From: Thermoplasma acidophilum DSM 1728
GTDB taxonomy: Archaea > Thermoplasmatota > Thermoplasmata > Thermoplasmatales > Thermoplasmataceae
Assembly: GCF_000195915.1 (NCBI RefSeq)
Contig: NC_002578.1
Coordinates: forward strand, 124,001-188,000
Direction: 5' to 3'
Length of the DNA: 64,000 nucleotides
The notes below the pieces were generated by a model. It was not told the origin of the DNA. It did no database searches and was given only the letters and a program-made list of their open reading frames with translations. Shown piece by piece: positions 1 through 64,000 of this stretch; position 1 is the first letter of the stretch, and each line of letters begins with the position of its first letter. The position numbers and the translations under genes were made by a program.

Positions 1-3000
1 ACGGAGATACTCCACTATTCAAAATGGCTTACCGGACAGGTTATACCAGCTTTCAGGAATGATATGCTTGGAAATGATCTGGGGAGCGACAACGTTGAAC
101 TATTTACAAGCCCATTCTATCACCCGCTTACGCCGCTGCTACTGGCCAATAATATATCTGGACCGGATGGAACTATACAGAAAGCCTCTTATTACAGCGA
201 TGTGCTGGCTCAGATGAATATAAGCAGGGGTCAGTTCCACGAACTCTTTGGGCAGTGGCCATCAGGTATGTATGCCCCAGAGTTCACGGTATCATATCAG
301 ATGATGCAGGCCATAAATGAATCCGGAGCCATATGGAGCAACAGTGCTGAAGCAACCCTTCGTGCTTCCGGAATAAATGCGCTGGGATATGACTTTGGTA
401 ACGGTGGCAACGTATCCCAGATGATGAACCTTTACACCCCATACATAGCATTGGGACCAAACAACACCTCGGTTTACATGTTCTTCAGGGACGGGTACAT
501 ATCAAATAACTGGGCGTTCAACTACGGCAACCTGCCAACATGGACCGCAGTGGACAACATTATAAATTATCTCAAAGGGGTTTACAGCGCAATCCCGGCA
601 CAGTATCATCAGAGAACATTGGTAACAATCGGTATAGACGGAGAGAATTGGATGTTTATGTCTCCGTTCGCAGAGGATGGCGTTCCGTTTCTCGAGGATC
701 TCTATACAGCTCTGGAACAGAACTCTACATATATTCACACCGTTACGCCTGAACAGTTTATAAATCAGATTAAAAATGAGGGAATTAAACTACCAGTGAT
801 ACAGCACCTTGCTACCGCAGGCTGGAACAGCGGAAATGGAGAAGCTGCTCCCTATCAGAGCAATATATACCTTACGCAGTGGTCTGGGGATTCTGTTCAG
901 GACTTTTACTGGCAGGCACTAAATGAGGTAAGAAGTGAAGTTTTGACATATCAGAAGATAAACAATTTAACGCAATTGCAGAACTATTCATCTTTTGAAA
1001 ACAACCTTACCGCCAACAGCATTGAGGGCAATCTGACAAGGGCATGGAACGGCATCTACGCAGCAGAGGGAAGCGACTGGTTCTTCCAGATGGCTCCATG
1101 GACCATAAGCAGTTCGAACACGCTTCCATTTGACTACATTTTCAAAGGGGATCTTACATATGCGCTGAAGCAGATAGGCGCAAAGGTGCCGAATTATCTT
1201 ACACTTGGTTACACTCCACCTCTGGTTCCGACTTCGATGGGAAACTACACTGTTCAGCATTCCCCATCTCTGAACGGATACCCGGGTGAGACCATCAGCA
1301 CTCCCTACGGGATAGCTTCAACTCCGGTTGTGAGAAACCAGTGGAATGGCAGCATAGAGTACACCGATAACAACGCTTCGCATGGAGGCGTATCGCAGGT
1401 TGATATAGAGTACAATTCAACAACGCTGTTCGTTCAGGTCTACATAAACGGTCCAGCGTGGATTTACGGCATCGATCCGCTGAACAGCATTGGTGTCTAC
1501 ATTTCAATGCCTGATCCTACGATGGGAAGCAACATCAGCAATGACGTCCAGAGTTCTTCATTCTACACGGTAAATGGTTTGCAGAGTCTCGACTTTGCAG
1601 CCATGTACGCTGCTGTGATCAACGTGTCCTCGTTCAGTGATGGTGCGGGTTATTACAATTCATTCGTGTCGACCGGCCTTGACCACTGGTCTATTTTGCC
1701 ACATAATCCAAACATGATCGCCTTTGCCAGATCAGTGGTGCAGTTCGCCATTCCCATGTCTATGATCGGCATAGTGCCAGGCGAATCATTTGAGATGGGG
1801 GTGTATGCCTACGATGGGCAATGCAATATCAGCAGTTCGCTATCTCCAGTTTACATAGATATACCACAGTCCATCGCTGCTTATGTACTTGTATCCTCTA
1901 TACACAACACAGTTCCGCCAGTAGGGGATGGATATTACACCTATCCTGATCAGCCGACGCAGATACCTCCTGGATCGCTGAATCTTGAATACGTAAATGT
2001 ATCTGAGAATCAGTTCAATGTATTGTGGGCGTTCAAATATGCACAGCTCTGGAACATATGGAACGGGCCGCTTGGATTTTCTAACCAGATAATAAACATC
2101 TTCCTATCAAATGGAAGCACGTCTGGAAATACATACCTGGGAAGTGGACCGAACGCAGAATCCAGCATACCGTGGCAGAAGATGATATACATCTCTGGAT
2201 GGGCAACCTATGTGCAGACATTGACCGGTACCTATTCGAATGGAATACTCGTATCTGTAAACCTGTCGCTTGGCGAAATATATGTTACAATACCGATAGA
2301 ATACCTGGGGCAGAACTTTCTATCATATAGATACCTGATAGTTGCTGGATCTTACGATGGATACGGCGTGGATGGATGGAGGGTTGTTGACCAGTACAAC
2401 ACTACGAATGGTGGCTGGCAGGGCGGTGGAGGATCGCCACCATGGAGTTCTAATATATACACGTACATAGCCCCGGCTACCGTTGGTGAGGGAACGCTGA
2501 CCCAGCAGGAGGCGCTGTCGAACTTTTCTGTTGGACACTATGCCACTCTTGTCCCGATAACGCTTCCACCGTTGAATGAAACTTTGAGAATCTCGCTGGA
2601 GAAGGTAAATAGCATCGTATACGAATTTCCCAGTGTGATCAGATCCGGACGGAACTTTTACATGTACTTCATATCCAATATGAGCGGCTCGAACAGAGTC
2701 TACGTTTCTTCCACGAATGATTTCATCTCATGGAGCAAGCCAGTAGCGATACCTGGTACTGATGGCGCAGAGGATCTGAGTGTTTCATCCTGGATGGGGA
2801 ATGTGTATCTGGCATACATGCTTGGTTCGGAGATCATAATCGAGGTAGGCCATGGATCCATTTTCAGGCAGATTTACGTCATGCATTCCAGCGCGATCAG
2901 GATCAGCATCTATTCCTATGGTTTCACCGTCTATCTGCTCGAGAGCTTCAAGACAAGCAATGGTTACTATTACGCACTCGTGCATATAAGCAACGGACAT

Positions 3001-3606
3001 GTTACCAGCGAGATGATTCCTGTGATGGGCAGTTCTCCAGGTTCGCTAAGCGGTGCTATGGGCATGATCACAGTTTCGTACTACACCAAGAACATCGGTT
3101 ACGACGCATTGCATATCATTCTGATGAACAGGAATATGCGTACTGTCTTAAAATACAGTGCAAACATTCATGAAGATCTCACTGGGGGAATATCGGTTGC
3201 ATCCTCTCCATTTGGAATGCTTTTAGTGTCATATGTATCAACATCTGGTGAGTCTTACATGCTGAAAGTGGCAGCCATAAACCTGTTAATGAATAGTTGT
3301 TCAATGTATACTTACAATATAACATCATCAGCATTTGATATATCAAATCCATACATTGCATACACGCAGTTCGGAAGCATTATACTTGCATGGCATCAGG
3401 TGTACAACCTAAACAACACGGTGTTTGCAATGCGGTTAAATATGGGTACAATGCTTTTCAGCGATTTCTTTTCATCACCAATATTACAGCCGATCCCGTA
3501 TCTTTACCAGGAAGCATGCCCTTCATTCCTCAGTGTATACAACTTCGGTATTCCGCTGGAAATAGCCACCAGCAACTATAATCCAGAAAATATTGAAATT
3601 TATTAA
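1..3606 (+). CDS. GH57 family glucanase (amylopullulanase/glucodextranase-like), 5' end outside window
   Basis: The reading frame is open from base 1, so the gene begins upstream of the window and an apparent ATG at 64 is internal. Early residues (ELFTSPFYHPLTPLL; a GMYAPE segment near 268) match the conserved GH57 regions, and DGENW near 637-651 matches GH57 motif 4. This family hydrolyses alpha-glucans. After about 1290 the protein looks like the C-terminal DOMON/glucodextranase-type beta-sandwich modules. The last third (about 2580-3600) has repeating F-Y-M-Y/S-x-D/W-S strands resembling sialidase-type beta-propeller blades. It is rich in N-x-S/T and aromatic residues, as expected of a secreted acid-stable protein. 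It ends convergently 21 bp from the MalK-like gene. The GH57 call is firm; substrate and propeller are inferred. Confidence 0.82.
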   Translation, partial: TEILHYSKWLTGQVIPAFRNDMLGNDLGSDNVELFTSPFYHPLTPLLLANNISGPDGTIQKASYYSDVLAQMNISRGQFHELFGQWPSGMYAPEFTVSYQMMQAINESGAIWSNSAEATLRASGINALGYDFGNGGNVSQMMNLYTPYIALGPNNTSVYMFFRDGYISNNWAFNYGNLPTWTAVDNIINYLKGVYSAIPAQYHQRTLVTIGIDGENWMFMSPFAEDGVPFLEDLYTALEQNSTYIHTVTPEQFINQIKNEGIKLPVIQHLATAGWNSGNGEAAPYQSNIYLTQWSGDSVQDFYWQALNEVRSEVLTYQKINNLTQLQNYSSFENNLTANSIEGNLTRAWNGIYAAEGSDWFFQMAPWTISSSNTLPFDYIFKGDLTYALKQIGAKVPNYLTLGYTPPLVPTSMGNYTVQHSPSLNGYPGETISTPYGIASTPVVRNQWNGSIEYTDNNASHGGVSQVDIEYNSTTLFVQVYINGPAWIYGIDPLNSIGVYISMPDPTMGSNISNDVQSSSFYTVNGLQSLDFAAMYAAVINVSSFSDGAGYYNSFVSTGLDHWSILPHNPNMIAFARSVVQFAIPMSMIGIVPGESFEMGVYAYDGQCNISSSLSPVYIDIPQSIAAYVLVSSIHNTVPPVGDGYYTYPDQPTQIPPGSLNLEYVNVSENQFNVLWAFKYAQLWNIWNGPLGFSNQIINIFLSNGSTSGNTYLGSGPNAESSIPWQKMIYISGWATYVQTLTGTYSNGILVSVNLSLGEIYVTIPIEYLGQNFLSYRYLIVAGSYDGYGVDGWRVVDQYNTTNGGWQGGGGSPPWSSNIYTYIAPATVGEGTLTQQEALSNFSVGHYATLVPITLPPLNETLRISLEKVNSIVYEFPSVIRSGRNFYMYFISNMSGSNRVYVSSTNDFISWSKPVAIPGTDGAEDLSVSSWMGNVYLAYMLGSEIIIEVGHGSIFRQIYVMHSSAIRISIYSYGFTVYLLESFKTSNGYYYALVHISNGHVTSEMIPVMGSSPGSLSGAMGMITVSYYTKNIGYDALHIILMNRNMRTVLKYSANIHEDLTGGISVASSPFGMLLVSYVSTSGESYMLKVAAINLLMNSCSMYTYNITSSAFDISNPYIAYTQFGSIILAWHQVYNLNNTVFAMRLNMGTMLFSDFFSSPILQPIPYLYQEACPSFLSVYNFGIPLEIATSNYNPENIEIY

Positions 3607-3627
3607 TTCATAATTTTGCAGTCCGAA

Positions 3628-4743
3628 TCAGGCCTCGGCAACGCTTATCTTTTTTCCGTTCCACAGTAATTTTCCTGAGCTTTTGTCAAAGATGAGCAGC
3701 CTGTTATTCAGAGGTATCAGTTTAACCTCCTCGCCTATTCTTCTTTCTTGGAGCAAAGAAGTAGCTCTCACAATTCTTGTGCCAGTATTCTTCACGATAT
3801 AATACTCAAGCCGTCTCCGTCCAAGAGGCTGTATCGCTTCAAGCTCAGCAACGAAGCCTTCATCGCCTTCTCCAATATCCTCAGGTCTAATGCCTACAGT
3901 CACTTCAGCGACATTGTCTGGGAATTCCTGCCCTATGTCAAGCTTGAATTCGTTGATCCTCAGAATCTTATCACGGCCTTCGGTGACTATTGTTCCATCT
4001 ATGAAGTTTATTGGTGGATCTCCGACAAATCCAGCTATAAAGGTATTAGCAGGTGAATCATAGACATCCATAGGCCCTCCTACCTGTATGAGATTTCCCC
4101 TGTTTATAACGCCAACCCTATCGGCAAGTGTCATAGCCTCGATCTGATCATGAGTGACGTATATTGTTGTGATACCCAACTGCTCGTGCAATTTCTTCAA
4201 TTCAACTCTCATCGTGCCTCGCAGTTTCGCGTCGAGGTTCGATAATGGCTCATCCATGAGGAAAACAGCCGGCCTCCTAATGATTGCACGTCCCAGCGCA
4301 ACTCTTTGCCTCTGTCCCCCCGATATCTGTCCCGGTTTCATGTTTAAAATGCCCTCTATATCAAGTAGCTTAGCAACCTCCCTTACGCGTTCGTCTATCT
4401 CCTGTTTACTGATCTTCTGGATCTTGAGGGGAAATGCTATATTGTCGTAAACGGTCATGAAGGGATAAAGAGCATAGTTCTGGAAGACCATTGCCATATC
4501 CCTATCCTTCGGAGGAAAATCCGTGATTTCATACTCATCTAGGAATATATGACCGGAATCAACTTTCTCTAGTCCTGCTATTATCCTCAGCATGGTAGAT
4601 TTCCCAGAGCCGCTAGGGCCGAGAATAACAAAAAATTCACCATTGTTGATCGTGAGATTGATATCGAAAACACCTGTATGAGGTCCATTAGGCGAATTCT
4701 TTCCGAAATCTCTGGTTACATGTTCCAGCCTCACTACCGTCAT
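3628..4743 (-). CDS. Sugar ABC transporter ATP-binding protein, MalK/UgpC type
   Basis: Membrane-associated ATPase energising carbohydrate import. Walker A GPSGSGKST is at residues 42-50, the Q-loop Q88, the signature SGGQRQR at 141-147, Walker B FLMDEP at 161-166 and the H-loop His at 198. Residues from about 240 to 371 form the MOBE/TOBE regulatory domain typical of MalK-like proteins, and the length of 371 aa is normal. No permease or binding protein adjoins it here, so partners may lie outside the window or it may serve a shared role. The convergent GH57 glucanase and nearby TrmB regulator suggest maltodextrin-type substrates. Start ATG 4743 lies about 29 nt below a TATA box. Confidence 0.9.
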   Translation of the reverse strand: MTVVRLEHVTRDFGKNSPNGPHTGVFDINLTINNGEFFVILGPSGSGKSTMLRIIAGLEKVDSGHIFLDEYEITDFPPKDRDMAMVFQNYALYPFMTVYDNIAFPLKIQKISKQEIDERVREVAKLLDIEGILNMKPGQISGGQRQRVALGRAIIRRPAVFLMDEPLSNLDAKLRGTMRVELKKLHEQLGITTIYVTHDQIEAMTLADRVGVINRGNLIQVGGPMDVYDSPANTFIAGFVGDPPINFIDGTIVTEGRDKILRINEFKLDIGQEFPDNVAEVTVGIRPEDIGEGDEGFVAELEAIQPLGRRRLEYYIVKNTGTRIVRATSLLQERRIGEEVKLIPLNNRLLIFDKSSGKLLWNGKKISVAEA

Positions 4744-4765
4744 GATGATAGTGTAGTCTTAACAG

Positions 4766-4780
4766 ATAATTTAAACTTTT
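4766..4780 (-). promoter_or_regulatory. TATA-type promoter of the MalK-like gene
   Basis: On the minus strand the A/T-rich element reads aaaagtttaaattat, with its centre about 29 nt upstream of ATG 4743. This fits an archaeal promoter giving a leaderless or nearly leaderless mRNA. Confidence 0.5.
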
Positions 4781-4823
4781 GTAATTTATGCTTCCATGCG
4801 TGGTATGTCATTAAGATTTCAAT

Positions 4824-5174
4824 TTATAACGAATCCTGGCTATTCGTTACATAGTACGAATTATATGTCATCAGCCATTTTGAACCCCATGCCTTCAGAT
4901 CGTTGAGAACTACCTTCAGATCCATCCCCTTTTGTGTTAGCGAATACATGACACGAAAAGGCTGTGTCGAAACTACATTTCTAGCTATGATGCCTTTTTC
5001 CTGAAGCCTTTTGAGCGTATTGGAAAGCGTTTTAGGACTCATGTTCCCCGCCATTCTGAGCATGTCATTGAATCCAAGGCTGCCGTCAGAAAGAAATCTT
5101 ATCACAAGTAGATCATTCTCGTTTCCGACCTCTCTAATTGCCTCCACTATGGGGCATGTTTCGCCTTTGTCCAA
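4824..5174 (-). CDS. HxlR-family winged-helix transcriptional regulator
   Basis: A 116-aa protein with the HxlR pattern: a Cys near the N-terminus (C7, often the redox/aldehyde sensor), a helix-turn-helix with F-N-D-M followed by M-S-P-K-T-L-S-N-T-L-K-R-L, then a wing with R-V-M-Y-S-L-T-Q-K-G and the L-K-A-W-G segment. It probably binds DNA as a dimer. Start is TTG 5174, about 27 nt downstream of a TATA-like element (5194-5208, minus strand) and also preceded by ggtggtg. It is divergent from yceI-pirin, so these two genes are plausible targets. The family is clear; the regulon is inferred. Confidence 0.88.
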   Translation of the reverse strand: MDKGETCPIVEAIREVGNENDLLVIRFLSDGSLGFNDMLRMAGNMSPKTLSNTLKRLQEKGIIARNVVSTQPFRVMYSLTQKGMDLKVVLNDLKAWGSKWLMTYNSYYVTNSQDSL

Positions 5175-5279
5175 TCACACCACCTTTATTAATGTGGGTA
5201 TAGTTAGTGAACATAGAGTTATTTAAAATATTTAAATGTTTATTCTATATCAGCTTCAGTAAATGTAGTAGGTGAAAAA

Positions 5280-5822
5280 ATGGAAGTACTTAAGACATGG
5301 ATGGCGGATCCCGTGCATTCGAACGTTGAGTTCGTGGTAAGGCACATGATGATATCCCGTGTAAGGGGCAGCTTCAAGAAGTTTGAGATAGCGTTTAACG
5401 GTGATCCGGAGAATCTGGAAAGCGGAAAGGCCACCGCAAAGATAGAGGTCGCAAGCGTCTTCACCGGCGATAATGGCAGGGACGACGATCTAAGGTCCTC
5501 GAATTTCTTTGAGATCTCGAAATATCCATACATAACATTCGAGTCAACAAAGATAGAGAAGGTATCCGGCGATCAGTACAAGGTGCATGGAAATCTTACG
5601 ATAAAGAATGTCACAAAAGAAGTAATATTTGATGGAGAGCTGGGTGGAAAACTCAAAGATCCTTACGGAAATCAGAGATTCGGATTTTCTGCTACAGCCT
5701 CTATCAATCGCAGGGAGTTCGGGCTCACATGGAACATGGTGCTTGACAATGGTGGCGTGATGGTTGGTGATGTGGTTAAGGTGGAACTTGCGCTGGAAAT
5801 GGTGGAGATGAAACAGAGTTGA
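5280..5822 (+). CDS. YceI-like family protein (lipocalin-like beta-barrel)
   Basis: 180 aa spanning the whole YceI domain: the opening W-x-x-D-P-x-H-S-x-V-E-F-x-V-R-H-M-M, the R-D-D-D-L-R-S-x-x-F-F-x-x-x-K-Y-P-x-I-x-F-x-S segment and the final R-x-x-F-G-L-x-W. Members bind isoprenoid or amide lipids in a barrel. No signal peptide is seen, so a cytoplasmic role is likely. GGTGA at 5271-5275 sits 4 nt before ATG, and the TATA-like box (5226-5236) is about 50 nt upstream, so this is a leadered gene. Its TGA overlaps the TTG of the pirin gene, implying translational coupling. It may respond to the divergent HxlR regulator. Confidence 0.88.
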   Translation: MEVLKTWMADPVHSNVEFVVRHMMISRVRGSFKKFEIAFNGDPENLESGKATAKIEVASVFTGDNGRDDDLRSSNFFEISKYPYITFESTKIEKVSGDQYKVHGNLTIKNVTKEVIFDGELGGKLKDPYGNQRFGFSATASINRREFGLTWNMVLDNGGVMVGDVVKVELALEMVEMKQS

Positions 5823-6733
5823 AGGCAAAGATACCAGAGTACGTGTTCGAGGGATCGGTTACATACGATGGTGCTGGGGTCAAGCTGCGGAGAATGTTCG
5901 GATCTCAAAGAACCACAGCCATAACCGATCCTTTTCTTTTAATGGATATGTTCGGCTCTGATAACAGGGCCGACTACGATAACGGTTTTCCATGGCACCC
6001 GCATAGGGGTATAGAAACGATCACGTATCAGATCAAAGGCAAGACTTTCCATGAGGACAGCGAAGGGCACAGGGGCATCATTGCGCCAGGCGAGATACAA
6101 TGGATGACCGCAGGCAGCGGAATATTCCATGAGGAGATGCCAAAGCCGATTTACTACGGAGAGGAGAATAAGTATCGGGAGAGGAACGATTCCAATGCTG
6201 GAATACAGCTGTGGCTCAATATGCCAGCATCTTCAAAGATGGCGGATCCGGCCTACAGGTCAATAAGATCGGATCAGATACCTCAAATTTCAGATGACTA
6301 TGGAAATCGTATAAGGATCGTTGCGGGTACGGTGAACAGGGTAAGCGGAGCACTAAACGAGAATTTCCAGTATGATCTCATGCAGAGAATCGATCCATAT
6401 TACGTAGAGATACTAATGGAACCAGACACTAGAACCAGCTTGTCTGTTCCAGAAGGGCATCGCGCTATAATGGCCATTGTAGAGGGTAGCATTAGGGTTA
6501 ATGGATCCACCTTCAATGAAAAAAACGTCGCGGTGCTCTCAAAGGAAGGGACTGATATATTCATCGATTCGCAGGCAAATTCTAGGTTGATATTTCTGGC
6601 TGGCAAACCGCTCAATGAGCCCATAGCATGGTACGGGCCTATAGTCATGAACACTAGGGATCAGCTGATCCAGGCATTCAATGAACTCCAGGAAGGAAAA
6701 TTTGTAAAGAATAGGAATCCGGTTTGGCAGTGA
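5819..6733 (+). CDS. Pirin family protein (cupin, possible quercetinase)
   Basis: 304 aa with the two-cupin pirin architecture. The N-terminal metal site is visible: W-H60-P-H62-R-G-I-E-T and G-I-F-H104-E-E106-M, matching the three His and one Glu that bind iron in pirins. Start TTG 5819 overlaps the yceI stop (ttga), which indicates a bicistronic unit. Pirins act as dioxygenase-like enzymes or redox sensors; which of these applies cannot be told from the sequence. The C-terminal cupin runs to residue ~285 and ends with an N-x-R-x-Q-L-I-Q-A-F helix usual for the family. Confidence 0.9.
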   Translation: MKAKIPEYVFEGSVTYDGAGVKLRRMFGSQRTTAITDPFLLMDMFGSDNRADYDNGFPWHPHRGIETITYQIKGKTFHEDSEGHRGIIAPGEIQWMTAGSGIFHEEMPKPIYYGEENKYRERNDSNAGIQLWLNMPASSKMADPAYRSIRSDQIPQISDDYGNRIRIVAGTVNRVSGALNENFQYDLMQRIDPYYVEILMEPDTRTSLSVPEGHRAIMAIVEGSIRVNGSTFNEKNVAVLSKEGTDIFIDSQANSRLIFLAGKPLNEPIAWYGPIVMNTRDQLIQAFNELQEGKFVKNRNPVWQ

Positions 6734-6792
6734 GATATAACGCGAAACGATATCACATGCGTTGTTTCTTTTTTGTGAGGTATTCACATATC

Positions 6793-6852
6793 CGGTGTTC
6801 CTAAGAGGAAATATTAAGTCTTCATGGATTTGTGCCATTTTTGGAAACACCG
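6793..6852. repeat. Imperfect inverted repeat between convergent genes
   Basis: CGGTGTTCC at 6793-6801 pairs with GGAAACACCG at 6843-6852 (one bulged A), enclosing about 41 bp. It lies between the 3' ends of pirin and the TrmB-like gene. It could fold in read-through transcripts or be the end pair of a tiny mobile element. Confidence 0.35.
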
Positions 6853-6894
6853 ACTCATCTTAAAATAAGCGTAATTGTAGTATAAAAAAGCCCT

Positions 6895-7941
6895 CTACTG
6901 CTTCTGCGATATCGCCTGTTTGTTGGGTATCCAGACGTTCATTGTGAGTGTTTCAAGCTTTATATCCTCCATTCTGGCAGTTTTTCCGCCCACAGAATAC
7001 ACCCTTTCGTTGTCCTTGATGAAGAAGGTATGCTTGAACCCTGGTATGAGGTCTATTCCGGTTATTGTGCCCTCTATTTTCACCTGTCCCGTGGCACTGT
7101 AGCCCGTGACGATTCCGGATACGCTGTAAGATCTCTTGAAAAACGAATCAATTGCTTCACAGCTCAGCCATGCGGTGGAAAATTTTATGTTCTGCCTCAC
7201 CGGAAAGTCATGGAACATGTCTGAAGGGCCCCAAATTGTGTGGTAGAAATAATAGTTCAGTATATGTATGAGCTCGTTCTCGTCAAAGTAAAGAGCATAT
7301 CCCTCGGAATCCTCAGTGCTCTCAACGTTGATCAGGCCATGCTTTCTGTCAGCGATCATTACCTGTGAAGCTGACCCTCTCCTGATTCTGATCACTATAT
7401 CCTCTGGAAAGGTCCTTAGAAAGTCCAACTCAGCATCGGGAAACGCCACTATCACAACGGTTATTCCGCGCTTTGCCGCATCTATGAAATACTTTTTCAG
7501 ATACCTGATATTCTCATAATTGAGTGAGGCTATGAGTTCATTTTCGGCCTCATTTATCACATCCTTCATCTTCTCTCTGATCTGAAAATTGTTCTTGATC
7601 ATCCAAAGATAGGGGTTGCTTTCTTTGAATTTCTTCTGCTGCTCTATATAGCTCTCAATCCTTTTCTTATAATCCCTTATTTCAATAAGCTTTCTATCGA
7701 TAAAATTGTCGATGGGTACAGCCCGGTAAATCTTCCTCTTTCCTGGACTGACCTCCACAGCGCCCTTGGATTCAAGGCTTTCAAATATGTCATAAACTCT
7801 GGGTTGCGGCACCTTTGACAGTTTTGCCGTTTCCGTTGCACTGTTTGGGCCATAGATCAGGAGTGTTTTGTAAACCTTTATCTCGTAAGGTGTCAGTCCA
7901 AGCTTTGACAGATAAGAAAAAGCATCCTCCTCTTCATTCAT
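6895..7941 (-). CDS. TrmB-family sugar-responsive transcriptional regulator
   Basis: 348 aa. Residues 8-80 form the TrmB winged helix (L-G-L-T-P-Y-E-I-K-V-Y, then V-P-Q-P-R-V-Y-D-I-F-E-S-L). A short coiled coil follows at about 82-115, then the sugar-binding domain with A-L-Y-F-D-E-N-E-L-I and Y-F-Y-H-T-I-W. TrmB proteins repress or activate sugar ABC importers and glycolytic genes according to bound maltose or trehalose. The gene lies amid two sugar ABC ATPases and amylases, which are the likely regulon. It has its own TATA-like box (about 7961-7972) overlapping the end of the upstream cupin gene; ATG 7941 fits 25 nt spacing. Confidence 0.9.
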   Translation of the reverse strand: MNEEEDAFSYLSKLGLTPYEIKVYKTLLIYGPNSATETAKLSKVPQPRVYDIFESLESKGAVEVSPGKRKIYRAVPIDNFIDRKLIEIRDYKKRIESYIEQQKKFKESNPYLWMIKNNFQIREKMKDVINEAENELIASLNYENIRYLKKYFIDAAKRGITVVIVAFPDAELDFLRTFPEDIVIRIRRGSASQVMIADRKHGLINVESTEDSEGYALYFDENELIHILNYYFYHTIWGPSDMFHDFPVRQNIKFSTAWLSCEAIDSFFKRSYSVSGIVTGYSATGQVKIEGTITGIDLIPGFKHTFFIKDNERVYSVGGKTARMEDIKLETLTMNVWIPNKQAISQKQ

Positions 7942-7974
7942 AAATGTATATTATATGGACAAATTAATATTTTT

Positions 7975-8343
7975 TTATTCTCCAAGTATCATCTTCGCTG
8001 CTTTTATCGGTACAACGCAGATCATTCTGGTGTCCTCTTCTGCGTCCATTCCATGTTCTACGTTTGGAGGAATGAATATGAAGTCATCCGCTTTCGCAAC
8101 ATACATCTTACCATCAAGTTGAACTCTTACTCTGCCGGATATGATGAATATCTCGTGTTCATAATCATGATGGTGGTGCGGCGTTGATTTTCCCTTCTTC
8201 ACGGTTATCAGTCTCATCGAATAATTTTCAGCGCCGTCTCTATGCGTAATCAGCCATCTTATTGTTGCACCTCCGTCCATCGGCATATCTTCAGCATCAT
8301 TTGAATGGTGAACGAATCCAGATTTCTCAACAACTTTCTCCAT
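7975..8343 (-). CDS. Small cupin-fold protein
   Basis: 122 aa with a single cupin barrel. Motif 1 is G-K-S-T-P-H-H-H-H-D-Y-E-H-E followed by F-I-I-S-G (residues 51-70), and motif 2 is F-I-P-P-N-V-E-H with H97. The His/Glu set should bind a metal. A longer version starting at GTG 8361 is possible, but a TATA box at 8364-8373 (minus strand) lies about 26 nt before ATG 8343 and would overlap the longer start, so ATG 8343 is chosen. Substrate is unknown. It is 33 nt upstream of the TrmB-like gene and divergent from the Mo oxidoreductase. Confidence 0.8.
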   Translation of the reverse strand: MEKVVEKSGFVHHSNDAEDMPMDGGATIRWLITHRDGAENYSMRLITVKKGKSTPHHHHDYEHEIFIISGRVRVQLDGKMYVAKADDFIFIPPNVEHGMDAEEDTRMICVVPIKAAKMILGE

Positions 8344-8363
8344 ATAATATGATCCGGCCACGG

Positions 8364-8408
8364 TATATATAAATTGTCTAGCTTGGCTTTAGATCAATGA
8401 TATATATA
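8364..8408. promoter_or_regulatory. Divergent promoter pair with two TATA boxes
   Basis: Two TATA elements face opposite ways: tttatatata (minus, 8364-8373) serves the cupin ATG 8343, and atatatata (plus, 8400-8408) serves ATG 8428. Each is 24-26 nt from its start codon, which fixes both starts and implies leaderless mRNAs. Confidence 0.6.
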
Positions 8409-8427
8409 AGCTGTGTATAGAAAATTT

Positions 8428-9036
8428 ATGGAAAGAGTAACTGTCAAAAACCCTGGCCAGAGGTATATATCAAATTTCATAATATATGATGCACTAGGAG
8501 AACCGGAGATAGATCTCAAAAAGTGGAGACTTTGCGTTGAAGGTTTGGTCAAGGAGAAGAAATGCTACAGTTTCGATGATCTGGAAAGGATGCCGCACAT
8601 AAACTACACAGCGGATTTTAACTGCGTTACCAAGTGGTCAATAAAGGATGTTGTGTGGGAAGGCCCGTCACTATCGGCACTCATAAGGGAAAGTGATCCG
8701 GATCAGAGGGCGAAATGGATTATGTTCTGGTCTGCGGACGGTTATTCCACGCCGGTGCCATTGGAATACGCCTTATCAGACAGATCCCTAATTGCCATAA
8801 AGATGAATGGATCCCATCTGAAGAGGGAGAACGGATTTCCTGCAAGGCCATTCATACCGGATCTCTATGGCTGGAAGAGCGCTAAATGGCTCACTTCTAT
8901 TGAACTCATAGAGGATTACAAGGACGGATACTGGGAACAGTATGGATACCATGAGGTGGGCCGTGTGGAAGATGAGGAACGTTTCAAGGGATTCACCTGG
9001 AGGAGCATAAGGCGAAACTCACGGAGATCAGACTGA
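8428..9036 (+). CDS. Molybdopterin-dependent oxidoreductase, sulfite oxidase/YedY-like domain
   Basis: 202 aa covering one oxidoreductase molybdopterin-binding domain. F-N-C66-V-T-K-W holds the Cys expected to ligate Mo, and later W-x-S-A-D-G-Y and G-F-P-A-R-P-F-I-P-D-L-Y-G-W-K are hallmark segments of the sulfite oxidase/MsrP group. No twin-arginine signal, haem domain or dimerisation domain is present, so it is a minimal, probably cytoplasmic form. ATG 8428 is preferred over GTG 8413 because of the TATA spacing. The 3' end overlaps the convergent MFS gene by 9 bp. Natural substrate unknown. Confidence 0.83.
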   Translation: MERVTVKNPGQRYISNFIIYDALGEPEIDLKKWRLCVEGLVKEKKCYSFDDLERMPHINYTADFNCVTKWSIKDVVWEGPSLSALIRESDPDQRAKWIMFWSADGYSTPVPLEYALSDRSLIAIKMNGSHLKRENGFPARPFIPDLYGWKSAKWLTSIELIEDYKDGYWEQYGYHEVGRVEDEERFKGFTWRSIRRNSRRSD

Positions 9037-10278
9037 ATGAGTTGTTCCAAGCCTTCCAAGGTATATGGAAAGCGGTATTGAGACGGTTAGAATCAACGCA
9101 GAAAGCAGAAACATCGTGTGCACATCGTTAACATAGTCGTAGGCGATGTTCCCAACTATTGGCCCTGCAGATAAGGCAACGCTGTTTGATAGTGTATAAT
9201 AGGCCGTCCTCTTTACCCTGTTTTCTCCAGAGGATCTGCTTACCATCATGTTGAAGGATGCAAGTGAATACACGGAAAACGGTATGGACATGAGAATTAC
9301 GATGGCCATAACATAGAATGGGCCTCTCATCGAATAGAGTATGAGGAAGAGCACAGCCAGCGATGCTGCGGTGATCAATATGGTCACCAAATACCCGGTT
9401 CGCATGGACATGATCTTTCCCAGCTTCTGTGATAGTATGTATAGTATCCCACTGGCTATCAGCACGGCCGTGTACACCGTTGATCCCAGATTGAGATATG
9501 GCCTTCCGAGGAGATAAAGCGTTATGTAAGGCTGTGAAAAATAGTAAGCGAATCCCACAATTGATAAGACCAACACAGCAAGGATGAACTCCAGTTCCGT
9601 CGATCCTGTTGATGATGTTGAATATACATCCCTAACCTTTGCCGAGGGTATGAACCTCATTATGCTTATGGAAAGCGCAGAAAATATGAATGATATTACG
9701 AACATCAGGAAGTAGTCAAATCTGTATCCATCAACTGATATGAAGATAGCAATGGCTATCAGATAGCCTACTATGCCGAACGCCTTCATTACCATGTTCC
9801 TTGTCGAGAAATAACCATCCCTGTTCTTCTCGCTTATCATTCCAGGTATCCAGAGAGTCCATGTTGTTCCAGAGAAAGAGGCAAAAAAGCTTCTCATAAG
9901 CAGCAGGCCAAGCAAAAGGTAGAGAAAATAGCGGGTGTGGATGAAAATGAGAATTGCAATTATGATCCAGGGAATTCTATCGAGAAACGTTGTTATGATT
10001 GTTATAGCCTTCAGATCATCCATACGGCGTAATAACCTGTAAGCAGCAATCTGTGAAAACGGCACTGCTATTACAGGAATGCCGGTGATGAAGCCTACTG
10101 GCGCCGATGACCCTATCATGAGGATGGCCAGCGGCACTATATATGGTGAAGTTATGGAACTGTATATGGACCAGAGCGCTCCGTCGCCTATTGAGAGATC
10201 CATAACCCGCTGCTCCGTTGTTCCCTGCCCTCTCAAGAAACGGCGAAGAAAGCTTGCAACACTGGATCTATATACCAT
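9028..10278 (-). CDS. Major facilitator superfamily transporter
   Basis: 416 aa, about 12 hydrophobic segments with a charged loop near the middle (around residues 205-220). The pattern of short loops with G-x-x-x-R/D-R after the second and eighth segments fits MFS. There is no motif telling the substrate. Similar proteins are encoded at 26054-27265, 30367-31557 and 32095-33378, suggesting a paralogous set. ATG 10278 lies inside a perfect inverted repeat (10271-10291). The divergent neighbour is a cyclomaltodextrinase, so sugar or oligosaccharide transport is possible but unproven. Confidence 0.8.
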   Translation of the reverse strand: MVYRSSVASFLRRFLRGQGTTEQRVMDLSIGDGALWSIYSSITSPYIVPLAILMIGSSAPVGFITGIPVIAVPFSQIAAYRLLRRMDDLKAITIITTFLDRIPWIIIAILIFIHTRYFLYLLLGLLLMRSFFASFSGTTWTLWIPGMISEKNRDGYFSTRNMVMKAFGIVGYLIAIAIFISVDGYRFDYFLMFVISFIFSALSISIMRFIPSAKVRDVYSTSSTGSTELEFILAVLVLSIVGFAYYFSQPYITLYLLGRPYLNLGSTVYTAVLIASGILYILSQKLGKIMSMRTGYLVTILITAASLAVLFLILYSMRGPFYVMAIVILMSIPFSVYSLASFNMMVSRSSGENRVKRTAYYTLSNSVALSAGPIVGNIAYDYVNDVHTMFLLSALILTVSIPLSIYLGRLGTTHSV

Positions 10279-10291
10279 TTGTTATGGTATA
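10271..10291. promoter_or_regulatory. Perfect palindrome over the MFS start codon (candidate operator)
   Basis: TATACCAT, 5 bp spacer, ATGGTATA: two perfect 8-bp arms. The left arm includes the MFS start codon (minus strand 10278-10276). A related TATACCA occurs again at 10342-10348 in the GH13 promoter. A regulator bound here could block the MFS transcript start. Confidence 0.5.
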
Positions 10292-10352
10292 ATCGTCTTG
10301 TTAAAAAACGCTTGCCGCATCGGTTATATCATACGATGTAGTATACCAACCG

Positions 10353-12203
10353 ATGATTGATATTGAAATCGGCGGAGATGCGCCATTTTTCAGGAAGATC
10401 AAGGTGCATCTAGGCAAAATAGATGCAAGTACCGCTTATGTCGAAGGTACGTTCAACTGTCAGGGCGAGGGCAGCATAGTCCTGGAGGGGAACAGCGAAT
10501 CGACAGATGAAGTGGATGGCCTCGTTCCAGATAAATACGAATTTAGGATAGCTCTCGATCAGTACCGGTTTCTGAGGAATAGCCAGTCAAGATCTAACAT
10601 GTTCCAGGTATCATTATGGCTTGATGCTGTGTATCACGATCCTGATCTTTCTCAATTTTCCTGCATACTTGACGATAGGTTGATGGATATTAGGATAGCT
10701 GTGCCCAAGCAGGTGGTCTCGGTTCGTATTTTAACTGAATCGGAGGTTAAGGTGGTCTATTCCAGAAGATCATCCCAGGCGACCTACGACATTGTTGAAT
10801 TTGTTATTTCAGGAGTATCTGGGTATGCCTTTGAGGTGGATCAGGTGAGATATCCGGATCATGGATACTACAGATCAACCAAAAGGATAAACTCAGAGGG
10901 TAACTCGAAGATAATGTACCATATATTCCCAGATCGTTTCCATCGTTATGGTGAAGATCGTCCGGGCCTCATAAAATGGGGCGAGAAGCCGTCTCGCGAC
11001 TCATTCTTCGGCGGTAATCTGGAAGGTATAAGGCAGAAGATCCAGTATATCAAGGATCTCAGGGTGGATCACATATACCTGAATCCTCTATTCAAAAGCA
11101 AATCCAATCACAGGTACGATGTTGATGATTATTACAGCATCGATGAGTTGTTGGGTACGGATCAGGATCTGAAGAATCTCGTATCAGATGCCCATGCAAG
11201 CGGTATAAAAATAGTTCTTGATATGGTCTTCAATCACACTTCAACCGACTTCCCGGCCTTCAGAGATGTAATAGAGAAGGGCAGGAATTCACCTTATTAC
11301 AGATGGTACATATTCCACAGGGATGAATTCACAGTATTCAGGGGAAGAGGAAAGAGAGGTAGTTATCCGTCCTATGAGACGTTCATGGGGTACGGAGGCA
11401 TGCCGAAGCTTGATCACAGAAATCCTGAGGTGAGGCGATACTGCATAAATGTCCTGAAATATTATGTGCAGAAGTTCGATGTAGATGGATTCCGCTACGA
11501 TGTGGCGCATTCCATATACAGCAAATTCTTCGAGGAGGTCTTCAGTGAGATCGGTACCGGAATTTTGCACATAGGGGAGGCGTGGTGCCTGCCCACCTAC
11601 CTTGTGAACGGATCAGCATGGCAGAGCTATACAAATTATTTCCTAGGCGGATCCATCATCGATTTTTTGAAGGGATCGATAACGCTGGGAGAATTCTACG
11701 ATAGGGTGCAGAGAATGCTGATCGTCAATGGTATAGAGAAACAGCAGGCCATGATGAATGTTTTGGATTCTCATGATACCCCAAGGATCTTAAGGATCCT
11801 GAATGGAGACAGGAAGAAGGTTAAGCTGGCCTACTCGATACTCTATCTGTTCGATGGTATAGCAACAATCTACTATGGCGATGAGGTTGGTCTGGATGGC
11901 GGAAAGGATCCGGACGACAGGAGATGCTTCCCGTGGGATTCTATGGATGAAGATATGCACAGCTTCTTCATGAACTTGGGTGATCTGAGAGAAAAATACA
12001 GTCTTGGATCAGCTGGCGTGATAACGGTCTTTGAGGACGAAGCATCATTCGTCATAGAGAAGGTCAAGGCTGGCAGATCCATATCCGTACATATGGCAAA
12101 GAATGGGCGCATGAAATTTCCGAAAGACTCATTAATCGCTGTGAGGGAGAATCAGAAAGAAGTCAAGCCATGGGATTTCTATATATATCTCCGTACAGTC
12201 TAA
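10353..12203 (+). CDS. GH13 cyclomaltodextrinase/neopullulanase-type alpha-glucanase
   Basis: 616 aa. A beta-rich N-terminal domain (about 1-180) precedes the catalytic barrel. The four GH13 regions are clear: DMVFNH at 290-295, GFRYDVAH with nucleophile D383, GEAW with acid/base E409, and LDSHD at 471-475 with D475 as transition-state stabiliser. The N-terminal domain and short loops are typical of cyclomaltodextrinases, neopullulanases and maltogenic amylases, which cut imported oligosaccharides inside the cell; no signal peptide is present. ATG 10353 is 26 nt below TATA ttatatca (10324-10331), so the mRNA is probably leaderless. It works with the sugar importers nearby. Confidence 0.92.
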   Translation: MIDIEIGGDAPFFRKIKVHLGKIDASTAYVEGTFNCQGEGSIVLEGNSESTDEVDGLVPDKYEFRIALDQYRFLRNSQSRSNMFQVSLWLDAVYHDPDLSQFSCILDDRLMDIRIAVPKQVVSVRILTESEVKVVYSRRSSQATYDIVEFVISGVSGYAFEVDQVRYPDHGYYRSTKRINSEGNSKIMYHIFPDRFHRYGEDRPGLIKWGEKPSRDSFFGGNLEGIRQKIQYIKDLRVDHIYLNPLFKSKSNHRYDVDDYYSIDELLGTDQDLKNLVSDAHASGIKIVLDMVFNHTSTDFPAFRDVIEKGRNSPYYRWYIFHRDEFTVFRGRGKRGSYPSYETFMGYGGMPKLDHRNPEVRRYCINVLKYYVQKFDVDGFRYDVAHSIYSKFFEEVFSEIGTGILHIGEAWCLPTYLVNGSAWQSYTNYFLGGSIIDFLKGSITLGEFYDRVQRMLIVNGIEKQQAMMNVLDSHDTPRILRILNGDRKKVKLAYSILYLFDGIATIYYGDEVGLDGGKDPDDRRCFPWDSMDEDMHSFFMNLGDLREKYSLGSAGVITVFEDEASFVIEKVKAGRSISVHMAKNGRMKFPKDSLIAVRENQKEVKPWDFYIYLRTV

Positions 12204-12265
12204 AATTTGCCATTATACATAAGATATTGACGTTTTGCCGGAAAGGTTCAGGAAGAATTAATAAC

Positions 12266-13105
12266 ATGATAAAAATTCCTCAGGCGGGTAGAGACTTGGA
12301 AACCATAGCTGTGATAGGCGCAGGAACAATTGGATCGGCCATATCCATATCGCTTGCAAAGGCGGGTTATCATGTTATTTCCACAAGAAGAAGGCCGGAT
12401 CTGAATGCAGGTCTCAAGGCATATGGCATTACGGTAACATCGGATAATGTTCAGGCCGTAACCTCGGCCGATATGGTTATACTGACGCTGAAGCCTGCTG
12501 ATCTGGTTTCAGAGATGAAGAAGCTATCCCAGATCCTCGAGGGAAAGATCGTAGTTTCCATGGCCGCTGCAGTCCCCATTAGGGTGATACGTCACATCCT
12601 TCCCAGATCCTTCATAGTGAGATCGATGACGAACATAGCCGCTGAGGTCAATGCAGGCTACACACCTTTCTGCACCCTGGAAGAGGATGAAGGTAAGATC
12701 TCCTTCGTCAGCCGTGTACTGGGGGTGTTCGGGGAAACGGAGCGTGTAGATGAAAAATACATGGATGCGCTGACCGCACTGAGCGGCAGCGGGCCAGCCT
12801 ACATACTGACCATAATAGAGGCCATGATGTATGGCGGCCTGAAGGTTGGTCTTCCGAGAAGCATTGCACTGAAGGCATCATACCAGACGGTAATGGGATC
12901 TGCAAAGCTGCTTGCCATGAGCGGCGACCATCCATCAGCAATAAAGGAGAAGGTCATAACGCCTGGCGGAGTCACCATTGATGGCATATACGAGCTTGAA
13001 AATGGCAAGATAAGGACATCGATAATGAAGGCCATAGAATCGTCAACGCTTAAGGCAAGAAAGATATCGAAGGATCTTTTTCCAGAAGAATCTGATAAGA
13101 ATTGA
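12266..13105 (+). CDS. proC: Pyrroline-5-carboxylate reductase (proline biosynthesis)
   Basis: 280 aa. Catalyses NAD(P)H reduction of 1-pyrroline-5-carboxylate to proline. An N-terminal Rossmann fold with V-I-G-A-G-T-I-G (residues ~16-23) is followed by the dimer domain carrying L-S-G-S-G-P-A-Y and the P5CR signature around V-I-T-P-G-G-V-T-I-D-G. Start ATG 12266 is chosen because the longer frame (from 12170) runs back into the GH13 gene, and aggaag lies about 10 nt before this ATG. A TATA-like element near 12213-12221 would give a short leader. Length is normal for the family. Confidence 0.93.
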   Translation: MIKIPQAGRDLETIAVIGAGTIGSAISISLAKAGYHVISTRRRPDLNAGLKAYGITVTSDNVQAVTSADMVILTLKPADLVSEMKKLSQILEGKIVVSMAAAVPIRVIRHILPRSFIVRSMTNIAAEVNAGYTPFCTLEEDEGKISFVSRVLGVFGETERVDEKYMDALTALSGSGPAYILTIIEAMMYGGLKVGLPRSIALKASYQTVMGSAKLLAMSGDHPSAIKEKVITPGGVTIDGIYELENGKIRTSIMKAIESSTLKARKISKDLFPEESDKN

Positions 13106-13136
13106 TCTGCCTAAATGGGAATTTTATGGGCCATAC

Positions 13137-13151
13137 CAACTCATTGAGTTG
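13137..13151. repeat. Short inverted repeat in convergent 3' region
   Basis: CAACTC, 3 bp, GAGTTG, followed by A/T-rich runs (13152-13182). It sits between the stop codons of proC and the Rieske gene and may mark a bidirectional transcription end. Confidence 0.3.
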
Positions 13152-13197
13152 ATGAAAAATGCCTCTTTAATTTTAAAAAATTCTTCAGTTGGACATT

Positions 13198-13533
13198 TCA
13201 GTCCACGTCAACCTCAAGAAAACCGGCATTATCCCTGACGTTGTAGACCTTAAGGCCAAGCTTTTCCATAGGTGCGTTTGGCGCAACGGAAGGTGGTTCG
13301 ATCATTTTTCCTGTAGTTACCTCGAACCTTGCACCGTGGCACGAGCATCTGACTGTCATCGTATCCTCCTCAAAAATTCCGAGTATGCATCTGGCGTGGC
13401 TGCAGACTGCATTCAGGCCATGGAGGCCATCCTTTCCCCTGGCTATGAATATTACGTTTCCGTCCACGTTGACAGCTATTTGCCCGCCTGCATTTTCAAG
13501 TGCCTTCACTGAAACCGTCCTTTTCCAGGCCAT
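13198..13533 (-). CDS. Rieske [2Fe-2S] protein
   Basis: 111 aa, a soluble Rieske domain. The cluster box C44-S-H46-A-R-C49 and C63-S-C65-H66-G supplies two Cys and two His ligands (C44, H46, C63, H66). C49 and C65 are in the positions of the disulphide found in high-potential respiratory and sulredoxin-type Rieske proteins. There is no membrane anchor. It probably serves as an electron carrier, but the partner is unknown; the divergent neighbour is a carboxylate-type transporter. Start ATG 13533 has an A/T-rich element about 26 nt upstream. Confidence 0.9.
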
Positions 13534-13656
13534 GGTGGATCATCGCTATCTAATAGAAAAATTTTGATACTCATTATCTAGTAATAATGAATAAAATATG
13601 ATCGAATCATCCTTAACATGTTAGAGGCAATTTTATTTCTTCAGCGGCGATCCGCA

Positions 13657-14958
13657 ATGATGGAATATGCATCTTCTCTAACAAGGAAAATAAATGTGTG
13701 GTCAGTGTATCCAGGTGCTCTGGTTGGTTGGATCATGGATGCATTCAACCTGAGCATGATGTTTCTCCTGGTTCCGGTGCTTGCCAATCTCTTCTTTCCG
13801 GCACATTATGGCCTCGCCATAGTCGGAACATGGAGCATATACACAACCACCTTTGTGTTCAGGCCTGTGGGCGGTTTCATATTCGGACGCCTCGGAGACA
13901 GGATCGGAAGGAAGAACACCATGTTCATAACGCTGCTCGGCCTCGGTCTTATCACGTTTGCCACAGGTTTCCTTCCAGTTTATGCCACCATAGGCATAAT
14001 TGCACCGATCCTTCTCTTTCTGTTCAGAGCAATAACAGGCATATTCGCCGGTGGCGAGTATGGAAACGGTTCGTCGATCATAATGGAATCGATATCTGGC
14101 AATCGCAGGGGTATATGGGGCGCAGCCGTACAGAGTGGATATCCGATAGGCTATACACTGGCAGCTTCAATATTCCTCTATCTCCATTATGTATTTCCAG
14201 GATCAAGCTTCAACGTTACCGGATGGAGGTGGATGTTCTGGATAGGCCTCATACCAGCCATAATCGGCCTAATAATAAGGATAAGGATGCCGGAATCGGT
14301 GCTCTGGGAGGAAAGTGTAAAGAAAAAGAACCCTCTGAAAAGATCGTTTAGTCCGACGATAGTGTACAACGTAATACTTGGTGCGCTTGCGATGACGGGC
14401 ATCGCATGGGTTTATGGCTTAACGCTTGGATTCTTCCCGACCGTACTGTCCGTACATGCTTTCATGAAGTTCCCGTATTTCATCTATGTGGTTATAACCG
14501 CTATATTGATCTCGCTACTTGGATACATGGCCTCTGGATATCTCAGTGATATCATTGGAAGAAGGCTCACAATGGTGATATTTTCATCGATGGCCATAAT
14601 TCTTGCAATACCGCTGACTTATATGATAATGGGTCATTACCTCGGCTTCACAGGTGCCCTGATATTCGCCAGCATAATAGCATTCGTCACGACAGGTGTT
14701 TACGGTGTTATACCATCATACCTGGCTGAGAAGTTCCCGACCGAGATGAGGAGCACCGGCACAGGCATAGGATTCAACGGAGGCTTCATACTTGGCAACT
14801 GGAGCACCGTGTTCCTGCTCCTGATAGTGGCCTTCACCTCCAAGGCATTTTACGCATGGTGGGGAGCATTCATCATAATAGGCGAGATATTCATACTGAT
14901 CTCTGCTGTGCTTTCAAAAGAAACAAAAGGCGTTGATCTGTCAAATATAAAATTATGA
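13657..14958 (+). CDS. MFS transporter, metabolite:H+ symporter type (SHS/carboxylate-like)
   Basis: About 433 aa, 12 membrane segments. Early G-W-I-M-D-A-F-N and the loop motif G-R-L-G-D-R-I-G-R-K are typical of proton symporters; G-x-x-x-G-E-Y-G-N-G in segment 5 resembles the sialate/lactate (SHS) and metabolite:H+ symporters. The substrate is probably an organic acid or sugar acid. The frame extends to ATG 13618, but a TATA box at 13631-13638 inside that extension points to ATG 13657 or 13660. It is divergent from the Rieske gene. Confidence 0.83.
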   Translation: MMEYASSLTRKINVWSVYPGALVGWIMDAFNLSMMFLLVPVLANLFFPAHYGLAIVGTWSIYTTTFVFRPVGGFIFGRLGDRIGRKNTMFITLLGLGLITFATGFLPVYATIGIIAPILLFLFRAITGIFAGGEYGNGSSIIMESISGNRRGIWGAAVQSGYPIGYTLAASIFLYLHYVFPGSSFNVTGWRWMFWIGLIPAIIGLIIRIRMPESVLWEESVKKKNPLKRSFSPTIVYNVILGALAMTGIAWVYGLTLGFFPTVLSVHAFMKFPYFIYVVITAILISLLGYMASGYLSDIIGRRLTMVIFSSMAIILAIPLTYMIMGHYLGFTGALIFASIIAFVTTGVYGVIPSYLAEKFPTEMRSTGTGIGFNGGFILGNWSTVFLLLIVAFTSKAFYAWWGAFIIIGEIFILISAVLSKETKGVDLSNIKL

Positions 14959-14973
14959 ATTTTTATATTTTTT

Positions 14974-16665
14974 TCAAACGTACTGGTCTTCGTTAGCGAC
15001 CATGGCGGCGATCTCCTCTGTCTTTATCCCGCTTCTTATGGCCCAGAAATAGAACAGCGCACTGACTATGGCAACAACGATGAGATCGAGCGGGAACTTT
15101 ATAACATCAATGCCACCGTATTCGCCGAGGTATGATAGAACCGTGAGCACTATTATGAAAAATGGCACCCAGAGTCCCGCTTTTACGTTTGTGCTGTTGA
15201 AACTCTGTTCTATCTTGTGCAGCGCAGCCAGGATACCGTATAGAACGAGGCCAGCAAATATTCCAATGGCCAGATACAGCGTCGTTGGCCAACCGGTCCA
15301 GTAAACCGCTTCCGATGCCAGTATGAAGGCAATAGGAGCGAAAACGTCTGCAGCAGGAAGCCTGAACGGCCTTTTAAGCTCTGGAGCCTGCTTTCTGAGA
15401 TTCATCAGCGCAGCACCACCGACGATGTACGTGAATACGGTTGCACCGCTTATGAATCCGACCATCTTATACCAGCTCGGGAACGGAAGGAAAAACAGGA
15501 ATCCAACGAGAAGTGTCGTTATCAGCGGTATAAGTGGTATCCTGTTCCTTTCCTCTATCTTCGCAAACGTCTTTGGCAGATGGCCATTGACCGCCATGCC
15601 GTAAAGCGTCCTGGCGGATGTTCCCATGTAGACGTTAAGCGTTCCAGATGGTGCAAGGTATGCACTTGCGTACAGCGTATAGGTAAGCCACACAAGGCCA
15701 GCTGAGAGGGCAACAGTTGCAAACGGTGCGTTCATGAGATCGTATGCGTATGGATAAGCTGTTGCAGCATTTGATGAAGAGGCCAGTGAAGAGAGTTGCT
15801 GCCACTGGCCCGGCAAGAGTCCAACCTTCGACCAGTCTATACCTCCCACGAATACAACCTGAAGAAGAGAATATATTAGCATGCCTATGAGAACGGATCC
15901 AATTGTGGCGATCGGTATTGATCTCTGTGGGTTTCTTGCTTCGCCCCCATAGTCAATGGCCTGCCTGAAGCCAAAGTATGAGAATACTATGCCTGTGCTG
16001 GATATCGCCGCAAATACAGGCGCCCATCCGTAAGGCATGAAGCCATTGCTTGGTATTATCTCGGATGGATTGAAATGCACAAATATGAGAACTAATATCG
16101 TTATGACTGGAATTATGACCTTTACCCATGTGAGGCCCTGGTTGGTCTTTCCCATTATGTGAACACCAGCATAGTTAAGGAAGAAGAATCCTATCATAAG
16201 TATCATAGCGATGAGCGTTCCGAGTCCAGTCATTATACCGTTTGCTATTAACGCCGGCTTTGTAACGTAGCTGGCTGCATAGGTAACAACAGCCTCAGCC
16301 TCTATGGCCGGAACGGACACGGCGCTGAGGAAGTAGGCCCACCCAAAGAGAAATCCTGCGAAGCTTCCATGCGATAGATGACCGTATCTAACTATCGCGC
16401 CTGAACGCGGTATCATCGATCCTAGTTCGGCATAAACCAGCGCTATGAAGATGACTATTATGCCACCAAGCACCCATGCTAATATTGATGCAGGACCGGA
16501 TAATACAGAAGCAGCATATGCGGCAAAGAGCCAGCCTGATCCAATTATACCACCAACACTAAGCATGAGGAGATCCCAGGTTGAAAGGGCCTTTCTCAAT
16601 TTCTTATCTTGATTTTCAGCATAGGATATATTTGCATCAGATGGTATGCTACTTTGTTCTCCCAT
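14974..16665 (-). CDS. APC-superfamily amino acid permease
   Basis: 563 aa with 12-14 membrane segments. The N-terminal cytoplasmic tail leads into L-S-V-G-G-I-I-G-S-G-W-L-F, the conserved first-helix substrate-binding motif of amino acid/polyamine/organocation carriers. The C-terminal extension with extra helices is longer than in classical members. It shares this layout with the permease at 24326-25906 (both have I-I/V-G-S-G-W-L-F and similar tails), so they are paralogues. Substrate not deducible. ATG 16665 is about 25 nt from an A/T-rich TATA run (16681-16697, minus), giving a leaderless mRNA. Confidence 0.87.
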   Translation of the reverse strand: MGEQSSIPSDANISYAENQDKKLRKALSTWDLLMLSVGGIIGSGWLFAAYAASVLSGPASILAWVLGGIIVIFIALVYAELGSMIPRSGAIVRYGHLSHGSFAGFLFGWAYFLSAVSVPAIEAEAVVTYAASYVTKPALIANGIMTGLGTLIAMILMIGFFFLNYAGVHIMGKTNQGLTWVKVIIPVITILVLIFVHFNPSEIIPSNGFMPYGWAPVFAAISSTGIVFSYFGFRQAIDYGGEARNPQRSIPIATIGSVLIGMLIYSLLQVVFVGGIDWSKVGLLPGQWQQLSSLASSSNAATAYPYAYDLMNAPFATVALSAGLVWLTYTLYASAYLAPSGTLNVYMGTSARTLYGMAVNGHLPKTFAKIEERNRIPLIPLITTLLVGFLFFLPFPSWYKMVGFISGATVFTYIVGGAALMNLRKQAPELKRPFRLPAADVFAPIAFILASEAVYWTGWPTTLYLAIGIFAGLVLYGILAALHKIEQSFNSTNVKAGLWVPFFIIVLTVLSYLGEYGGIDVIKFPLDLIVVAIVSALFYFWAIRSGIKTEEIAAMVANEDQYV

Positions 16666-16923
16666 GCAATGAATATGTATTAAAATATATATAAAATTTC
16701 TCCTCAGAAGCTAATTCCATTTTCTTATAATTATTTAAAAAATACCGCTTTTAATGGTATTGATGTCAGTTATATTTGATATAATATATTAAAAGATTTA
16801 GTATATCACATAGTTTCTATCTTATTTTATACAAAATTAAGATTAGAAATCTAATAGACATTCTTATATGAAAATAGAAGAATTCTAAAAAGATTAAATA
16901 TCAATGATTTAATATATCGACGT
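16666..16923. promoter_or_regulatory. A/T-rich divergent regulatory region with two inverted repeats
   Basis: The 258-bp spacer serves the APC permease (minus) and the sugar ABC operon (plus). It holds AATACC-N9-GGTATT (16741-16761) and the perfect palindrome ATTAGA-AA-TCTAAT (16842-16855), about 40 bp upstream of the TATA gattaaata (about 16892-16900) that precedes ATG 16924. The palindrome is a candidate operator, perhaps for the TrmB-like regulator. Confidence 0.45.
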
Positions 16924-17877
16924 ATGACCGCAAAACTTGAACTTAGAAATATCAATAAATCCTATGGTAAATTTAAGGTGATATCGGATCTTTCATTGAC
17001 AATTGAGAAGGGAGAATTCTTTGTTATTTTAGGACCTTCTGGAACTGGGAAATCTACTCTTCTAAAGATAATAGTCGGAATAGAACAGCCTGATTCTGGA
17101 AAAATAATAATAGATGGCAAGGATGTAACAAAATTACCTCCAAATAAGAGAAATATAGCCATGGTTTTTCAGAACTATGCCCTGTATCCAAATATGAATG
17201 TCTTTGACAACATCGCATTTCCTCTCAGGATGAACCATTTCAGGAATATATCTAGAAGAGTTCATGAAACCGCACAAAAACTGGGAATTGAAAATCTATT
17301 GGATAAAAAAGTAACGCAGATAAGTGGTGGGCAGCAACAAAGGGTGGCTCTGGCAAGAGCAATTGTACGCAATCCTGCGCTCTTTCTGCTTGACGAACCA
17401 TTAAGCAATCTGGACGCGCGAGTAAGATATGCAGCTAGAAATGAACTAAAAAAGATTCAACAGGAACTTGATCAGACTTTTCTCTTCGTTACCCACGATC
17501 AGAAGGAAGCTGAAGCACTTGGGGACAGAATAGGTGTTTTGCACAGTGGAAAATTTGAGCAAATTGGATCGTATGAAGAACTCTACAATGATCCAAAAAC
17601 CGTCTGGGTCGGAGATTTTATAGGGGATTATCCAATGAACTTCATTGGGGAAAAAGGGTTTCGTCCGGAATGGGCTATTATCGAAGATGAAGGAGAATAT
17701 ATTGCTACTGTTGATTCGGTGGAGACGGTAGGTGGAACTTATTTTCTCCACTGCGTTGGGCCGGAGGATTCATCGATCATTTTGAAGTCTGAAACAAAAT
17801 ATAATGCCGGAGATAAGGTGAGCTTCAGTATAAAAAAATACAAAACATTTGAAGAAGCACAGAATCAGGTACAATGA
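16924..17877 (+). CDS. Sugar ABC transporter ATP-binding protein, MalK-like with short C-terminus
   Basis: 317 aa. Walker A GPSGTGKST at residues 37-45, signature SGGQQQR at 134-140, Walker B LLDEP around 155-159 and the H-loop His at 191. It is about 50 residues shorter than the MalK-like protein at 3628-4743, with a reduced regulatory C-terminal domain (about 235-317). It heads a unit of binding protein and two permeases. Codons are visibly richer in A/T than those of most genes in the window, hinting at a different history. ATG 16924 is 26-28 nt from its TATA box. Confidence 0.92.
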   Translation: MTAKLELRNINKSYGKFKVISDLSLTIEKGEFFVILGPSGTGKSTLLKIIVGIEQPDSGKIIIDGKDVTKLPPNKRNIAMVFQNYALYPNMNVFDNIAFPLRMNHFRNISRRVHETAQKLGIENLLDKKVTQISGGQQQRVALARAIVRNPALFLLDEPLSNLDARVRYAARNELKKIQQELDQTFLFVTHDQKEAEALGDRIGVLHSGKFEQIGSYEELYNDPKTVWVGDFIGDYPMNFIGEKGFRPEWAIIEDEGEYIATVDSVETVGGTYFLHCVGPEDSSIILKSETKYNAGDKVSFSIKKYKTFEEAQNQVQ

Positions 17878-17995
17878 CCTAATTCATTTAATGTATTAAG
17901 ATAGCTTATTATATAATTTATTACAGCTTAATTTATTCCACATAAAATCTATTTACTAATAAAAATACTTAAATAGAATGATTTGAAATACCACC

Positions 17996-19405
17996 ATGAT
18001 TAAAATGACTGAAAGTCAGGACTATGAAGAAAAGAAGAAACCATGGGGATGGATAATCGCGATAGTGGTTGTCGCGATAGTGGCATTCTCTGCGGGCTAC
18101 TTTCCATTCCATTCAGCAAAAACGACAAGCTCTAGCGTTGTCAACATTGAATTCTATGAGAGCGTAGCAGCATCTGAGGCCAAATTCATAAATGATACGC
18201 TTATACCACAGTTTGAGGCAGAATATCCTGGAATTCATGTGACATTCGTTAACGTTGGAAGTGAAGATGTATCTAAAGATATACTTGCTATGGAAGCTTC
18301 AGGCCATGTAGGCCCAATAGTGGCAGGACAGGATAACCTCGAAATCGGCCAGCTCATATACAGCTCGCATGGAAATGTGCTGATGAATCTCACGGCAATG
18401 TCTCCGGCGCTAATGCCATCAAGCCTTATTCCCGCGGCATCCAATCTGGTTCAGTATGAACAGAAGGTTTTTGGGGGAATATATTTCTTCCCATTCCGTG
18501 GTAATGTTCCGCTTGTATTCTATAATAAAACCGCACTGTCTGATGCCGGCATAAGCTCTCCACCAGCCAATTATACACAGTTGCTTCAGGACGCAATGAC
18601 GATACACAGCAAGACTGGTAAAGATCCAATAATGATCCAAGGGGCATCCACAAACGGAGGGCATACAGGATCCAGCACCGCAACCGAGATGTACCAGATG
18701 ATGGTCCAGTTTGGAGGCAACCCGCTGTATCTCAATGATACAGGAGATATACACGCCGTGGAAATGCTTTACAATCTAAGCGCATATTTCAGCCCGGACT
18801 TCAAAACGGGATACTGGGGGTCCTACAGGGGTTTAGCGGTAGGTAATTATTCCATTCTTGATTACCAGTGGCCATACGTTTACAATATACTTACGGCTTC
18901 ACCATACAATATGACTAATTCCACGCTTGGTGTTTATCCTGGTCCAGCCGGTCCAGTGAATGCGAATCATGTACTTGGTGGTGACGTTCTGTTCATACCA
19001 AAGGGTGCGACAAATATCCCAAGTCTTGAAGCATTCATAAGATTCCTGCTTGGCGCGCAGGCACAGAGGGAAACCCTGCTGAACCTTTCATGGGTTGCTA
19101 TAAATCAAAACGCCTATAGGAATCTACCGAAAAGCGAATCCGTTATATTCACAGCACTTGAGCAGGCTATCGCTACGGGAGTATTCCTCAGAAACCCAAC
19201 ACCATGGATCACAGAATGGCAAGTTATATTCTGCAACGATGTATTCAATCCGCTATTCGTTACCCACAGTAAGACATATTCGGATATACCGAGTCTTCTA
19301 AGCTATGCTCACAGCCAGATGTATAGCTATATAGCAGCTAACTATGGCCAAGCCAACGCTACACTCTACAATAACCCGAATGCATATGCACCGATATCTG
19401 TATAA
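17996..19405 (+). CDS. Sugar ABC transporter extracellular solute-binding protein (membrane anchored)
   Basis: 469 aa. A short charged tail (K-K-K) precedes one hydrophobic helix at about residues 17-36, which anchors the protein outside the membrane because no Cys lipobox is present. The remainder matches family 1 solute-binding proteins: V-V-N-I-E-F-Y-E-S-V opening, D-x-L-I-P-Q-F-E-A-E-Y-P-G-I and V-F-G-G-I-Y-F-F-P-F-R-G-N. It is rich in N-x-S/T sites. The TATA tacttaaata (17966-17975) is 26 nt before ATG 17996, so this gene also has its own leaderless promoter, useful for making more binding protein than permease. Confidence 0.9.
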   Translation: MIKMTESQDYEEKKKPWGWIIAIVVVAIVAFSAGYFPFHSAKTTSSSVVNIEFYESVAASEAKFINDTLIPQFEAEYPGIHVTFVNVGSEDVSKDILAMEASGHVGPIVAGQDNLEIGQLIYSSHGNVLMNLTAMSPALMPSSLIPAASNLVQYEQKVFGGIYFFPFRGNVPLVFYNKTALSDAGISSPPANYTQLLQDAMTIHSKTGKDPIMIQGASTNGGHTGSSTATEMYQMMVQFGGNPLYLNDTGDIHAVEMLYNLSAYFSPDFKTGYWGSYRGLAVGNYSILDYQWPYVYNILTASPYNMTNSTLGVYPGPAGPVNANHVLGGDVLFIPKGATNIPSLEAFIRFLLGAQAQRETLLNLSWVAINQNAYRNLPKSESVIFTALEQAIATGVFLRNPTPWITEWQVIFCNDVFNPLFVTHSKTYSDIPSLLSYAHSQMYSYIAANYGQANATLYNNPNAYAPISV

Positions 19406-19430
19406 ACTTTGAAAAAATAAGGTATTTAGT

Positions 19431-20273
19431 ATGAAATGGAGAGACGAATGGACAGCATATATACTTATGCTGCCCGCTATTATTTATGTATTGTATTTGG
19501 CGTTTATTCCTGCAATTGAAGCAGTTTACGGAAGTTTTCACACAGCCACCGGCAAGACGTCTTTGTACAATTACAATTTCGTATTTTCTACCTTTGGAAC
19601 CTCTCCGATCATAAATACATTCATCGTTACTGCTTCTGCTCTTCTACTTCAGTTTACTGTTGCCTTTCTAGTTGCGTCTTTGCTTTCAAAGCCATTCAGA
19701 GGTAGAGGAGTGTTTTCAGCCATTTTTCTGATTCCGTTCGGTGTGGCTACGATTGTGACTGGTGTAATATTCCATGACATATTTTCAACGTTTGGAGGAT
19801 ACGCAAACACAGTACTTTTGGATCTGCACTTAAAGCCCATAGACTGGACCGGTTCCTATGGAACCTCTCTCTTAGTACTGATACTTGCGGATTCATGGAA
19901 GAATACTCCGATAGTGACGCTGGTATTGCTATCCGGAATGGTAACGATACCTAGCGACCTGTATGCGCAGGCAATGGTAGATGGTGCCGGTCCGATATCG
20001 CGCTTTTTCCATATAACAATACCAAATATGATCGGATTCATTGCCATAGCTCTGATGATAAGGGGCATAAGCGAGTTCAATATATTCGCAATGGCACTAT
20101 TGCTGTTTCCACATGCACTGCTCACGACCATGACATACGCCTTATTCGATACGGTTAACGCTTATCCAGCTGACGCCGGGGCAACGATACTGCTGGCATT
20201 CGTTCTCGTGTTCGCTGCTCTTGTGATGTTTATGAGATCCAGACAGGGAAAGGTGAGTTCGAATGGTAAATGA
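19431..20273 (+). CDS. Sugar ABC transporter permease, MalF/UgpA type
   Basis: 280 aa, six membrane segments. The EAA loop is seen as Y-A-Q-A-M-V-D-G-A-G-P-I-S-R-F-F-H-I-T-I-P, which docks on the ATPase. It lies 25 nt after the binding protein gene and overlaps the next permease gene by 11 bp, so the two permeases are made together and form the heterodimeric channel. Confidence 0.92.
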   Translation: MKWRDEWTAYILMLPAIIYVLYLAFIPAIEAVYGSFHTATGKTSLYNYNFVFSTFGTSPIINTFIVTASALLLQFTVAFLVASLLSKPFRGRGVFSAIFLIPFGVATIVTGVIFHDIFSTFGGYANTVLLDLHLKPIDWTGSYGTSLLVLILADSWKNTPIVTLVLLSGMVTIPSDLYAQAMVDGAGPISRFFHITIPNMIGFIAIALMIRGISEFNIFAMALLLFPHALLTTMTYALFDTVNAYPADAGATILLAFVLVFAALVMFMRSRQGKVSSNGK

Positions 20274-21102
20274 ATACAAAGGCCCAAGATCAAAGTATTA
20301 TTTTTATATCGGCGGTGTTATCTTTTCTTTCATAGTGATTATCCCACTTTATTTTCTTGTGATAATCGCGTTTGCAAGTCCAAGTCAAACTCTTGGCGCA
20401 TATTATCCTCCTTTGATTCCTAGCAAATTTACCTTAGAAAATCTCAAGTCAGCTTTTTCTGGATATAGTTCAATTTTGATAGCAGCATTCTATAAATCTC
20501 TGGAAACAGCTTTCATCGTGGCGTCCATAGCAATATTGTTAGGTTTCCATGCCGCATACGGTCTATCCAGGATTCCATATAAACTGAGCAATCTAATACT
20601 TGGTTTACTGTTCTTTTCCACGATGATACCATCGCTGACCATAGCAATACCTATTAGCGCCACGTTCATAAAGATAGGTCTTTACGACTCTGCGCTGGGC
20701 CTAGCCTTAGCTCAGGAGCTTGTTGTTCTACCGTTAACTGTATTTCTGATAACTGGTTCACTTGAATCCGTGCCTCGAACTCTCGAATATCAGGCAAGGG
20801 TGGATGGAGCCACATTCATACAGGCACTATACCGCATCATATTTCCACTTGCAGTACCTGGTGTTGTGGCTGCTTTCCTACTTTCGTGGCTTATGTCATG
20901 GGACGAATTCACTTTCGCAGTCATCATTTCTCCAGTGCATCCAACCCTTCCTATATTGATATACTTGGAAAGTACAGCAAGGGGCGACATATTCACTGGT
21001 ACGGTTTTTGCTCTGTTGGTTACAATACCTGTGATAATCCTGACAATAATACTGTCAAAATTCCTTAGAGGTAGCTATATGTCTGCCGGTATAACAGGTT
21101 AA
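20263..21102 (+). CDS. Sugar ABC transporter permease, MalG/UgpE type
   Basis: 279 aa, six membrane segments. Its EAA loop reads Y-Q-A-R-V-D-G-A-T-F-I-Q-A-L-Y-R-I-I-F-P, near residue 175. The start ATG lies 11 bp inside the preceding permease gene. It is the second half of the import channel. It is followed 47 bp later by a glucosidase with its own promoter, suggesting the imported sugar is an alpha-glucan fragment. Confidence 0.92.
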   Translation: MVNEYKGPRSKYYFYIGGVIFSFIVIIPLYFLVIIAFASPSQTLGAYYPPLIPSKFTLENLKSAFSGYSSILIAAFYKSLETAFIVASIAILLGFHAAYGLSRIPYKLSNLILGLLFFSTMIPSLTIAIPISATFIKIGLYDSALGLALAQELVVLPLTVFLITGSLESVPRTLEYQARVDGATFIQALYRIIFPLAVPGVVAAFLLSWLMSWDEFTFAVIISPVHPTLPILIYLESTARGDIFTGTVFALLVTIPVIILTIILSKFLRGSYMSAGITG

Positions 21103-21149
21103 AACCATAATGACCTTTATTTATATGCCTTATAAGCTGGTGCCTTGAG

Positions 21150-22316
21150 TTGTCTCAGGATGTCCCTGGAAATCTATTGGATGAGATTCGCATATTGAGG
21201 AGTCCTAAAGGATATCTGTATGCAGGCTTACCTAAATTTAGAGCTTTATTTGGCCGTGATTCGATAATATCCTCAATTCAACTCATTGATCTATTCCCAG
21301 ATATAGCTCAAAATACCGTTATATACCTTAAAGATCTGCAGGGGCGTAAACTAGATTATTCAATTGGAGAATATCCAGGAAAAATACTTCATGAATATTA
21401 TGATGATGAAAAAATATTTTTAGACCGCAAAAGATCCATACCATGGCTGAACAGCCGCATAAATTATTTTTCTGTGGACAGTACGCCTTTATTCATACTT
21501 TTGATAAAGAATCTGTTCCTGAGAAATCTGATAGATATAGAACAGTTCAAAGACTCGATTATGATGGCAATGCAGTTCCTTATTGCATATTCATCATCTG
21601 ATGGATTGATTACCTACGATAAAGCGCTGCTGGGTGCAGGTCTGATGTCCCAATCATGGAGAGATGGAGTTGGAGATATAATGGACAGATTGAAATCCCC
21701 AGTTGCAACTGTTGGTGTACAGGGATATTTCTATGAAAGTGCTGATTTTGTGCTCAATTTATTTCCAGACTCGCTCATCGAGGAGTCTTTGCCGGATCTA
21801 AAGGACTTTTATTCAAAAATGAGAGAGATTCTCGAAAACAAATTCTGGTTGGAAGAAACTGGTTATTATGGCCTTGCTGTTGATGGGGATGGCGTGATAG
21901 AACAGGCAGCAACGTCTGATCCTGGGCATCTCATTGGCAGCGGTATACTAACACGATCTAGAGAAAGAGATGTAATAGATAGACTGTTCGAAAGTGATCT
22001 ATTAACTGATTACGGAATAAGAACATTATCAGCAAAGGATCCACGTTTCGATCCCAAAGCATATCAACGCGGTTCTATATGGCCACAAGACAATTGGATA
22101 ATTGCGGATGGCATAAAAAGGAGAGGATATCTAAAGGAATATCGGGAGCTGAGAGAGAGGTTGATTGCAGCATACGAGTATTATGGGAGAATGCCGGAAT
22201 ATTTTGGTGTAGATCGCTATGGAAAGATTATGGATCTTAGTAAGTTGAGAATTAAGCCGTGTTATCCTCAGGCTTGGTCTACAGGAGCAATTATAAACTT
22301 TGTTACGTTCAAATAG
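21150..22316 (+). CDS. (alpha/alpha)6-barrel glucosidase, glycogen-debranching/MGH-like
   Basis: 388 aa. A-G-L-P-x-F-R-A-L-F-G-R-D-S-I near the N-terminus and G-S-I-W-P-Q-D-N-W-I near residue 310 are typical of the catalytic barrel shared by amylo-alpha-1,6-glucosidases and GH63-like mannosylglycerate hydrolases. Only the barrel is present; the N-terminal domain of full debranching enzymes is missing. The start is TTG 21150, about 28 nt from the TATA-like tttatttatatg (21115-21126). It follows the sugar ABC operon and probably processes its substrate in the cytoplasm. The precise bond cut is not certain. Confidence 0.75.
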   Translation: MSQDVPGNLLDEIRILRSPKGYLYAGLPKFRALFGRDSIISSIQLIDLFPDIAQNTVIYLKDLQGRKLDYSIGEYPGKILHEYYDDEKIFLDRKRSIPWLNSRINYFSVDSTPLFILLIKNLFLRNLIDIEQFKDSIMMAMQFLIAYSSSDGLITYDKALLGAGLMSQSWRDGVGDIMDRLKSPVATVGVQGYFYESADFVLNLFPDSLIEESLPDLKDFYSKMREILENKFWLEETGYYGLAVDGDGVIEQAATSDPGHLIGSGILTRSRERDVIDRLFESDLLTDYGIRTLSAKDPRFDPKAYQRGSIWPQDNWIIADGIKRRGYLKEYRELRERLIAAYEYYGRMPEYFGVDRYGKIMDLSKLRIKPCYPQAWSTGAIINFVTFK

Positions 22317-22641
22317 GGGTTTTATCTTTTATGGAACATCCGACAAATGTCGAACAATATTAATAGGAAATTGATGACGGGGTATGCCCCGGAAGCATAT
22401 CACATTGATCGAAGATTGTAGACAGTGTAATTTCGTCTGATAAATGAAATATACAGATAGGCCGATCCTGGAGATCTTAATTCTGCTACAGATATTCTAC
22501 ATATCGGACCATTCTTGATGTATGCATGAACGATGAAGAATACATGAATATGATAGGAATTTATGCTATACTATCGTATTAGATGTCATAAAGGTCTCGG
22601 AAGTTCGATCTGCATGGAATGAACAGTTAGATCGTATTCTT
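22317..22641. other. Non-coding flank of the mobile-element graveyard
   Basis: No gene is supported. A small hairpin CGGGG-tatg-CCCCG (22378-22391) is present, and short broken frames (for example an ATG at 22384 that stops after 18 codons) suggest the worn 5' part of the transposase relic that follows. Confidence 0.4.
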
Positions 22642-23231
22642 ATGTCTCATGAATTATTGTGCAACTATCGATTAATTGTAAGTAAATATAGGTATTTCAC
22701 TGCTGTCAGGAGGAAACAGTATGTAAACTACGAGAATCCTGTATCAATCGAAGACAACGGAGAGATGGCTCTATGGAAGAAAATGCCACGTGTTCATAGA
22801 GGTGGATTCTTTGCTTATAATCAACTATAAGATCACGAAGGGAAAAATCCATGTTTCTTGTGTTTCACATCATATAATCGATTCTGTCAGAAATTGTCCG
22901 TACGTACTTGCAGATTCTGTATACGATATTTTAGAGAAATATGATTTCGCCTTTGATAACGCATGCCATTACTGTTATCTATACGAACATAGGGGGCATA
23001 GTTCCCAATCGATTGACTGTTAACCGCAGCATTGGTATCTATCTGAGAAAGAAGTATTCTTCGCTGTATTTCCTTAGATGAGGGATAGAACGGCTGTTCT
23101 CTATACTGGAAGAGATACTTAAGGCAGATTACGTATGGTATGTCAGGAGCGGATCATACGATAAAGCGATTGGATTGAAGACCATTGCATGCAATCTCAT
23201 TGATCGCATCAAACATCGAAATGGTAGATAA
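22642..23231 (+). pseudogene. Relic of a DDE transposase (IS4/IS5-like)
   Basis: Pieces of a transposase are read in different frames. K-I-T-K-G-K-I-H-V then V-L-A-D-S-V-Y-D (D codon at about 22913) resembles the strand and second Asp of DDE enzymes. Further on, G-I-E-R-L-F-S-I-L-E-E (Glu codon 23088-23090) and Y-D-K-A-I-G-L-K match the catalytic Glu helix and downstream block, but this piece is in another frame and is preceded by an in-frame TGA. The last piece ends at TAA 23229-23231. No intact frame, so it is dead. Ends and flanking repeats were not found. Confidence 0.6.
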
Positions 23232-23574
23232 GCCAAGGGAGATGGTGAAAATCGTCAGTTCCTAAATTGTGAGACACCCTAATATTCTAAGAAAAACGAA
23301 AATACCTCCATTACAGTTCGTTGTGAATGTTTCCAACCCTACTAAATCATGAGCACAATAACTTTCAAGATAAAACTTGACGTCCTTTACATATGGTTAA
23401 AAAGAAGTGCATATCTCCTCAGGTCAAGACCTGATGCAGAGCGTTAAGTTTTGATGGTATAAAACAGTGAGGAACACCATAAGGCTCCTGAAGCGTATGT
23501 AGGCACAGAGTTGTAACCTAGAGGACCGGACTCAATAAATGTAATTTTACGCAAGATCTGGGATACAATGGGTA

Positions 23575-24180
23575 ACTCAATAGCCAACGACCACATCAAG
23601 GTGTCCAACAGGTACCTCAAATACATTGGGAAGAAGGATCTGAAATATTTCAAGGGGTAGAACTCCTTTGTTGTGGAATTATGCGTACCAAAAGAGAGAG
23701 ACAAACGCCTCTATGTAGCCGAAAGAACAGGGCCAGAGGAAAGGTGTATGTTCATGCTGCTTTTCTGGACTGGCGTAAGGCTCAGGAGGCATGCGAACTC
23801 CGCCTTGACAACATCGGCCAGGACAAGATAAGGGTGAGAGGGAAGGGGCAGAAGGTCAGAGAGATAGGTCCTCCGCCTGAGATCATGGAAGTCATCAACA
23901 GGTAGAGAAAAGTTAGAGGGAGCACGGATAGGGATTATCTTTTCGTCATCTGCAAGGGGGAAATGTTGTATAAATACTTCAAAAGGAGACGCGAGCTTGT
24001 TGCGCTAAAAGGTAGAAATGAAATTCTATACACGCATGGCAAGAAACACATATACAACTGAGGACCCGAAGTAGGGTGCATCGGCGTAATATGCGTACAG
24101 AATCCTCAGGCATGAGGATCTTTCGATCACGCAGATATATCAACGCCATTCCTAAGATGCAGCAATACAGTAAGCAAATA
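23575..24180 (+). pseudogene. Relic of a tyrosine recombinase/integrase (Xer-like)
   Basis: The parts are in order but in several frames with stops. S-N-R-Y-L-K-Y-I-G-K-K-D-L resembles the end of the core-binding domain (about 23610-23645). M-L-L-F-W-T-G-V-R-L carries the first catalytic Arg (near 23777). After a one-base shift E-A-C-E-L-R-L-D-N-I and R-V-R-G-K-G-Q-K-V-R-E carry the beta-hairpin Lys. T-H-G-K-K-H is the worn HxxR box, and L-R-H-E-D-L-S-I-T-Q-I-Y ends with the catalytic Tyr codon 24138-24140. It points toward the 3' end of tRNA-Glu 46 bp away, the typical target of such integrases. Confidence 0.75.
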
Positions 24181-24225
24181 AGATGAAGTTTTTTCTAGGA
24201 CAACTTCCAGCATATTTGTATTCTA

Positions 24226-24300
24226 TGCTCCGGTCGGGATTTGGACCCGAGTCGGGGGATTGAGAGTCCCTAATGCTTGGCCGGACTACACCACCGGAGC
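24226..24300 (-). tRNA. tRNA-Glu (CTC)
   Basis: On the minus strand GCTCCGG (24300-24294) pairs with CCGGAGC at the 3' end, with A as discriminator base. The anticodon loop is CTCTCAA, giving CTC; the T-stem TCGGG/CCCGA encloses the loop TCCAAAT. CCA is not encoded. The T-loop has C at position 55 where nearly all tRNAs have T. The gene lies 25 bp after the APC permease stop; an A/T-rich element around 24323-24332 could be its own promoter. Confidence 0.95.
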
Positions 24301-24325
24301 TTTGAGGGAAATTTCATTTATACAT

Positions 24326-25906
24326 TTATTCTTTTTGTTTTCCGGACTTCATGAAAGAGATTCCAGCTCTAACGGCGATAATATATACAAATAATGATAG
24401 AAATACGAAAGCTGTGATAGGAACAAGTATGTTTAACGATTCATAGTAGGTGTGCAGAAAGGAGAACGAAAGAATAATTATCAGATAGACCGGTAGCCAA
24501 ATCCCGTATCCTAGGTCAACATTTCTGAAATTCTTTTCTTTCAATATCAGCAGCACCGCCGGAATAGAGAACAAAGCTATGACTATGTCGATCTTGGTGA
24601 ACGGAGTAATGAAAATTATGATCCCAGCCATAACGAAGATTGCAGGCTGTACTACTCCATAAAGCCCCTTCAGTATCTGATTCTCTGGCGATGTTCGCCT
24701 TATAACGCCGGACGACGCAGCAGGGCCAATGAATGATATCAGCAGAAGCACACCTAGTGCCTCAATTATGGAATGCCAGCTCTTCAGCGTCAAAAGTACG
24801 ATCGCTGAGATCACGAAGTTAAATATCAGCGCAATTCGTGGTATACCAGTTTTGCCATCAATGCGAACAAAGAATGATGGGAAGAAACCATCCTTCGCGA
24901 GTGCATACGTTGCCCTGGAGTTCGAAGCTACGGCCGCCATAGAGGATCCGCTTGGCGAATATATCGAATCAGCTATGATCAGCGAATAGAGCCACGTCAG
25001 GTTGAAATACAGAGCTATATCTGCAAAGGGAGAGGCCAGAAACAATCCAGACCATCCATGTCGCAGAAAGGAAGAAGGAACGGAACCTATGAAGGTTATT
25101 TCCAGTGCTATATAGAATACAAGCGAAAAGATGATGACAAGAATGAGCGCTGTTGGCCCGTCTCTAGCTGGCCTTTTGGATTCGCCTGCAAGGTTAATTA
25201 CGGCTTGAAACCCAAGGTATGAATATACGATCCCTGCGGAGACAATCGCTGCAAGCACCGATGAAAGTCCATACGGATAAAATCCCGAAACCGTAAAATT
25301 CCTGAATCTGAATGATAGGAGGATGAGGGTCAGCATGGTCACTGTTGGCACAACCAGTTTCAAGGCCGTTAGCCCATTTATTATTCTAGCAAATATCTTG
25401 ACACCATAATAATTCACAAGCACAAATAGAAACATGAAACCTAAGGCGATGCCCATACCTTCAGGCGTCAACGTACCACTATGGAACACTCCGGGTACGT
25501 ATGAAGACATGTATTCCACAAGCGCACTGGCCTCACTCGGTGGATTCATGGTATAGGCAAGCCATAATGCCCATCCGGTGATCGAACCCGCCAGTTTACC
25601 ATGCGTATATATTGGATACCTTACCATCCCTCCTGCTTCGGTTCTGAAACCCATTAAATGCGAAAAGGTTAATCCCACAAGAAGGACGAGGACACCACCA
25701 ATTGCCCAAGATATGATTGAGGCTGGGCCGGCAACTCTGGCAGCGTAAAGTGGCGCAAATAGCCATCCTGATCCTATCACGCCGGTTATGCCTATGAGGA
25801 ATAAATCGACAATGCCGAGATCCTTTCTCAGTTTTCTATCCTCGCGTATATATTTTTCCTCAACTCGTTCTGTATCCGTGTGAATCTGCAATTCTGCTGA
25901 ATTCAT
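24326..25906 (-). CDS. APC-superfamily amino acid permease (paralogue of 14974-16665)
   Basis: 526 aa, 12-14 membrane segments. The first helix has G-V-I-G-S-G-W-L-F and the N-terminal tail R-K-L-R-K-D-L-G-I-V-D-L, mirroring the other permease in this window. A G-Y/F-L-G-F-Q-A-V-I-N-L-A-G-E segment around residue 240 is the conserved helix 6-7 region. Likely imports an amino acid or related amine, using the proton gradient. It is followed directly by tRNA-Glu on the same strand. Confidence 0.87.
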   Translation of the reverse strand: MNSAELQIHTDTERVEEKYIREDRKLRKDLGIVDLFLIGITGVIGSGWLFAPLYAARVAGPASIISWAIGGVLVLLVGLTFSHLMGFRTEAGGMVRYPIYTHGKLAGSITGWALWLAYTMNPPSEASALVEYMSSYVPGVFHSGTLTPEGMGIALGFMFLFVLVNYYGVKIFARIINGLTALKLVVPTVTMLTLILLSFRFRNFTVSGFYPYGLSSVLAAIVSAGIVYSYLGFQAVINLAGESKRPARDGPTALILVIIFSLVFYIALEITFIGSVPSSFLRHGWSGLFLASPFADIALYFNLTWLYSLIIADSIYSPSGSSMAAVASNSRATYALAKDGFFPSFFVRIDGKTGIPRIALIFNFVISAIVLLTLKSWHSIIEALGVLLLISFIGPAASSGVIRRTSPENQILKGLYGVVQPAIFVMAGIIIFITPFTKIDIVIALFSIPAVLLILKEKNFRNVDLGYGIWLPVYLIIILSFSFLHTYYESLNILVPITAFVFLSLFVYIIAVRAGISFMKSGKQKE

Positions 25907-26053
25907 TTTTCCTCAGATATTTTTTTCATATTAAATTCTTATGATGTATGCAATGAACGATATTATATTACCAGCAGTAATAAAAAGATCTTAATCGTAA
26001 TGGCCTCAACATATCGAGCGAAGTCCTGATTGGACAGATACGTATGGTCCGCA

Positions 26054-27265
26054 TCAGACATGAGCTTGTATAGATTTCATTAGTCTGTTGCCTGCTATAA
26101 TTATTGAGATAGAGGCCAGTATTGCTATGCCTAGCACTGGACTCCATACCATCAGTGGATCATTTGCATTCCGATATATCAGCAATGTACCCATAACTGG
26201 AGCGAGCGGCGATATGAATCCGCTTATCAGCTGTGCAGAACCGAAGTACTCTCCTCTACGATCTTCTGGCGCAATCTTTGATATTATCGAATTCGTAACT
26301 GGCGCAAGGATATTTTCACCAATGGTTATGAAAACTATATCCAGTCCTAGTAGAAGAAAGCTGTGGGTCAGTGCAAGAACGAAAAATCCAAAGCCATACA
26401 CGATTGTGCCGAGGGCGAGCTGCCAGAATCCATTTATTCTCTCGATCATTCGGATTATTGGCATCTGTAGCAGTATTACTGTTATGCCGTTTATCGAATA
26501 CAGGATGCCTATCATGTTGTTTGAAATCCCGTAAATAACGGAAAGAAATAGCGTCAGAGTTGTTCCCCACTGGCCAGAGACGAAGTACGTGACGCCGATC
26601 ATGATTGCCACCACGACGAAATATCTATCAGACAGGGGCATGCTGAATTTTCCCGATCCGGTTCTGAGCTTGCCTGTTTCATTAACAAGATGATAGTAGA
26701 GAAGGAGCTCAATGACAGCTCCTGCAGCACCGAACAGGAATATGTAAGCGTAAGAATAACCGGCTAGAAAACCTCCTATCGCCGGGTCGGCGCTGAAGCC
26801 CAGATTGCCTGCTATGCGCAGTATGCCAAAAGATCCGGTTCGCTCTCCAATACCGGTAACGTCTGAGACTATTGCATTATCGGCGATCCACTGAATTACG
26901 GATATAGGCTCTATTGAGAGAAATTCGATGACAATGAATACTATGCTTGATCTGTAAAGTATTGATAGCGCAGTTATGATCATGAGGGCGAAGAGCAATA
27001 CCGGGACTGCAAGCGATACTTTCCTCCTGCCGATGGTGTCAACCAAATTTCCGCCATAAACGGAGATCGGGAGCGCAATCATTGCTGTGAGAAGAAACAG
27101 TATGCCACTGAAATATACAGGGAGATCCCTGACCTTTGTTAGGTAAACAGGTATGAATATCCATATCTGGGATCTGGCGAGCACTCTGATGAACTGTGCT
27201 CCAGATACTGCCTGTATCTGTTTCCTCAAGAGAATGGATCTGTACGTAAATGCTGGCTCAGGCAA
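26054..27265 (-). CDS. Major facilitator superfamily transporter
   Basis: 403 aa, 12 membrane segments. The loop G-G-N-L-V-D-T-I-G-R-R-K after the second segment is the MFS signature, and R-I-A-G-N-L-G-F-S-A-D-P-A-I-G-G in segment 5 resembles drug or multidrug exporter members. The start TTG 27265 is uncertain; few other start codons are available near the N-terminus. Substrate unknown. Confidence 0.8.
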   Translation of the reverse strand: MPEPAFTYRSILLRKQIQAVSGAQFIRVLARSQIWIFIPVYLTKVRDLPVYFSGILFLLTAMIALPISVYGGNLVDTIGRRKVSLAVPVLLFALMIITALSILYRSSIVFIVIEFLSIEPISVIQWIADNAIVSDVTGIGERTGSFGILRIAGNLGFSADPAIGGFLAGYSYAYIFLFGAAGAVIELLLYYHLVNETGKLRTGSGKFSMPLSDRYFVVVAIMIGVTYFVSGQWGTTLTLFLSVIYGISNNMIGILYSINGITVILLQMPIIRMIERINGFWQLALGTIVYGFGFFVLALTHSFLLLGLDIVFITIGENILAPVTNSIISKIAPEDRRGEYFGSAQLISGFISPLAPVMGTLLIYRNANDPLMVWSPVLGIAILASISIIIAGNRLMKSIQAHV

Positions 27266-27362
27266 AAGTATACCAAAGTAGGTGATGACTTCCGATCTGA
27301 TAATGATTCCTGCGTAAAAAGATGGATCAAAAGAAATTTTTCAGAAAACCGTCACCGATTAT

Positions 27363-27932
27363 TCAGCTGTGAGGGCCAAAATGATCGATAAACCAGTACC
27401 TGCTTTCAGCTGGGCAGAGTATCATCGTATTTGGTGTAACTCCAGTCATCTCTATATTTTCCATGATCTCGCGGTGCTTGTTCTCCCACGTGAGCATCTC
27501 AAGCTCAGGAAACATTGCAGAAGTCAATTTGTGCTTGGCCCTGAACAGAGAATCCGTCACTTCGGAATTCACGGTCTGTGGATCCTTCCAATAACCTTCG
27601 AGGTAGGAATTCAGCGTTGTATTCATGATATCTAACACGTTGAATTTTATTACGAATTCAGGCGATGATCTGTTTTCGTCCACGTACTTCTGATAGAGGG
27701 CACTGTATTTCTTTTCATCTACACCGCGGAATGATACCCTGTCAGCGATCATATCGTCGCTCATCAGTTTTCTTATCTCCTCTCCGTAGAGGCCATGATC
27801 ATAATCATAGTGTGTCAGATATGTTACATATATTTTGGTGGGGTTAAGTGAGAGTATGTATCTCAGCATTACATCATAGCTGTAACCCTCTATCTTCTCG
27901 TGAGCCTTGCCTATGGTAGCAACAAAAAACAT
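27363..27932 (-). CDS. Conserved-looking hypothetical protein, TraB/ChaN-like fold possible
   Basis: 189 aa, soluble, no signal peptide or membrane helix. The N-terminus (F-V-A-T-I-G-K-A-H-E-K-I then L-S-L-N-P-T-K-I-Y-V) loosely resembles proteins that begin with a beta-strand, His and a P-x-x-I-x-V strand, as in the TraB/ChaN superfamily. This is only a weak resemblance and I do not recognise the family. T-H-Y-D-Y-D-H is not a true metallo-beta-lactamase box because the other ligands are missing. A TATA-like element ttattataaag (minus, 27951-27961) is about 25 nt from ATG 27932, so the gene is probably expressed. Confidence 0.6.
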   Translation of the reverse strand: MFFVATIGKAHEKIEGYSYDVMLRYILSLNPTKIYVTYLTHYDYDHGLYGEEIRKLMSDDMIADRVSFRGVDEKKYSALYQKYVDENRSSPEFVIKFNVLDIMNTTLNSYLEGYWKDPQTVNSEVTDSLFRAKHKLTSAMFPELEMLTWENKHREIMENIEMTGVTPNTMILCPAESRYWFIDHFGPHS

Positions 27933-28088
27933 AGTTGTATAGTTGAACTTATTATAAAGATATTATCTGCACTCTGAGTGTCAATATTTCAATTTTTCTG
28001 AATATTTTATTCGATAGTGCCGTTTTATTAATAAAATAACCTCCTTAAGTAGCAAGATATAAAATATGATATTTTCATACGGAATACG

Positions 28089-28880
28089 TTGTCAGCAATT
28101 AAGGCCTTATCAAAATATGGAACTATAATACTCGTGGCTGTGATCCTGATCATCATAGCATCGATCACGATTTATGGTGGAATATGGCCCCCAGCCTCCG
28201 TGGTGGAATCGGAGAGTATGCAGCATTCCAGCGAATGGCAGTTCGGAGTAATAAACACAGGGGACATAGTTCTGTTGAAAAAGGTAAACGATCCTGTGAA
28301 GAACATCATAACATACGTTGTCGGTAGGGAGATAGATTATAGAACATATGGTGAGTACGGCCAGGTCATACTCTACAATGCGCCGGATGGAGAGGTCATA
28401 ATTCACAGGGCCATGTTCTACCTTTCATGGAACAACGGAACGCCTGTGATCTCCGGTTATCACAATCAGAGCTGGATGAAAGTTACGGACAATTACGTTA
28501 TAATATACAACTGCAGCTACAATGGCAGGAATCTTTACGTCAATCTGCAGAATCTCCGAGGTCAGGATGGCTTTATAACGGTCGGCGATCATAACCTAGC
28601 CACATCGCCATTTTTCATTGCCAAGTACGATGCCTACGTAGCTGCGGATCAGAACATATTCGGGTATCCACCGGTAAAACCAGACAAAGTTGTGGCCGTA
28701 GCCTATGGACAGATACCTTGGCTTGGCCTCATAAAATTGAACATAATGAGGATCTACGGAGAATGGCCATACTACAATGAAGTTCCCAGATACGCATACG
28801 ATTATCTATTCGCAACCTTATTTGTCATATTCGTTATACCATATATATCTTATTATTCATATAAAAAAATAAAAAGGTGA
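28089..28880 (+). CDS. Archaeal signal peptidase I (S26B-like)
   Basis: 263 aa. Helix one at residues ~12-30 is followed by V-V-E-S-E-S43-M-Q, the catalytic serine box. I-I-H106-R takes the place of the Lys in bacterial enzymes, as in archaeal/ER signal peptidases. V-G-D-H-N near residue 185 is the conserved Asp box. A second helix near the C-terminus (about 237-255) anchors the end, with a K-K-I-K-R tail. It cleaves signal peptides of exported proteins such as the thermopsin-like protein here. Start TTG 28089 lies 28 nt after TATA gatataaaat (28056-28065). Confidence 0.85.
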   Translation: MSAIKALSKYGTIILVAVILIIIASITIYGGIWPPASVVESESMQHSSEWQFGVINTGDIVLLKKVNDPVKNIITYVVGREIDYRTYGEYGQVILYNAPDGEVIIHRAMFYLSWNNGTPVISGYHNQSWMKVTDNYVIIYNCSYNGRNLYVNLQNLRGQDGFITVGDHNLATSPFFIAKYDAYVAADQNIFGYPPVKPDKVVAVAYGQIPWLGLIKLNIMRIYGEWPYYNEVPRYAYDYLFATLFVIFVIPYISYYSYKKIKR

Positions 28881-28887
28881 GGTCCCT

Positions 28888-29412
28888 TCAGACCTTTATG
28901 GTTGGTTCGCCCTCATGCCAGTTGACCGGGCATAGGCCGCCTGACTGCAGAGCCTCGAGAACCCTCAGGGTCTCGTCTGTGCTCCTGCCAACGTTGTCGT
29001 CCGTTATGACAACATACTTGACGATTCCGTCCGGGTTTATTATGAACAGGCCTCTCTGAGCATTGCCAGTCTCCTCATTGTACACATCGTATGCCCTTGC
29101 TATGGTACCCTTCCTGTCCTCTACCATGGGGAACTTTGCCTTTGCGACCCTCTCGTCGTGCTGAACCCAAGCCTGGTGAACGTACACCGTGTCAGCGCTG
29201 ACCGATATTACCTCTGTGTTCTTCTTCTTGAACTTCTCGTAGTCTTCTGCGAAGCCTTCGACCTCGGTTGGGCACACGAAGGTGAAATCTGCAGGGTAGA
29301 AGAATAGAACTACCCATTTTCCTCTGTAGCTACTTAGTCTAACTTTCTTTATCTGCCCGTTTACAAAGGCATTAGCCTCGAAATCGGGTGCCGCTTTGTT
29401 TACAAGAGACAT
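28888..29412 (-). CDS. 2-Cys peroxiredoxin (AhpC/Prx1-type)
   Basis: 174 aa. Reduces hydrogen peroxide and organic peroxides. The peroxidatic Cys47 is in F-Y-P-A-D-F-T-F-V-C-P-T-E, and the resolving Cys is in G-G-L-C-P-V-N-W near the C-terminus (about 163). Length is that of a compact 2-Cys enzyme, cytosolic, and its reductant is not encoded nearby. The TATA box (29432-29443, minus) is about 26 nt from ATG 29412. The protein matches the Thermoplasma acidophilum peroxiredoxin I remember. Confidence 0.95.
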   Translation of the reverse strand: MSLVNKAAPDFEANAFVNGQIKKVRLSSYRGKWVVLFFYPADFTFVCPTEVEGFAEDYEKFKKKNTEVISVSADTVYVHQAWVQHDERVAKAKFPMVEDRKGTIARAYDVYNEETGNAQRGLFIINPDGIVKYVVITDDNVGRSTDETLRVLEALQSGGLCPVNWHEGEPTIKV

Positions 29413-29489
29413 AATGGTACATCACTAACTTGTTTATAATAATTATCATCTGATTTTCTTTAAAAATAATCTCTATAAATTAAGATACT

Positions 29490-29682
29490 TATATAAATAA
29501 ATTTAGAGTGTTTATCGATGGAAGCCCGTTATGGCTGATTTCAGCCTTTCTCCAGGAGCATAAGTTTAAATTCAGACATTGTTTGATCTTAAAAATGCCT
29601 TTCCATAAGTGGTAAGTGCGGTATTGGCTCCAATGCGCGGAAAGCACGCCATCTTGGTACAGGGCAGTGATGTTGAGAGTGT
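29490..29682 (+). promoter_or_regulatory. Two TATA boxes and a possibly structured leader before the glycosyltransferase
   Basis: atataaataa (29491-29500) and gtttaaatt (about 29564-29572) are good TATA elements. Each lies about 26 nt before an ATG (29518 and 29595) that opens only a 6-codon frame ending in TGA or TAA. Small stems are possible: GGCTG-attt-CAGCC (29533-29546) and ATTG-gctc-CAAT inside GCG/CGC (about 29623-29642). The RNA could be a regulatory leader or a small non-coding RNA. Confidence 0.4.
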
Positions 29683-29688
29683 GTGTCT

Positions 29689-30366
29689 ATGATGATCGAT
29701 GACAGCAAGGTCAGCTTCGTTATTCCAACTATAAACGAGGAAGGTACCATAGGTTCGGTTATAGACGGTATACGTTCGGAATTTCCGAATTCAGAGATAA
29801 TCGTCGTGGATACGAATTCAACAGACAGGACCAGGGAGATAGCGAGATCAAAGGGTGCAAGGGTTATAGAGGAGCCAAGGCGAGGATATGGACGCGCCTA
29901 TCAGACAGGCATACCGGCAGCATCCGGAGAGATCATAGTGTGCATGGATGGAGACGGTACCTATCCGACCGATGTTGTAAAACCGCTCATCGAGCTGTTG
30001 ATTGCGGACCGCGTGGATTTCATCTCATGCGACAGGATCACGTTCAGAACAAGCAAAAATTATACCACTCTTCATTACGTTGGCAATATGGTGCTCAACC
30101 TCACCATACGTATTCTCTTCAAGGTTAGGATGGTTGATTCTCAGAGCGGTATGTGGGTATTCCGATCGGAGATCTACAGAAAGATGAAGAACCTTGGAAA
30201 CGGCATGTCCTTTTCTCAGAATATCAAGATAGAAGCGGTACGCCACGGAGTATTCATGGAGATACCGATAAGATACGGTGTCAGGATAACAAAGCCGAAG
30301 CTCAAGACATGGCATGATGGCTTCCACAATCTCTTTGCCCTCTTCGTGAAACGTGTATCAGAATGA
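29689..30366 (+). CDS. Family 2 glycosyltransferase, dolichol-phosphate mannosyltransferase-like
   Basis: About 225 aa. V-S-F-V-I-P-T-I-N-E-E at the N-terminus, V-V-D-T-N-S-T-D-R-T and the metal-binding C-M-D-G-D-G-T-Y-P are GT-A fold hallmarks. The usual D-D-x-S is D-T-N-S here. Q-S-G-M-W-V-F-R near residue 160 is the conserved acceptor region. There is no C-terminal membrane helix, so it is the short soluble form. It probably transfers a sugar to a lipid carrier for glycoprotein or glycolipid synthesis. GTG 29683, ATG 29689 and ATG 29692 are all possible starts. Its stop abuts the convergent MFS gene. Confidence 0.86.
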   Translation: MMIDDSKVSFVIPTINEEGTIGSVIDGIRSEFPNSEIIVVDTNSTDRTREIARSKGARVIEEPRRGYGRAYQTGIPAASGEIIVCMDGDGTYPTDVVKPLIELLIADRVDFISCDRITFRTSKNYTTLHYVGNMVLNLTIRILFKVRMVDSQSGMWVFRSEIYRKMKNLGNGMSFSQNIKIEAVRHGVFMEIPIRYGVRITKPKLKTWHDGFHNLFALFVKRVSE

Positions 30367-31557
30367 TCATTTGAGGATCTTTAGATATCCGATAACGGTG
30401 AATGAAAGCGCCGGAATCGCCAACGCGTAATCGTAGACGGATGATCCGGCTATTGAAATGACGGAAAGTATGAGAAAGGTGACTATCCTGCCTGAGACAA
30501 GGTAATATTCTCTGTTTATCCAGTAACCGGATGAATACTCGATCCTGTCCAGGAAGTTCATGAAGCTTGACATCGCGGCGTTTCCCAGCGGTGTCATTAG
30601 GAACGATATGATGCCTGATGCGGCAAATACAGCAATTGTAGCAAATGATCCGCGCACAGCGTAGAGGATTGATGCAGCGATGGTTATTGCGATCAGGATC
30701 CTGTATGATGATCCGATCCTTTTCTGCAGGTATATGGAGGATAGGTTTGATGATACCGCTATTATTGCCAAGAACGTGCCAAAGAGACCGGCAATGATGT
30801 AGCTGTGCGTGAGATAAAATATGTAAACCGGTGTGAAGGTGGATATCGCGATGGTGAGCATGTTCGATAGAAAGAAGTAGATCTTGAATCTCAGATAGTC
30901 TGGATTATCGATCACGGTATCCCTGATGCCGAAGCTCTTCCTTCTCTCACCAGTCTCCCTTATTGTCATAGCGATGAGGCCTGCAGCTATGAGCAGCAAC
31001 GCTGAAATTACAAAGTCGATCCTGTATCGTGCTATCCCCGCTCCTGGAGATTCGGATACAATGAATCCGGCTATCAGGGGTGCAAGAAGGCCCGCAAGGT
31101 TTGATATGGCTGAGTTTGTGGAGAGAAAGTTGAATCTGTTCACTTTTCTGGTTATGGCCTGGCTTAACGTGTTGTTGCCGGCCCAGAACACGCCGGAAGG
31201 TATACCGTACAGAAGGCCGAAGGTGTACGGAACATAAAATGGCCCCTTTAGGAATACCATGCCGAAAATGATGAATGACCTCATCACGGTTCCTATGGAA
31301 AAAAGCGTTCTTGCATTCGTCGTTCTGAGCATGTACCCAGATAGGATGAACATGATCGTCTGCGTGGTCTGTATTGCTGCCTGATACTCCATCACGCTCA
31401 GCAGGCTGAATCTTGTAAAAAACAGGATATTTATGAAAATGCCGAACATGCCGTTCGCGAACGCGAAAAGGTTGTAGGAAGCGTAGTATTTTAGCAAATC
31501 GAATCCATGGTTAGCGATTATCGACGTATTTTTAAAATGAAAGCTGTGCGTATTCAA
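30367..31557 (-). CDS. Major facilitator superfamily transporter
   Basis: 396 aa with about 11-12 hydrophobic segments and few charged residues. The N-terminal half resembles MFS proteins with G-I-P-S-G-V-F-W-A-G-N-N-T-L, and I-T-R-K-V-N-R-F-N-F is a basic loop. No substrate motif. Start TTG 31557 lies about 37 nt from the TATA atttatatat (31588-31599, minus), so the transcript probably has a short leader. Convergent and adjacent to the glycosyltransferase. Confidence 0.75.
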   Translation of the reverse strand: MNTHSFHFKNTSIIANHGFDLLKYYASYNLFAFANGMFGIFINILFFTRFSLLSVMEYQAAIQTTQTIMFILSGYMLRTTNARTLFSIGTVMRSFIIFGMVFLKGPFYVPYTFGLLYGIPSGVFWAGNNTLSQAITRKVNRFNFLSTNSAISNLAGLLAPLIAGFIVSESPGAGIARYRIDFVISALLLIAAGLIAMTIRETGERRKSFGIRDTVIDNPDYLRFKIYFFLSNMLTIAISTFTPVYIFYLTHSYIIAGLFGTFLAIIAVSSNLSSIYLQKRIGSSYRILIAITIAASILYAVRGSFATIAVFAASGIISFLMTPLGNAAMSSFMNFLDRIEYSSGYWINREYYLVSGRIVTFLILSVISIAGSSVYDYALAIPALSFTVIGYLKILK

Positions 31558-31689
31558 GTGTTGTCTAAATCACTGGCATATATGCGTCATATATAAATAT
31601 AGCCAATTAACTTCGTTTTTCGCAGTATTTGTGTAACGCGTACCGTTTGCAGGGTGCTAAATTTAAATACATGCAGCAGATCTTTGATC

Positions 31690-32052
31690 ATGCTCTTCAA
31701 AAAGAAGGCAGACCAGAAGAAAAACGATGGAAGGATCAAGTACATAGATCTTGCTAGGTATCCCCCGGAGAATTCGCCGGAGGATCAGAAGCTGGTCAAG
31801 GTTGCAGAGATCTACACTTATGAGGATCTGCTGGACGCCAGCCGTTTCATATACAATGGAAATATACTGATGGTGGACATATCCGGCGTTACAGACGAGG
31901 TATCATCCAGGCGCATCCTGGAGAAGTGCGCAAGCATAGGAAAGGAGATAAACGGCGATGTGGCCAAGGTCTCCAAGAATATGATAATGATAACGCCGAA
32001 CGGAATAAAGATAGACAGGGAGAAGTACAGGGGTAGCATGAGTATAGTGTAA
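31690..32052 (+). CDS. sepF: SepF-like cell division protein
   Basis: 120 aa. The N-terminus M-L-F-K-K-K is a basic amphipathic membrane-targeting tip, followed by a linker and the compact SepF domain: V-K-V-A-E-I-Y-T-Y-E-D-L, then G-N-I-L-M-V-D-I-S-G-V and V-A-K-V-S-K-N-M-I-M-I-T-P. SepF anchors FtsZ to the membrane in many archaea. The frame reaches back to 31654, but the TATA atttaaatac (31661-31670) is 25 nt before ATG 31690, which is therefore the start. FtsZ is not in the window. Confidence 0.88.
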   Translation: MLFKKKADQKKNDGRIKYIDLARYPPENSPEDQKLVKVAEIYTYEDLLDASRFIYNGNILMVDISGVTDEVSSRRILEKCASIGKEINGDVAKVSKNMIMITPNGIKIDREKYRGSMSIV

Positions 32053-32094
32053 TACGTACAATGCCTGTTTCAACAACGTAAAGAACGTCGTATT

Positions 32095-33378
32095 TTAAGC
32101 CTTGGCCATTGGCCTCATCCCTGTCAAGAACAGTCTTTCTCCCCTGTATATCCTCAATATTATTACCATTCCTATTGTTATCACGGCCGCGGCCATAATG
32201 TAATCTATCGAATAGCCGAAGAGCGTGGTGACCTCTCCAGATACAAGGCCGCCAAATATCTGGCCAACGCCGAGGAGCGAGTTGTAGAGCCCAATGGCTT
32301 TACCTCTCGTCTGCTGTGTCGCGTTTTTTGACACATAATTTGTCTGGCTCACGCTTATTATGCTCCAGATGCCACCAAGGAATGAATAGATGCTGACCGC
32401 CGATATGATGGCCAGATCCCTTGAAGATATGTTTGGTATAAGCGATGAGAGGCCAAAGACCATTATACGAGTCGTTACGGCGAGGAAAAGTGATGTCTTT
32501 CCCCCTATCCTGTTTACAATGCGGCCAGAGAATATGAAGGATACGGTCGAGAATGCAGAGTTGAACATGTACATGAGGAAGATCAGCGTGTTGTTGGCTC
32601 CGAAGTCTATGACCATGACCGGGTACGGTACGAAGAAGATCTGAAATCCGAACATCAGGAAGGCTGTCATCGCTATGAACAGCACAAGGTTCCTATCCAG
32701 TCTGTGCCCGTTGTTTTTTCCGTTTAGCCGCAGATAGTGTATTACGGCGACAGGAAAATATCGCGGCCTCTCTATGATCCTGAATGTGTTTGCCTGTATG
32801 GCGTTCCTGTTGAGTATTCTTCTGGGTTCATGTATGAACCTCAGGGCCATAATACCGGCGATCAGGTAGACCGCAGAGGACACGATGTATACGTATGGAA
32901 GATCCGATGGGCTGTAGTAGAATGTTATCAGCGCGGTACCAAGGCCCAGGCCAAGCACGGATCCTATACCGGATACCATACTGAACTTCGATATTATCTG
33001 CGGCCATACCGATCTGTCGTTCTGCTCCAGAAGCATGATGGTGGATACCGGAACGCTGGCCATAGCCAGAACCTGAAACGTGATGAGTATTGCAAGGTAT
33101 TGGTATATGCTGTGAACGAACACTATGGGCAGGAATGAGACGAAAGCACCGAAGAATCCTATGAGGACAAAGATCTTCCTCTTCGATACCGCATCGGAGA
33201 GATCGCCCCATAATATGAGTGCCGGCACGGATGCTGCTGAAGATACCGCTGATGCAAGGCCCACAAAGAAGACGTTGGAATGAAGATACACGACCACAAA
33301 AAGGGGTATCATTGGGTTTGTGATGCCAGAGGCCATGCTGGACATCAGATAGCTGGCGAACCACCTGTTATCGGGCAA
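32095..33378 (-). CDS. Major facilitator superfamily transporter
   Basis: 427 aa, about 12 membrane segments. W-G-D-L-S-D-A-V-S-K-R-K after the second segment and G-R-I-V-N-R-I-G-G-K-T after the eighth are the paired MFS loop motifs. M-L-L-E-Q-N in the first half and Q-T-R-G-K-A-I-G-L-Y-N-S in the second half fit drug or sugar efflux members. Starts at TTG 33378. It lies downstream of rad50 on the same strand after a 149-bp spacer, so it is probably separately expressed. Confidence 0.82.
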   Translation of the reverse strand: MPDNRWFASYLMSSMASGITNPMIPLFVVVYLHSNVFFVGLASAVSSAASVPALILWGDLSDAVSKRKIFVLIGFFGAFVSFLPIVFVHSIYQYLAILITFQVLAMASVPVSTIMLLEQNDRSVWPQIISKFSMVSGIGSVLGLGLGTALITFYYSPSDLPYVYIVSSAVYLIAGIMALRFIHEPRRILNRNAIQANTFRIIERPRYFPVAVIHYLRLNGKNNGHRLDRNLVLFIAMTAFLMFGFQIFFVPYPVMVIDFGANNTLIFLMYMFNSAFSTVSFIFSGRIVNRIGGKTSLFLAVTTRIMVFGLSSLIPNISSRDLAIISAVSIYSFLGGIWSIISVSQTNYVSKNATQQTRGKAIGLYNSLLGVGQIFGGLVSGEVTTLFGYSIDYIMAAAVITIGMVIILRIYRGERLFLTGMRPMAKA

Positions 33379-33527
33379 TGCATCACGGATTTGAGGAATA
33401 TCTGATCACTATTTAACGGTTATCTGCCTGTGAACGTATTCTATCATTATTATGGATTTGCCCATCGAACAACGGCATCATTCTGCATCCGCGGTGTCCG
33501 AAGGAACGATGGTGGAATTTCCGCGAT

Positions 33528-36218
33528 CTAATCGGCGTTTGAAACAACGGATCTTCCACCTATCTTCTTCACCTCTATCGCCACATTTGCACTGGCAAGC
33601 AGTTCCCTGTGGTGCGAAATGATTATAACCTGCGGTATCACCGAGCTGTCCTTGAGCGTGTACTCTATTATATCCGAAAGGCTGTTCCTCCTCTCCTCGT
33701 CAAGAAACGCCGTTGGTTCATCGAGAATGAGCAGGCTAAGATCTGCATTAAGAAACTGCGCAACCGCCACCCTTATGGCAAATGCTACAGCTGTCTTTTC
33801 GCCTCCGCTGAGCGAATCTATGCCCTCTGGAACACCGCCCCTGTATACCGTCACGTTGAAGTCTTGGTCCACGGATATGTCGTCAAAATCAAGATCGAAG
33901 CTAGACAGGTAGTCACGTGTTTTCGCAGTCAGGTAATCGGAAACGCTCTGCCTTATCATGGCAGGAACACCGTTCTTTCCGAAAGCCTCTCTTATTCTTT
34001 TCACATCATTTATGGCTTTCTCGATTTTCTTCATCCTTTCAATATCGCGTTCTCTATCACTGATCCTTTGTTCGATTTCAGACACGTGTGATCTCAGCGT
34101 TTCAACCTTTGATCTTTTACCAGATAGTGAGGACAACGTGGCCTGGATCTGCCCTTCTACATACTTGAGGCGCGTTTCTGACTCACTCGCCTTAACTGAC
34201 AATTCATTTTTGCGTTTCTGAATCTCATCCATGCCTGCGGATCTAGATCTGAGATCCTTGACCTTTTCTCTGAGCGTTTCCCTCTGCCTTTTCAGGTCTT
34301 CGGCCAGCTTGATCTGTGGTTCAAGCAGCCTGACCTCATCCTCGATCTTGCCGATATAGGAGGGCGTATACGAATTGATATCAGGAAATTCGCTTTCGAT
34401 CTCATGCGTCCTATCCTCTGCATCCTTGAGCTTTTTGGAAACTTCATCCTTCTGCTTTCTCAAGGCCTCTATATCTCCAATGTTGGATATTACGGCCATC
34501 GCATTGTTCCAATCAGTATACTTCTGCCTTAGATCCTCGAGATGCATCGATCTATACTCTTCATCAAGCTGTTCATACTTCGTGTGCTTATATGCAATTG
34601 TAGAAAGGGAATTTTCGTCATCAGTTATCTGTGCTTCGAGATCCTTCATTTGCCTATCATACGTCTCGTATTCCCTAATTTTGCCTTTCGCTAGATACGA
34701 CTCCATGGATATGAGCTGCCGCTTCTTCTCATCGATTGCAGACGCCTCACGTTCAAGATGATCTATCTCTTCGTTCAGCCTGTTCAGATCTTCCGAATAG
34801 TGTTCGCGTATCCTCCTCGATCCTTCATCGCCAAGATCCGTGCCGCAGACCGGGCACTTATTGTGCCCTTCAAGCATATTCATGTTCCTGCGGATCTCTT
34901 CCTCCTTCTGGCGAAGCGCCCCTATCTTTACCTGAAGATTGCCCAGATCCGTGTTTATTTCATCGATATCCCTGCGTATTTCTTCGTATATGGCTACCAG
35001 TTCGCTCGCATTTGCGAACGCCCTTCCCAGAGTCCGCGATATCTCATCTCCGAGATCCTTCTGCTTCTTCCTGTATTCTTCCCTCTTCTTCTTTTTCTGT
35101 TCTATTTCGTTAATGAGAGAAACGTACTTGCTTTCATAGGTGCGCAGATCATCCAGCTCATGCTTTATCTCGTCCATCCTTCTCTGCATTATCTCATACT
35201 GATCATGATCAGCCTGGAGTTCTGCGGCCTTCTTCATGTTATCCTCGTAGCTCTGTACCTGGCCGTCGATGTTCTTGAGCATCTTTCGGTAGTCGATGAT
35301 CTGCCCCTTGTCGGTCCAGTAGCCCCTGATCCTCTCCCTGCTTGCATACACCTTGGATGACGTTATCTCATTGTATCTCTCCGTCGATCCTGATATTTCC
35401 TGTAGTTTGCCATCGATCTTTCTGATTTCTTCTTCGTACCTATTGGCTTCATCACTAAGCGACATCATGTTTTTAAGCGTCGCATCAAGCATAATGAGTT
35501 CCTTGCTGACAGCGTTGTACTCTGCGCTCGCCTCCTCCTTTTTTCTTAATAGATCTGATTCTATGGCCTCTTCCTGATCTATTTGCTTGGATAATTCAGC
35601 CACATCATCCTGATACCTGCGAAGATCGTCTCTATCTCTTTCGTTCTCCGATATAAGGTAATCCAGGTTCGATATACCGGCCTGCAGGGAATCGATAACG
35701 TCCTTGAGAACATCGTACGTTTCTTCCAGCTTTTCTATCTCAAGTATCTCATCCAGCAGCTTCTTTCTCCTTGCAGGATCACCTGAGATGAGATCGTCCA
35801 TCTCACCCTGCTTGGAAAATACCGAGTTGAGAAACACGTCCTTGCTCTTTGTTATTATGTTCTTTTCGATGTAATCGTTAGCGTCCTTCACCGACTGGGA
35901 AAGTGCACTTCCATCGACCATTATCATGGCGTTGCTCTCAGGATTCTTGGATCTTCTGGTTATCGATCTTCTTATTATGTAGGTGTGCCCTCCATGCCTG
36001 AACTCCATTTCAACTTCCAGACTCTTTGCGCCCTTCCTTATCATATCCTCGATCTTCTTTGTCCTCTTATCTCCGAACAGAGCAAAGCGTATTGCATCGA
36101 TTATGCTTGATTTTCCTGCCCCATTGTGCCCTACTATTATGTTGACACCTGTGTCGAAGAATATCTCGCTGTCCTCATGCGATAGGAAGTTAATCAGGCG
36201 AATCCTGTCTATTATCAC
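33528..36218 (-). CDS. rad50: DNA double-strand break repair ATPase Rad50
   Basis: 896 aa SMC-like ATPase. Walker A G-H-N-G-A-G-K-S-S at residues 30-38, a Q-loop near 140, long heptad coiled coils (about 165-730) split by the zinc hook C-P-V-C at about 453-456, then the signature S-L-S-G-G-E-K near 798 and Walker B L-L-I-L-D-E-P near 830. Two Rad50 with two Mre11 tether and process DNA ends. The gene starts with GTG 29 nt inside mre11 and is the last gene of the nurA-herA-mre11-rad50 operon. The long antisense frames here come from the charged coiled-coil codons. Confidence 0.97.
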   Translation of the reverse strand: MIIDRIRLINFLSHEDSEIFFDTGVNIIVGHNGAGKSSIIDAIRFALFGDKRTKKIEDMIRKGAKSLEVEMEFRHGGHTYIIRRSITRRSKNPESNAMIMVDGSALSQSVKDANDYIEKNIITKSKDVFLNSVFSKQGEMDDLISGDPARRKKLLDEILEIEKLEETYDVLKDVIDSLQAGISNLDYLISENERDRDDLRRYQDDVAELSKQIDQEEAIESDLLRKKEEASAEYNAVSKELIMLDATLKNMMSLSDEANRYEEEIRKIDGKLQEISGSTERYNEITSSKVYASRERIRGYWTDKGQIIDYRKMLKNIDGQVQSYEDNMKKAAELQADHDQYEIMQRRMDEIKHELDDLRTYESKYVSLINEIEQKKKKREEYRKKQKDLGDEISRTLGRAFANASELVAIYEEIRRDIDEINTDLGNLQVKIGALRQKEEEIRRNMNMLEGHNKCPVCGTDLGDEGSRRIREHYSEDLNRLNEEIDHLEREASAIDEKKRQLISMESYLAKGKIREYETYDRQMKDLEAQITDDENSLSTIAYKHTKYEQLDEEYRSMHLEDLRQKYTDWNNAMAVISNIGDIEALRKQKDEVSKKLKDAEDRTHEIESEFPDINSYTPSYIGKIEDEVRLLEPQIKLAEDLKRQRETLREKVKDLRSRSAGMDEIQKRKNELSVKASESETRLKYVEGQIQATLSSLSGKRSKVETLRSHVSEIEQRISDRERDIERMKKIEKAINDVKRIREAFGKNGVPAMIRQSVSDYLTAKTRDYLSSFDLDFDDISVDQDFNVTVYRGGVPEGIDSLSGGEKTAVAFAIRVAVAQFLNADLSLLILDEPTAFLDEERRNSLSDIIEYTLKDSSVIPQVIIISHHRELLASANVAIEVKKIGGRSVVSNAD

Positions 36219-37332
36219 CGTAAAGCACCTCTATCTCCTTCATGATGCCATCGATATCCTTTGATCTGGAATGTGCCATTATCTTCATGGCAAGATCCGC
36301 AAGCCTTTCATCACCAAGGTACGCCCGAAAATATTCTCTGAGATCCGCCGTCTCCGTATGTATGTTAGGTATTTTCGGATCTTTCCTTATTTTTGGCCTT
36401 GAAAATATGGCGTTGTCGAACTTAGATATATCCTGCATGACTGTTTCCATGGATATATCCCCGTGAATCTCTAAGCCCACAAGCGGTTTCTTTTCGTTGT
36501 CCTTCACTCTCAGCGATGAAAGCTTCTCCGAAATTTCATGAACATAGTTATCCGCATCGCTCTCCACCCTGATCTGCGGCCTTACGCTTTTTAGCCTTAT
36601 GCGCTGCAGATCAACTTCGCCATTACTTATGTCAACTATGTTCACACCCTTTCCCTGCTTCAGGTAGCCGTTTATCTCATTCTCGCTCTTGATCTCGGTT
36701 GATCCTGCATACGATATGAGCGGCCCGATCCTCCGCTCCATGAAGTCATGCAGATGCCCCATGGCTATATAGGAGAAGTTCATTGGCAGATCGTCCATCT
36801 TTGCCTCGCACTGATCCGGTACGAAGAACGGATCTATGGCCTGATGCGACATCAGTATGCGATTCCTGTAGCCTTCCTCGATGTTCTCCGATCTTTTGTA
36901 CTCATCCTTCAGCCTAGTCTTCATGTATCCCTTCATGTTGGAGATGCCACCTATGAGAACGTCTTCGCCATCAAATTTTCTAACTGCATACTCGTAGGCA
37001 TCCCAGCCGAGTACATGGACACCCATAAAATCAAAGATACCAGCTGCAGGCTCCCCGTTCCTCCTGGGCCTGTCATGGTCTCCGAATATGACGAAGATCG
37101 GTATATTCCTAGCGTTAAGCTTCATAACGGCGTTTCTAAACTCCCTTATGGCTCTGTTTCCTGGCACCCATGTGTCGAAGAGGTCTCCGGTATGTATTAC
37201 GAAATCAACGCTGTTTTCCAGAGCTATGTCTATCGCTTCGTGAAAGGCATCGTAGAAGTCCTGCTCCCTTTCATCCAGCGTCAGGGATCTGTATCCTATA
37301 TGCGTATCAGAAAAGTGCATGAACCTAGGCAT
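36190..37332 (-). CDS. mre11: DNA double-strand break repair nuclease Mre11
   Basis: 380 aa manganese-dependent exo/endonuclease. Phosphoesterase motifs are visible: F-S-D-T-H-I-G (residues 7-13), H-T-G-D-L-F-D (about 46-52), F-G-D-H-D-R (about 83-88) and M-S-H-Q-A-I (about 165). Residues beyond ~230 form the capping and Rad50-binding regions, ending in a basic helical tail. The 3' end overlaps rad50 by 29 bp and the start is 5 bp from herA, so complex subunits are co-translated. Confidence 0.96.
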   Translation of the reverse strand: MPRFMHFSDTHIGYRSLTLDEREQDFYDAFHEAIDIALENSVDFVIHTGDLFDTWVPGNRAIREFRNAVMKLNARNIPIFVIFGDHDRPRRNGEPAAGIFDFMGVHVLGWDAYEYAVRKFDGEDVLIGGISNMKGYMKTRLKDEYKRSENIEEGYRNRILMSHQAIDPFFVPDQCEAKMDDLPMNFSYIAMGHLHDFMERRIGPLISYAGSTEIKSENEINGYLKQGKGVNIVDISNGEVDLQRIRLKSVRPQIRVESDADNYVHEISEKLSSLRVKDNEKKPLVGLEIHGDISMETVMQDISKFDNAIFSRPKIRKDPKIPNIHTETADLREYFRAYLGDERLADLAMKIMAHSRSKDIDGIMKEIEVLYGDNRQDSPD

Positions 37333-37337
37333 TCATA

Positions 37338-38882
37338 TCACTCCAGCAGCTTTCTGGTTCTGTCCTTTATGGCCGATGGATCCCGCATTTTCTCAGCTTC
37401 TTCTCTGGCCTTCTTCAGCAGCTCCGTTATATCAACGTCAACGCCACCCTCTTCCGTCTCCCTCTGCCTGATCTTGGCAATCGTGGGCATCTTGACTATT
37501 TCACCAATTATTATTGCCTCTCCTATATCCAATGAAGGCAGATCCTCCATGAGCGATGCGCTCATGTTCTCGCTGCTCTCCAGGATGGCCTTCTGATCCA
37601 CAGGATTCGTTATTCTCAGTATTATCTGTGAGTTGCACTGGCTTAGCACATCCTGATCGATCTTGCCAGGCCTCTGCGTTATTATTGCGAGGAATATGCC
37701 GAATTTCCTACCTTCTGCTGCGATCTTCTTTACCAGATCGTATAGCATCTTGGAAGCACCACCGCCCCTGTTCTTTTCGGGCGGAGCGAAATTGTGGGCC
37801 TCTTCAATGAACAGGAAGACCGGATACTCGAACGAGCCAGCAGTCTTGGCATCATATACCTGGCTTATGACCCTGTATGCGAAATAATTTGCAAGGCTCT
37901 GGTCAAGGCCGGACAGATCGATGACGCTCATCCTTGCCGGTGCAAGGTATTCGCCTATGTCCGTGGTCCTGGATCCGAAGATGTTCCTGATCCTGCGCAG
38001 ATACTTTATCCTGGCGGTTATGCGGTGTTCAACATCTACGCTCTCGCTCTTCTCTATGAATTCATCAACATCCTTTCTTCCGTGCAGCTCCTCCATGATC
38101 TTTTTGACAACGTTTGACTGGTTCACATAATTTTCATGTATGCCCATTATATCGCAAACTTCTTCATAGTTGAGATCCTGGAATCTTATGGTGAATTCAT
38201 CCACCTTCCCGAGCTTGTCCGTGTATCGCCCAGTGCTCATGGGCGTGCGGAAAACCCTTATGCTGTCTCTGTAGATCTGGTTCTGGCTGTTCTTCATTAG
38301 CACGTAATCCGCATGGGGATCTAGAACTATGATGGATGCACCCTTCTTCAGTAGTTCCTCCATTATCACGCCAGCGGTGTGGCTTTTTCCAGCCCCAGTC
38401 TGCGCTATTATGGCGAGATGCCTCCTCAGCCCGTTTATATTTGCAAAGACCTTGACGTCAGGCTGATCCGCCAGATGCCCAAGAAACAGCGATCTGTCAT
38501 CATCAAACTTCAGTATGTTCTCCAGCACGTCCTTTCCAGCCCTGTACACAGGCTGGCCCGGCCTTATCAGATAACGAGATCTCGAGATCTTGCCATCCTT
38601 AACGCTCCCGATTATGCGAACCACGCACAGATCCACGTTGTCGTTCATCCTGTTCTCGGAGTATTTTCTAACACTGTTGTAGTCTATGCGATCGTTGAGG
38701 AGATCGCTTCTGGAAACAAGATCCTCCACCCTTCCGAGGATAAGATCCTCATACGCCAAAATGTAGACGTATTCCCACTTCTTAACCTGTATCTCCGGGT
38801 TCACAACAAACATGAAAGATTCCGATCTGTTATCTCCAACCGTATATCCTATCTCATATCCTGATCCTTGCACGCCTCTCAC
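37338..38882 (-). CDS. herA: Bipolar DNA translocase/helicase HerA
   Basis: 514 aa hexameric ATPase of the FtsK/HerA superfamily. The N-terminal HAS barrel (residues 1-130) precedes Walker A A-Q-T-G-A-G-K-S-H (160-168), Walker B V-F-L-F-I-E-E-A-H-N and a sensor I-I-T-Q-R-P-G-K. Together with NurA it unwinds and digests DNA ends prepared by Mre11-Rad50. GTG 38882 is the start; it lies 29 bp inside nurA. No earlier or nearby ATG suits the family's N-terminal strand (E-I-G-Y-T-V-G-D). Confidence 0.96.
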   Translation of the reverse strand: MRGVQGSGYEIGYTVGDNRSESFMFVVNPEIQVKKWEYVYILAYEDLILGRVEDLVSRSDLLNDRIDYNSVRKYSENRMNDNVDLCVVRIIGSVKDGKISRSRYLIRPGQPVYRAGKDVLENILKFDDDRSLFLGHLADQPDVKVFANINGLRRHLAIIAQTGAGKSHTAGVIMEELLKKGASIIVLDPHADYVLMKNSQNQIYRDSIRVFRTPMSTGRYTDKLGKVDEFTIRFQDLNYEEVCDIMGIHENYVNQSNVVKKIMEELHGRKDVDEFIEKSESVDVEHRITARIKYLRRIRNIFGSRTTDIGEYLAPARMSVIDLSGLDQSLANYFAYRVISQVYDAKTAGSFEYPVFLFIEEAHNFAPPEKNRGGGASKMLYDLVKKIAAEGRKFGIFLAIITQRPGKIDQDVLSQCNSQIILRITNPVDQKAILESSENMSASLMEDLPSLDIGEAIIIGEIVKMPTIAKIRQRETEEGGVDVDITELLKKAREEAEKMRDPSAIKDRTRKLLE

Positions 38883-39858
38883 CTCTGGTTTCGTAGAAGG
38901 GTATTCCGGTCACCCTCTCAAACTCCTTCAGATACACATTTTCAACCTCGCTTTTCCTGAACTTCACCATGTTGTCTATATCGGAGAGCCACAGGTTGTA
39001 CACCTTGTATCCGGTATAGCCGTACATCATAACCTGGAGCACGGTTTCGAACGGAACATGTGCACCGAAAACTTCAAACCTTATCGGAACGTCCTCCATT
39101 CTCGGCAGCAGATCGGAAACCATGAGATCGAACTTCATATTTCCTATGTTCATATTCACCAGCATAGGCTTCACGTACCCAGGCTTCTCTGCAAGGGATT
39201 TTATGATGTAATGATCGAAATGCCAGCTGTTTCTTTCGGCCTCCACAAGCGGGTTTTGCTCTGCTTCTCCCAGCAGCGTATCCCTGAGCATCCTGGATCT
39301 TGTAGATTTGGAAACAAATACTAGCGTAGTCTTCTTTGCCGCAGCTTCCAGAAGGCTTCGCAGGCCCATGCAGTAATCTTCATCCGCATCTATTGAAGCC
39401 TGATAGTTCTGGCATCTTCCTATCCTACCCATAAGAGAACCGTCTACCAGGGCTATATCCGGAGATTCCGAAGCTAGCAATTTCATCAAGCTTCTGTGCT
39501 CGGAGGATTCCATCATAATTATGGTTTCCCTCTTGACCTCTTCGGGTGTAACAGAGGCTATCGATGACTTGAAATCCACATAGACCCTGCCTTGGATCTT
39601 TGAATATGAACGTACGAGTATGAAGAAAGGCCCGCTGTAAAGTTCCCTGGAGAATTCGCTGCTGTCAGTCGCCGATATTGAGACCGATTTCACATCCAGA
39701 TTCTGTTCAGGCAGTTCAGCATATCGATTCATGAAAGGTTCTCTGTATATACCCCTCAGCGGAGAATCTACTGGCATAATCATGGCGTCCCTTATGTTGC
39801 TGGCGTTGCGCCTGAGATACTCTCGGTATTGCGTGAATGCGTCAGAATCAAAGCTCAT
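38854..39858 (-). CDS. nurA: 5'-to-3' nuclease NurA
   Basis: 334 aa. RNase H-like nuclease that works with HerA in end resection. The V-S-I-S-A-T-D-S-S strand (near residue 45) and A-L-V-D-G-S-L-M-G (about 145) supply the conserved acidic residues; V-Y-L-K-E-F-E-R-V-T-G-I-P-F-Y-E-T-R-G near the end is typical. It is the first gene of the operon. A TATA-like agttaaataga lies about 30 nt before ATG 39858 (around 39883-39893, minus strand). Confidence 0.92.
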   Translation of the reverse strand: MSFDSDAFTQYREYLRRNASNIRDAMIMPVDSPLRGIYREPFMNRYAELPEQNLDVKSVSISATDSSEFSRELYSGPFFILVRSYSKIQGRVYVDFKSSIASVTPEEVKRETIIMMESSEHRSLMKLLASESPDIALVDGSLMGRIGRCQNYQASIDADEDYCMGLRSLLEAAAKKTTLVFVSKSTRSRMLRDTLLGEAEQNPLVEAERNSWHFDHYIIKSLAEKPGYVKPMLVNMNIGNMKFDLMVSDLLPRMEDVPIRFEVFGAHVPFETVLQVMMYGYTGYKVYNLWLSDIDNMVKFRKSEVENVYLKEFERVTGIPFYETRGERRARIRI

Positions 39859-39944
39859 GCACTACAAGTAAACGTAATATCTATTTAACTTTAAGTTAAA
39901 GGAATTTCTGCCACAGCATTCTTTAGAACGGTGATATTGCATAA

Positions 39945-40230
39945 CGCCAGACGACTGCGGTTGCATTTATGAGAAAGTTAGGGGTTCGGAGAAAGCAGTA
40001 AAGCTCCGATATTGAGGCATGAGACACACGGACTTCGCATTGATAGAAAACTTTACAAATGATTGATAGGAATCTCAAAGCAGCAATAAATATACTAATA
40101 TTAAGTTCGATAAAAAATAGGGCTGATGCGGTCCGAACTTACGTCTGTGGAGATACCGCCGGCGGGATACCATCATGACGGTATTGGTCGCGTGTCGTTG
40201 AATCAGGAAGAAGCTCGAAGCTTCGGCTGA
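39945..40230 (+). pseudogene. tnpB: 3' relic of a tnpB gene (IS200/IS605 family)
   Basis: In one frame I-D-R-N-L-K-A-A-I-N-I-L (from 40062) matches the last RuvC block of TnpB, D-R-D-x-N-A-A-x-N-I, and continues to A-D-A-V-R-T-Y-V-C-G-D. After a frame change S-L-N-Q-E-E-A-R-S-F-G ends at TGA 40228, the usual TnpB tail. The zinc-ribbon part upstream (about 39945-40060) is only weakly readable and has lost its Cys codons. The N-terminal two thirds are absent, so no enzyme is made. It lies between the nurA promoter and a dehydrogenase gene. Confidence 0.7.
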
Positions 40231-40243
40231 GGAGTAGCTCACC
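40205..40243 (+). mobile_element. Probable right end of the IS605-type element
   Basis: The stretch ggaagaagctcgaagcttc followed by ggctgaggagtagctcac overlaps the tnpB stop and has the GAAGCTTC palindrome and GTAGCTCAC ending commonly seen at IS605-type right ends. In live elements this region is also the 3' part of the guide (omega) RNA. Confidence 0.45.
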
Positions 40244-40301
40244 GAATATGTACCGTCTTCAGAACGGTAATTTTAGTATAACATGAATGGATGGAGGCTT
40301 C

Positions 40302-41159
40302 ATGCAGAAAAAAGTTCTTCTGGTTGGTCTGGGTGTCATGGGTTCAAGGATAGCGGCCAACTTTGCCTCGGCCGGGAAACTTGCAGGCGTATATGACAGG
40401 AATGTGGATAAGGCAAAGAATACGGCTTCGATGCTGAAGGTTGGCTTCTACAGGGATCTCGGAGAAGCCGTTAAAAATAGCGATATCATAGTAACGATGC
40501 TTTATGACGACAGATCCGTCAAGGAAGTCTACTCACAGATGGAACAGGGCGTTCAAGGGAAGGTATTCATAGACATGTCTACCATATCGCCTGACACGTC
40601 CATCGAGATTGCGAAGAGGATAAAGGAAAAAGGGGGAAAGATGTATGATGCGCCGGTGATAGGCACATCGATAGCTGTGGAGAAGAAAGCGCTAGTAGTT
40701 CTTGTTGGTGGAGATCTATCCGGATACGATGAAGTGCGGGATCTGATCTCGGCCACTGCAAACCAGGTTGTCTATATGGGAGACAACGGTTCAGGGCTCT
40801 ACGCGAAACTGGTGAACAATCTATTCCTCGGCTCCTACATGGCGTCGCTAGCCGAGGCTGTCCGATTCGGAAGAAAGAATGGAATTCCGGACAGCACCAT
40901 ATCAGATGTGCTCACGAAATACTCCAGTGCAAGGTCTCCGACATCGGATCTGAAGGTGCCAAAGATGATTTCCGAAGACTACAGTGTCCAGTTTTCAATC
41001 AAGAATATGCTGAAGGATATGGAGATAGTTGACAGGATGGCTTCAGAAAAGCGCATTGCCCTTCCAGTGGCGTCACTGGCATTGCAGCTTTTCCGGTACC
41101 TGATGGATTCTGGGTATGGCGAAGAGGACATAGCGGCAATATACAGGGCCCTGAGGTGA
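40302..41159 (+). CDS. Beta-hydroxyacid dehydrogenase (3-hydroxyisobutyrate/6-phosphogluconate DH superfamily)
   Basis: 285 aa. Rossmann fold with V-G-L-G-V-M-G (residues 8-14), the substrate loop D-A-P-V-I-G-T-S-I-A-V-E near 120, and catalytic Lys in A-K-L-V-N-N near 167. Members oxidise small 3-hydroxyacids (3-hydroxyisobutyrate, tartronate semialdehyde reductase, succinic semialdehyde). The usual D-A-P-V-x-G-G reads G-T here, so exact substrate is open. ATG 40302 is chosen because GGAGG (40293-40297) lies 4 nt before it; a TATA-like run is at 40270-40280. The flavoprotein gene starts 8 nt after its stop. Confidence 0.85.
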   Translation: MQKKVLLVGLGVMGSRIAANFASAGKLAGVYDRNVDKAKNTASMLKVGFYRDLGEAVKNSDIIVTMLYDDRSVKEVYSQMEQGVQGKVFIDMSTISPDTSIEIAKRIKEKGGKMYDAPVIGTSIAVEKKALVVLVGGDLSGYDEVRDLISATANQVVYMGDNGSGLYAKLVNNLFLGSYMASLAEAVRFGRKNGIPDSTISDVLTKYSSARSPTSDLKVPKMISEDYSVQFSIKNMLKDMEIVDRMASEKRIALPVASLALQLFRYLMDSGYGEEDIAAIYRALR

Positions 41160-41166
41160 TCCGGAG

Positions 41167-42813
41167 TTGGTTTTGGCATCAGAACCGGGTTACATAGGCA
41201 CGGTGAGGATAAGGAACAGGCTGGTCATGTCACCAATGATATCGAACATGGCCGATCCAGACGGCAACACAAACGAGAATCACATCTCATACCTGGAGGA
41301 GAGGGCTAAGGGCGGTGCAGGCCTCATAATAACCGAATATACGTATGTTGACAGGAGATCCGGAATAGGCTCCAGAAACCAGATGGGCATGTATGATGAG
41401 AGGCAGATACCCAAATTCTCAAGGCTAACTGAGAGGATCCATGCGCATGGGGCCAAGATATTTGTGCAGCTGGTGCATGCCGGCGCAAAGGCCATTGGGG
41501 CGATCAATGAGTACAAAATAGCCCCATCCAAAACGAATTTCGACCCATCCGTTAGGGAGATGGATGCCTCTGATATTGAGGATGTCATATCAGCATACAG
41601 GAAGGCGGCGAATATAGCTGAAAGATCGGGTTTTGACGGTATTGAGATACACGGGGCACATGGATACCTTGTGGACGAATTTCTCTCGCCATGGTGGAAC
41701 AAGCGCACTGACAGGTACGGAGGATCCTTTGAGAACAGGATAAGGTTTGCCCAGGAAGTCATTGACGCGGTCAGATCCGAGGTGGACATACCTGTTGGCA
41801 TACGCATAAGCCTTTACGAAGATGAGGAGGATGGCTACAGCCCTGATTATGGCATGAAGATAGCGGAATCGATCAGAAACATAGATTACGTGCATGTTTC
41901 AGCTGGAAACAATGAACCTCCCGGATCGTCTGCATCTTTCTATTCGCCGCATGCACATATATTTCAGAAGCTGCGGGGAAGTACAGGAAAAACATTGATT
42001 GTTGCCGGATCGATAACTGCAAGGGAGGACGTTGATCTTGTTCTTTCCGCGGCCGATTTTGTAGCCGTGGGAAGGGCCATGCTCGCCGATCCATATTTCC
42101 CCATGAAGATCATCACCGGAAAGGGAGAAATCCGCCCATGCATCAGGTGCAATCAGGGATGCAGGAATCTGGCGTATGGTGAGGTGCGGTGCACGGTGAA
42201 TCCGTACTTCGTTGTTCCAGAGCCGAGGAAGATCTATAAAGGAGAGGTTGTCGTGGTTGGCGCCGGAGTTAAGGGGCTTGAAGCATCGCTTTACGCGGCA
42301 AAGTCTGGCCTTAAGGTTGTGATATACGAAAAGGAAGACAGGATAGGCGGGCAGATCAACAGCATATTCGATGCATCCAAGGCCAGGGAATTCAGGCAGC
42401 TCCTGGATTATTATGGCAGAACAATAAAAAAATACGGAATCGACGTGAGGCTGGGTGAACGTTACAGCGGTGACGGAATATATTGCCTGCCGGATACTGT
42501 CTATCCAGATCTTCCCGACAAGGATGAGATATGGATAGATTCCAACGTCTACATGTACCATGACCTTGCCCTGAGATACGCCGCGGAACACAAAGTTTAC
42601 CTATCTTCATACAGTCTGACAAGCCTTGACAGAGCCAGAAGGAAGGCTTATGCTAATATCGCGAGAAAGGCCGGCGTTACAATAGTGGACACCGCGGATC
42701 ACTATGATGTTAGCATACATGATCGGAATCAATACGACATATACCAGGCCATGCTGTCTGGGATCGAAGCGATGAGGTCACATATAGCGGCATCTGAAAA
42801 TGAATATCTCTAA
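41167..42813 (+). CDS. Old Yellow Enzyme/2,4-dienoyl-CoA reductase-like flavoprotein with shortened C-terminus
   Basis: 548 aa. The N-terminal FMN barrel has I-E-I-H-G-A-H-G-Y-L-V-D-E-F-L-S-P and N-K-R-T-D-R-Y-G-G-S-F-E-N-R. A four-Cys set C325-x2-C328-x3-C332 plus a Cys near 344 should hold a [4Fe-4S] cluster. Then V-V-V-V-G-A-G-V-K-G-L-E-A begins the FAD domain (about 363). Typical members have ~640-670 aa; here the NADPH-binding part is replaced by a shorter tail without the second G-x-G-x-x-G. It may use another electron donor. Starts with TTG 8 nt after the dehydrogenase stop; the two form an operon. Confidence 0.82.
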   Translation: MVLASEPGYIGTVRIRNRLVMSPMISNMADPDGNTNENHISYLEERAKGGAGLIITEYTYVDRRSGIGSRNQMGMYDERQIPKFSRLTERIHAHGAKIFVQLVHAGAKAIGAINEYKIAPSKTNFDPSVREMDASDIEDVISAYRKAANIAERSGFDGIEIHGAHGYLVDEFLSPWWNKRTDRYGGSFENRIRFAQEVIDAVRSEVDIPVGIRISLYEDEEDGYSPDYGMKIAESIRNIDYVHVSAGNNEPPGSSASFYSPHAHIFQKLRGSTGKTLIVAGSITAREDVDLVLSAADFVAVGRAMLADPYFPMKIITGKGEIRPCIRCNQGCRNLAYGEVRCTVNPYFVVPEPRKIYKGEVVVVGAGVKGLEASLYAAKSGLKVVIYEKEDRIGGQINSIFDASKAREFRQLLDYYGRTIKKYGIDVRLGERYSGDGIYCLPDTVYPDLPDKDEIWIDSNVYMYHDLALRYAAEHKVYLSSYSLTSLDRARRKAYANIARKAGVTIVDTADHYDVSIHDRNQYDIYQAMLSGIEAMRSHIAASENEYL

Positions 42814-43129
42814 ATCTCCCCACGCGGATCTGGTCATAAAATTAAAAGGCCAGGTCTGTGTAGGTTCAAGTTTTCCATTGCTTTGCATAAGATCTAAGCT
42901 GAAATTTATGGTGAAATTCTGGTTTGGCGTAAGTGACAAAAACTCATCTTATGTGAAAATATATGGATTTCTTACAACGGAAAAAATTCAAAATTCTACG
43001 CGTGCATGGAGATAGCTTCATATGGCTTCTGCGGTTTAAATCAGCACAAGCGAATCCGATGTTCTAGATAAAAAACTCAAGAACATGGATCGTTCTTAGG
43101 ATCGGAAGTCTGGGTAATTCAACCACACC
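42814..43129. other. 316-bp spacer, no gene supported
   Basis: A 71-codon frame (42800-43015) overlaps the flavoprotein end and has no recognisable features. AAGAAC-N7-GTTCTT (43079-43097) is a small inverted repeat near the convergent membrane-protein gene and could be a transcription-end structure. Confidence 0.4.
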
Positions 43130-43552
43130 CTATATTATTATGCCAATCTGATTTTTCAGGTATGGCGATCCCACAAAGTGCCCGTGTATCATGCCTATGT
43201 GTATGACAGGGAACAGGAAAACGCCCAGCAATAGCGATATCACCACTGCTATGAATATTGCGATTATCGCAAGTGCAAGCGAATCTATCCATCCTATTCT
43301 GTAAACTTCCTTGAAGACCCAGAGAGACCCTATGAAACCGAATATCATGCCTATAAATGGCGTGAACAGCGAAAAAACAAAGAAGAAAATGTAGAATATT
43401 ATGATAGAGAGAAGCGTTGCAGCCATAGCCTGGCCAAACGTAGACCTCTTTGAAACAACCTTTCCGGCTATCCACACAGGCACAGAAGCAATTATCAATG
43501 TTAGTATTATAGCAATGACGAAGGCTATGAAGTCTCCGATTATAACTAGCAC
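43130..43552 (-). CDS. Small integral membrane protein, unknown function
   Basis: 140 aa with four hydrophobic segments (about residues 2-26, 42-66, 68-84 and 91-117) and little else. A V-V-S-K-R-S-T-F-G-Q-A segment lies between helices one and two. No motif for transport or catalysis. Starts with GTG 43552. It is 55 bp downstream of the SpoIIM-like gene on the same strand, so co-expression and a shared membrane role are likely. Confidence 0.7.
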   Translation of the reverse strand: MLVIIGDFIAFVIAIILTLIIASVPVWIAGKVVSKRSTFGQAMAATLLSIIIFYIFFFVFSLFTPFIGMIFGFIGSLWVFKEVYRIGWIDSLALAIIAIFIAVVISLLLGVFLFPVIHIGMIHGHFVGSPYLKNQIGIII

Positions 43553-43607
43553 GGCCCTATATATCCTTTCTATTTAAAAAAGTTGGCAGTGGTGAATATG
43601 ACGCGCA

Positions 43608-44378
43608 TTATGCTGTATTTTTCATCTCAGATCTGAACCTGCTGACTGCATACCGCACCACTACGATGAATATCGCAATTATGATCACGTAAGGGATCCA
43701 TGTTATGAAAAGAATTCCCAGGTTCTTTGAGCTTTCCAGTGCTATGGTCCAGGATTCGAATATACCGGCGGTGAGCAGTTCCAGCCCAACCATGAGCCAG
43801 ACTATTATCGCCGTTTTTATCTCCTTTCTGAACGACCTCCTGAACAGAGAGGCGATCAGGAAGCCCCCTTCAGTTGAAGCTATGGCGTATGATGGAAGCT
43901 CCAGCCATGAGTATGGAAGGAGAAGTAGCGATAGCAGTGCCAATGGCCCTGTAACACCTTGTGAGACCGCGAGTGCATTCAGTACTATTGCAGTTGAATA
44001 AGTAGATATTATGAAGAAAATTTGCCCTATAACCGGTATGATCTCTATGCTGGCGATCTCATAGTTATGAGAGAATATGGAGAAGGATCTGACTATAAGA
44101 GGCAGCGATCGAACGGCTTGCAGGCTAGGTTCGTTCTGGCCCACGATCTGGCTCGCCGTGGATCCGGACATCGGCAGGGCTGACAGCGCAAACATCAGCG
44201 CAAGCTCGCCGATGAATACGAGGACCATTGCAAGTATCCTCTGCCTTGAGAATATCCGCACGAATGCAGCCTTCCATGTATCCTCATTGACGGCTGGGAA
44301 CCTGTATCCGCAGACTGGGCACTGTTCTGTCCCCTCAGGAACCAGATTTCCACACTGAGGGCACTGAATATCCTTCAT
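43608..44378 (-). CDS. Zinc-ribbon plus SpoIIM-like (DUF95) membrane protein
   Basis: 256 aa. An N-terminal zinc ribbon has C6-x2-C9 and C20-x2-C23. About five or six membrane helices follow. F-S-H-N-Y-E-I-A-S-I-E near residue 105 and L-L-P-Y-S-W-L-E-L-P-S-Y-A-I-A near 155 match the conserved N and H/E-L-P motifs of the SpoIIM/DUF95 family. The family's job in archaea is not known; ribbon and channel-like domain together suggest a regulatory membrane protein. Forms a pair with the 43130-43552 gene. Confidence 0.72.
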   Translation of the reverse strand: MKDIQCPQCGNLVPEGTEQCPVCGYRFPAVNEDTWKAAFVRIFSRQRILAMVLVFIGELALMFALSALPMSGSTASQIVGQNEPSLQAVRSLPLIVRSFSIFSHNYEIASIEIIPVIGQIFFIISTYSTAIVLNALAVSQGVTGPLALLSLLLLPYSWLELPSYAIASTEGGFLIASLFRRSFRKEIKTAIIVWLMVGLELLTAGIFESWTIALESSKNLGILFITWIPYVIIIAIFIVVVRYAVSRFRSEMKNTA

Positions 44379-44450
44379 ACATACAAAAAATGGAAAAGCA
44401 CAATATTAAAGTTTTTAAAATAAAAAATTAATATTCAAATAAATATACTA

Positions 44451-44711
44451 TCACAGCAATTTCTGGGTTGCAAAGATCTCGTGCTTCGTCGGCGGGTTAA
44501 CCTTCTCCATGAGGCTCTTGAAATCCTCAAGGCTAGGTGCCTCCCACTCGCATATTGCCATCCTTTCGTCGCCTATGACGTTGACGGATTTGAGTGTGAA
44601 TCCGGCTGGCAACTTGCCGTTCTTCTGCATGTCTATGATGCTTCCGACAACCTTGAACGCCTCATCCTGGTTCTTTCCCTTCCATCTGTGCTCCACTATC
44701 AGTGAAACCAT
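44451..44711 (-). CDS. Small alpha/beta protein, hypothetical (DUF3303-like?)
   Basis: 86 aa. Predicted beta-alpha-beta order: V-S-L-I-V-E-H-R-W, a charged helix, L-P-A-G-F-T-L-K-S-V-N-V-I, A-I-C-E-W-E-A-P and a final helix. This ferredoxin-like layout resembles small stress-type domains such as DUF3303, but I am not sure. ATG 44711 is 26 nt from a TATA-like ctttaattaag on the minus strand (44731-44743), so the transcript is leaderless. It is divergent from the HTH regulator. Confidence 0.65.
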   Translation of the reverse strand: MVSLIVEHRWKGKNQDEAFKVVGSIIDMQKNGKLPAGFTLKSVNVIGDERMAICEWEAPSLEDFKSLMEKVNPPTKHEIFATQKLL

Positions 44712-44730
44712 TTCATATCACCATGTTCAT

Positions 44731-44753
44731 GAACTTAATTAAAGATATATAAA
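44731..44753. promoter_or_regulatory. Back-to-back TATA boxes between two small genes
   Basis: Minus-strand ctttaattaag serves ATG 44711, and plus-strand atatataaa (44745-44753) serves ATG 44774. The two boxes touch, so binding of TBP to one could hinder the other. The plus box overlaps an alternative ATG at 44753, which argues against that start. Confidence 0.55.
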
Positions 44754-44773
44754 TGATGCCGGTATGTGACGGT

Positions 44774-45475
44774 ATGGAAGAGATAGAGTTCGATCTCGTT
44801 AATGATCTGCCGTTCTGCAGGCTCAGCAAGCTGTTCCCGGACGTGAGCTTCTACAGGTGGTGCAATTCTGCCGTGGATTATCTTGAATTCTACGGTAAGG
44901 ATGAGGATCTGAAGAAGGTAAGCGATTTTCTGCCAGAAATAGAGAAGGCGCTGAATACACACGTCATATACAGGACATCGAGGAATGGAAATCTCTCTGT
45001 AATGCTTGTTTGCAGATGCAATGCCTCGAATTCCACCATACGCAAGGCGGAATCAAAGAACCTGATGTGGAAGGCTCCGGTCTACTATCAGAATGGCCAC
45101 GAGAAGATTTCGCTGATATCACCAGTATCAGAAAATTTCCTCTCGATATTCGACGAGTTCGGAAGCATCGGCGATGCCAGGGTCATAAAGAAAGCAGAGA
45201 TAAAGCCAGAGCTGGTCAGGGATACATACACCGTCTCCATGTCAGAACTGCTCTCTGCGTTGACAACCAAGCAGCTAAAGTACCTGGTTAACGCATACCA
45301 CATGGGATACTTCGATACTCCAAAGAGAGTGCAGATAGGCGAGATGGCTAAGGAATTCGGCATCTCATATTCCACGCTGCAGGAACATCTTGAGAAGGCG
45401 GTAAACAGGATACTCAAGGGACTTGAGCCGTATCTTACCATCGACCTGCACATCCGCGGTGACAGGGAGGATTGA
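44774..45475 (+). CDS. Transcriptional regulator with bacterio-opsin activator HTH (HTH_10)
   Basis: 233 aa. The C-terminal 60 residues carry the HTH_10 domain: L-T-T-K-Q-L-K-Y-L-V-N-A-Y-H-M-G-Y-F-D-T-P-K-R, then A-K-E-F-G-I-S-Y-S-T-L-Q-E-H-L. The N-terminal 150 residues are an unrecognised alpha/beta sensor-like part with several Cys. The ATG at 44774 is 26 nt from the TATA box, while ATG 44753 overlaps it. Targets unknown; the divergent 86-aa gene is a candidate. Confidence 0.82.
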   Translation: MEEIEFDLVNDLPFCRLSKLFPDVSFYRWCNSAVDYLEFYGKDEDLKKVSDFLPEIEKALNTHVIYRTSRNGNLSVMLVCRCNASNSTIRKAESKNLMWKAPVYYQNGHEKISLISPVSENFLSIFDEFGSIGDARVIKKAEIKPELVRDTYTVSMSELLSALTTKQLKYLVNAYHMGYFDTPKRVQIGEMAKEFGISYSTLQEHLEKAVNRILKGLEPYLTIDLHIRGDRED

Positions 45476-45545
45476 TAGCTGGAAGCCATATATTCTGCAA
45501 GCTCGAGTTTTGCTGATGGGATATTCGCAAAATTGGGGAATAATA

Positions 45546-45554
45546 ATTTATATC
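45546..45554 (+). promoter_or_regulatory. TATA box of the thermopsin-like gene
   Basis: atttatatc lies about 31 nt upstream of GTG 45581 and inside the longer open frame that begins at TTG 45533. The longer start would place the promoter within the coding region, so the shorter start is preferred. Confidence 0.5.
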
Positions 45555-45580
45555 CTGTTTCATTTTACTTATCTACGTCA

Positions 45581-48577
45581 GTGAAGGTACTCGTCATATT
45601 TCTCTTGATCCTGTCTCTTATCGGATCCACGCTCTCGGCATTTCCTGTACAGCAGATGTCCGGGAATACTCATCAGAATGAATCGCAAATAAGCGCTTCA
45701 TCGCAAGCAGCCAACATCGTATCCAGAATCGGCAGCATCAACGTGAGCAGTCGCTACGAATTTCTTCCAAATTTCAACGCTGTAAGCGAGTATTCAGAAG
45801 ATGGGCACATCACGCTGACCTATGACAGCGCTCCGGCACCGATGGGTGTCGCTGATGTTGGCCTCTTCAATTCCAGTGGATCCATAACGCCATATTCTGT
45901 AAATACAACTGGCATAATGGGTGCCGTTGATCTGAACAGCACGCAGGTTTTTTACCTATATGATGATCAACCTTACAGTTTTGCGGTTCAGCTAAATGCA
46001 GTTGCGCATGATGTAGATCTATTCGGAAATTCGTCGTATTCATTTTGGGCGCAGAACGTGGTAATATATTCTACCAGAACGCACCAGTTGAGCTTCATAG
46101 ACAACGTATGGAATTTTTCAAGTCCAGCCTTCAACATGACCGCTAACGCCCTGCACGGAAATGGAAAGCTGGTCCCTGGCGTATTCTATTACGATATTGG
46201 GCCTACATTCAACATCTCATTCCCATTTTCTTTGAAATTGTATCTTAACTCTTCACTTGTGGGGGGAAATGATGCCATCTACTTTAACTACAGCATAGAG
46301 AACGGAAAGATTACGAAATCCGGTAGCTATGACGCAGTCACGTTTAACTCGTCGGGAAAAGCTTCTAGCCCTGCAAGATTCCTCATATCTGGTTATTCTC
46401 CATCCCCCGCGGGCCTGCTTTATGACGCGGAGCTTGCCATAACTGGGCCTGGTGGCGGAAGCAATGTCAACGTATACGGTATAAACGGTACTATGGGCCT
46501 ATACCTGTACAATTCGACATCGAAGGCCTTCAATACCGTAAGATCCGCATACGATGCAGGCGTTGATACAGGGGAAACTTCCTATGGGGTCGATGTCGGA
46601 TGGTATGGGAACATGGCAGATCTGCAGTCCGGTCCATCTCTCATCTACGGGCTGTGGAACGTTTCCAGTGGTATAGAGACGATATCAGGCACTGCAGAAC
46701 CTCAAAGCTACATTTTCGTAAGCAATGGCAAGCAGTTCAACAACTCAACCGCATCATGGGCACCCTATAGCGGAGCGCACTTCAGGTTCAAGCTGCCAAA
46801 GGGCAGTTATTCACTGGCTGTGCTGAGGAATCTTTATGCACCGGAATACATCAACGATGCCGGTACCTCGCCATCTTTGAATGGTACTTCGAAGACCGGC
46901 GATATATACGCACCGGTGGTGATCGAGAACTACAGCGATGCCCTTTATTATTCGCGTTCTGGCAATGGCAGCCAGATCAGCCCCTTCGTAATATCATTCG
47001 GCCAGACCGTCTCAGTTGATCCGCTGTTCGGCGTGCTGAATGATTACCTCTTTCCTGTATTCACTGGGCTGGCCATAATCAATACCTCATACCATATTGA
47101 TGTGGAGAATGCCAGCTCTTTCGAAATAACATACGGATCGCAGTACGATAGCATTCTGGCCAGCCACGGCCTGGGCAACACAAACTGGATGGGAATGATC
47201 CTGTACGGAACATCCAATGTATCGATAACAGGCGGCCTCAACATAACAGGATGGTTCCCAGAAACGATGAAGGGCTTCGTGGTAGCCAACCTTATGGTAT
47301 GGAACTCATCGAACGATCTCATAGCCGATAACGTATTCTATTCACTCCATGCATCAAGCTCAGATCTACAACCTCCTTACTACTCATCAGTTCTCATATA
47401 TGGAATGAACTCAACGCGTGCAAACAATACGGTCTGGGGAAATTATTTCCCTGACCAGTACGTCTCTGAAAATGGAAACGCAACAGTCGGCCTCTTCGTA
47501 GATTCATCCGGCAACCTGATCTACAACAACGCATTCACTCAATACGATATAGCATTTTCTCCGGATTTCAATATATATACAGATTCCAATGCCACGTATC
47601 ACGATAACTGGAATATATCATCAGTGGAGCCAATAAATTACACAATCAACGTAAATGGGTACAGCCTGAATGGGAGCATAGTTGGCGGTGGGTATGAGGG
47701 CGGAAATTACTGGGGTTCTCCCTTTATAACGCCGCCATGGAACGAGAGCGGTTACATAGATAGCGGATACGATTACCATCCACTTGTGTATTTCCTCTAT
47801 GAACTGTCTTTCGCGATCCATGGCCTTCCGGCAGGCACAAGCTGGGAGCTGGTTGCGGACGGCGTCTATTATGTTGGCTCCGGTCCATACATAAACATTA
47901 CAGAGTTCAATTTTGGAAACACAACCTATGCAGTTTTTCTGCCGCCAGGATATATAAGCAATGCATCAGGATATGCATATGCATACACTGATATGAGTAC
48001 GGTGAACGTATATGCACGACATGTTATGACCTACGGTATAGTGTTCCATGCAACAAACTATGTAAAGAATGAGACATGGTACCTAGATATAGCTGGAAGC
48101 CTCTACTCATCCACATCCCAGGATCTCACGGTCAGCCTGCCAAACGGGACGTATTCCTATTCAGTGTTCGCGCCTCCAAACAACTATACAGCCGTTTCAG
48201 GCTACGTTACGGTCAACGGGGTTTCCGAGATAGTCAACATAACATTTCCTGAACAGTTATACCGGGTTGTGATAAGAGAAACGGGGCTGCCTGCCGGATC
48301 CTCGTGGTATGTTGTTATAGATGGAAAGGCATACTATTCCAATGGAACAGAAATATCGATTTTGCTGCCAAACGGCAGATATTCGGTACAGTTTCCGAGC
48401 ATACCGGGATACAAGGCCTCACCCCAGCAGACCGCAATTCTTGTCAGTGATCAGCCGGTGCAGTACACTGAGGCGTACACCTCAAACGCCAACTATGATT
48501 ATTATCTTGGTGCGGGCATAATTATAGGAGCCATGATAACCGCGTTTGTCTTCTACATAGATCGCCGTAGGAGGTAA
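45581..48577 (+). CDS. Thermopsin-family (A5) acid protease-like surface protein with beta-helix and C-terminal anchor
   Basis: 998 aa from GTG 45581. A signal peptide M-K-V-L-V-I-F-L-L-I-L-S-L-I-G-S-T-L-S-A is followed by the thermopsin domain (about 80-420): A-P-M-G-V-A-D-V-G-L, F-A-V-Q-L-N-A-V and F-W-A-Q-N-V with I-D-N-V-W-N-F-S-S. Residues ~480-720 resemble a NosD-type right-handed beta-helix (N-V-S-I-T-G-G-L-N, A-N-N-T-V-W-G-N-Y-F). Three repeats around G-L-P-A-G-T/S-S-W follow, then one membrane helix and a D-R-R-R-R tail. Rich in N-glycosylation sites. Likely an outside, membrane-anchored protease or binding protein for acid habitats. Confidence 0.85.
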   Translation: MKVLVIFLLILSLIGSTLSAFPVQQMSGNTHQNESQISASSQAANIVSRIGSINVSSRYEFLPNFNAVSEYSEDGHITLTYDSAPAPMGVADVGLFNSSGSITPYSVNTTGIMGAVDLNSTQVFYLYDDQPYSFAVQLNAVAHDVDLFGNSSYSFWAQNVVIYSTRTHQLSFIDNVWNFSSPAFNMTANALHGNGKLVPGVFYYDIGPTFNISFPFSLKLYLNSSLVGGNDAIYFNYSIENGKITKSGSYDAVTFNSSGKASSPARFLISGYSPSPAGLLYDAELAITGPGGGSNVNVYGINGTMGLYLYNSTSKAFNTVRSAYDAGVDTGETSYGVDVGWYGNMADLQSGPSLIYGLWNVSSGIETISGTAEPQSYIFVSNGKQFNNSTASWAPYSGAHFRFKLPKGSYSLAVLRNLYAPEYINDAGTSPSLNGTSKTGDIYAPVVIENYSDALYYSRSGNGSQISPFVISFGQTVSVDPLFGVLNDYLFPVFTGLAIINTSYHIDVENASSFEITYGSQYDSILASHGLGNTNWMGMILYGTSNVSITGGLNITGWFPETMKGFVVANLMVWNSSNDLIADNVFYSLHASSSDLQPPYYSSVLIYGMNSTRANNTVWGNYFPDQYVSENGNATVGLFVDSSGNLIYNNAFTQYDIAFSPDFNIYTDSNATYHDNWNISSVEPINYTINVNGYSLNGSIVGGGYEGGNYWGSPFITPPWNESGYIDSGYDYHPLVYFLYELSFAIHGLPAGTSWELVADGVYYVGSGPYINITEFNFGNTTYAVFLPPGYISNASGYAYAYTDMSTVNVYARHVMTYGIVFHATNYVKNETWYLDIAGSLYSSTSQDLTVSLPNGTYSYSVFAPPNNYTAVSGYVTVNGVSEIVNITFPEQLYRVVIRETGLPAGSSWYVVIDGKAYYSNGTEISILLPNGRYSVQFPSIPGYKASPQQTAILVSDQPVQYTEAYTSNANYDYYLGAGIIIGAMITAFVFYIDRRRR

Positions 48578-48584
48578 AGACATT

Positions 48585-49145
48585 TCACAATCTTTTGCCG
48601 GTTAATTCAACGATCATCGACACCGAGAGAATGTCCTCAAGTACGCTGTTTGATCTCGAAGACAGGAAGTAAAGGTGGTTGTTGTTGCCCTGAGGATCGA
48701 TCATGGCAAAGAAAGATCGCATAAACTCCCTAGTGAGATCTGGATTGGGGCCATTGAAGTCGAATATCATGAGCCTGTCATATCCAACCAAGAATATATT
48801 TATACCTCGGAATGAGGCTTCTTCTCCGAATATCTCTGATGCAAGCTGGTGCCCGAGATTCCTAGATCTCTGAACGCTCCCAACGATCATCTTTGAGAAG
48901 TCAGCTATCTCAAAAAGATCTGTGTCTGGGACCTCCACCGCTATTCGGTTGGCCATCCTGCCATGGCCTTGGGTGTATATTATTATTTTCCTTCCATAGA
49001 TTTCCCTGATCAGATCGGTGGCGGAGCGCTCCATATCGGCGTCGCTTCGATATTTCATCATAACTATATTACCGCTTTTGTTTCTGATCACGTTATTCCT
49101 CTGGATTGTTCTACGGCTTTGGCATATTAATCTTATTCTCCGCAC
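48585..49145 (-). CDS. Hypothetical soluble protein
   Basis: Up to 186 aa, but the first 28 or so residues are very basic and unlike a folded start; ATG 49061 or 49058 (M-M-K-Y-R-S-D) would give about 157 aa. The body alternates strands and helices (K-I-I-I-Y-T-Q-G-H-G-R-M-A, R-G-I-N-I-F-L-V-G-Y-D-R-L-M-I-F-D-F). I do not recognise the family. It converges on the thermopsin-like gene with 7 bp between stops and is divergent from citrate synthase. Confidence 0.6.
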   Translation of the reverse strand: MRRIRLICQSRRTIQRNNVIRNKSGNIVMMKYRSDADMERSATDLIREIYGRKIIIYTQGHGRMANRIAVEVPDTDLFEIADFSKMIVGSVQRSRNLGHQLASEIFGEEASFRGINIFLVGYDRLMIFDFNGPNPDLTREFMRSFFAMIDPQGNNNHLYFLSSRSNSVLEDILSVSMIVELTGKRL

Positions 49146-49295
49146 GGATCGGACTTCGCTATTCTTGCCGATTGGGTCTAAATAGTATATTTTTAATCTA
49201 TTTATTTGAATATTAAAATATGTATACCGATCCCAAAATTATACGACGAAATTTCAAATAGCGTTAAAAGATATCATATATGTAGAGGTGTATTA

Positions 49296-50453
49296 ATGCC
49301 AGAAACTGAAGAAATTAGCAAAGGGCTTGAGGATGTCAATATAAAGTGGACAAGGCTCACGACCATCGACGGAAATAAGGGAATCCTGCGATACGGGGGC
49401 TATTCTGTCGAAGATATAATTGCCTCTGGGGCACAGGATGAGGAGATCCAGTATCTGTTCCTGTATGGGAACCTTCCAACTGAACAGGAGCTCAGAAAAT
49501 ACAAGGAAACCGTCCAGAAGGGTTATAAGATACCAGATTTTGTCATAAACGCCATAAGGCAGCTGCCAAGGGAATCGGATGCTGTGGCAATGCAGATGGC
49601 CGCGGTTGCAGCCATGGCAGCATCGGAGACAAAGTTCAAGTGGAACAAGGATACGGACAGAGACGTTGCAGCAGAAATGATCGGCAGGATGTCAGCGATA
49701 ACCGTGAACGTGTACAGGCACATAATGAACATGCCGGCCGAGCTTCCGAAACCATCAGACAGCTACGCTGAGAGCTTCCTGAACGCTGCGTTTGGAAGGA
49801 AGGCAACAAAGGAAGAGATAGACGCCATGAATACGGCACTGATTCTCTACACAGACCATGAGGTGCCTGCATCTACCACGGCAGGCTTGGTCGCGGTATC
49901 AACCCTCTCAGACATGTACTCCGGCATAACTGCAGCTCTTGCGGCCCTCAAGGGTCCGCTGCATGGCGGTGCAGCTGAGGCAGCAATAGCGCAGTTCGAT
50001 GAGATAAAGGATCCCGCCATGGTGGAGAAGTGGTTCAACGACAACATAATAAACGGAAAGAAGAGACTCATGGGCTTCGGCCACAGGGTATACAAGACCT
50101 ACGATCCAAGGGCAAAGATATTCAAGGGCATCGCTGAGAAACTCTCCAGCAAGAAGCCAGAGGTGCACAAGGTATATGAGATCGCCACGAAGCTTGAAGA
50201 CTTTGGCATCAAGGCATTCGGTTCAAAGGGCATATATCCGAACACGGATTACTTCTCCGGAATAGTATACATGTCCATAGGATTCCCGCTGAGGAACAAC
50301 ATATACACGGCGCTCTTCGCGCTATCCAGGGTTACAGGGTGGCAGGCACACTTCATAGAGTACGTGGAGGAACAGCAGAGACTGATTAGGCCGAGAGCCG
50401 TTTACGTCGGTCCTGCAGAGAGAAAGTACGTACCCATCGCTGAAAGAAAGTGA
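49296..50453 (+). CDS. gltA: Citrate synthase
   Basis: 385 aa. Condenses acetyl-CoA and oxaloacetate to citrate. The active-site residues are in G-P-L-H-G-G-A, G-F-G-H-R-V-Y and P-N-T-D-Y-F-S-G; C-terminal R-P-R-A-V-Y-V-G-P is typical. I recognise the protein as the well-studied Thermoplasma acidophilum enzyme, which starts M-P-E-T-E-E. ATG 49296 is preferred over the open frame back to 49206. It has both a TATA-like gatatcatatatg around 49269-49281 and an agaggtg ribosome-binding-type sequence 8 nt before ATG. Confidence 0.98.
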   Translation: MPETEEISKGLEDVNIKWTRLTTIDGNKGILRYGGYSVEDIIASGAQDEEIQYLFLYGNLPTEQELRKYKETVQKGYKIPDFVINAIRQLPRESDAVAMQMAAVAAMAASETKFKWNKDTDRDVAAEMIGRMSAITVNVYRHIMNMPAELPKPSDSYAESFLNAAFGRKATKEEIDAMNTALILYTDHEVPASTTAGLVAVSTLSDMYSGITAALAALKGPLHGGAAEAAIAQFDEIKDPAMVEKWFNDNIINGKKRLMGFGHRVYKTYDPRAKIFKGIAEKLSSKKPEVHKVYEIATKLEDFGIKAFGSKGIYPNTDYFSGIVYMSIGFPLRNNIYTALFALSRVTGWQAHFIEYVEEQQRLIRPRAVYVGPAERKYVPIAERK

Positions 50454-50583
50454 AAACACTTTTCTCAAATTTTTATTAATATATTTTATATACAACGGCG
50501 CTTGTTGTGGAAATTTCGATTAGCGATGGTCTGTGTTTTCGGATCCCGATCAAATTTTTTATAAGTGCTGATGATACTACGCA

Positions 50584-51878
50584 GTGGTGTTCTTCCGCCT
50601 GTTGATCGCAGCTGCAGTTTTTGCCTTTACACTCATCCTTGTGATCATCAGGCCATGGAGACTGGATATAGGCTATTCCGCGATCATAGGCGCCATAATA
50701 TCGATAGCTCTTGGCTCTCAACACCTGTTGACATAATCAAGGTCTGGGGCATAATCTGGAATCCCACCTTCACCTTCGTTGCCATAATAATAATGTCCCT
50801 TGTTTTCGATTATTCCGGTTTTTTCGAGTACTACGCCATAAGGATATCGAAGATGGCTGGCGGAAACGGCCTGAAGCTCTTCGTCTTCATAGTGCTGCTT
50901 GGATCGGCCATATCGGCCTTCTTTGCAAATGACGGCACTGCACTGGTTCTTACGCCAATAGTATCGGCCATAACCGCTAGGACCGGCATGGACAAAAGGC
51001 GGGCACTTGCTTTCGTCATGGCAACAGGTTTTATAGCTGATTCCTCCAGCCTGCCCTTCATAATAAGCAACCTCGTCAACATAATAGGGGCAGGGTACTT
51101 TGGCGTATCATTTGCACAGTACGCGGAAACCATGATCGTTCCAGACATAGTCAGCATAATGGCCAGCCTTGGCGTACTGATCCTCATCTACAGGAAGGAA
51201 GCATCGGTTGAATACAGCACAGAGGATGTGGGCGATGAGAACAGGGTCATAGTGGACAGCCGAATATTCAGGCTGGCTTTGCCATTCATAGCCATCGTTG
51301 TACTTGCTTACTTCCTCTCCAGCCTGGACAGCATACCGGTGAGCTTCATTGCACTTCCAGCCGCATTGACCGTGCTCTACATTGCAAGGGTCAATGGCAA
51401 GATAAATACAGGCCTTGTTCTTAGAGAGGCGCCATGGCAGATCGTCCTCTTCTCGCTGGGTATGTACGTGGTAGTTTACGGTTTTGGAAATGCCGGCCTC
51501 ACTGATCTCATAACCGATCTTATGCGTTCACTGATGTCGCTGGGAAATCCGGCGTATACTCTTCTGGGCGGGTTGTTTTTTGGCTTTCTTGCCGGGGCTA
51601 TGAACAATCTGCCGTCCACGATGATGGGCGTCCTCACGGTATCCAGTCTCAGTGGTAACAGGTTCCTGCTTTATGCAAACGTAATAGGAAATGACATAGG
51701 CCCGAAGTTCACGCCGATAGGTTCTCTGGCAACTCTCCTGTGGATGTACACGCTCAGGCGGAAGCATGGAATAGAGGTAACGCCGCTCTATTACATGAAG
51801 ATAGGCTTCATCGCAGCGCTCCCAGTTCTGGTTGTGACGCTCCTTTCACTTTATGCGGTGGTATCCCTAGGCCTTTAA
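50584..51878 (+). CDS. arsB: ArsB/NhaD-type anion or arsenite transporter with an internal frameshift
   Basis: Two frames together make one transporter. From GTG 50584 (or 50587) frame A reads F-F-R-L-L-I-A-A-A-V-F then R-P-W-R-L-D-I-G-Y-S-A-I-I-G-A-I-I-S-I-A-L-G-S, the expected N-terminus, and stops at TAA 50734. The other frame, shifted by -1, continues with T-P-V-D-I-I-K-V-W-G-I-I-W-N-P-T-F-T-F (from about 50715) to 51878. Later A-F-F-A-N-D-G-T-A-L-V-L-T-P and M-N-N-L-P-S-T are family motifs. TATA tttttataa (50556-50564) is 24-27 nt before the start. Either a true mutation or a sequencing error; no slippery site was seen. Confidence 0.75.
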
Positions 51879-51913
51879 AAAATGAAAAAATTGTTTATGG
51901 ATTCTTTTACTTT

Positions 51914-52873
51914 TCAGAATGAGGATGGCGCAGGATTGTCGGCCAGCTGTATCGGGAATGATGGAATGCTGACGGTGGTATTGTACACTTCATCAATGAG
52001 CCACTGGACTGCGTACACTGATCTGAAGGCCGGCTGGTTGAAGTAGTTATCATCGAATATTGTGAAATAGGTGCCATTCTTGTAAGCATTTGTCTGATCG
52101 AATGGATCTGTTTTCATCACAGATGAGTTGACGTACTGATCCAGCAGTATTATATCCGGCGAATCGTTGAGTATCACCGATCCAGGTACCGTATAATATC
52201 CAGTTTCGTTTGCTATGTTGCGCAGATCCGCTATGTTGAAGAAATCGTTTATGAACGTCTGATTGCCGGCAGTCCAGTAACCGCCCTCAGTGCTGAGCAG
52301 GTAGAAGATGCTCATCCTCTTTCCATCGGAAAGCCTCGTGGCGTTCTGGTGAAGGTAAGTCAGCGATGTCTGCATCCAGTGCACTATCTCAGTTGCGTTG
52401 TTCTGCGTTCCAGTTATATTTCCTAGCTCGAGGATCTGCTGCTCTATCTGCGTAAAGTTATCCTGTCCAACCTCTATTACAGGTATCCCCATATCCAGTA
52501 TTTTCGTTATGACGTTCTGCGGATAGTATGAAGGTATTGTTATGACCGCCTGCGGAGAGACGTTCAGCAGCTCTTCATAGTTGACCGTATCCAGCTCACC
52601 GACAATTGGAACGCTCAGATTTTTTGGATAGGTGGTGTAGGTGCTGATGCCAACCAGATCCTTTTCAGCGCCAAGTGCGTAAAGGTTAACCGTTATGCTT
52701 GGCAGCAGCGAAACTATCCTTGTGAGCGGATGGGTGAATGGAAGCTTTGCATTTGGTGCGTATACCTGGGCTACGTCATTTGTGCCTATGCCCTCCTTAT
52801 AGTAGAAGTATGATACACCTGCCACGACCACCACTATTATTATGGCTATGGCCAGAACCGAGTTTCTGTTCAT
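51914..52873 (-). CDS. ABC transporter substrate-binding protein, cobalamin/siderophore (BtuF) type
   Basis: 319 aa. An N-terminal hydrophobic helix (I-A-I-I-I-V-V-V-V-A-G-V) anchors it outside the membrane. R-I-V-S-L-L-P-S-I-T-V-N-L-Y-A-L-G and L-V-G-I-S-T-Y-T are the conserved opening of TroA/BtuF-like proteins, and the rest fits a two-lobe helical-backbone binding protein. ATG 52873 has GGTGA 10 nt upstream and a TATA-like box near 52913-52923, so it is preferred over ATG 52909. It is divergent from the permease gene; no lipobox Cys. Ligand (B12 or Fe-siderophore) undetermined. Confidence 0.85.
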   Translation of the reverse strand: MNRNSVLAIAIIIVVVVAGVSYFYYKEGIGTNDVAQVYAPNAKLPFTHPLTRIVSLLPSITVNLYALGAEKDLVGISTYTTYPKNLSVPIVGELDTVNYEELLNVSPQAVITIPSYYPQNVITKILDMGIPVIEVGQDNFTQIEQQILELGNITGTQNNATEIVHWMQTSLTYLHQNATRLSDGKRMSIFYLLSTEGGYWTAGNQTFINDFFNIADLRNIANETGYYTVPGSVILNDSPDIILLDQYVNSSVMKTDPFDQTNAYKNGTYFTIFDDNYFNQPAFRSVYAVQWLIDEVYNTTVSIPSFPIQLADNPAPSSF

Positions 52874-52981
52874 GGATTTCACCAAATTAATTTTAGTTTC
52901 CGTAAACATACTTCAATATATTAAGATGGCGATCTTTATTATGGTGAAATGGATTTAAGTAACATAAAGGGGGATTAATTG

Positions 52982-54040
52982 GTGTTCTCTGATATAAGGT
53001 ACCACGGTAAGGCCCTGAGGGTCCCAGTCGCAGTGTCTAGCATTGTCCTCCTTATACTGGTATCAATCGTATCTCTGGGCATAGGCAGCATATCAATATC
53101 CATCAGGCGAACAGGCGAGATAATATGGGATCAGATTCCGTTTCTATCATCAATACACCATTTTGCGGTTCCGGAAAGTGATTATCTTATCATAACGGAA
53201 TTGAGAGAGCCGCAGATCGTTGGAGCGATAATAGTGGGTTCCACCCTTGCAGTTGGTGGATCCGTCGTGCAGAGCATATTCAGGAATCCGATAACCGAAC
53301 CATACATAATAGGCATATCCAGTGGCGCAGCGCTGGGTGCTGTGCTGAGCATAGCTCTTTCGCTTTCATTTCTTGGATATTACACTCTTGAGATCAACGC
53401 ATTCCTCTTCAGCACAATTACGGTTGCGATCGTTTACCTCATATCCTACAGGCATGGAAGGGCCCCACCAACATTTCTTCTCCTGATAGGCATATCGCTC
53501 TCATTTTTCTCATCATCCATAGTTTCCTTCATAATATTCTCAGACGTTAACCTTGCAGGCAGCGAGTATTTCTGGCTTCTCGGTTCTATAGAAACCATAA
53601 GCTGGTCGGAGATCATTGCGCTCATACCAATAGTCCTGTTCTCCTCTATCGGCATATACCTGCTCAGAAACGAACTTGACGCACTCCAGATGGGTGATGA
53701 GCATGCACACTCAATCGGTGTCAACGTTGAGAGAACCAGGGCAATACTTATAGCCCTGGTTACGCTCAGCACTTCCGCCGTGGTATCCGTTTCAGGCCTG
53801 ATAGGGTTTGTCGGCCTCATCATGCCTCACGTGTCAAGGCTCGTCTATGGTGGATCGAACAGATATGTGATACCTACATCCGCGGTATTCGGTTCGATTT
53901 TCCTCATGGCAGCGAACGACATATCGAAGGTAATAATTCATGGCGAGGTCATACCGATAGGCATAGTCACCGGAATAATCGGCGTCCCGGTTTTCATCTA
54001 CCTGCTTGGAAAGATGGCAAAGGGTTCCTATGTCCAGTGA
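52982..54040 (+). CDS. ABC transporter permease, FecCD/BtuC family
   Basis: About 352 aa with ten membrane segments. L-R-E-P-Q-I-V-G-A-I-I-V-G-S-T-L-A-V-G-G after the second, I-F-R-N-P-I-T-E-P-Y-I-I-G-I-S-S-G-A and G-L-I-G-F-V-G-L-I-M-P-H are family landmarks; the last is the ATPase-docking loop. GTG 52982 is 25 nt below TATA atttaagta (52953-52961), preferred over TTG 52979. No ATPase gene is nearby, so the energising subunit must be elsewhere in the genome. Confidence 0.9.
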   Translation: MFSDIRYHGKALRVPVAVSSIVLLILVSIVSLGIGSISISIRRTGEIIWDQIPFLSSIHHFAVPESDYLIITELREPQIVGAIIVGSTLAVGGSVVQSIFRNPITEPYIIGISSGAALGAVLSIALSLSFLGYYTLEINAFLFSTITVAIVYLISYRHGRAPPTFLLLIGISLSFFSSSIVSFIIFSDVNLAGSEYFWLLGSIETISWSEIIALIPIVLFSSIGIYLLRNELDALQMGDEHAHSIGVNVERTRAILIALVTLSTSAVVSVSGLIGFVGLIMPHVSRLVYGGSNRYVIPTSAVFGSIFLMAANDISKVIIHGEVIPIGIVTGIIGVPVFIYLLGKMAKGSYVQ

Positions 54041-54049
54041 TTTCTCGGA

Positions 54050-54856
54050 TCATCTATAGATCACGAGTATGGATATCAGGATAGCGAGGTTGAAGCCGGT
54101 GGCTATGAAACCTATGCGCTTCATGGGCATGTCCTTCATGGCCAGATCAGATGCCGCTGCAACAGTGAAGATTGCCGCAAAGACATAGAACGCGTCTCTG
54201 CTTGAATAGATGAGCACCGGGATCAAGAGGATCATGGATGAGATGTAAACAGGCATTATGCGCTCTGCAAACAGCCTTTCGAACCTGGTCTTCAGTATCC
54301 TTGCATTCGCTATTTCGACTGGGCCTGAACCCATGAGTATCTCGCTGACGCTCAGTATTAGGAATACGATCAGCATCCTCATCGTTATGGAATGTTCGAA
54401 TGATGAGGAAACTATTAGAAACATTGAGGTCAGGGTGAGTATTGAGAAAATTCTGGTGTAGAGCTTTCTTTCGCCAAGCCTGAACAAGGCGGCGTAGAAA
54501 ATGAGAAACATGGCAAATATGAGAAGGGATGGATAAGGCATAAGCCCGGCAACGGTGATGTAGATCAGCCAAGCTATGAGTATTGCGATGAGTATGAGCG
54601 CATGAAGGTGATTATCTGCGAGGAACTTTACCGGATTTCGCTTAGCCTTCCAGATCCTGAGAGCTGACAGAACCGGATCGTAGATGAAGAACGTTGTCAG
54701 CATTGCTATGAAAGTTATCAGGCCGTACGCTGATGTTTTGTAGCTTGTTATAATGGAGATGATCATGGTGTTGGCCCATACCACTATCAGACCGTGCTCC
54801 CTTGGCACCGCGATCTTGAATCTACCTCTGTTCTGCATGCTGCCACTGCGATCCAT
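54050..54856 (-). CDS. Multi-spanning membrane protein, YwiC-like N-terminus
   Basis: 268 aa, about eight hydrophobic segments. The start P-R-E-H-G-L-I-V-V-W resembles the P-x-E-H-G-A-W opening of YwiC-like proteins, whose role is unknown. Internal W-K-A-K-R-N-P-V-K-F is a basic loop. Some similarity in layout to UbiA-type enzymes, but the D-x-x-x-D motifs are absent. ATG 54856 or ATG 54838 may be used. A TATA-like box at about 54890-54901 (minus) lies 39 nt above. Convergent to the BtuC-like permease, 9 bp apart. Confidence 0.6.
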   Translation of the reverse strand: MDRSGSMQNRGRFKIAVPREHGLIVVWANTMIISIITSYKTSAYGLITFIAMLTTFFIYDPVLSALRIWKAKRNPVKFLADNHLHALILIAILIAWLIYITVAGLMPYPSLLIFAMFLIFYAALFRLGERKLYTRIFSILTLTSMFLIVSSSFEHSITMRMLIVFLILSVSEILMGSGPVEIANARILKTRFERLFAERIMPVYISSMILLIPVLIYSSRDAFYVFAAIFTVAAASDLAMKDMPMKRIGFIATGFNLAILISILVIYR

Positions 54857-54879
54857 CCTGCGAGCGGGATCATGGGGTT

Positions 54880-55054
54880 ATCTATAGGAGATATTTATAT
54901 GGGAGTTATCGAATTCAGGAGATATTAAAACTTCAGCCTCGTTCTATGGCGTCATCGCAAAAGGAATGGTTGTAATATGGCCGTGAAGGTTCAATGTTAA
55001 CGGGGCATTGCCGATTTCATCCATATCAACAGATATCCTTCCTGTATCGGACAG
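54880..55054 (-). pseudogene. Possible FdhD-like gene fragment
   Basis: Minus strand reading from 55054: a 36-codon frame contains N-A-P-L-T-L-N-L-H-G and F-A-M-T-P, then TAG (54946-54944), and after it N-E-A-E-V-L. This resembles the E-x-P-L-T-I-x-V-N-G ... T-P-x-x-x-E-x-L opening of FdhD formate dehydrogenase accessory proteins. It covers only the first 40-50 residues and has no working start. The remaining 54857-55188 spacer has nothing else recognisable. Confidence 0.28.
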
Positions 55055-55188
55055 CTAAGATATTTCGGCTGGAGGCATATCTTCTGCGACTGGATAAATT
55101 ATGGGAAGGATCCAGCCAATAAACATGCGTCAGGTATTGCCTTCATGCACCGGTAAAAAGGTAATATGTCATGATGCCATAGCTGATT

Positions 55189-56004
55189 ATGAGAATAACC
55201 GTTGCACATACCCCTGATCCTGATGATGCTTTCATGTTCTATGCCATGTTTCAGGGGAAGATAAAGACGAGGATGGAGTACGACCAGGTTATAAAGGACA
55301 TCGAAACGCTGAACAGGGAATCAAAGGAGGCCAGATACGAGGTCACCGCACTTTCCGCCAACGGATACGTTCAGGTGAGCGATAAGTATATGCTAACAAG
55401 ATCCGGGGCAAGCTTCGGAATAAGCTATGGGCCAATGGTCGTAGCAGCTCACGACGTGGATCTGTCCAGCAGCAGGATGGGCGTTCCAGGCTATATGACC
55501 TCGTCCTATCTGCTCTACAGGATGTTTGGGCCAGAGGCAAAGGAATATATTGAGATCAGATTTGATAAGATACCCGATGCGATACTGAATGGAGAAATCG
55601 ATGCTGGGATACTGATACATGACGAACAGCTGACCTACGAGAAGCACGGTCTGAAGAAGGTGTTCGATATTTACGAGGCCTGGAAAAACTATGCCGGCAA
55701 CCTCCCCGTTCCACTCGGGTTCAACGCCATAAGGAAGGATCTGCCGAAGGACGTTATAGACGCTTTTCTTGACGATTTCGAGAGATCCATAAGGTATGCG
55801 ATGGCCCATGAGGACGAGGCCGTTAAATACGCCATGCAATACGCAAGATACACGGATCTTGAAATGGAGAAGCGTTTCGTGAGGATGTACGTGAACGAAC
55901 TGTCTATAAACTTCGGAGAAACAGGCAGAAAGGCCTTGGAACTTTATTATGGGCGCGCAGCAGAAAAAGGGCTGATAAAGCCGTTCAAGCCCGAAATAGT
56001 TTGA
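55189..56004 (+). CDS. mqnD: MqnD-like 1,4-dihydroxy-6-naphthoate synthase (menaquinone, futalosine route)
   Basis: 271 aa, periplasmic-binding-protein-like fold. Key segments: T-P-D-P-D-D-A-F-M-F-Y-A, D-I-E-T-L-N near 43, S-G-A-S-F-G-I-S-Y-G-P near 90, A-G-I-L-I-H-D-E-Q-L-T-Y, and P-V-P-L-G-F-N near 183. In MqnD the His of the I-H-E/D motif acts on cyclic dehypoxanthine futalosine. It serves thermoplasmaquinone/menaquinone production. No other mqn genes adjoin it. ATG 55189 lies 26 nt from the TATA-like element around 55159-55168. Confidence 0.85.
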   Translation: MRITVAHTPDPDDAFMFYAMFQGKIKTRMEYDQVIKDIETLNRESKEARYEVTALSANGYVQVSDKYMLTRSGASFGISYGPMVVAAHDVDLSSSRMGVPGYMTSSYLLYRMFGPEAKEYIEIRFDKIPDAILNGEIDAGILIHDEQLTYEKHGLKKVFDIYEAWKNYAGNLPVPLGFNAIRKDLPKDVIDAFLDDFERSIRYAMAHEDEAVKYAMQYARYTDLEMEKRFVRMYVNELSINFGETGRKALELYYGRAAEKGLIKPFKPEIV

Positions 56005-56031
56005 ATTTATAAAATCACTTTATTTTTATCA

Positions 56032-56706
56032 TCACATGAGCTCGAAGTGCTTGAAGATCTGGCCTATTTCCTCTCCGTATGAGTAATCAGATACAAAATC
56101 GCTGACTGCCTTTATGTTATCGGTTGCATTTGCCGGGCACGCTTTCCTCACAGGCAGCTGGAACATGGGCATGTCGTTGTTAGAATCTCCGATAACAAGT
56201 ATCTCATCGTATTCGAGCGAATACATCTCCTTCAGCTTGTTCACCGCGAAGGCCTTATCCTCACCGCGATTCATGAGATGCCATGAGTATCCGCTGTAGA
56301 ATATTACGAAGCCCCTGGATTCTGCCTCCTTCCGTACATAATCCACATCCTCTGGATCTATATCAAAGCCAGTCGAGGCCTCTCTCCAGCGATTGGTCAG
56401 TATGCTCCTCATCGAGGTCCTCTTCGACATCTCCTCAAGGAACTTGTTCGTACCCTCATTGCTGAAGAATTTCTTGATCGATCCATCGTTATCAAACATT
56501 ATACCGCCATTCTCGCCAAATACAGGCCCGTTTATGCCGAGAAAGATCTTCAGTGCATATACAACCGGAATGACGTTTCCGCTGAGCAGTGATACGGTCA
56601 GGCCTTTTTTCTCGGCTGATCTTATGCTCTCTATTGCTTTCGTTGATATCAGGCGATCCCTGTCAGTCAAAGTACCGTCCACGTCGATTGCTGCCAACCT
56701 TATCAT
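56032..56706 (-). CDS. HAD-superfamily phosphatase (phosphoglycolate phosphatase type)
   Basis: 224 aa. Motif I is A-I-D8-V-D10-G-T-L-T-D (nucleophile D8, acid/base D10), motif II S-L-L-S-G-N, motif III includes the K near 150, and motif IV G-D-S-N-N-D. A Cof-type (IIB) cap lies between motifs II and III. The product matches the structurally studied Thermoplasma acidophilum phosphoglycolate phosphatase. It hydrolyses 2-phosphoglycolate and similar phosphoesters with magnesium. Convergent with mqnD and divergent from the RNase P gene, 38 bp apart. Confidence 0.93.
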   Translation of the reverse strand: MIRLAAIDVDGTLTDRDRLISTKAIESIRSAEKKGLTVSLLSGNVIPVVYALKIFLGINGPVFGENGGIMFDNDGSIKKFFSNEGTNKFLEEMSKRTSMRSILTNRWREASTGFDIDPEDVDYVRKEAESRGFVIFYSGYSWHLMNRGEDKAFAVNKLKEMYSLEYDEILVIGDSNNDMPMFQLPVRKACPANATDNIKAVSDFVSDYSYGEEIGQIFKHFELM

Positions 56707-56744
56707 GCTGGGGAAATTGTTATGAAACTAATAACGATTATTGG

Positions 56745-57020
56745 ATGTTGATAACAAAGAAAGATGTTGAATACACTGCCAGGAAGCGCATAGAAAAGCT
56801 GTATGATTTTGCCATCAGAACCGGTGACAGGCGATACATTATCGAGATGGAACACATAGCGCAGCGTATGGATATAACGCTACCGGCTAATATAAAGAGG
56901 GGATACTGCAAGAAATGCAAGACTCCTTACAGGAATCAGGTCGTGAGGATAAAAAAGAATCTTGTAACTGTGAAATGCCCGGTCTGCGATGATATAAGGC
57001 GGTTCCAGATCAGTCGCTGA
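56745..57020 (+). CDS. rnp4: RNase P protein component 4 (Rpp21 family)
   Basis: 91 aa. Binds the RNase P RNA and aids 5' tRNA processing. Two N-terminal helices (Y-T-A-R-K-R-I-E-K-L and D-R-R-Y-I-I-E-M-E-H-I-A-Q-R-M) are followed by a zinc ribbon with C55-K-K-C58 and C78-P-V-C81. R-G-Y-C-K-K-C is typical. The open frame runs back to 56589 through the HAD gene, so ATG 56745 is the real start. The 3' end overlaps the convergent small gene by 11 bp. Confidence 0.93.
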   Translation: MLITKKDVEYTARKRIEKLYDFAIRTGDRRYIIEMEHIAQRMDITLPANIKRGYCKKCKTPYRNQVVRIKKNLVTVKCPVCDDIRRFQISR

Positions 57021-57237
57021 CCGTTTCTATCTCGAACAGGACGTTGAATCCGGCGAGGGTTGCGTGAATCTTGTCTGCGAACCATATGGCATCATCTGGT
57101 GTTGCGCCATTTCCCCATTCGTAGACCATGTCCTGTTCTCCTATAACTGGCTTGAAACCGAGCGATCTAAGCCTGTTTATGACCTCACTAGGTCTCGCAC
57201 CTTCGCTCGAGAATGAGACCTTTATGTAAGTTTTCAT
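57010..57237 (-). CDS. Small conserved-looking protein, ferredoxin-like layout
   Basis: 76 aa from ATG 57237, read as M-K-T-Y-I-K-V-S-F-S-S-E-G. The order beta-alpha-beta-beta-alpha-beta (V-I-N-R-L-R-S-L-G-F-K-P-V then A-I-W-F-A-D-K-I-H-A) suggests a small ferredoxin-like domain. The frame extends to 57297, but a TATA-like ttttatattaag (minus, about 57259-57272) overlaps that stretch and is about 28 nt from ATG 57237. Function unknown. Overlaps the 3' end of rnp4. Confidence 0.68.
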   Translation of the reverse strand: MKTYIKVSFSSEGARPSEVINRLRSLGFKPVIGEQDMVYEWGNGATPDDAIWFADKIHATLAGFNVLFEIETVSD

Positions 57238-57462
57238 CGATATCCATGGGTCATTTTCACTTAATATAAAAGATTTGTTCAATCGAATGCGATACAATAT
57301 ATAGGAATAAGCGTAGATAATAGATATGATGATGCAATTCGTCTAATTTTTGAATAATTTTATGTCTTTTTATTATAATTGATTGAAATTGAATGCCGGT
57401 AAATTTTTTAAATGCAGTTTTAATTAGCATTCGCAAGCATTCTGCCTTAAAAAGTGTTGAAG
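57238..57462. other. A/T-rich intergenic promoter region
   Basis: Highly A/T-rich spacer holding the minus-strand promoter of the 76-aa gene and plus-strand TATA-like runs (aaattttttaaatg, about 57399-57412; gttttaatta, 57416-57425) for the next gene. No coding frame is convincing. Confidence 0.4.
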
Positions 57463-58065
57463 ATGAAACCGATAATTGTGAAAAAGGGCGACATAAGAAG
57501 GCTTCTTAAGGAGAGCGGCGAGATTGATGGCAATGACGGCAGGATCTCTGTTGCCGCGCACATATTGTATCAGTTCGGAGACAGGATTGTTTTCGTGAAG
57601 GCCTACGAGAATGAAGACATAGATCTGAAGATAAAGAACAGGAAGAACGATTATAGGTACATAAAAGTCATAGCATCCCAGAATGGTGAGTTCCACATAA
57701 TGGATCTGCCCATAGGCGATAGGAGGATAGGCTCTGAAACGCTTTACGGCCTCATAATGGCCAGCGAAACGTTCGGAACAAGATTGAGGAATGAGATACT
57801 GAATATGATAAGCTTCGAGATGAAGAGAAGGAATTCAATCTGGATACTGGTTGATAAGGATAGTCATGCCTATTATCCGTTCACCACACATTCCATAACG
57901 GAGATCATACTGCACGACGTGGAATACAGATTTGAACGTGGTTTGATTGACAGGAATCTTGAGATAAGGGTTCCTGTGCAGTTCATATACAATTACTGGC
58001 AGAGGTATCTGAAGGCAAAGAACCGTACCCCGGGCGAGGTCTGGGCATCCATGATCCTTCAATAA
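57463..58065 (+). CDS. Hypothetical soluble protein
   Basis: 200 aa from ATG 57463; GTG 57454 and TTG 57457 are other choices. Mixed alpha/beta, charged, no membrane helix. Segments D-R-I-V-F-V-K-A-Y and S-I-W-I-L-V-D-K-D-S-H-A-Y-Y-P are noticeable, and V-Q-F-I-Y-N-Y-W-Q-R-Y-L is a strongly amphipathic helix. I do not recognise the family. It is followed 66 bp later by the UPF0200 gene, which has its own promoter. Confidence 0.65.
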   Translation: MKPIIVKKGDIRRLLKESGEIDGNDGRISVAAHILYQFGDRIVFVKAYENEDIDLKIKNRKNDYRYIKVIASQNGEFHIMDLPIGDRRIGSETLYGLIMASETFGTRLRNEILNMISFEMKRRNSIWILVDKDSHAYYPFTTHSITEIILHDVEYRFERGLIDRNLEIRVPVQFIYNYWQRYLKAKNRTPGEVWASMILQ

Positions 58066-58131
58066 GAAGCATCGGATAATCGTTATTTTTCAGCCGGCTG
58101 ATCTTAAATTTGCGATAAAGTATCTTTCAAA

Positions 58132-58725
58132 GTGCCTGTAGAAGAAATTTCATATGATGCCTGTGAATACGGCAGAGGTATGATAGTAGTCACTGGTATG
58201 CCCGGCGCAGGCAAGGATGAATTCGTAAAGGTGGCCAGAAGCCTGGGCTTCATAGATCTTCATATGGGAAACACCGTCAGAGAATTCGCAAAAAATGCGG
58301 GCATTCCTGAAATAGACCATGAAATAGGGAACTTCGCCACATCCGAGAGAAAAAAATACGGTATGGATATCTGGGCCGTCAGGACAGCGCAGAAGATAAC
58401 CGATGACGGGCGTACTGTGATAGACGGCCTGAGAAATTATGAAGAACTGCAGTACTTCTCAAAATTTTCTGAGAACCCTTACGTTGTGGCCATATTTGCC
58501 AGCAGGAAGGACAGATTCAGCAGAATATTGAAGAGGGACCGGCCAGATGATATAAGGACTATGGAAGAGCTCATCGAACGCGACACCAGGGAGCTGTCCT
58601 GGGGAATAGGGAATGTCATAGCGCTTGCAGATTACATGATCGTTAACGATGACACGCTCGAGACCTTTCATGCAAGATGCAGAAAACTTCTTACGGAGAA
58701 ATTCTCAATCAGCAATAAAATATGA
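58132..58725 (+). CDS. UPF0200-family P-loop kinase-like protein
   Basis: 197 aa. Walker A G-M-P-G-A-G-K-D at residues 22-29, then G-F-I-D-L-H-M-G-N-T-V-R-E-F and R-K-K-Y-G-M-D-I-W-A-V-R, which are the conserved blocks of UPF0200, a family related to adenylate and dephospho-CoA kinases. V-I-D-G-L-R-N-Y-E-E is the Walker B region. The exact nucleoside or CoA substrate is not known. GTG 58132 is 27 nt from TATA atcttaaatt, implying leaderless translation. Confidence 0.87.
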   Translation: MPVEEISYDACEYGRGMIVVTGMPGAGKDEFVKVARSLGFIDLHMGNTVREFAKNAGIPEIDHEIGNFATSERKKYGMDIWAVRTAQKITDDGRTVIDGLRNYEELQYFSKFSENPYVVAIFASRKDRFSRILKRDRPDDIRTMEELIERDTRELSWGIGNVIALADYMIVNDDTLETFHARCRKLLTEKFSISNKI

Positions 58726-58762
58726 GGTTCTTATACGCTGGCACATTTTGCAGAAATATGGG

Positions 58763-58775
58763 AAAGTTTTTATCG
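58763..58775 (+). promoter_or_regulatory. Probable promoter of tRNA-Lys
   Basis: gaaagtttttatc lies about 33 nt upstream of the first tRNA base, in the range expected for an archaeal TATA box giving a short 5' leader. Confidence 0.45.
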
Positions 58776-58801
58776 CTCGATTTAATCCGCTCTTGCACTG
58801 T

Positions 58802-58875
58802 GGGTCCGTAGCTTAGCTAGGTAGAGCGATGGACTCTTAATCCATAGGTCAGGGGTCCAAATCCCCTCGGACCCG
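58802..58875 (+). tRNA. tRNA-Lys (CTT)
   Basis: Acceptor GGGTCCG/CGGACCC with discriminator G, D-arm around GCTTAGCTAGGTAGAGC, anticodon arm ATGGA-CTCTTAA-TCCAT giving anticodon CTT, and T-arm AGGGG-TCCAAAT-CCCCT. CCA is not encoded. As in the tRNA-Glu of this window, T-loop position 55 is C rather than T. Confidence 0.96.
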
Positions 58876-58890
58876 CTATTAATCATGTTG

Positions 58891-58901
58891 ATTTTGTTTT
58901 A
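58891..58901 (+). terminator. Oligo-T stretch after tRNA-Lys
   Basis: attttgtttta lies 16 bp after the tRNA. Runs of T are the usual archaeal transcription stop signal. Confidence 0.4.
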
Positions 58902-59096
58902 TTATGCTTAAAATTATAGAAAAATTGACATGCTTTTAGCTAAATTTCGCATATTTTTGTAATTTAGAGCTAATTCAGATATGTTTTTAGCTTTGTGAAA
59001 GATCCTATCGTGTATCTGAGGGAATACATTAAAAAAAGCATCATGATTCTGCAAGGGACTGCTTCACAACCTGATGCTTGTGAATGAATAGGCTAC
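58902..59096. other. A/T-rich spacer, no gene seen
   Basis: The word ttttagct or a close variant recurs (for example 58934-58941 and 58985-58992) but there is no coding frame or clear secondary structure. Lies between tRNA-Lys and the 3' end of the broken ammonium transporter. Confidence 0.35.
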
Positions 59097-59798
59097 TTAT
59101 GCCCCAGTATCTTTCGCAAGACGATTCGCAGGACGAGCTGGTGAGTATTCACTATCCCGAAGTATTCCGTTCAGCAGCAGGCTTATAGCATAAACTGATG
59201 CATATGAAACAGTAAAAACAAATGCACCGACAACCACCACGGCCATAGCTTCAAGTCCAAGCTGATGTAGTGCCATAATGCCACCGCCAAACAGTATCCC
59301 ATTCGGAAGGTTTGAAGCACCAGAGGCATCTGCAAATGGTGTTTGTGTGAAGAATGCTATCATGAGCAGGCCAAATATACCGCCAACCATATGGCCGGGC
59401 AACACTCCTATGGGATCACTGTACCATTTGTGCTTGGAGAATATACTTTCCGCAGAGACAAATATTGGTCCACTGATAAGTCCCAAAATAATCGCACTCC
59501 CCGGGCTCACATAGCCGGCAAGAGGAGTTATGACTATGAGCCCCATCAGAACACCATTCACGGCGTATATCAACCCAGGATCCTGCTTTGAAACAAGGAA
59601 TTTGGTAAGCATGGTTGAAACCATTGCAGAAGCGGCAGCAAGAAACGTAGTTATCACAACTATAACAGTTTCAGTTGTGAAGGCGAGTTCGCTTCCTGGA
59701 TTGAAGCCAAACCAGCCAACCCATAACAGTATGATGGAAAGCGTTAGCCAGCCAGAATTCAGATTCAGGTTTTCTTTCTTCGACTCTTTCAGGCCCAT
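59097..59798 (-). pseudogene. amt: Ammonium transporter (Amt), C-terminal piece
   Basis: 233 codons holding the second half of an Amt protein: I-L-L-W-V-G-W-F-G-F-N-P-G-S-E, then six more membrane helices with P-G-H-M-V-G-G-I-F-G replacing the usual H-G-x-G-G. The ATG at 59798 is in the same frame as the middle piece and separated from it by TAA-AAG-AAA. So a single nonsense codon cuts the protein in the loop before W-L-T-L-S. It might still be made from the internal ATG or by read-through, but a working channel is unlikely. Confidence 0.75.
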
Positions 59799-59804
59799 TT
59801 TCTT

Positions 59805-60134
59805 TTATTCTTGCCATATTCGAACCATTATGGCAAGAGCAGCGAATCCGGAAGCGACATGGACTACTAGGCCTCCGGCGAAATCACGAACGCCTAGCTT
59901 ATACAGCCAGCCAGTCGGATTCCATATCCATGCTGCAGGAATGGTCCATATAAATATGAAGTAAATGATCGAAAATAACATGAAAGCTGACATTTTCATC
60001 TTACGCAGTACTACTACGCTAACAAGTGCCAGTGTTACTGAGGCAAATGCCGTTTCAAAGAGAAAATACGTGCCTGTGGAAAGGCCGGTATCAAAGAATT
60101 TGGTACCTGTGAGCTTTACTGCAACTGTTTCCAT
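59805..60134 (-). pseudogene. amt: Ammonium transporter (Amt), middle piece ending at an in-frame TAA
   Basis: 110 codons. Y-F-L-F-E-T-A-F-A-S-V-T-L-A-L-V-S and M-K-M-S-A-F-M-L-F-S-I-I-Y correspond to helices near the start of Amt, and R-D-F-A-G-G-L-V-V-H-V-A-S-G is the strong Amt signature. The frame ends R-I-W-Q-E-TAA (stop 59807-59805) directly in phase with the next piece. The region of helices two and three is missing upstream. Confidence 0.75.
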
Positions 60135-60229
60135 CCGGAGCCAAATGCAGATACAGTCATCGTAAATACAAGAAGACCTGCAAGCAAAACCCAGAGATTA
60201 TTTATAAAATCTGGTGATATCAGAATCAC
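60119..60229 (-). pseudogene. amt: Ammonium transporter (Amt), N-terminal helix piece in another frame
   Basis: From GTG 60229 the minus strand reads N-N-L-W-V-L-L-A-G-L-L-V-F-T-M-T-V-S-A-F-G-S-G-W-K, which looks like the first Amt helix run directly into the A-F-G-S-G that normally follows the third helix. This implies an internal deletion plus a frameshift before the middle piece. The frame closes at 60116. Confidence 0.5.
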
Positions 60230-60379
60230 TTAGGGTGAAGTAATCGGCAGTGAGTATTTTAATTTTTATAGCAAATTAATATTTGTTTTTTTTAAATTTT
60301 GAGATAGTGTCGCAAATTTTGCGTGAGCGAATCACAGAAAGATCGTGAGATAAAATTCGTGAAAAAGTGAGGATGACTC
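60230..60379. other. Spacer between the broken amt and the transposase relic
   Basis: Contains a long T-rich run (about 60255-60300) and no supported gene. A minus-strand promoter for amt would be expected here; A/T-rich runs are abundant but no single box stands out. Confidence 0.35.
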
Positions 60380-60745
60380 TTTGAACGAACAAGGAGGTAG
60401 TGTATAATGCAATGTCTGAATAAATGTATCTGAAATATTCGATGGTGACGAAGTTTATGGAATCCCTGATGAGGAATAGGTATTTCTCAAGGAAAATGGT
60501 GGTAAACACAATTGATATTACAGGAGATGTCCCCTAACGAAGCATGGAAAGACCGAAGAACTTAAAGTATTAAGGGATTGTGATGGCGAGTTTCATACGT
60601 TACCCGGGAACTATGATCGAGTTATCGAAATAGAATATCCCGTACCATCGATGTATTAAAAAGGAATATCGACAAGGAAGATGAATCAGATACTTGAGGA
60701 TCTTAGATTCACCTCCATAGGAGGAGACCGCAATGAAAATAATCC
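60380..60745 (+). pseudogene. Relic of an IS256/Mutator-family transposase (N-terminal part)
   Basis: One frame reads E-E-L-K-V-L-R-D-C-D-G-E-F-H-T-L-P-G-N, then Y-P-V-P-S-M-Y, TAA, K-G-I-S-T-R-K-M-N-Q-I-L-E-D-L. This matches the V-P-R-D-R-x-G-x-F ... S-L-Y-x-K-G-x-S-T-R-x-I block of Mutator transposases. The Tyr of S-M-Y is followed by a stop (60657-60659), and the DDE catalytic part is absent. Only the N-terminal third survives. Confidence 0.6.
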
Positions 60746-61119
60746 ACCCCAGTACGGCGTAATTAAATGAAAAAATGGTCTGTCCGATCCAGGGGATTTC
60801 GTAAATGCCAGGACTCCATAACGGACATGTTCCAGAGGAGGTATCCCTGAGCATAAACAAAATTTAGGGCACTACATAGGCGGTGCGTAAGAAAACAATT
60901 GATATGAATTATAATTTATGCTCTCATTTGAACCTCACACGACCAGTTTTAACAGATGGCGATGTTCATAACCTAATTTGAGCTTTTTTTCATTATGATA
61001 TAGCAATACGAATAAGCCTGCGCGTTCCTTTCGAAACACCGAAGTAATTTCATTTTTATTGGCAAACATTTAAATATATGTGTTCTATATTTAATAGAAC
61101 AAACATCAGTGGTGAAGAA
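60746..61119. other. Non-coding spacer after the transposase relic
   Basis: No frame resembles a known protein up to about 61060. The last part carries catttaaatatatg (61068-61081) and tctatatttaata (61084-61096), TATA-like elements for the YbjQ-type gene. Confidence 0.4.
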
Positions 61120-61479
61120 ATGTCAGACGTTATTATGGTGAATACGGAATATATACCGGGAAAGCGTATTGTTAAGGTCTTCGGTACGATATGGGGTATA
61201 ACCGTCAGGAGTAGGGGCCTGGGCGGAAATCTGGTCGCAGGGCTGCGTTCACTTGCCGGCGGAGAGATAAAGGAGTACACGAAGATGCTTTCCGATGCAA
61301 GGAACACCGCCATGGAGAGGCTGCAGAGCGCAGCAGAACAGATAGGTGCGAATGCGGTCATAAACGTACGGTTTGATTCTTCCGACATAGGCCAGGTTAT
61401 GACAGAAATCGTGGCATACGGTACGGCCGTTCTTGTGGAGGACGTTACCGATAATATTCAGCGTGTCGGTCTTTCATGA
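61120..61479 (+). CDS. YbjQ/UPF0145-family protein
   Basis: 119 aa. The sequence I-P-G-K-R-I-V-K-V-F-G-T-I-W-G, then S-L-A-G-G-E-I-K-E-Y-T-K-M-L and A-E-Q-I-G-A-N-A-V-I-N-V-R-F-D matches the pentameric YbjQ family, once called putative heavy-metal-binding. Its biological role is unsettled. The open frame extends to 61078, but GGTGA (61111-61115) precedes ATG 61120. The next gene starts 12 bp after the stop, so both are one unit. Confidence 0.88.
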   Translation: MSDVIMVNTEYIPGKRIVKVFGTIWGITVRSRGLGGNLVAGLRSLAGGEIKEYTKMLSDARNTAMERLQSAAEQIGANAVINVRFDSSDIGQVMTEIVAYGTAVLVEDVTDNIQRVGLS

Positions 61480-61491
61480 TGCGGTGATCTG

Positions 61492-62208
61492 ATGGGTACG
61501 CCCCATACCATCAATCGCAGGGAAGCTACGATCGCTATCGGTATAGGCGTACTTTTCATGATCATCGCACTGATCGTGCAGGAGATAGCGCAGGATATCC
61601 CTGTATTTTTATTTCTGATAAAGGATCATTTCAGCACATCAGGCATTGTCGGCGAACTCTCCGTTTTCGAACTTAAAAATTCAATCCTTTATTCTCTGTA
61701 TATCGGCCTTGCGGCTGGCTTCATACAGGAGGGCTTTACATTTCTTGCAGTTGATACCAGGGCAAGAAACATGGCATTCTTCATAGGCCTTGGGTTCTCG
61801 ATTGTGGATATAGTTATTCTTTTCTTTGAAACATTCGTGGTCCCGGTGATTGAGATACACAGGTCGTTGATCTTAACACCATTTGAAGGCCTGCTTGTAT
61901 CTCTCAACATAGTGTCATCTGTCCTGTTCCATCCAGGCACAGCAACATTCATGAAATGGGGGCAGATACGCGGGTTCGCTAGAATAACCTACATTATATC
62001 AGCTTTTTTGCACACCGCAATCGATGGTGGTGTCGTATACACGGATCTATATGTTATAATGAACCGATCTACTTATATCACTGCGAGTGCCATTTTCTGG
62101 ACCGTCGCCATGTCCATATCGGTTATAATATTCATAGTCGGTCTTACGAAGCTTTCATCCGTGAGTGATGCAGATGAATTCAGGGTAGAAAAGCCTGTCG
62201 TGTTTTGA
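61492..62208 (+). CDS. Integral membrane protein, YhfC/PrsW-like intramembrane protease candidate
   Basis: 238 aa, seven or eight hydrophobic helices. A-A-G-F-I-Q-E-G-F-T-F near residue 80, F-H-P-G-T-A-T-F near 145 and L-H-T-A-I-D-G-G-V near 178 supply Glu and His residues inside helices, in the order seen in YhfC and PrsW-like membrane metalloprotease families. This is an inference from pattern only. ATG 61492 has ggtgat 6 nt upstream. It is probably co-transcribed with the YbjQ-type gene. Confidence 0.65.
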   Translation: MGTPHTINRREATIAIGIGVLFMIIALIVQEIAQDIPVFLFLIKDHFSTSGIVGELSVFELKNSILYSLYIGLAAGFIQEGFTFLAVDTRARNMAFFIGLGFSIVDIVILFFETFVVPVIEIHRSLILTPFEGLLVSLNIVSSVLFHPGTATFMKWGQIRGFARITYIISAFLHTAIDGGVVYTDLYVIMNRSTYITASAIFWTVAMSISVIIFIVGLTKLSSVSDADEFRVEKPVVF

Positions 62209-62348
62209 GGATCAGGACAGAACCTATTTTTTGAAAACCACTGCATCACATGGGTGCGATGAGATAAAGCATGCGGTAACCTAATATTATATTAGCACAG
62301 CGACTACCAATATCACTGTACTGCAGGCCAATACCGATTTTTCATAGA
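62209..62348. other. Convergent spacer with an A/T-rich inverted repeat
   Basis: CTAATA-tta-TATTAG (62281-62295) lies between the stops of the membrane-protein and UbiD-like genes; it may form part of a transcription end. Confidence 0.3.
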
Positions 62349-63959
62349 TCAATGCTCACGTGCGTACTTTCTTGCAATACCAGAGACCTTTGAGATCACG
62401 TTCTGGGGAATAATAGGTGTTTCATGCAGATCTTTCCTCAGATCGACGATGATCCTGTCATCCTCTACACGCAGATCCCTATCGCAGTCTATGTTGAGTG
62501 CAAGCATCCATCCAACGCGATCCATATCTGACGCCTTTATTGTCCTTGGTACCAGGATGTTCACATCCGCATCCGACTCCTGATGCGATATCATAACTTT
62601 TCCATTTCTGGATGTCATTCGAACGCCTTCTGGAAGCCTCTCCACATCAAAGTGATTTCCGCTTCCTCTTGTTATGGCAATTAATTTAGAGTCTGTACCG
62701 TCATCTCTTGCTGTGGGATCCGAGCTTATGGTGTACAGATCCCTTATTATGGTCAGTGAACGATTGAAATTTTTTGTTTCGGCCAGGTTCAGTAGCATTC
62801 TCTCAAGAGTTAGATCGGTTTTTCCTTCGTTCACCATTACAACTTTGTTCCACAGAGGATCGTTGGCAATTGCCGATAGGGCTGTATTCTTGGCTAATCC
62901 TGGAAAAGGTGGATCAACGTAGCCCAGAGCGAGAAAACGCGATCCGTAATTTGGCCACACGATTCTGATATCATGCCCCTTGGGGCTGGTTTCTCTTATG
63001 ATCCTGTTGACGCCGACGGATCGGGTAAATGAAAAGAGGTTAACATGCTCATAGGAATTGGATGGCATGATATCCACATAGATAGGATTCCTCCTCATAA
63101 TGAGGCTTCTCACCTCGGCGACGCTTCTCGTTGAATCATAACCCATGTAACCGGTGTACTCAGCGAACGGTCCCTCATCGTATTCTTCATTTGGTATGTA
63201 TCTGGCTTCTATCACTATTTCCGATGCGCTGGGCACTGGAACATCGTTCCTGAAGCCTTTTACGTAGTCGAAGCTGAAAATTCTCCCTATTTTCCTGTAT
63301 TCATCGTCCATAAAGGCAGCAGCGGTAAGATAATGGATGGGCGGTGCACCTATTATTACGGACATCTCCAGAGATGATCCACTCTTCCTGCTCTGCTGAA
63401 GGTACGACCATAGGTGCCCGTGGCTCCCAGCATCGAAAGCGTATCTATCTTCAGATATGATCTGGATCCTTGTAAAGCTCAGATTTATCCTTTCTGGATC
63501 ATTTGGATCTCTTGCAGCCACTATACCACCGGTTATGTATCTTCCATTACCTGTCTTTTTTCCGTCATTTTTGTAATGTCTTAACACTGGAAGCGAGAGG
63601 AGATTTGGTTTGTCTTCCGGGTACAAGTCTGCAGGGAGAGATCCTTTTATCTGTATATCAGGCAAAGAACCTTCTCCTGTTATTCTGGCCCATTTCCTGT
63701 AGAAATCGGCTTCATTTGCGGAACCGAGTATCTTCATCATCCTTTCTTCTGTTAAAAATAGACCAGTTATGATAGAGAATCCGGGAAAATTCTTTATACT
63801 ATTGAATCTCATTATCTTTCCAGTCTTTTCCATCATTGAAGCCAGAGTTGAGATCTCGAAATTCGGTGATAGATCCTCGTTTACGTCAACAACATTCCCG
63901 GCAGTTTCCTCGTCTGATACGAATTCTCTTAGCACCTTACCATGCATTATCCCTGTCAT
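62349..63959 (-). CDS. UbiD-family decarboxylase
   Basis: 536 aa, normal for the family. UbiD enzymes use prenylated FMN to (de)carboxylate aromatic or unsaturated acids, often for quinone synthesis. Visible blocks: G-R-Y-I-T-G-G-I-V-A-A-R-D-P near the prFMN site, I-I-G-A-P-P-I-H-Y-L-T-A-A, D-E-G-P-F-A-E-Y-T-G-Y-M-G with the conserved Glu, and a C-terminal R-x-x-x-I-D domain. The partner UbiX is not in the window. ATG 63959 is about 25 nt from the TATA-like cagaataaaaa (63979-63989, minus). Confidence 0.9.
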   Translation of the reverse strand: MTGIMHGKVLREFVSDEETAGNVVDVNEDLSPNFEISTLASMMEKTGKIMRFNSIKNFPGFSIITGLFLTEERMMKILGSANEADFYRKWARITGEGSLPDIQIKGSLPADLYPEDKPNLLSLPVLRHYKNDGKKTGNGRYITGGIVAARDPNDPERINLSFTRIQIISEDRYAFDAGSHGHLWSYLQQSRKSGSSLEMSVIIGAPPIHYLTAAAFMDDEYRKIGRIFSFDYVKGFRNDVPVPSASEIVIEARYIPNEEYDEGPFAEYTGYMGYDSTRSVAEVRSLIMRRNPIYVDIMPSNSYEHVNLFSFTRSVGVNRIIRETSPKGHDIRIVWPNYGSRFLALGYVDPPFPGLAKNTALSAIANDPLWNKVVMVNEGKTDLTLERMLLNLAETKNFNRSLTIIRDLYTISSDPTARDDGTDSKLIAITRGSGNHFDVERLPEGVRMTSRNGKVMISHQESDADVNILVPRTIKASDMDRVGWMLALNIDCDRDLRVEDDRIIVDLRKDLHETPIIPQNVISKVSGIARKYAREH

Positions 63960-64000
63960 GGGAAATCATCTCTTTTCAGCGTTTTTATTCTGTTTTCCGT

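Follow-up and report, generated by a model that had tools for sequence, protein, structure and literature searches.

The window, a 64,000-nucleotide stretch of DNA, carries what is by its sequence an ordinary arsB gene, predicted to start at GTG 50584 and split into two reading frames by one absent base. On the same basis, the start called from position 50565 is wrong and would give the putative ArsB protein a false N-terminus. The gene model is corrected to an arsB that begins at GTG 50584 and carries a frame break. More broadly, conserved genes in the genome record show scattered one-base losses, with no fewer than two among the roughly 223 kb compared, and such losses matter whenever pseudogenes or recoding are inferred from this record.

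One ArsB protein in two frames

The gene lies on the forward strand. Frame A (50584-50736) opens at GTG 50584, ends at TAA 50734-50736 and encodes 50 residues, including the ArsB N-terminus and the first membrane segment. Its homology to ArsB stops at codon 44 (50713-50715), and frame B (50715-51878) supplies the other 387 ArsB residues plus the stop. The two frames overlap from 50565 to 50736, and the junction between them is at 50715-50716. A mechanical ORF call merges frame B with its own upstream reading: the resulting 437-residue ORF starts at GTG 50565, ends at 51878 and is open throughout. Its upstream portion (50565-50714) is without homology and non-hydrophobic, with a best 19-residue Kyte-Doolittle mean of 0.91 against 2.74 in frame A; the roughly 50 residues preceding the join match nothing. 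The initial annotation had placed the start codon, the TAA and the ORF from 50565 at exactly these coordinates.

Family models divide along the same line. Frame A matches NCBIfam NF011980 at model positions 3-43 (E 5.2e-10), while the 50565 ORF matches positions 44-427 from ORF residue 54 onwards (E 3.6e-145). The frames are thus adjoining, non-overlapping tiles of one ArsB, and a full-length match to the model is reached only across both. In the deposited sequence, frame A therefore encodes the first membrane segment, but in a different frame from the rest of the protein. Pfam PF02040 (ArsB) likewise matches the 50565 ORF only from residue 56 (E 5.3e-97), and the PDB 10tp chain named "Arsenical pump membrane protein" gives a match with E 2.3e-93. 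Frame B alone clears the NF011980 cut-off (484.3 vs 457), and the split ORF falls below that of TIGR00935 (403.9 vs 415). Two congener ORFs match NF011980 without interruption, one at positions 3-427 and the other at 3-428; both score above its cut-off and, at 449, above that of TIGR00935. A profile of the N-terminal region, derived from 108 of the 110 ORFs described below and so including sequences tested with it, recognizes frame A at E 3e-18 and the 50565 ORF at E 8.2. These matches bear out two earlier proposals, that the correct ArsB start lies in the first frame and that roughly 50 N-terminal residues of the usual call are false.

Upstream sequence is consistent with the same start. A TATA-like box at about 50556-50564, which we take to be an archaeal TATA element, stands some 20-25 bases before GTG 50584, in keeping with the promoter noted previously. 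Its spacing to GTG 50584 is the same in the aligned congeners G001, G002 and G003 and is less conserved in G004. If the gene is leaderless, as we assume, the transcript would begin at or near GTG 50584. GTG 50565 abuts the box and would fall outside the transcript, because the start site would lie downstream of both the box and this codon.

The ORF list shows a divergent pair downstream of arsB, at 51914-54040, which presumably encodes the binding protein and the permease of an ABC transporter for a metal or vitamin. By eye, no additional ars-type gene is recognized in the ORF list between 47000 and 56000.

Comparison with relatives and constraint on the two halves

DNA alignment with five congener loci, which represent four genomes (L031 and G002 are one contig), shows exactly one base absent directly after GGC 50713-50715. 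There is no second indel from the junction to 50900, and the sequence is colinear on both sides. Searches by tblastn with the G001 and G003 ORFs put the junction at the identical place. The -1 frame change that had been proposed near 50715 is thus located to the base, and the combination of a one-base absence with two tiling frames is far beyond chance.

A whole-genome search finds a single ArsB copy in this genome and ArsB matches in 32 of 41 genomes, the organism's own genome counted; a scan of the collection adds 80 further loci. The first segment is in frame in 107 of the relatives' 110 match-frame ORFs (E<1e-3). The three exceptions are the window copy itself (L001), a masked copy (L017) and a broken fragment (L025). 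No ORF among the 110 begins at frame B and genuinely lacks the first segment; an orthologue of that kind would have spoken against a split gene. The fragment L025 belongs to G010, a genome given as 50% complete, in which ArsB is in pieces in different frames and is split again downstream. Internal TAG codons suspected in the ArsB relatives G014, G009 and G005 are natural terminal stops that the alignment had run past.

Substitution rates were compared on either side of the join. Over the 387 codons of frame B, dN is 0.085 between the window and G002 and 0.079 between G002 and G001; over the 41 frame A codons before the join, the values are 0.140 and 0.133. Both halves are under normal codon constraint, without acceleration, and frame B contains no further stop or indel in its 387 codons. 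This pattern suggests that any decay of arsB is recent, or that the gene is intact after all. The pS over frame B is about 0.72, which places dS near saturation between relatives, so decay that began recently would go undetected.

Other frame breaks in the genome record

A background scan set 464 kb of the genome, made up of the window and the adjoining 400 kb, against stretches from four congeners totalling 1.26 Mb. Within the 464 kb, ORFs of the relatives cover 223,234 unique bases, of which 44,668 are inside the window. Two one-base losses are confirmed in these 223,234 coding bases: the one in arsB and another in a gene outside the window at C1:212736-213344 (L204), which we regard from sequence resemblance as ETF-beta (etfB)-like. 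The latter has lost one base at about C1:213344; its open frame encodes 224 residues here, against 261 in all four congeners, and an adjoining ORF follows directly. Neither break lies at a long homopolymer. Breaks of a single base therefore occur in these records at a low rate and are scattered.

Further candidates in this genome dissolved on inspection. Those at window positions 27352 and 56713 are no gene breaks but readings, antisense or intergenic, across two adjacent genes, and those at own-stretch positions 410925 and 171255 are indels upstream of the gene's start codon. The reverse scan, for breaks in the relatives, returned six hits. One, in G003:L165, is a run of N, and those at own-stretch 50565 and 410436 repeat places already named; other hits pair own-stretch 113917 with G004:L203 and 280739 with G002:L158 (a contig edge). 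In G004, which we take to be T. volcanium, a presumed acyl-CoA dehydrogenase-like gene (L201:11746-12755, so named by resemblance) is split over two frames. Its counterpart here, at own-stretch 190195-191208, is continuous, and the G004 break looks real.

Cause of the missing base and comparison with known systems

The initial annotation had left the cause open; the comparison points to a one-base loss rather than recoding. We lean, with modest confidence, towards an error of base calling or assembly in the deposited sequence; the organism would then possess the base that its record lacks. The true gene would in that event run uninterrupted for about 430 codons from GTG 50584, and its product is predicted to work as a normal ArsB. 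A record error is favoured because one base is absent against four congeners, in the only ArsB copy and with no sign of decay, and because the ETF-beta-like gene has likewise lost one base. Long homopolymers are the usual site for some kinds of slip, and their absence at both breaks counts against this reading. The present data also fit a genuine recent deletion in the sequenced strain, which predicts the same pattern. Such a deletion would truncate ArsB after 50 residues and leave arsB a fresh pseudogene, neutral in laboratory culture without arsenic. A recent mutation would equally be expected to combine a one-base loss with unaccelerated constraint on both sides, and the comparable break in the G004 gene means that a congener's record has such breaks too. 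However, the gene is the genome's sole ArsB, the second conserved gene has the same sort of loss, and the 387 downstream codons have gathered neither stops nor indels; a true deletion is possible but the less probable account.

Readings in which the deposited sequence is both correct and functional fare much worse. Programmed or tolerated -1 ribosomal frameshifting, by which the sequence, taken as deposited, would yield a complete protein, would explain the constraint on both frames and has room for a shift in their overlap, yet no X XXY YYZ heptamer is visible when frame A (50584-50736) is read by eye, as had been noted before for the junction. Nor is there a stable downstream fold, at least among nested structures: the 101 bases from 50700 to 50800 fold at -16.6 kcal/mol against a shuffle mean of -18.1 kcal/mol (z +0.49), and 136 of 200 shuffles are at least as stable. 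A shift at the junction occurs in none of the four congener genomes, and the ETF-beta-like break has no visible shared motif, which together make frameshifting very unlikely. More improbable still is an undescribed -1 frame correction that needs no classical slippery site and would also rescue the ETF-beta-like gene. Equally hard to credit is a true gene confined to frame B, beginning at GTG 50565 or further in, for example at ATG 50655, and having no first helix. The ORF is indeed open from 50565, and frame B by itself exceeds the NF011980 cut-off; but the extra N-terminus is foreign to the ArsB profile, nearly all relatives keep the first segment in frame, and GTG 50565 probably precedes the transcript. 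Such a protein would also lose one membrane segment and have its topology inverted.

The frame break is named in no title or abstract opening found by a search that lay mostly outside the subscription literature, and the passages seen of PMC10354927 and PMC2963123 make no mention of it.

Programmed -1 ribosomal frameshifting is known from dnaX and IS elements. The present locus resembles such genes in having two overlapping frames with a -1 step between them, and differs in lacking a slippery heptamer, a stimulatory structure and conservation in relatives. The closer likeness is to ArsB arsenite/antimonite efflux permeases, a predicted function to which the PF02040, NF011980 and PDB 10tp matches point. 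Frame A provides the first segment that frame B is without; the difference from other ArsB genes is that this one is divided between two frames through one absent base.
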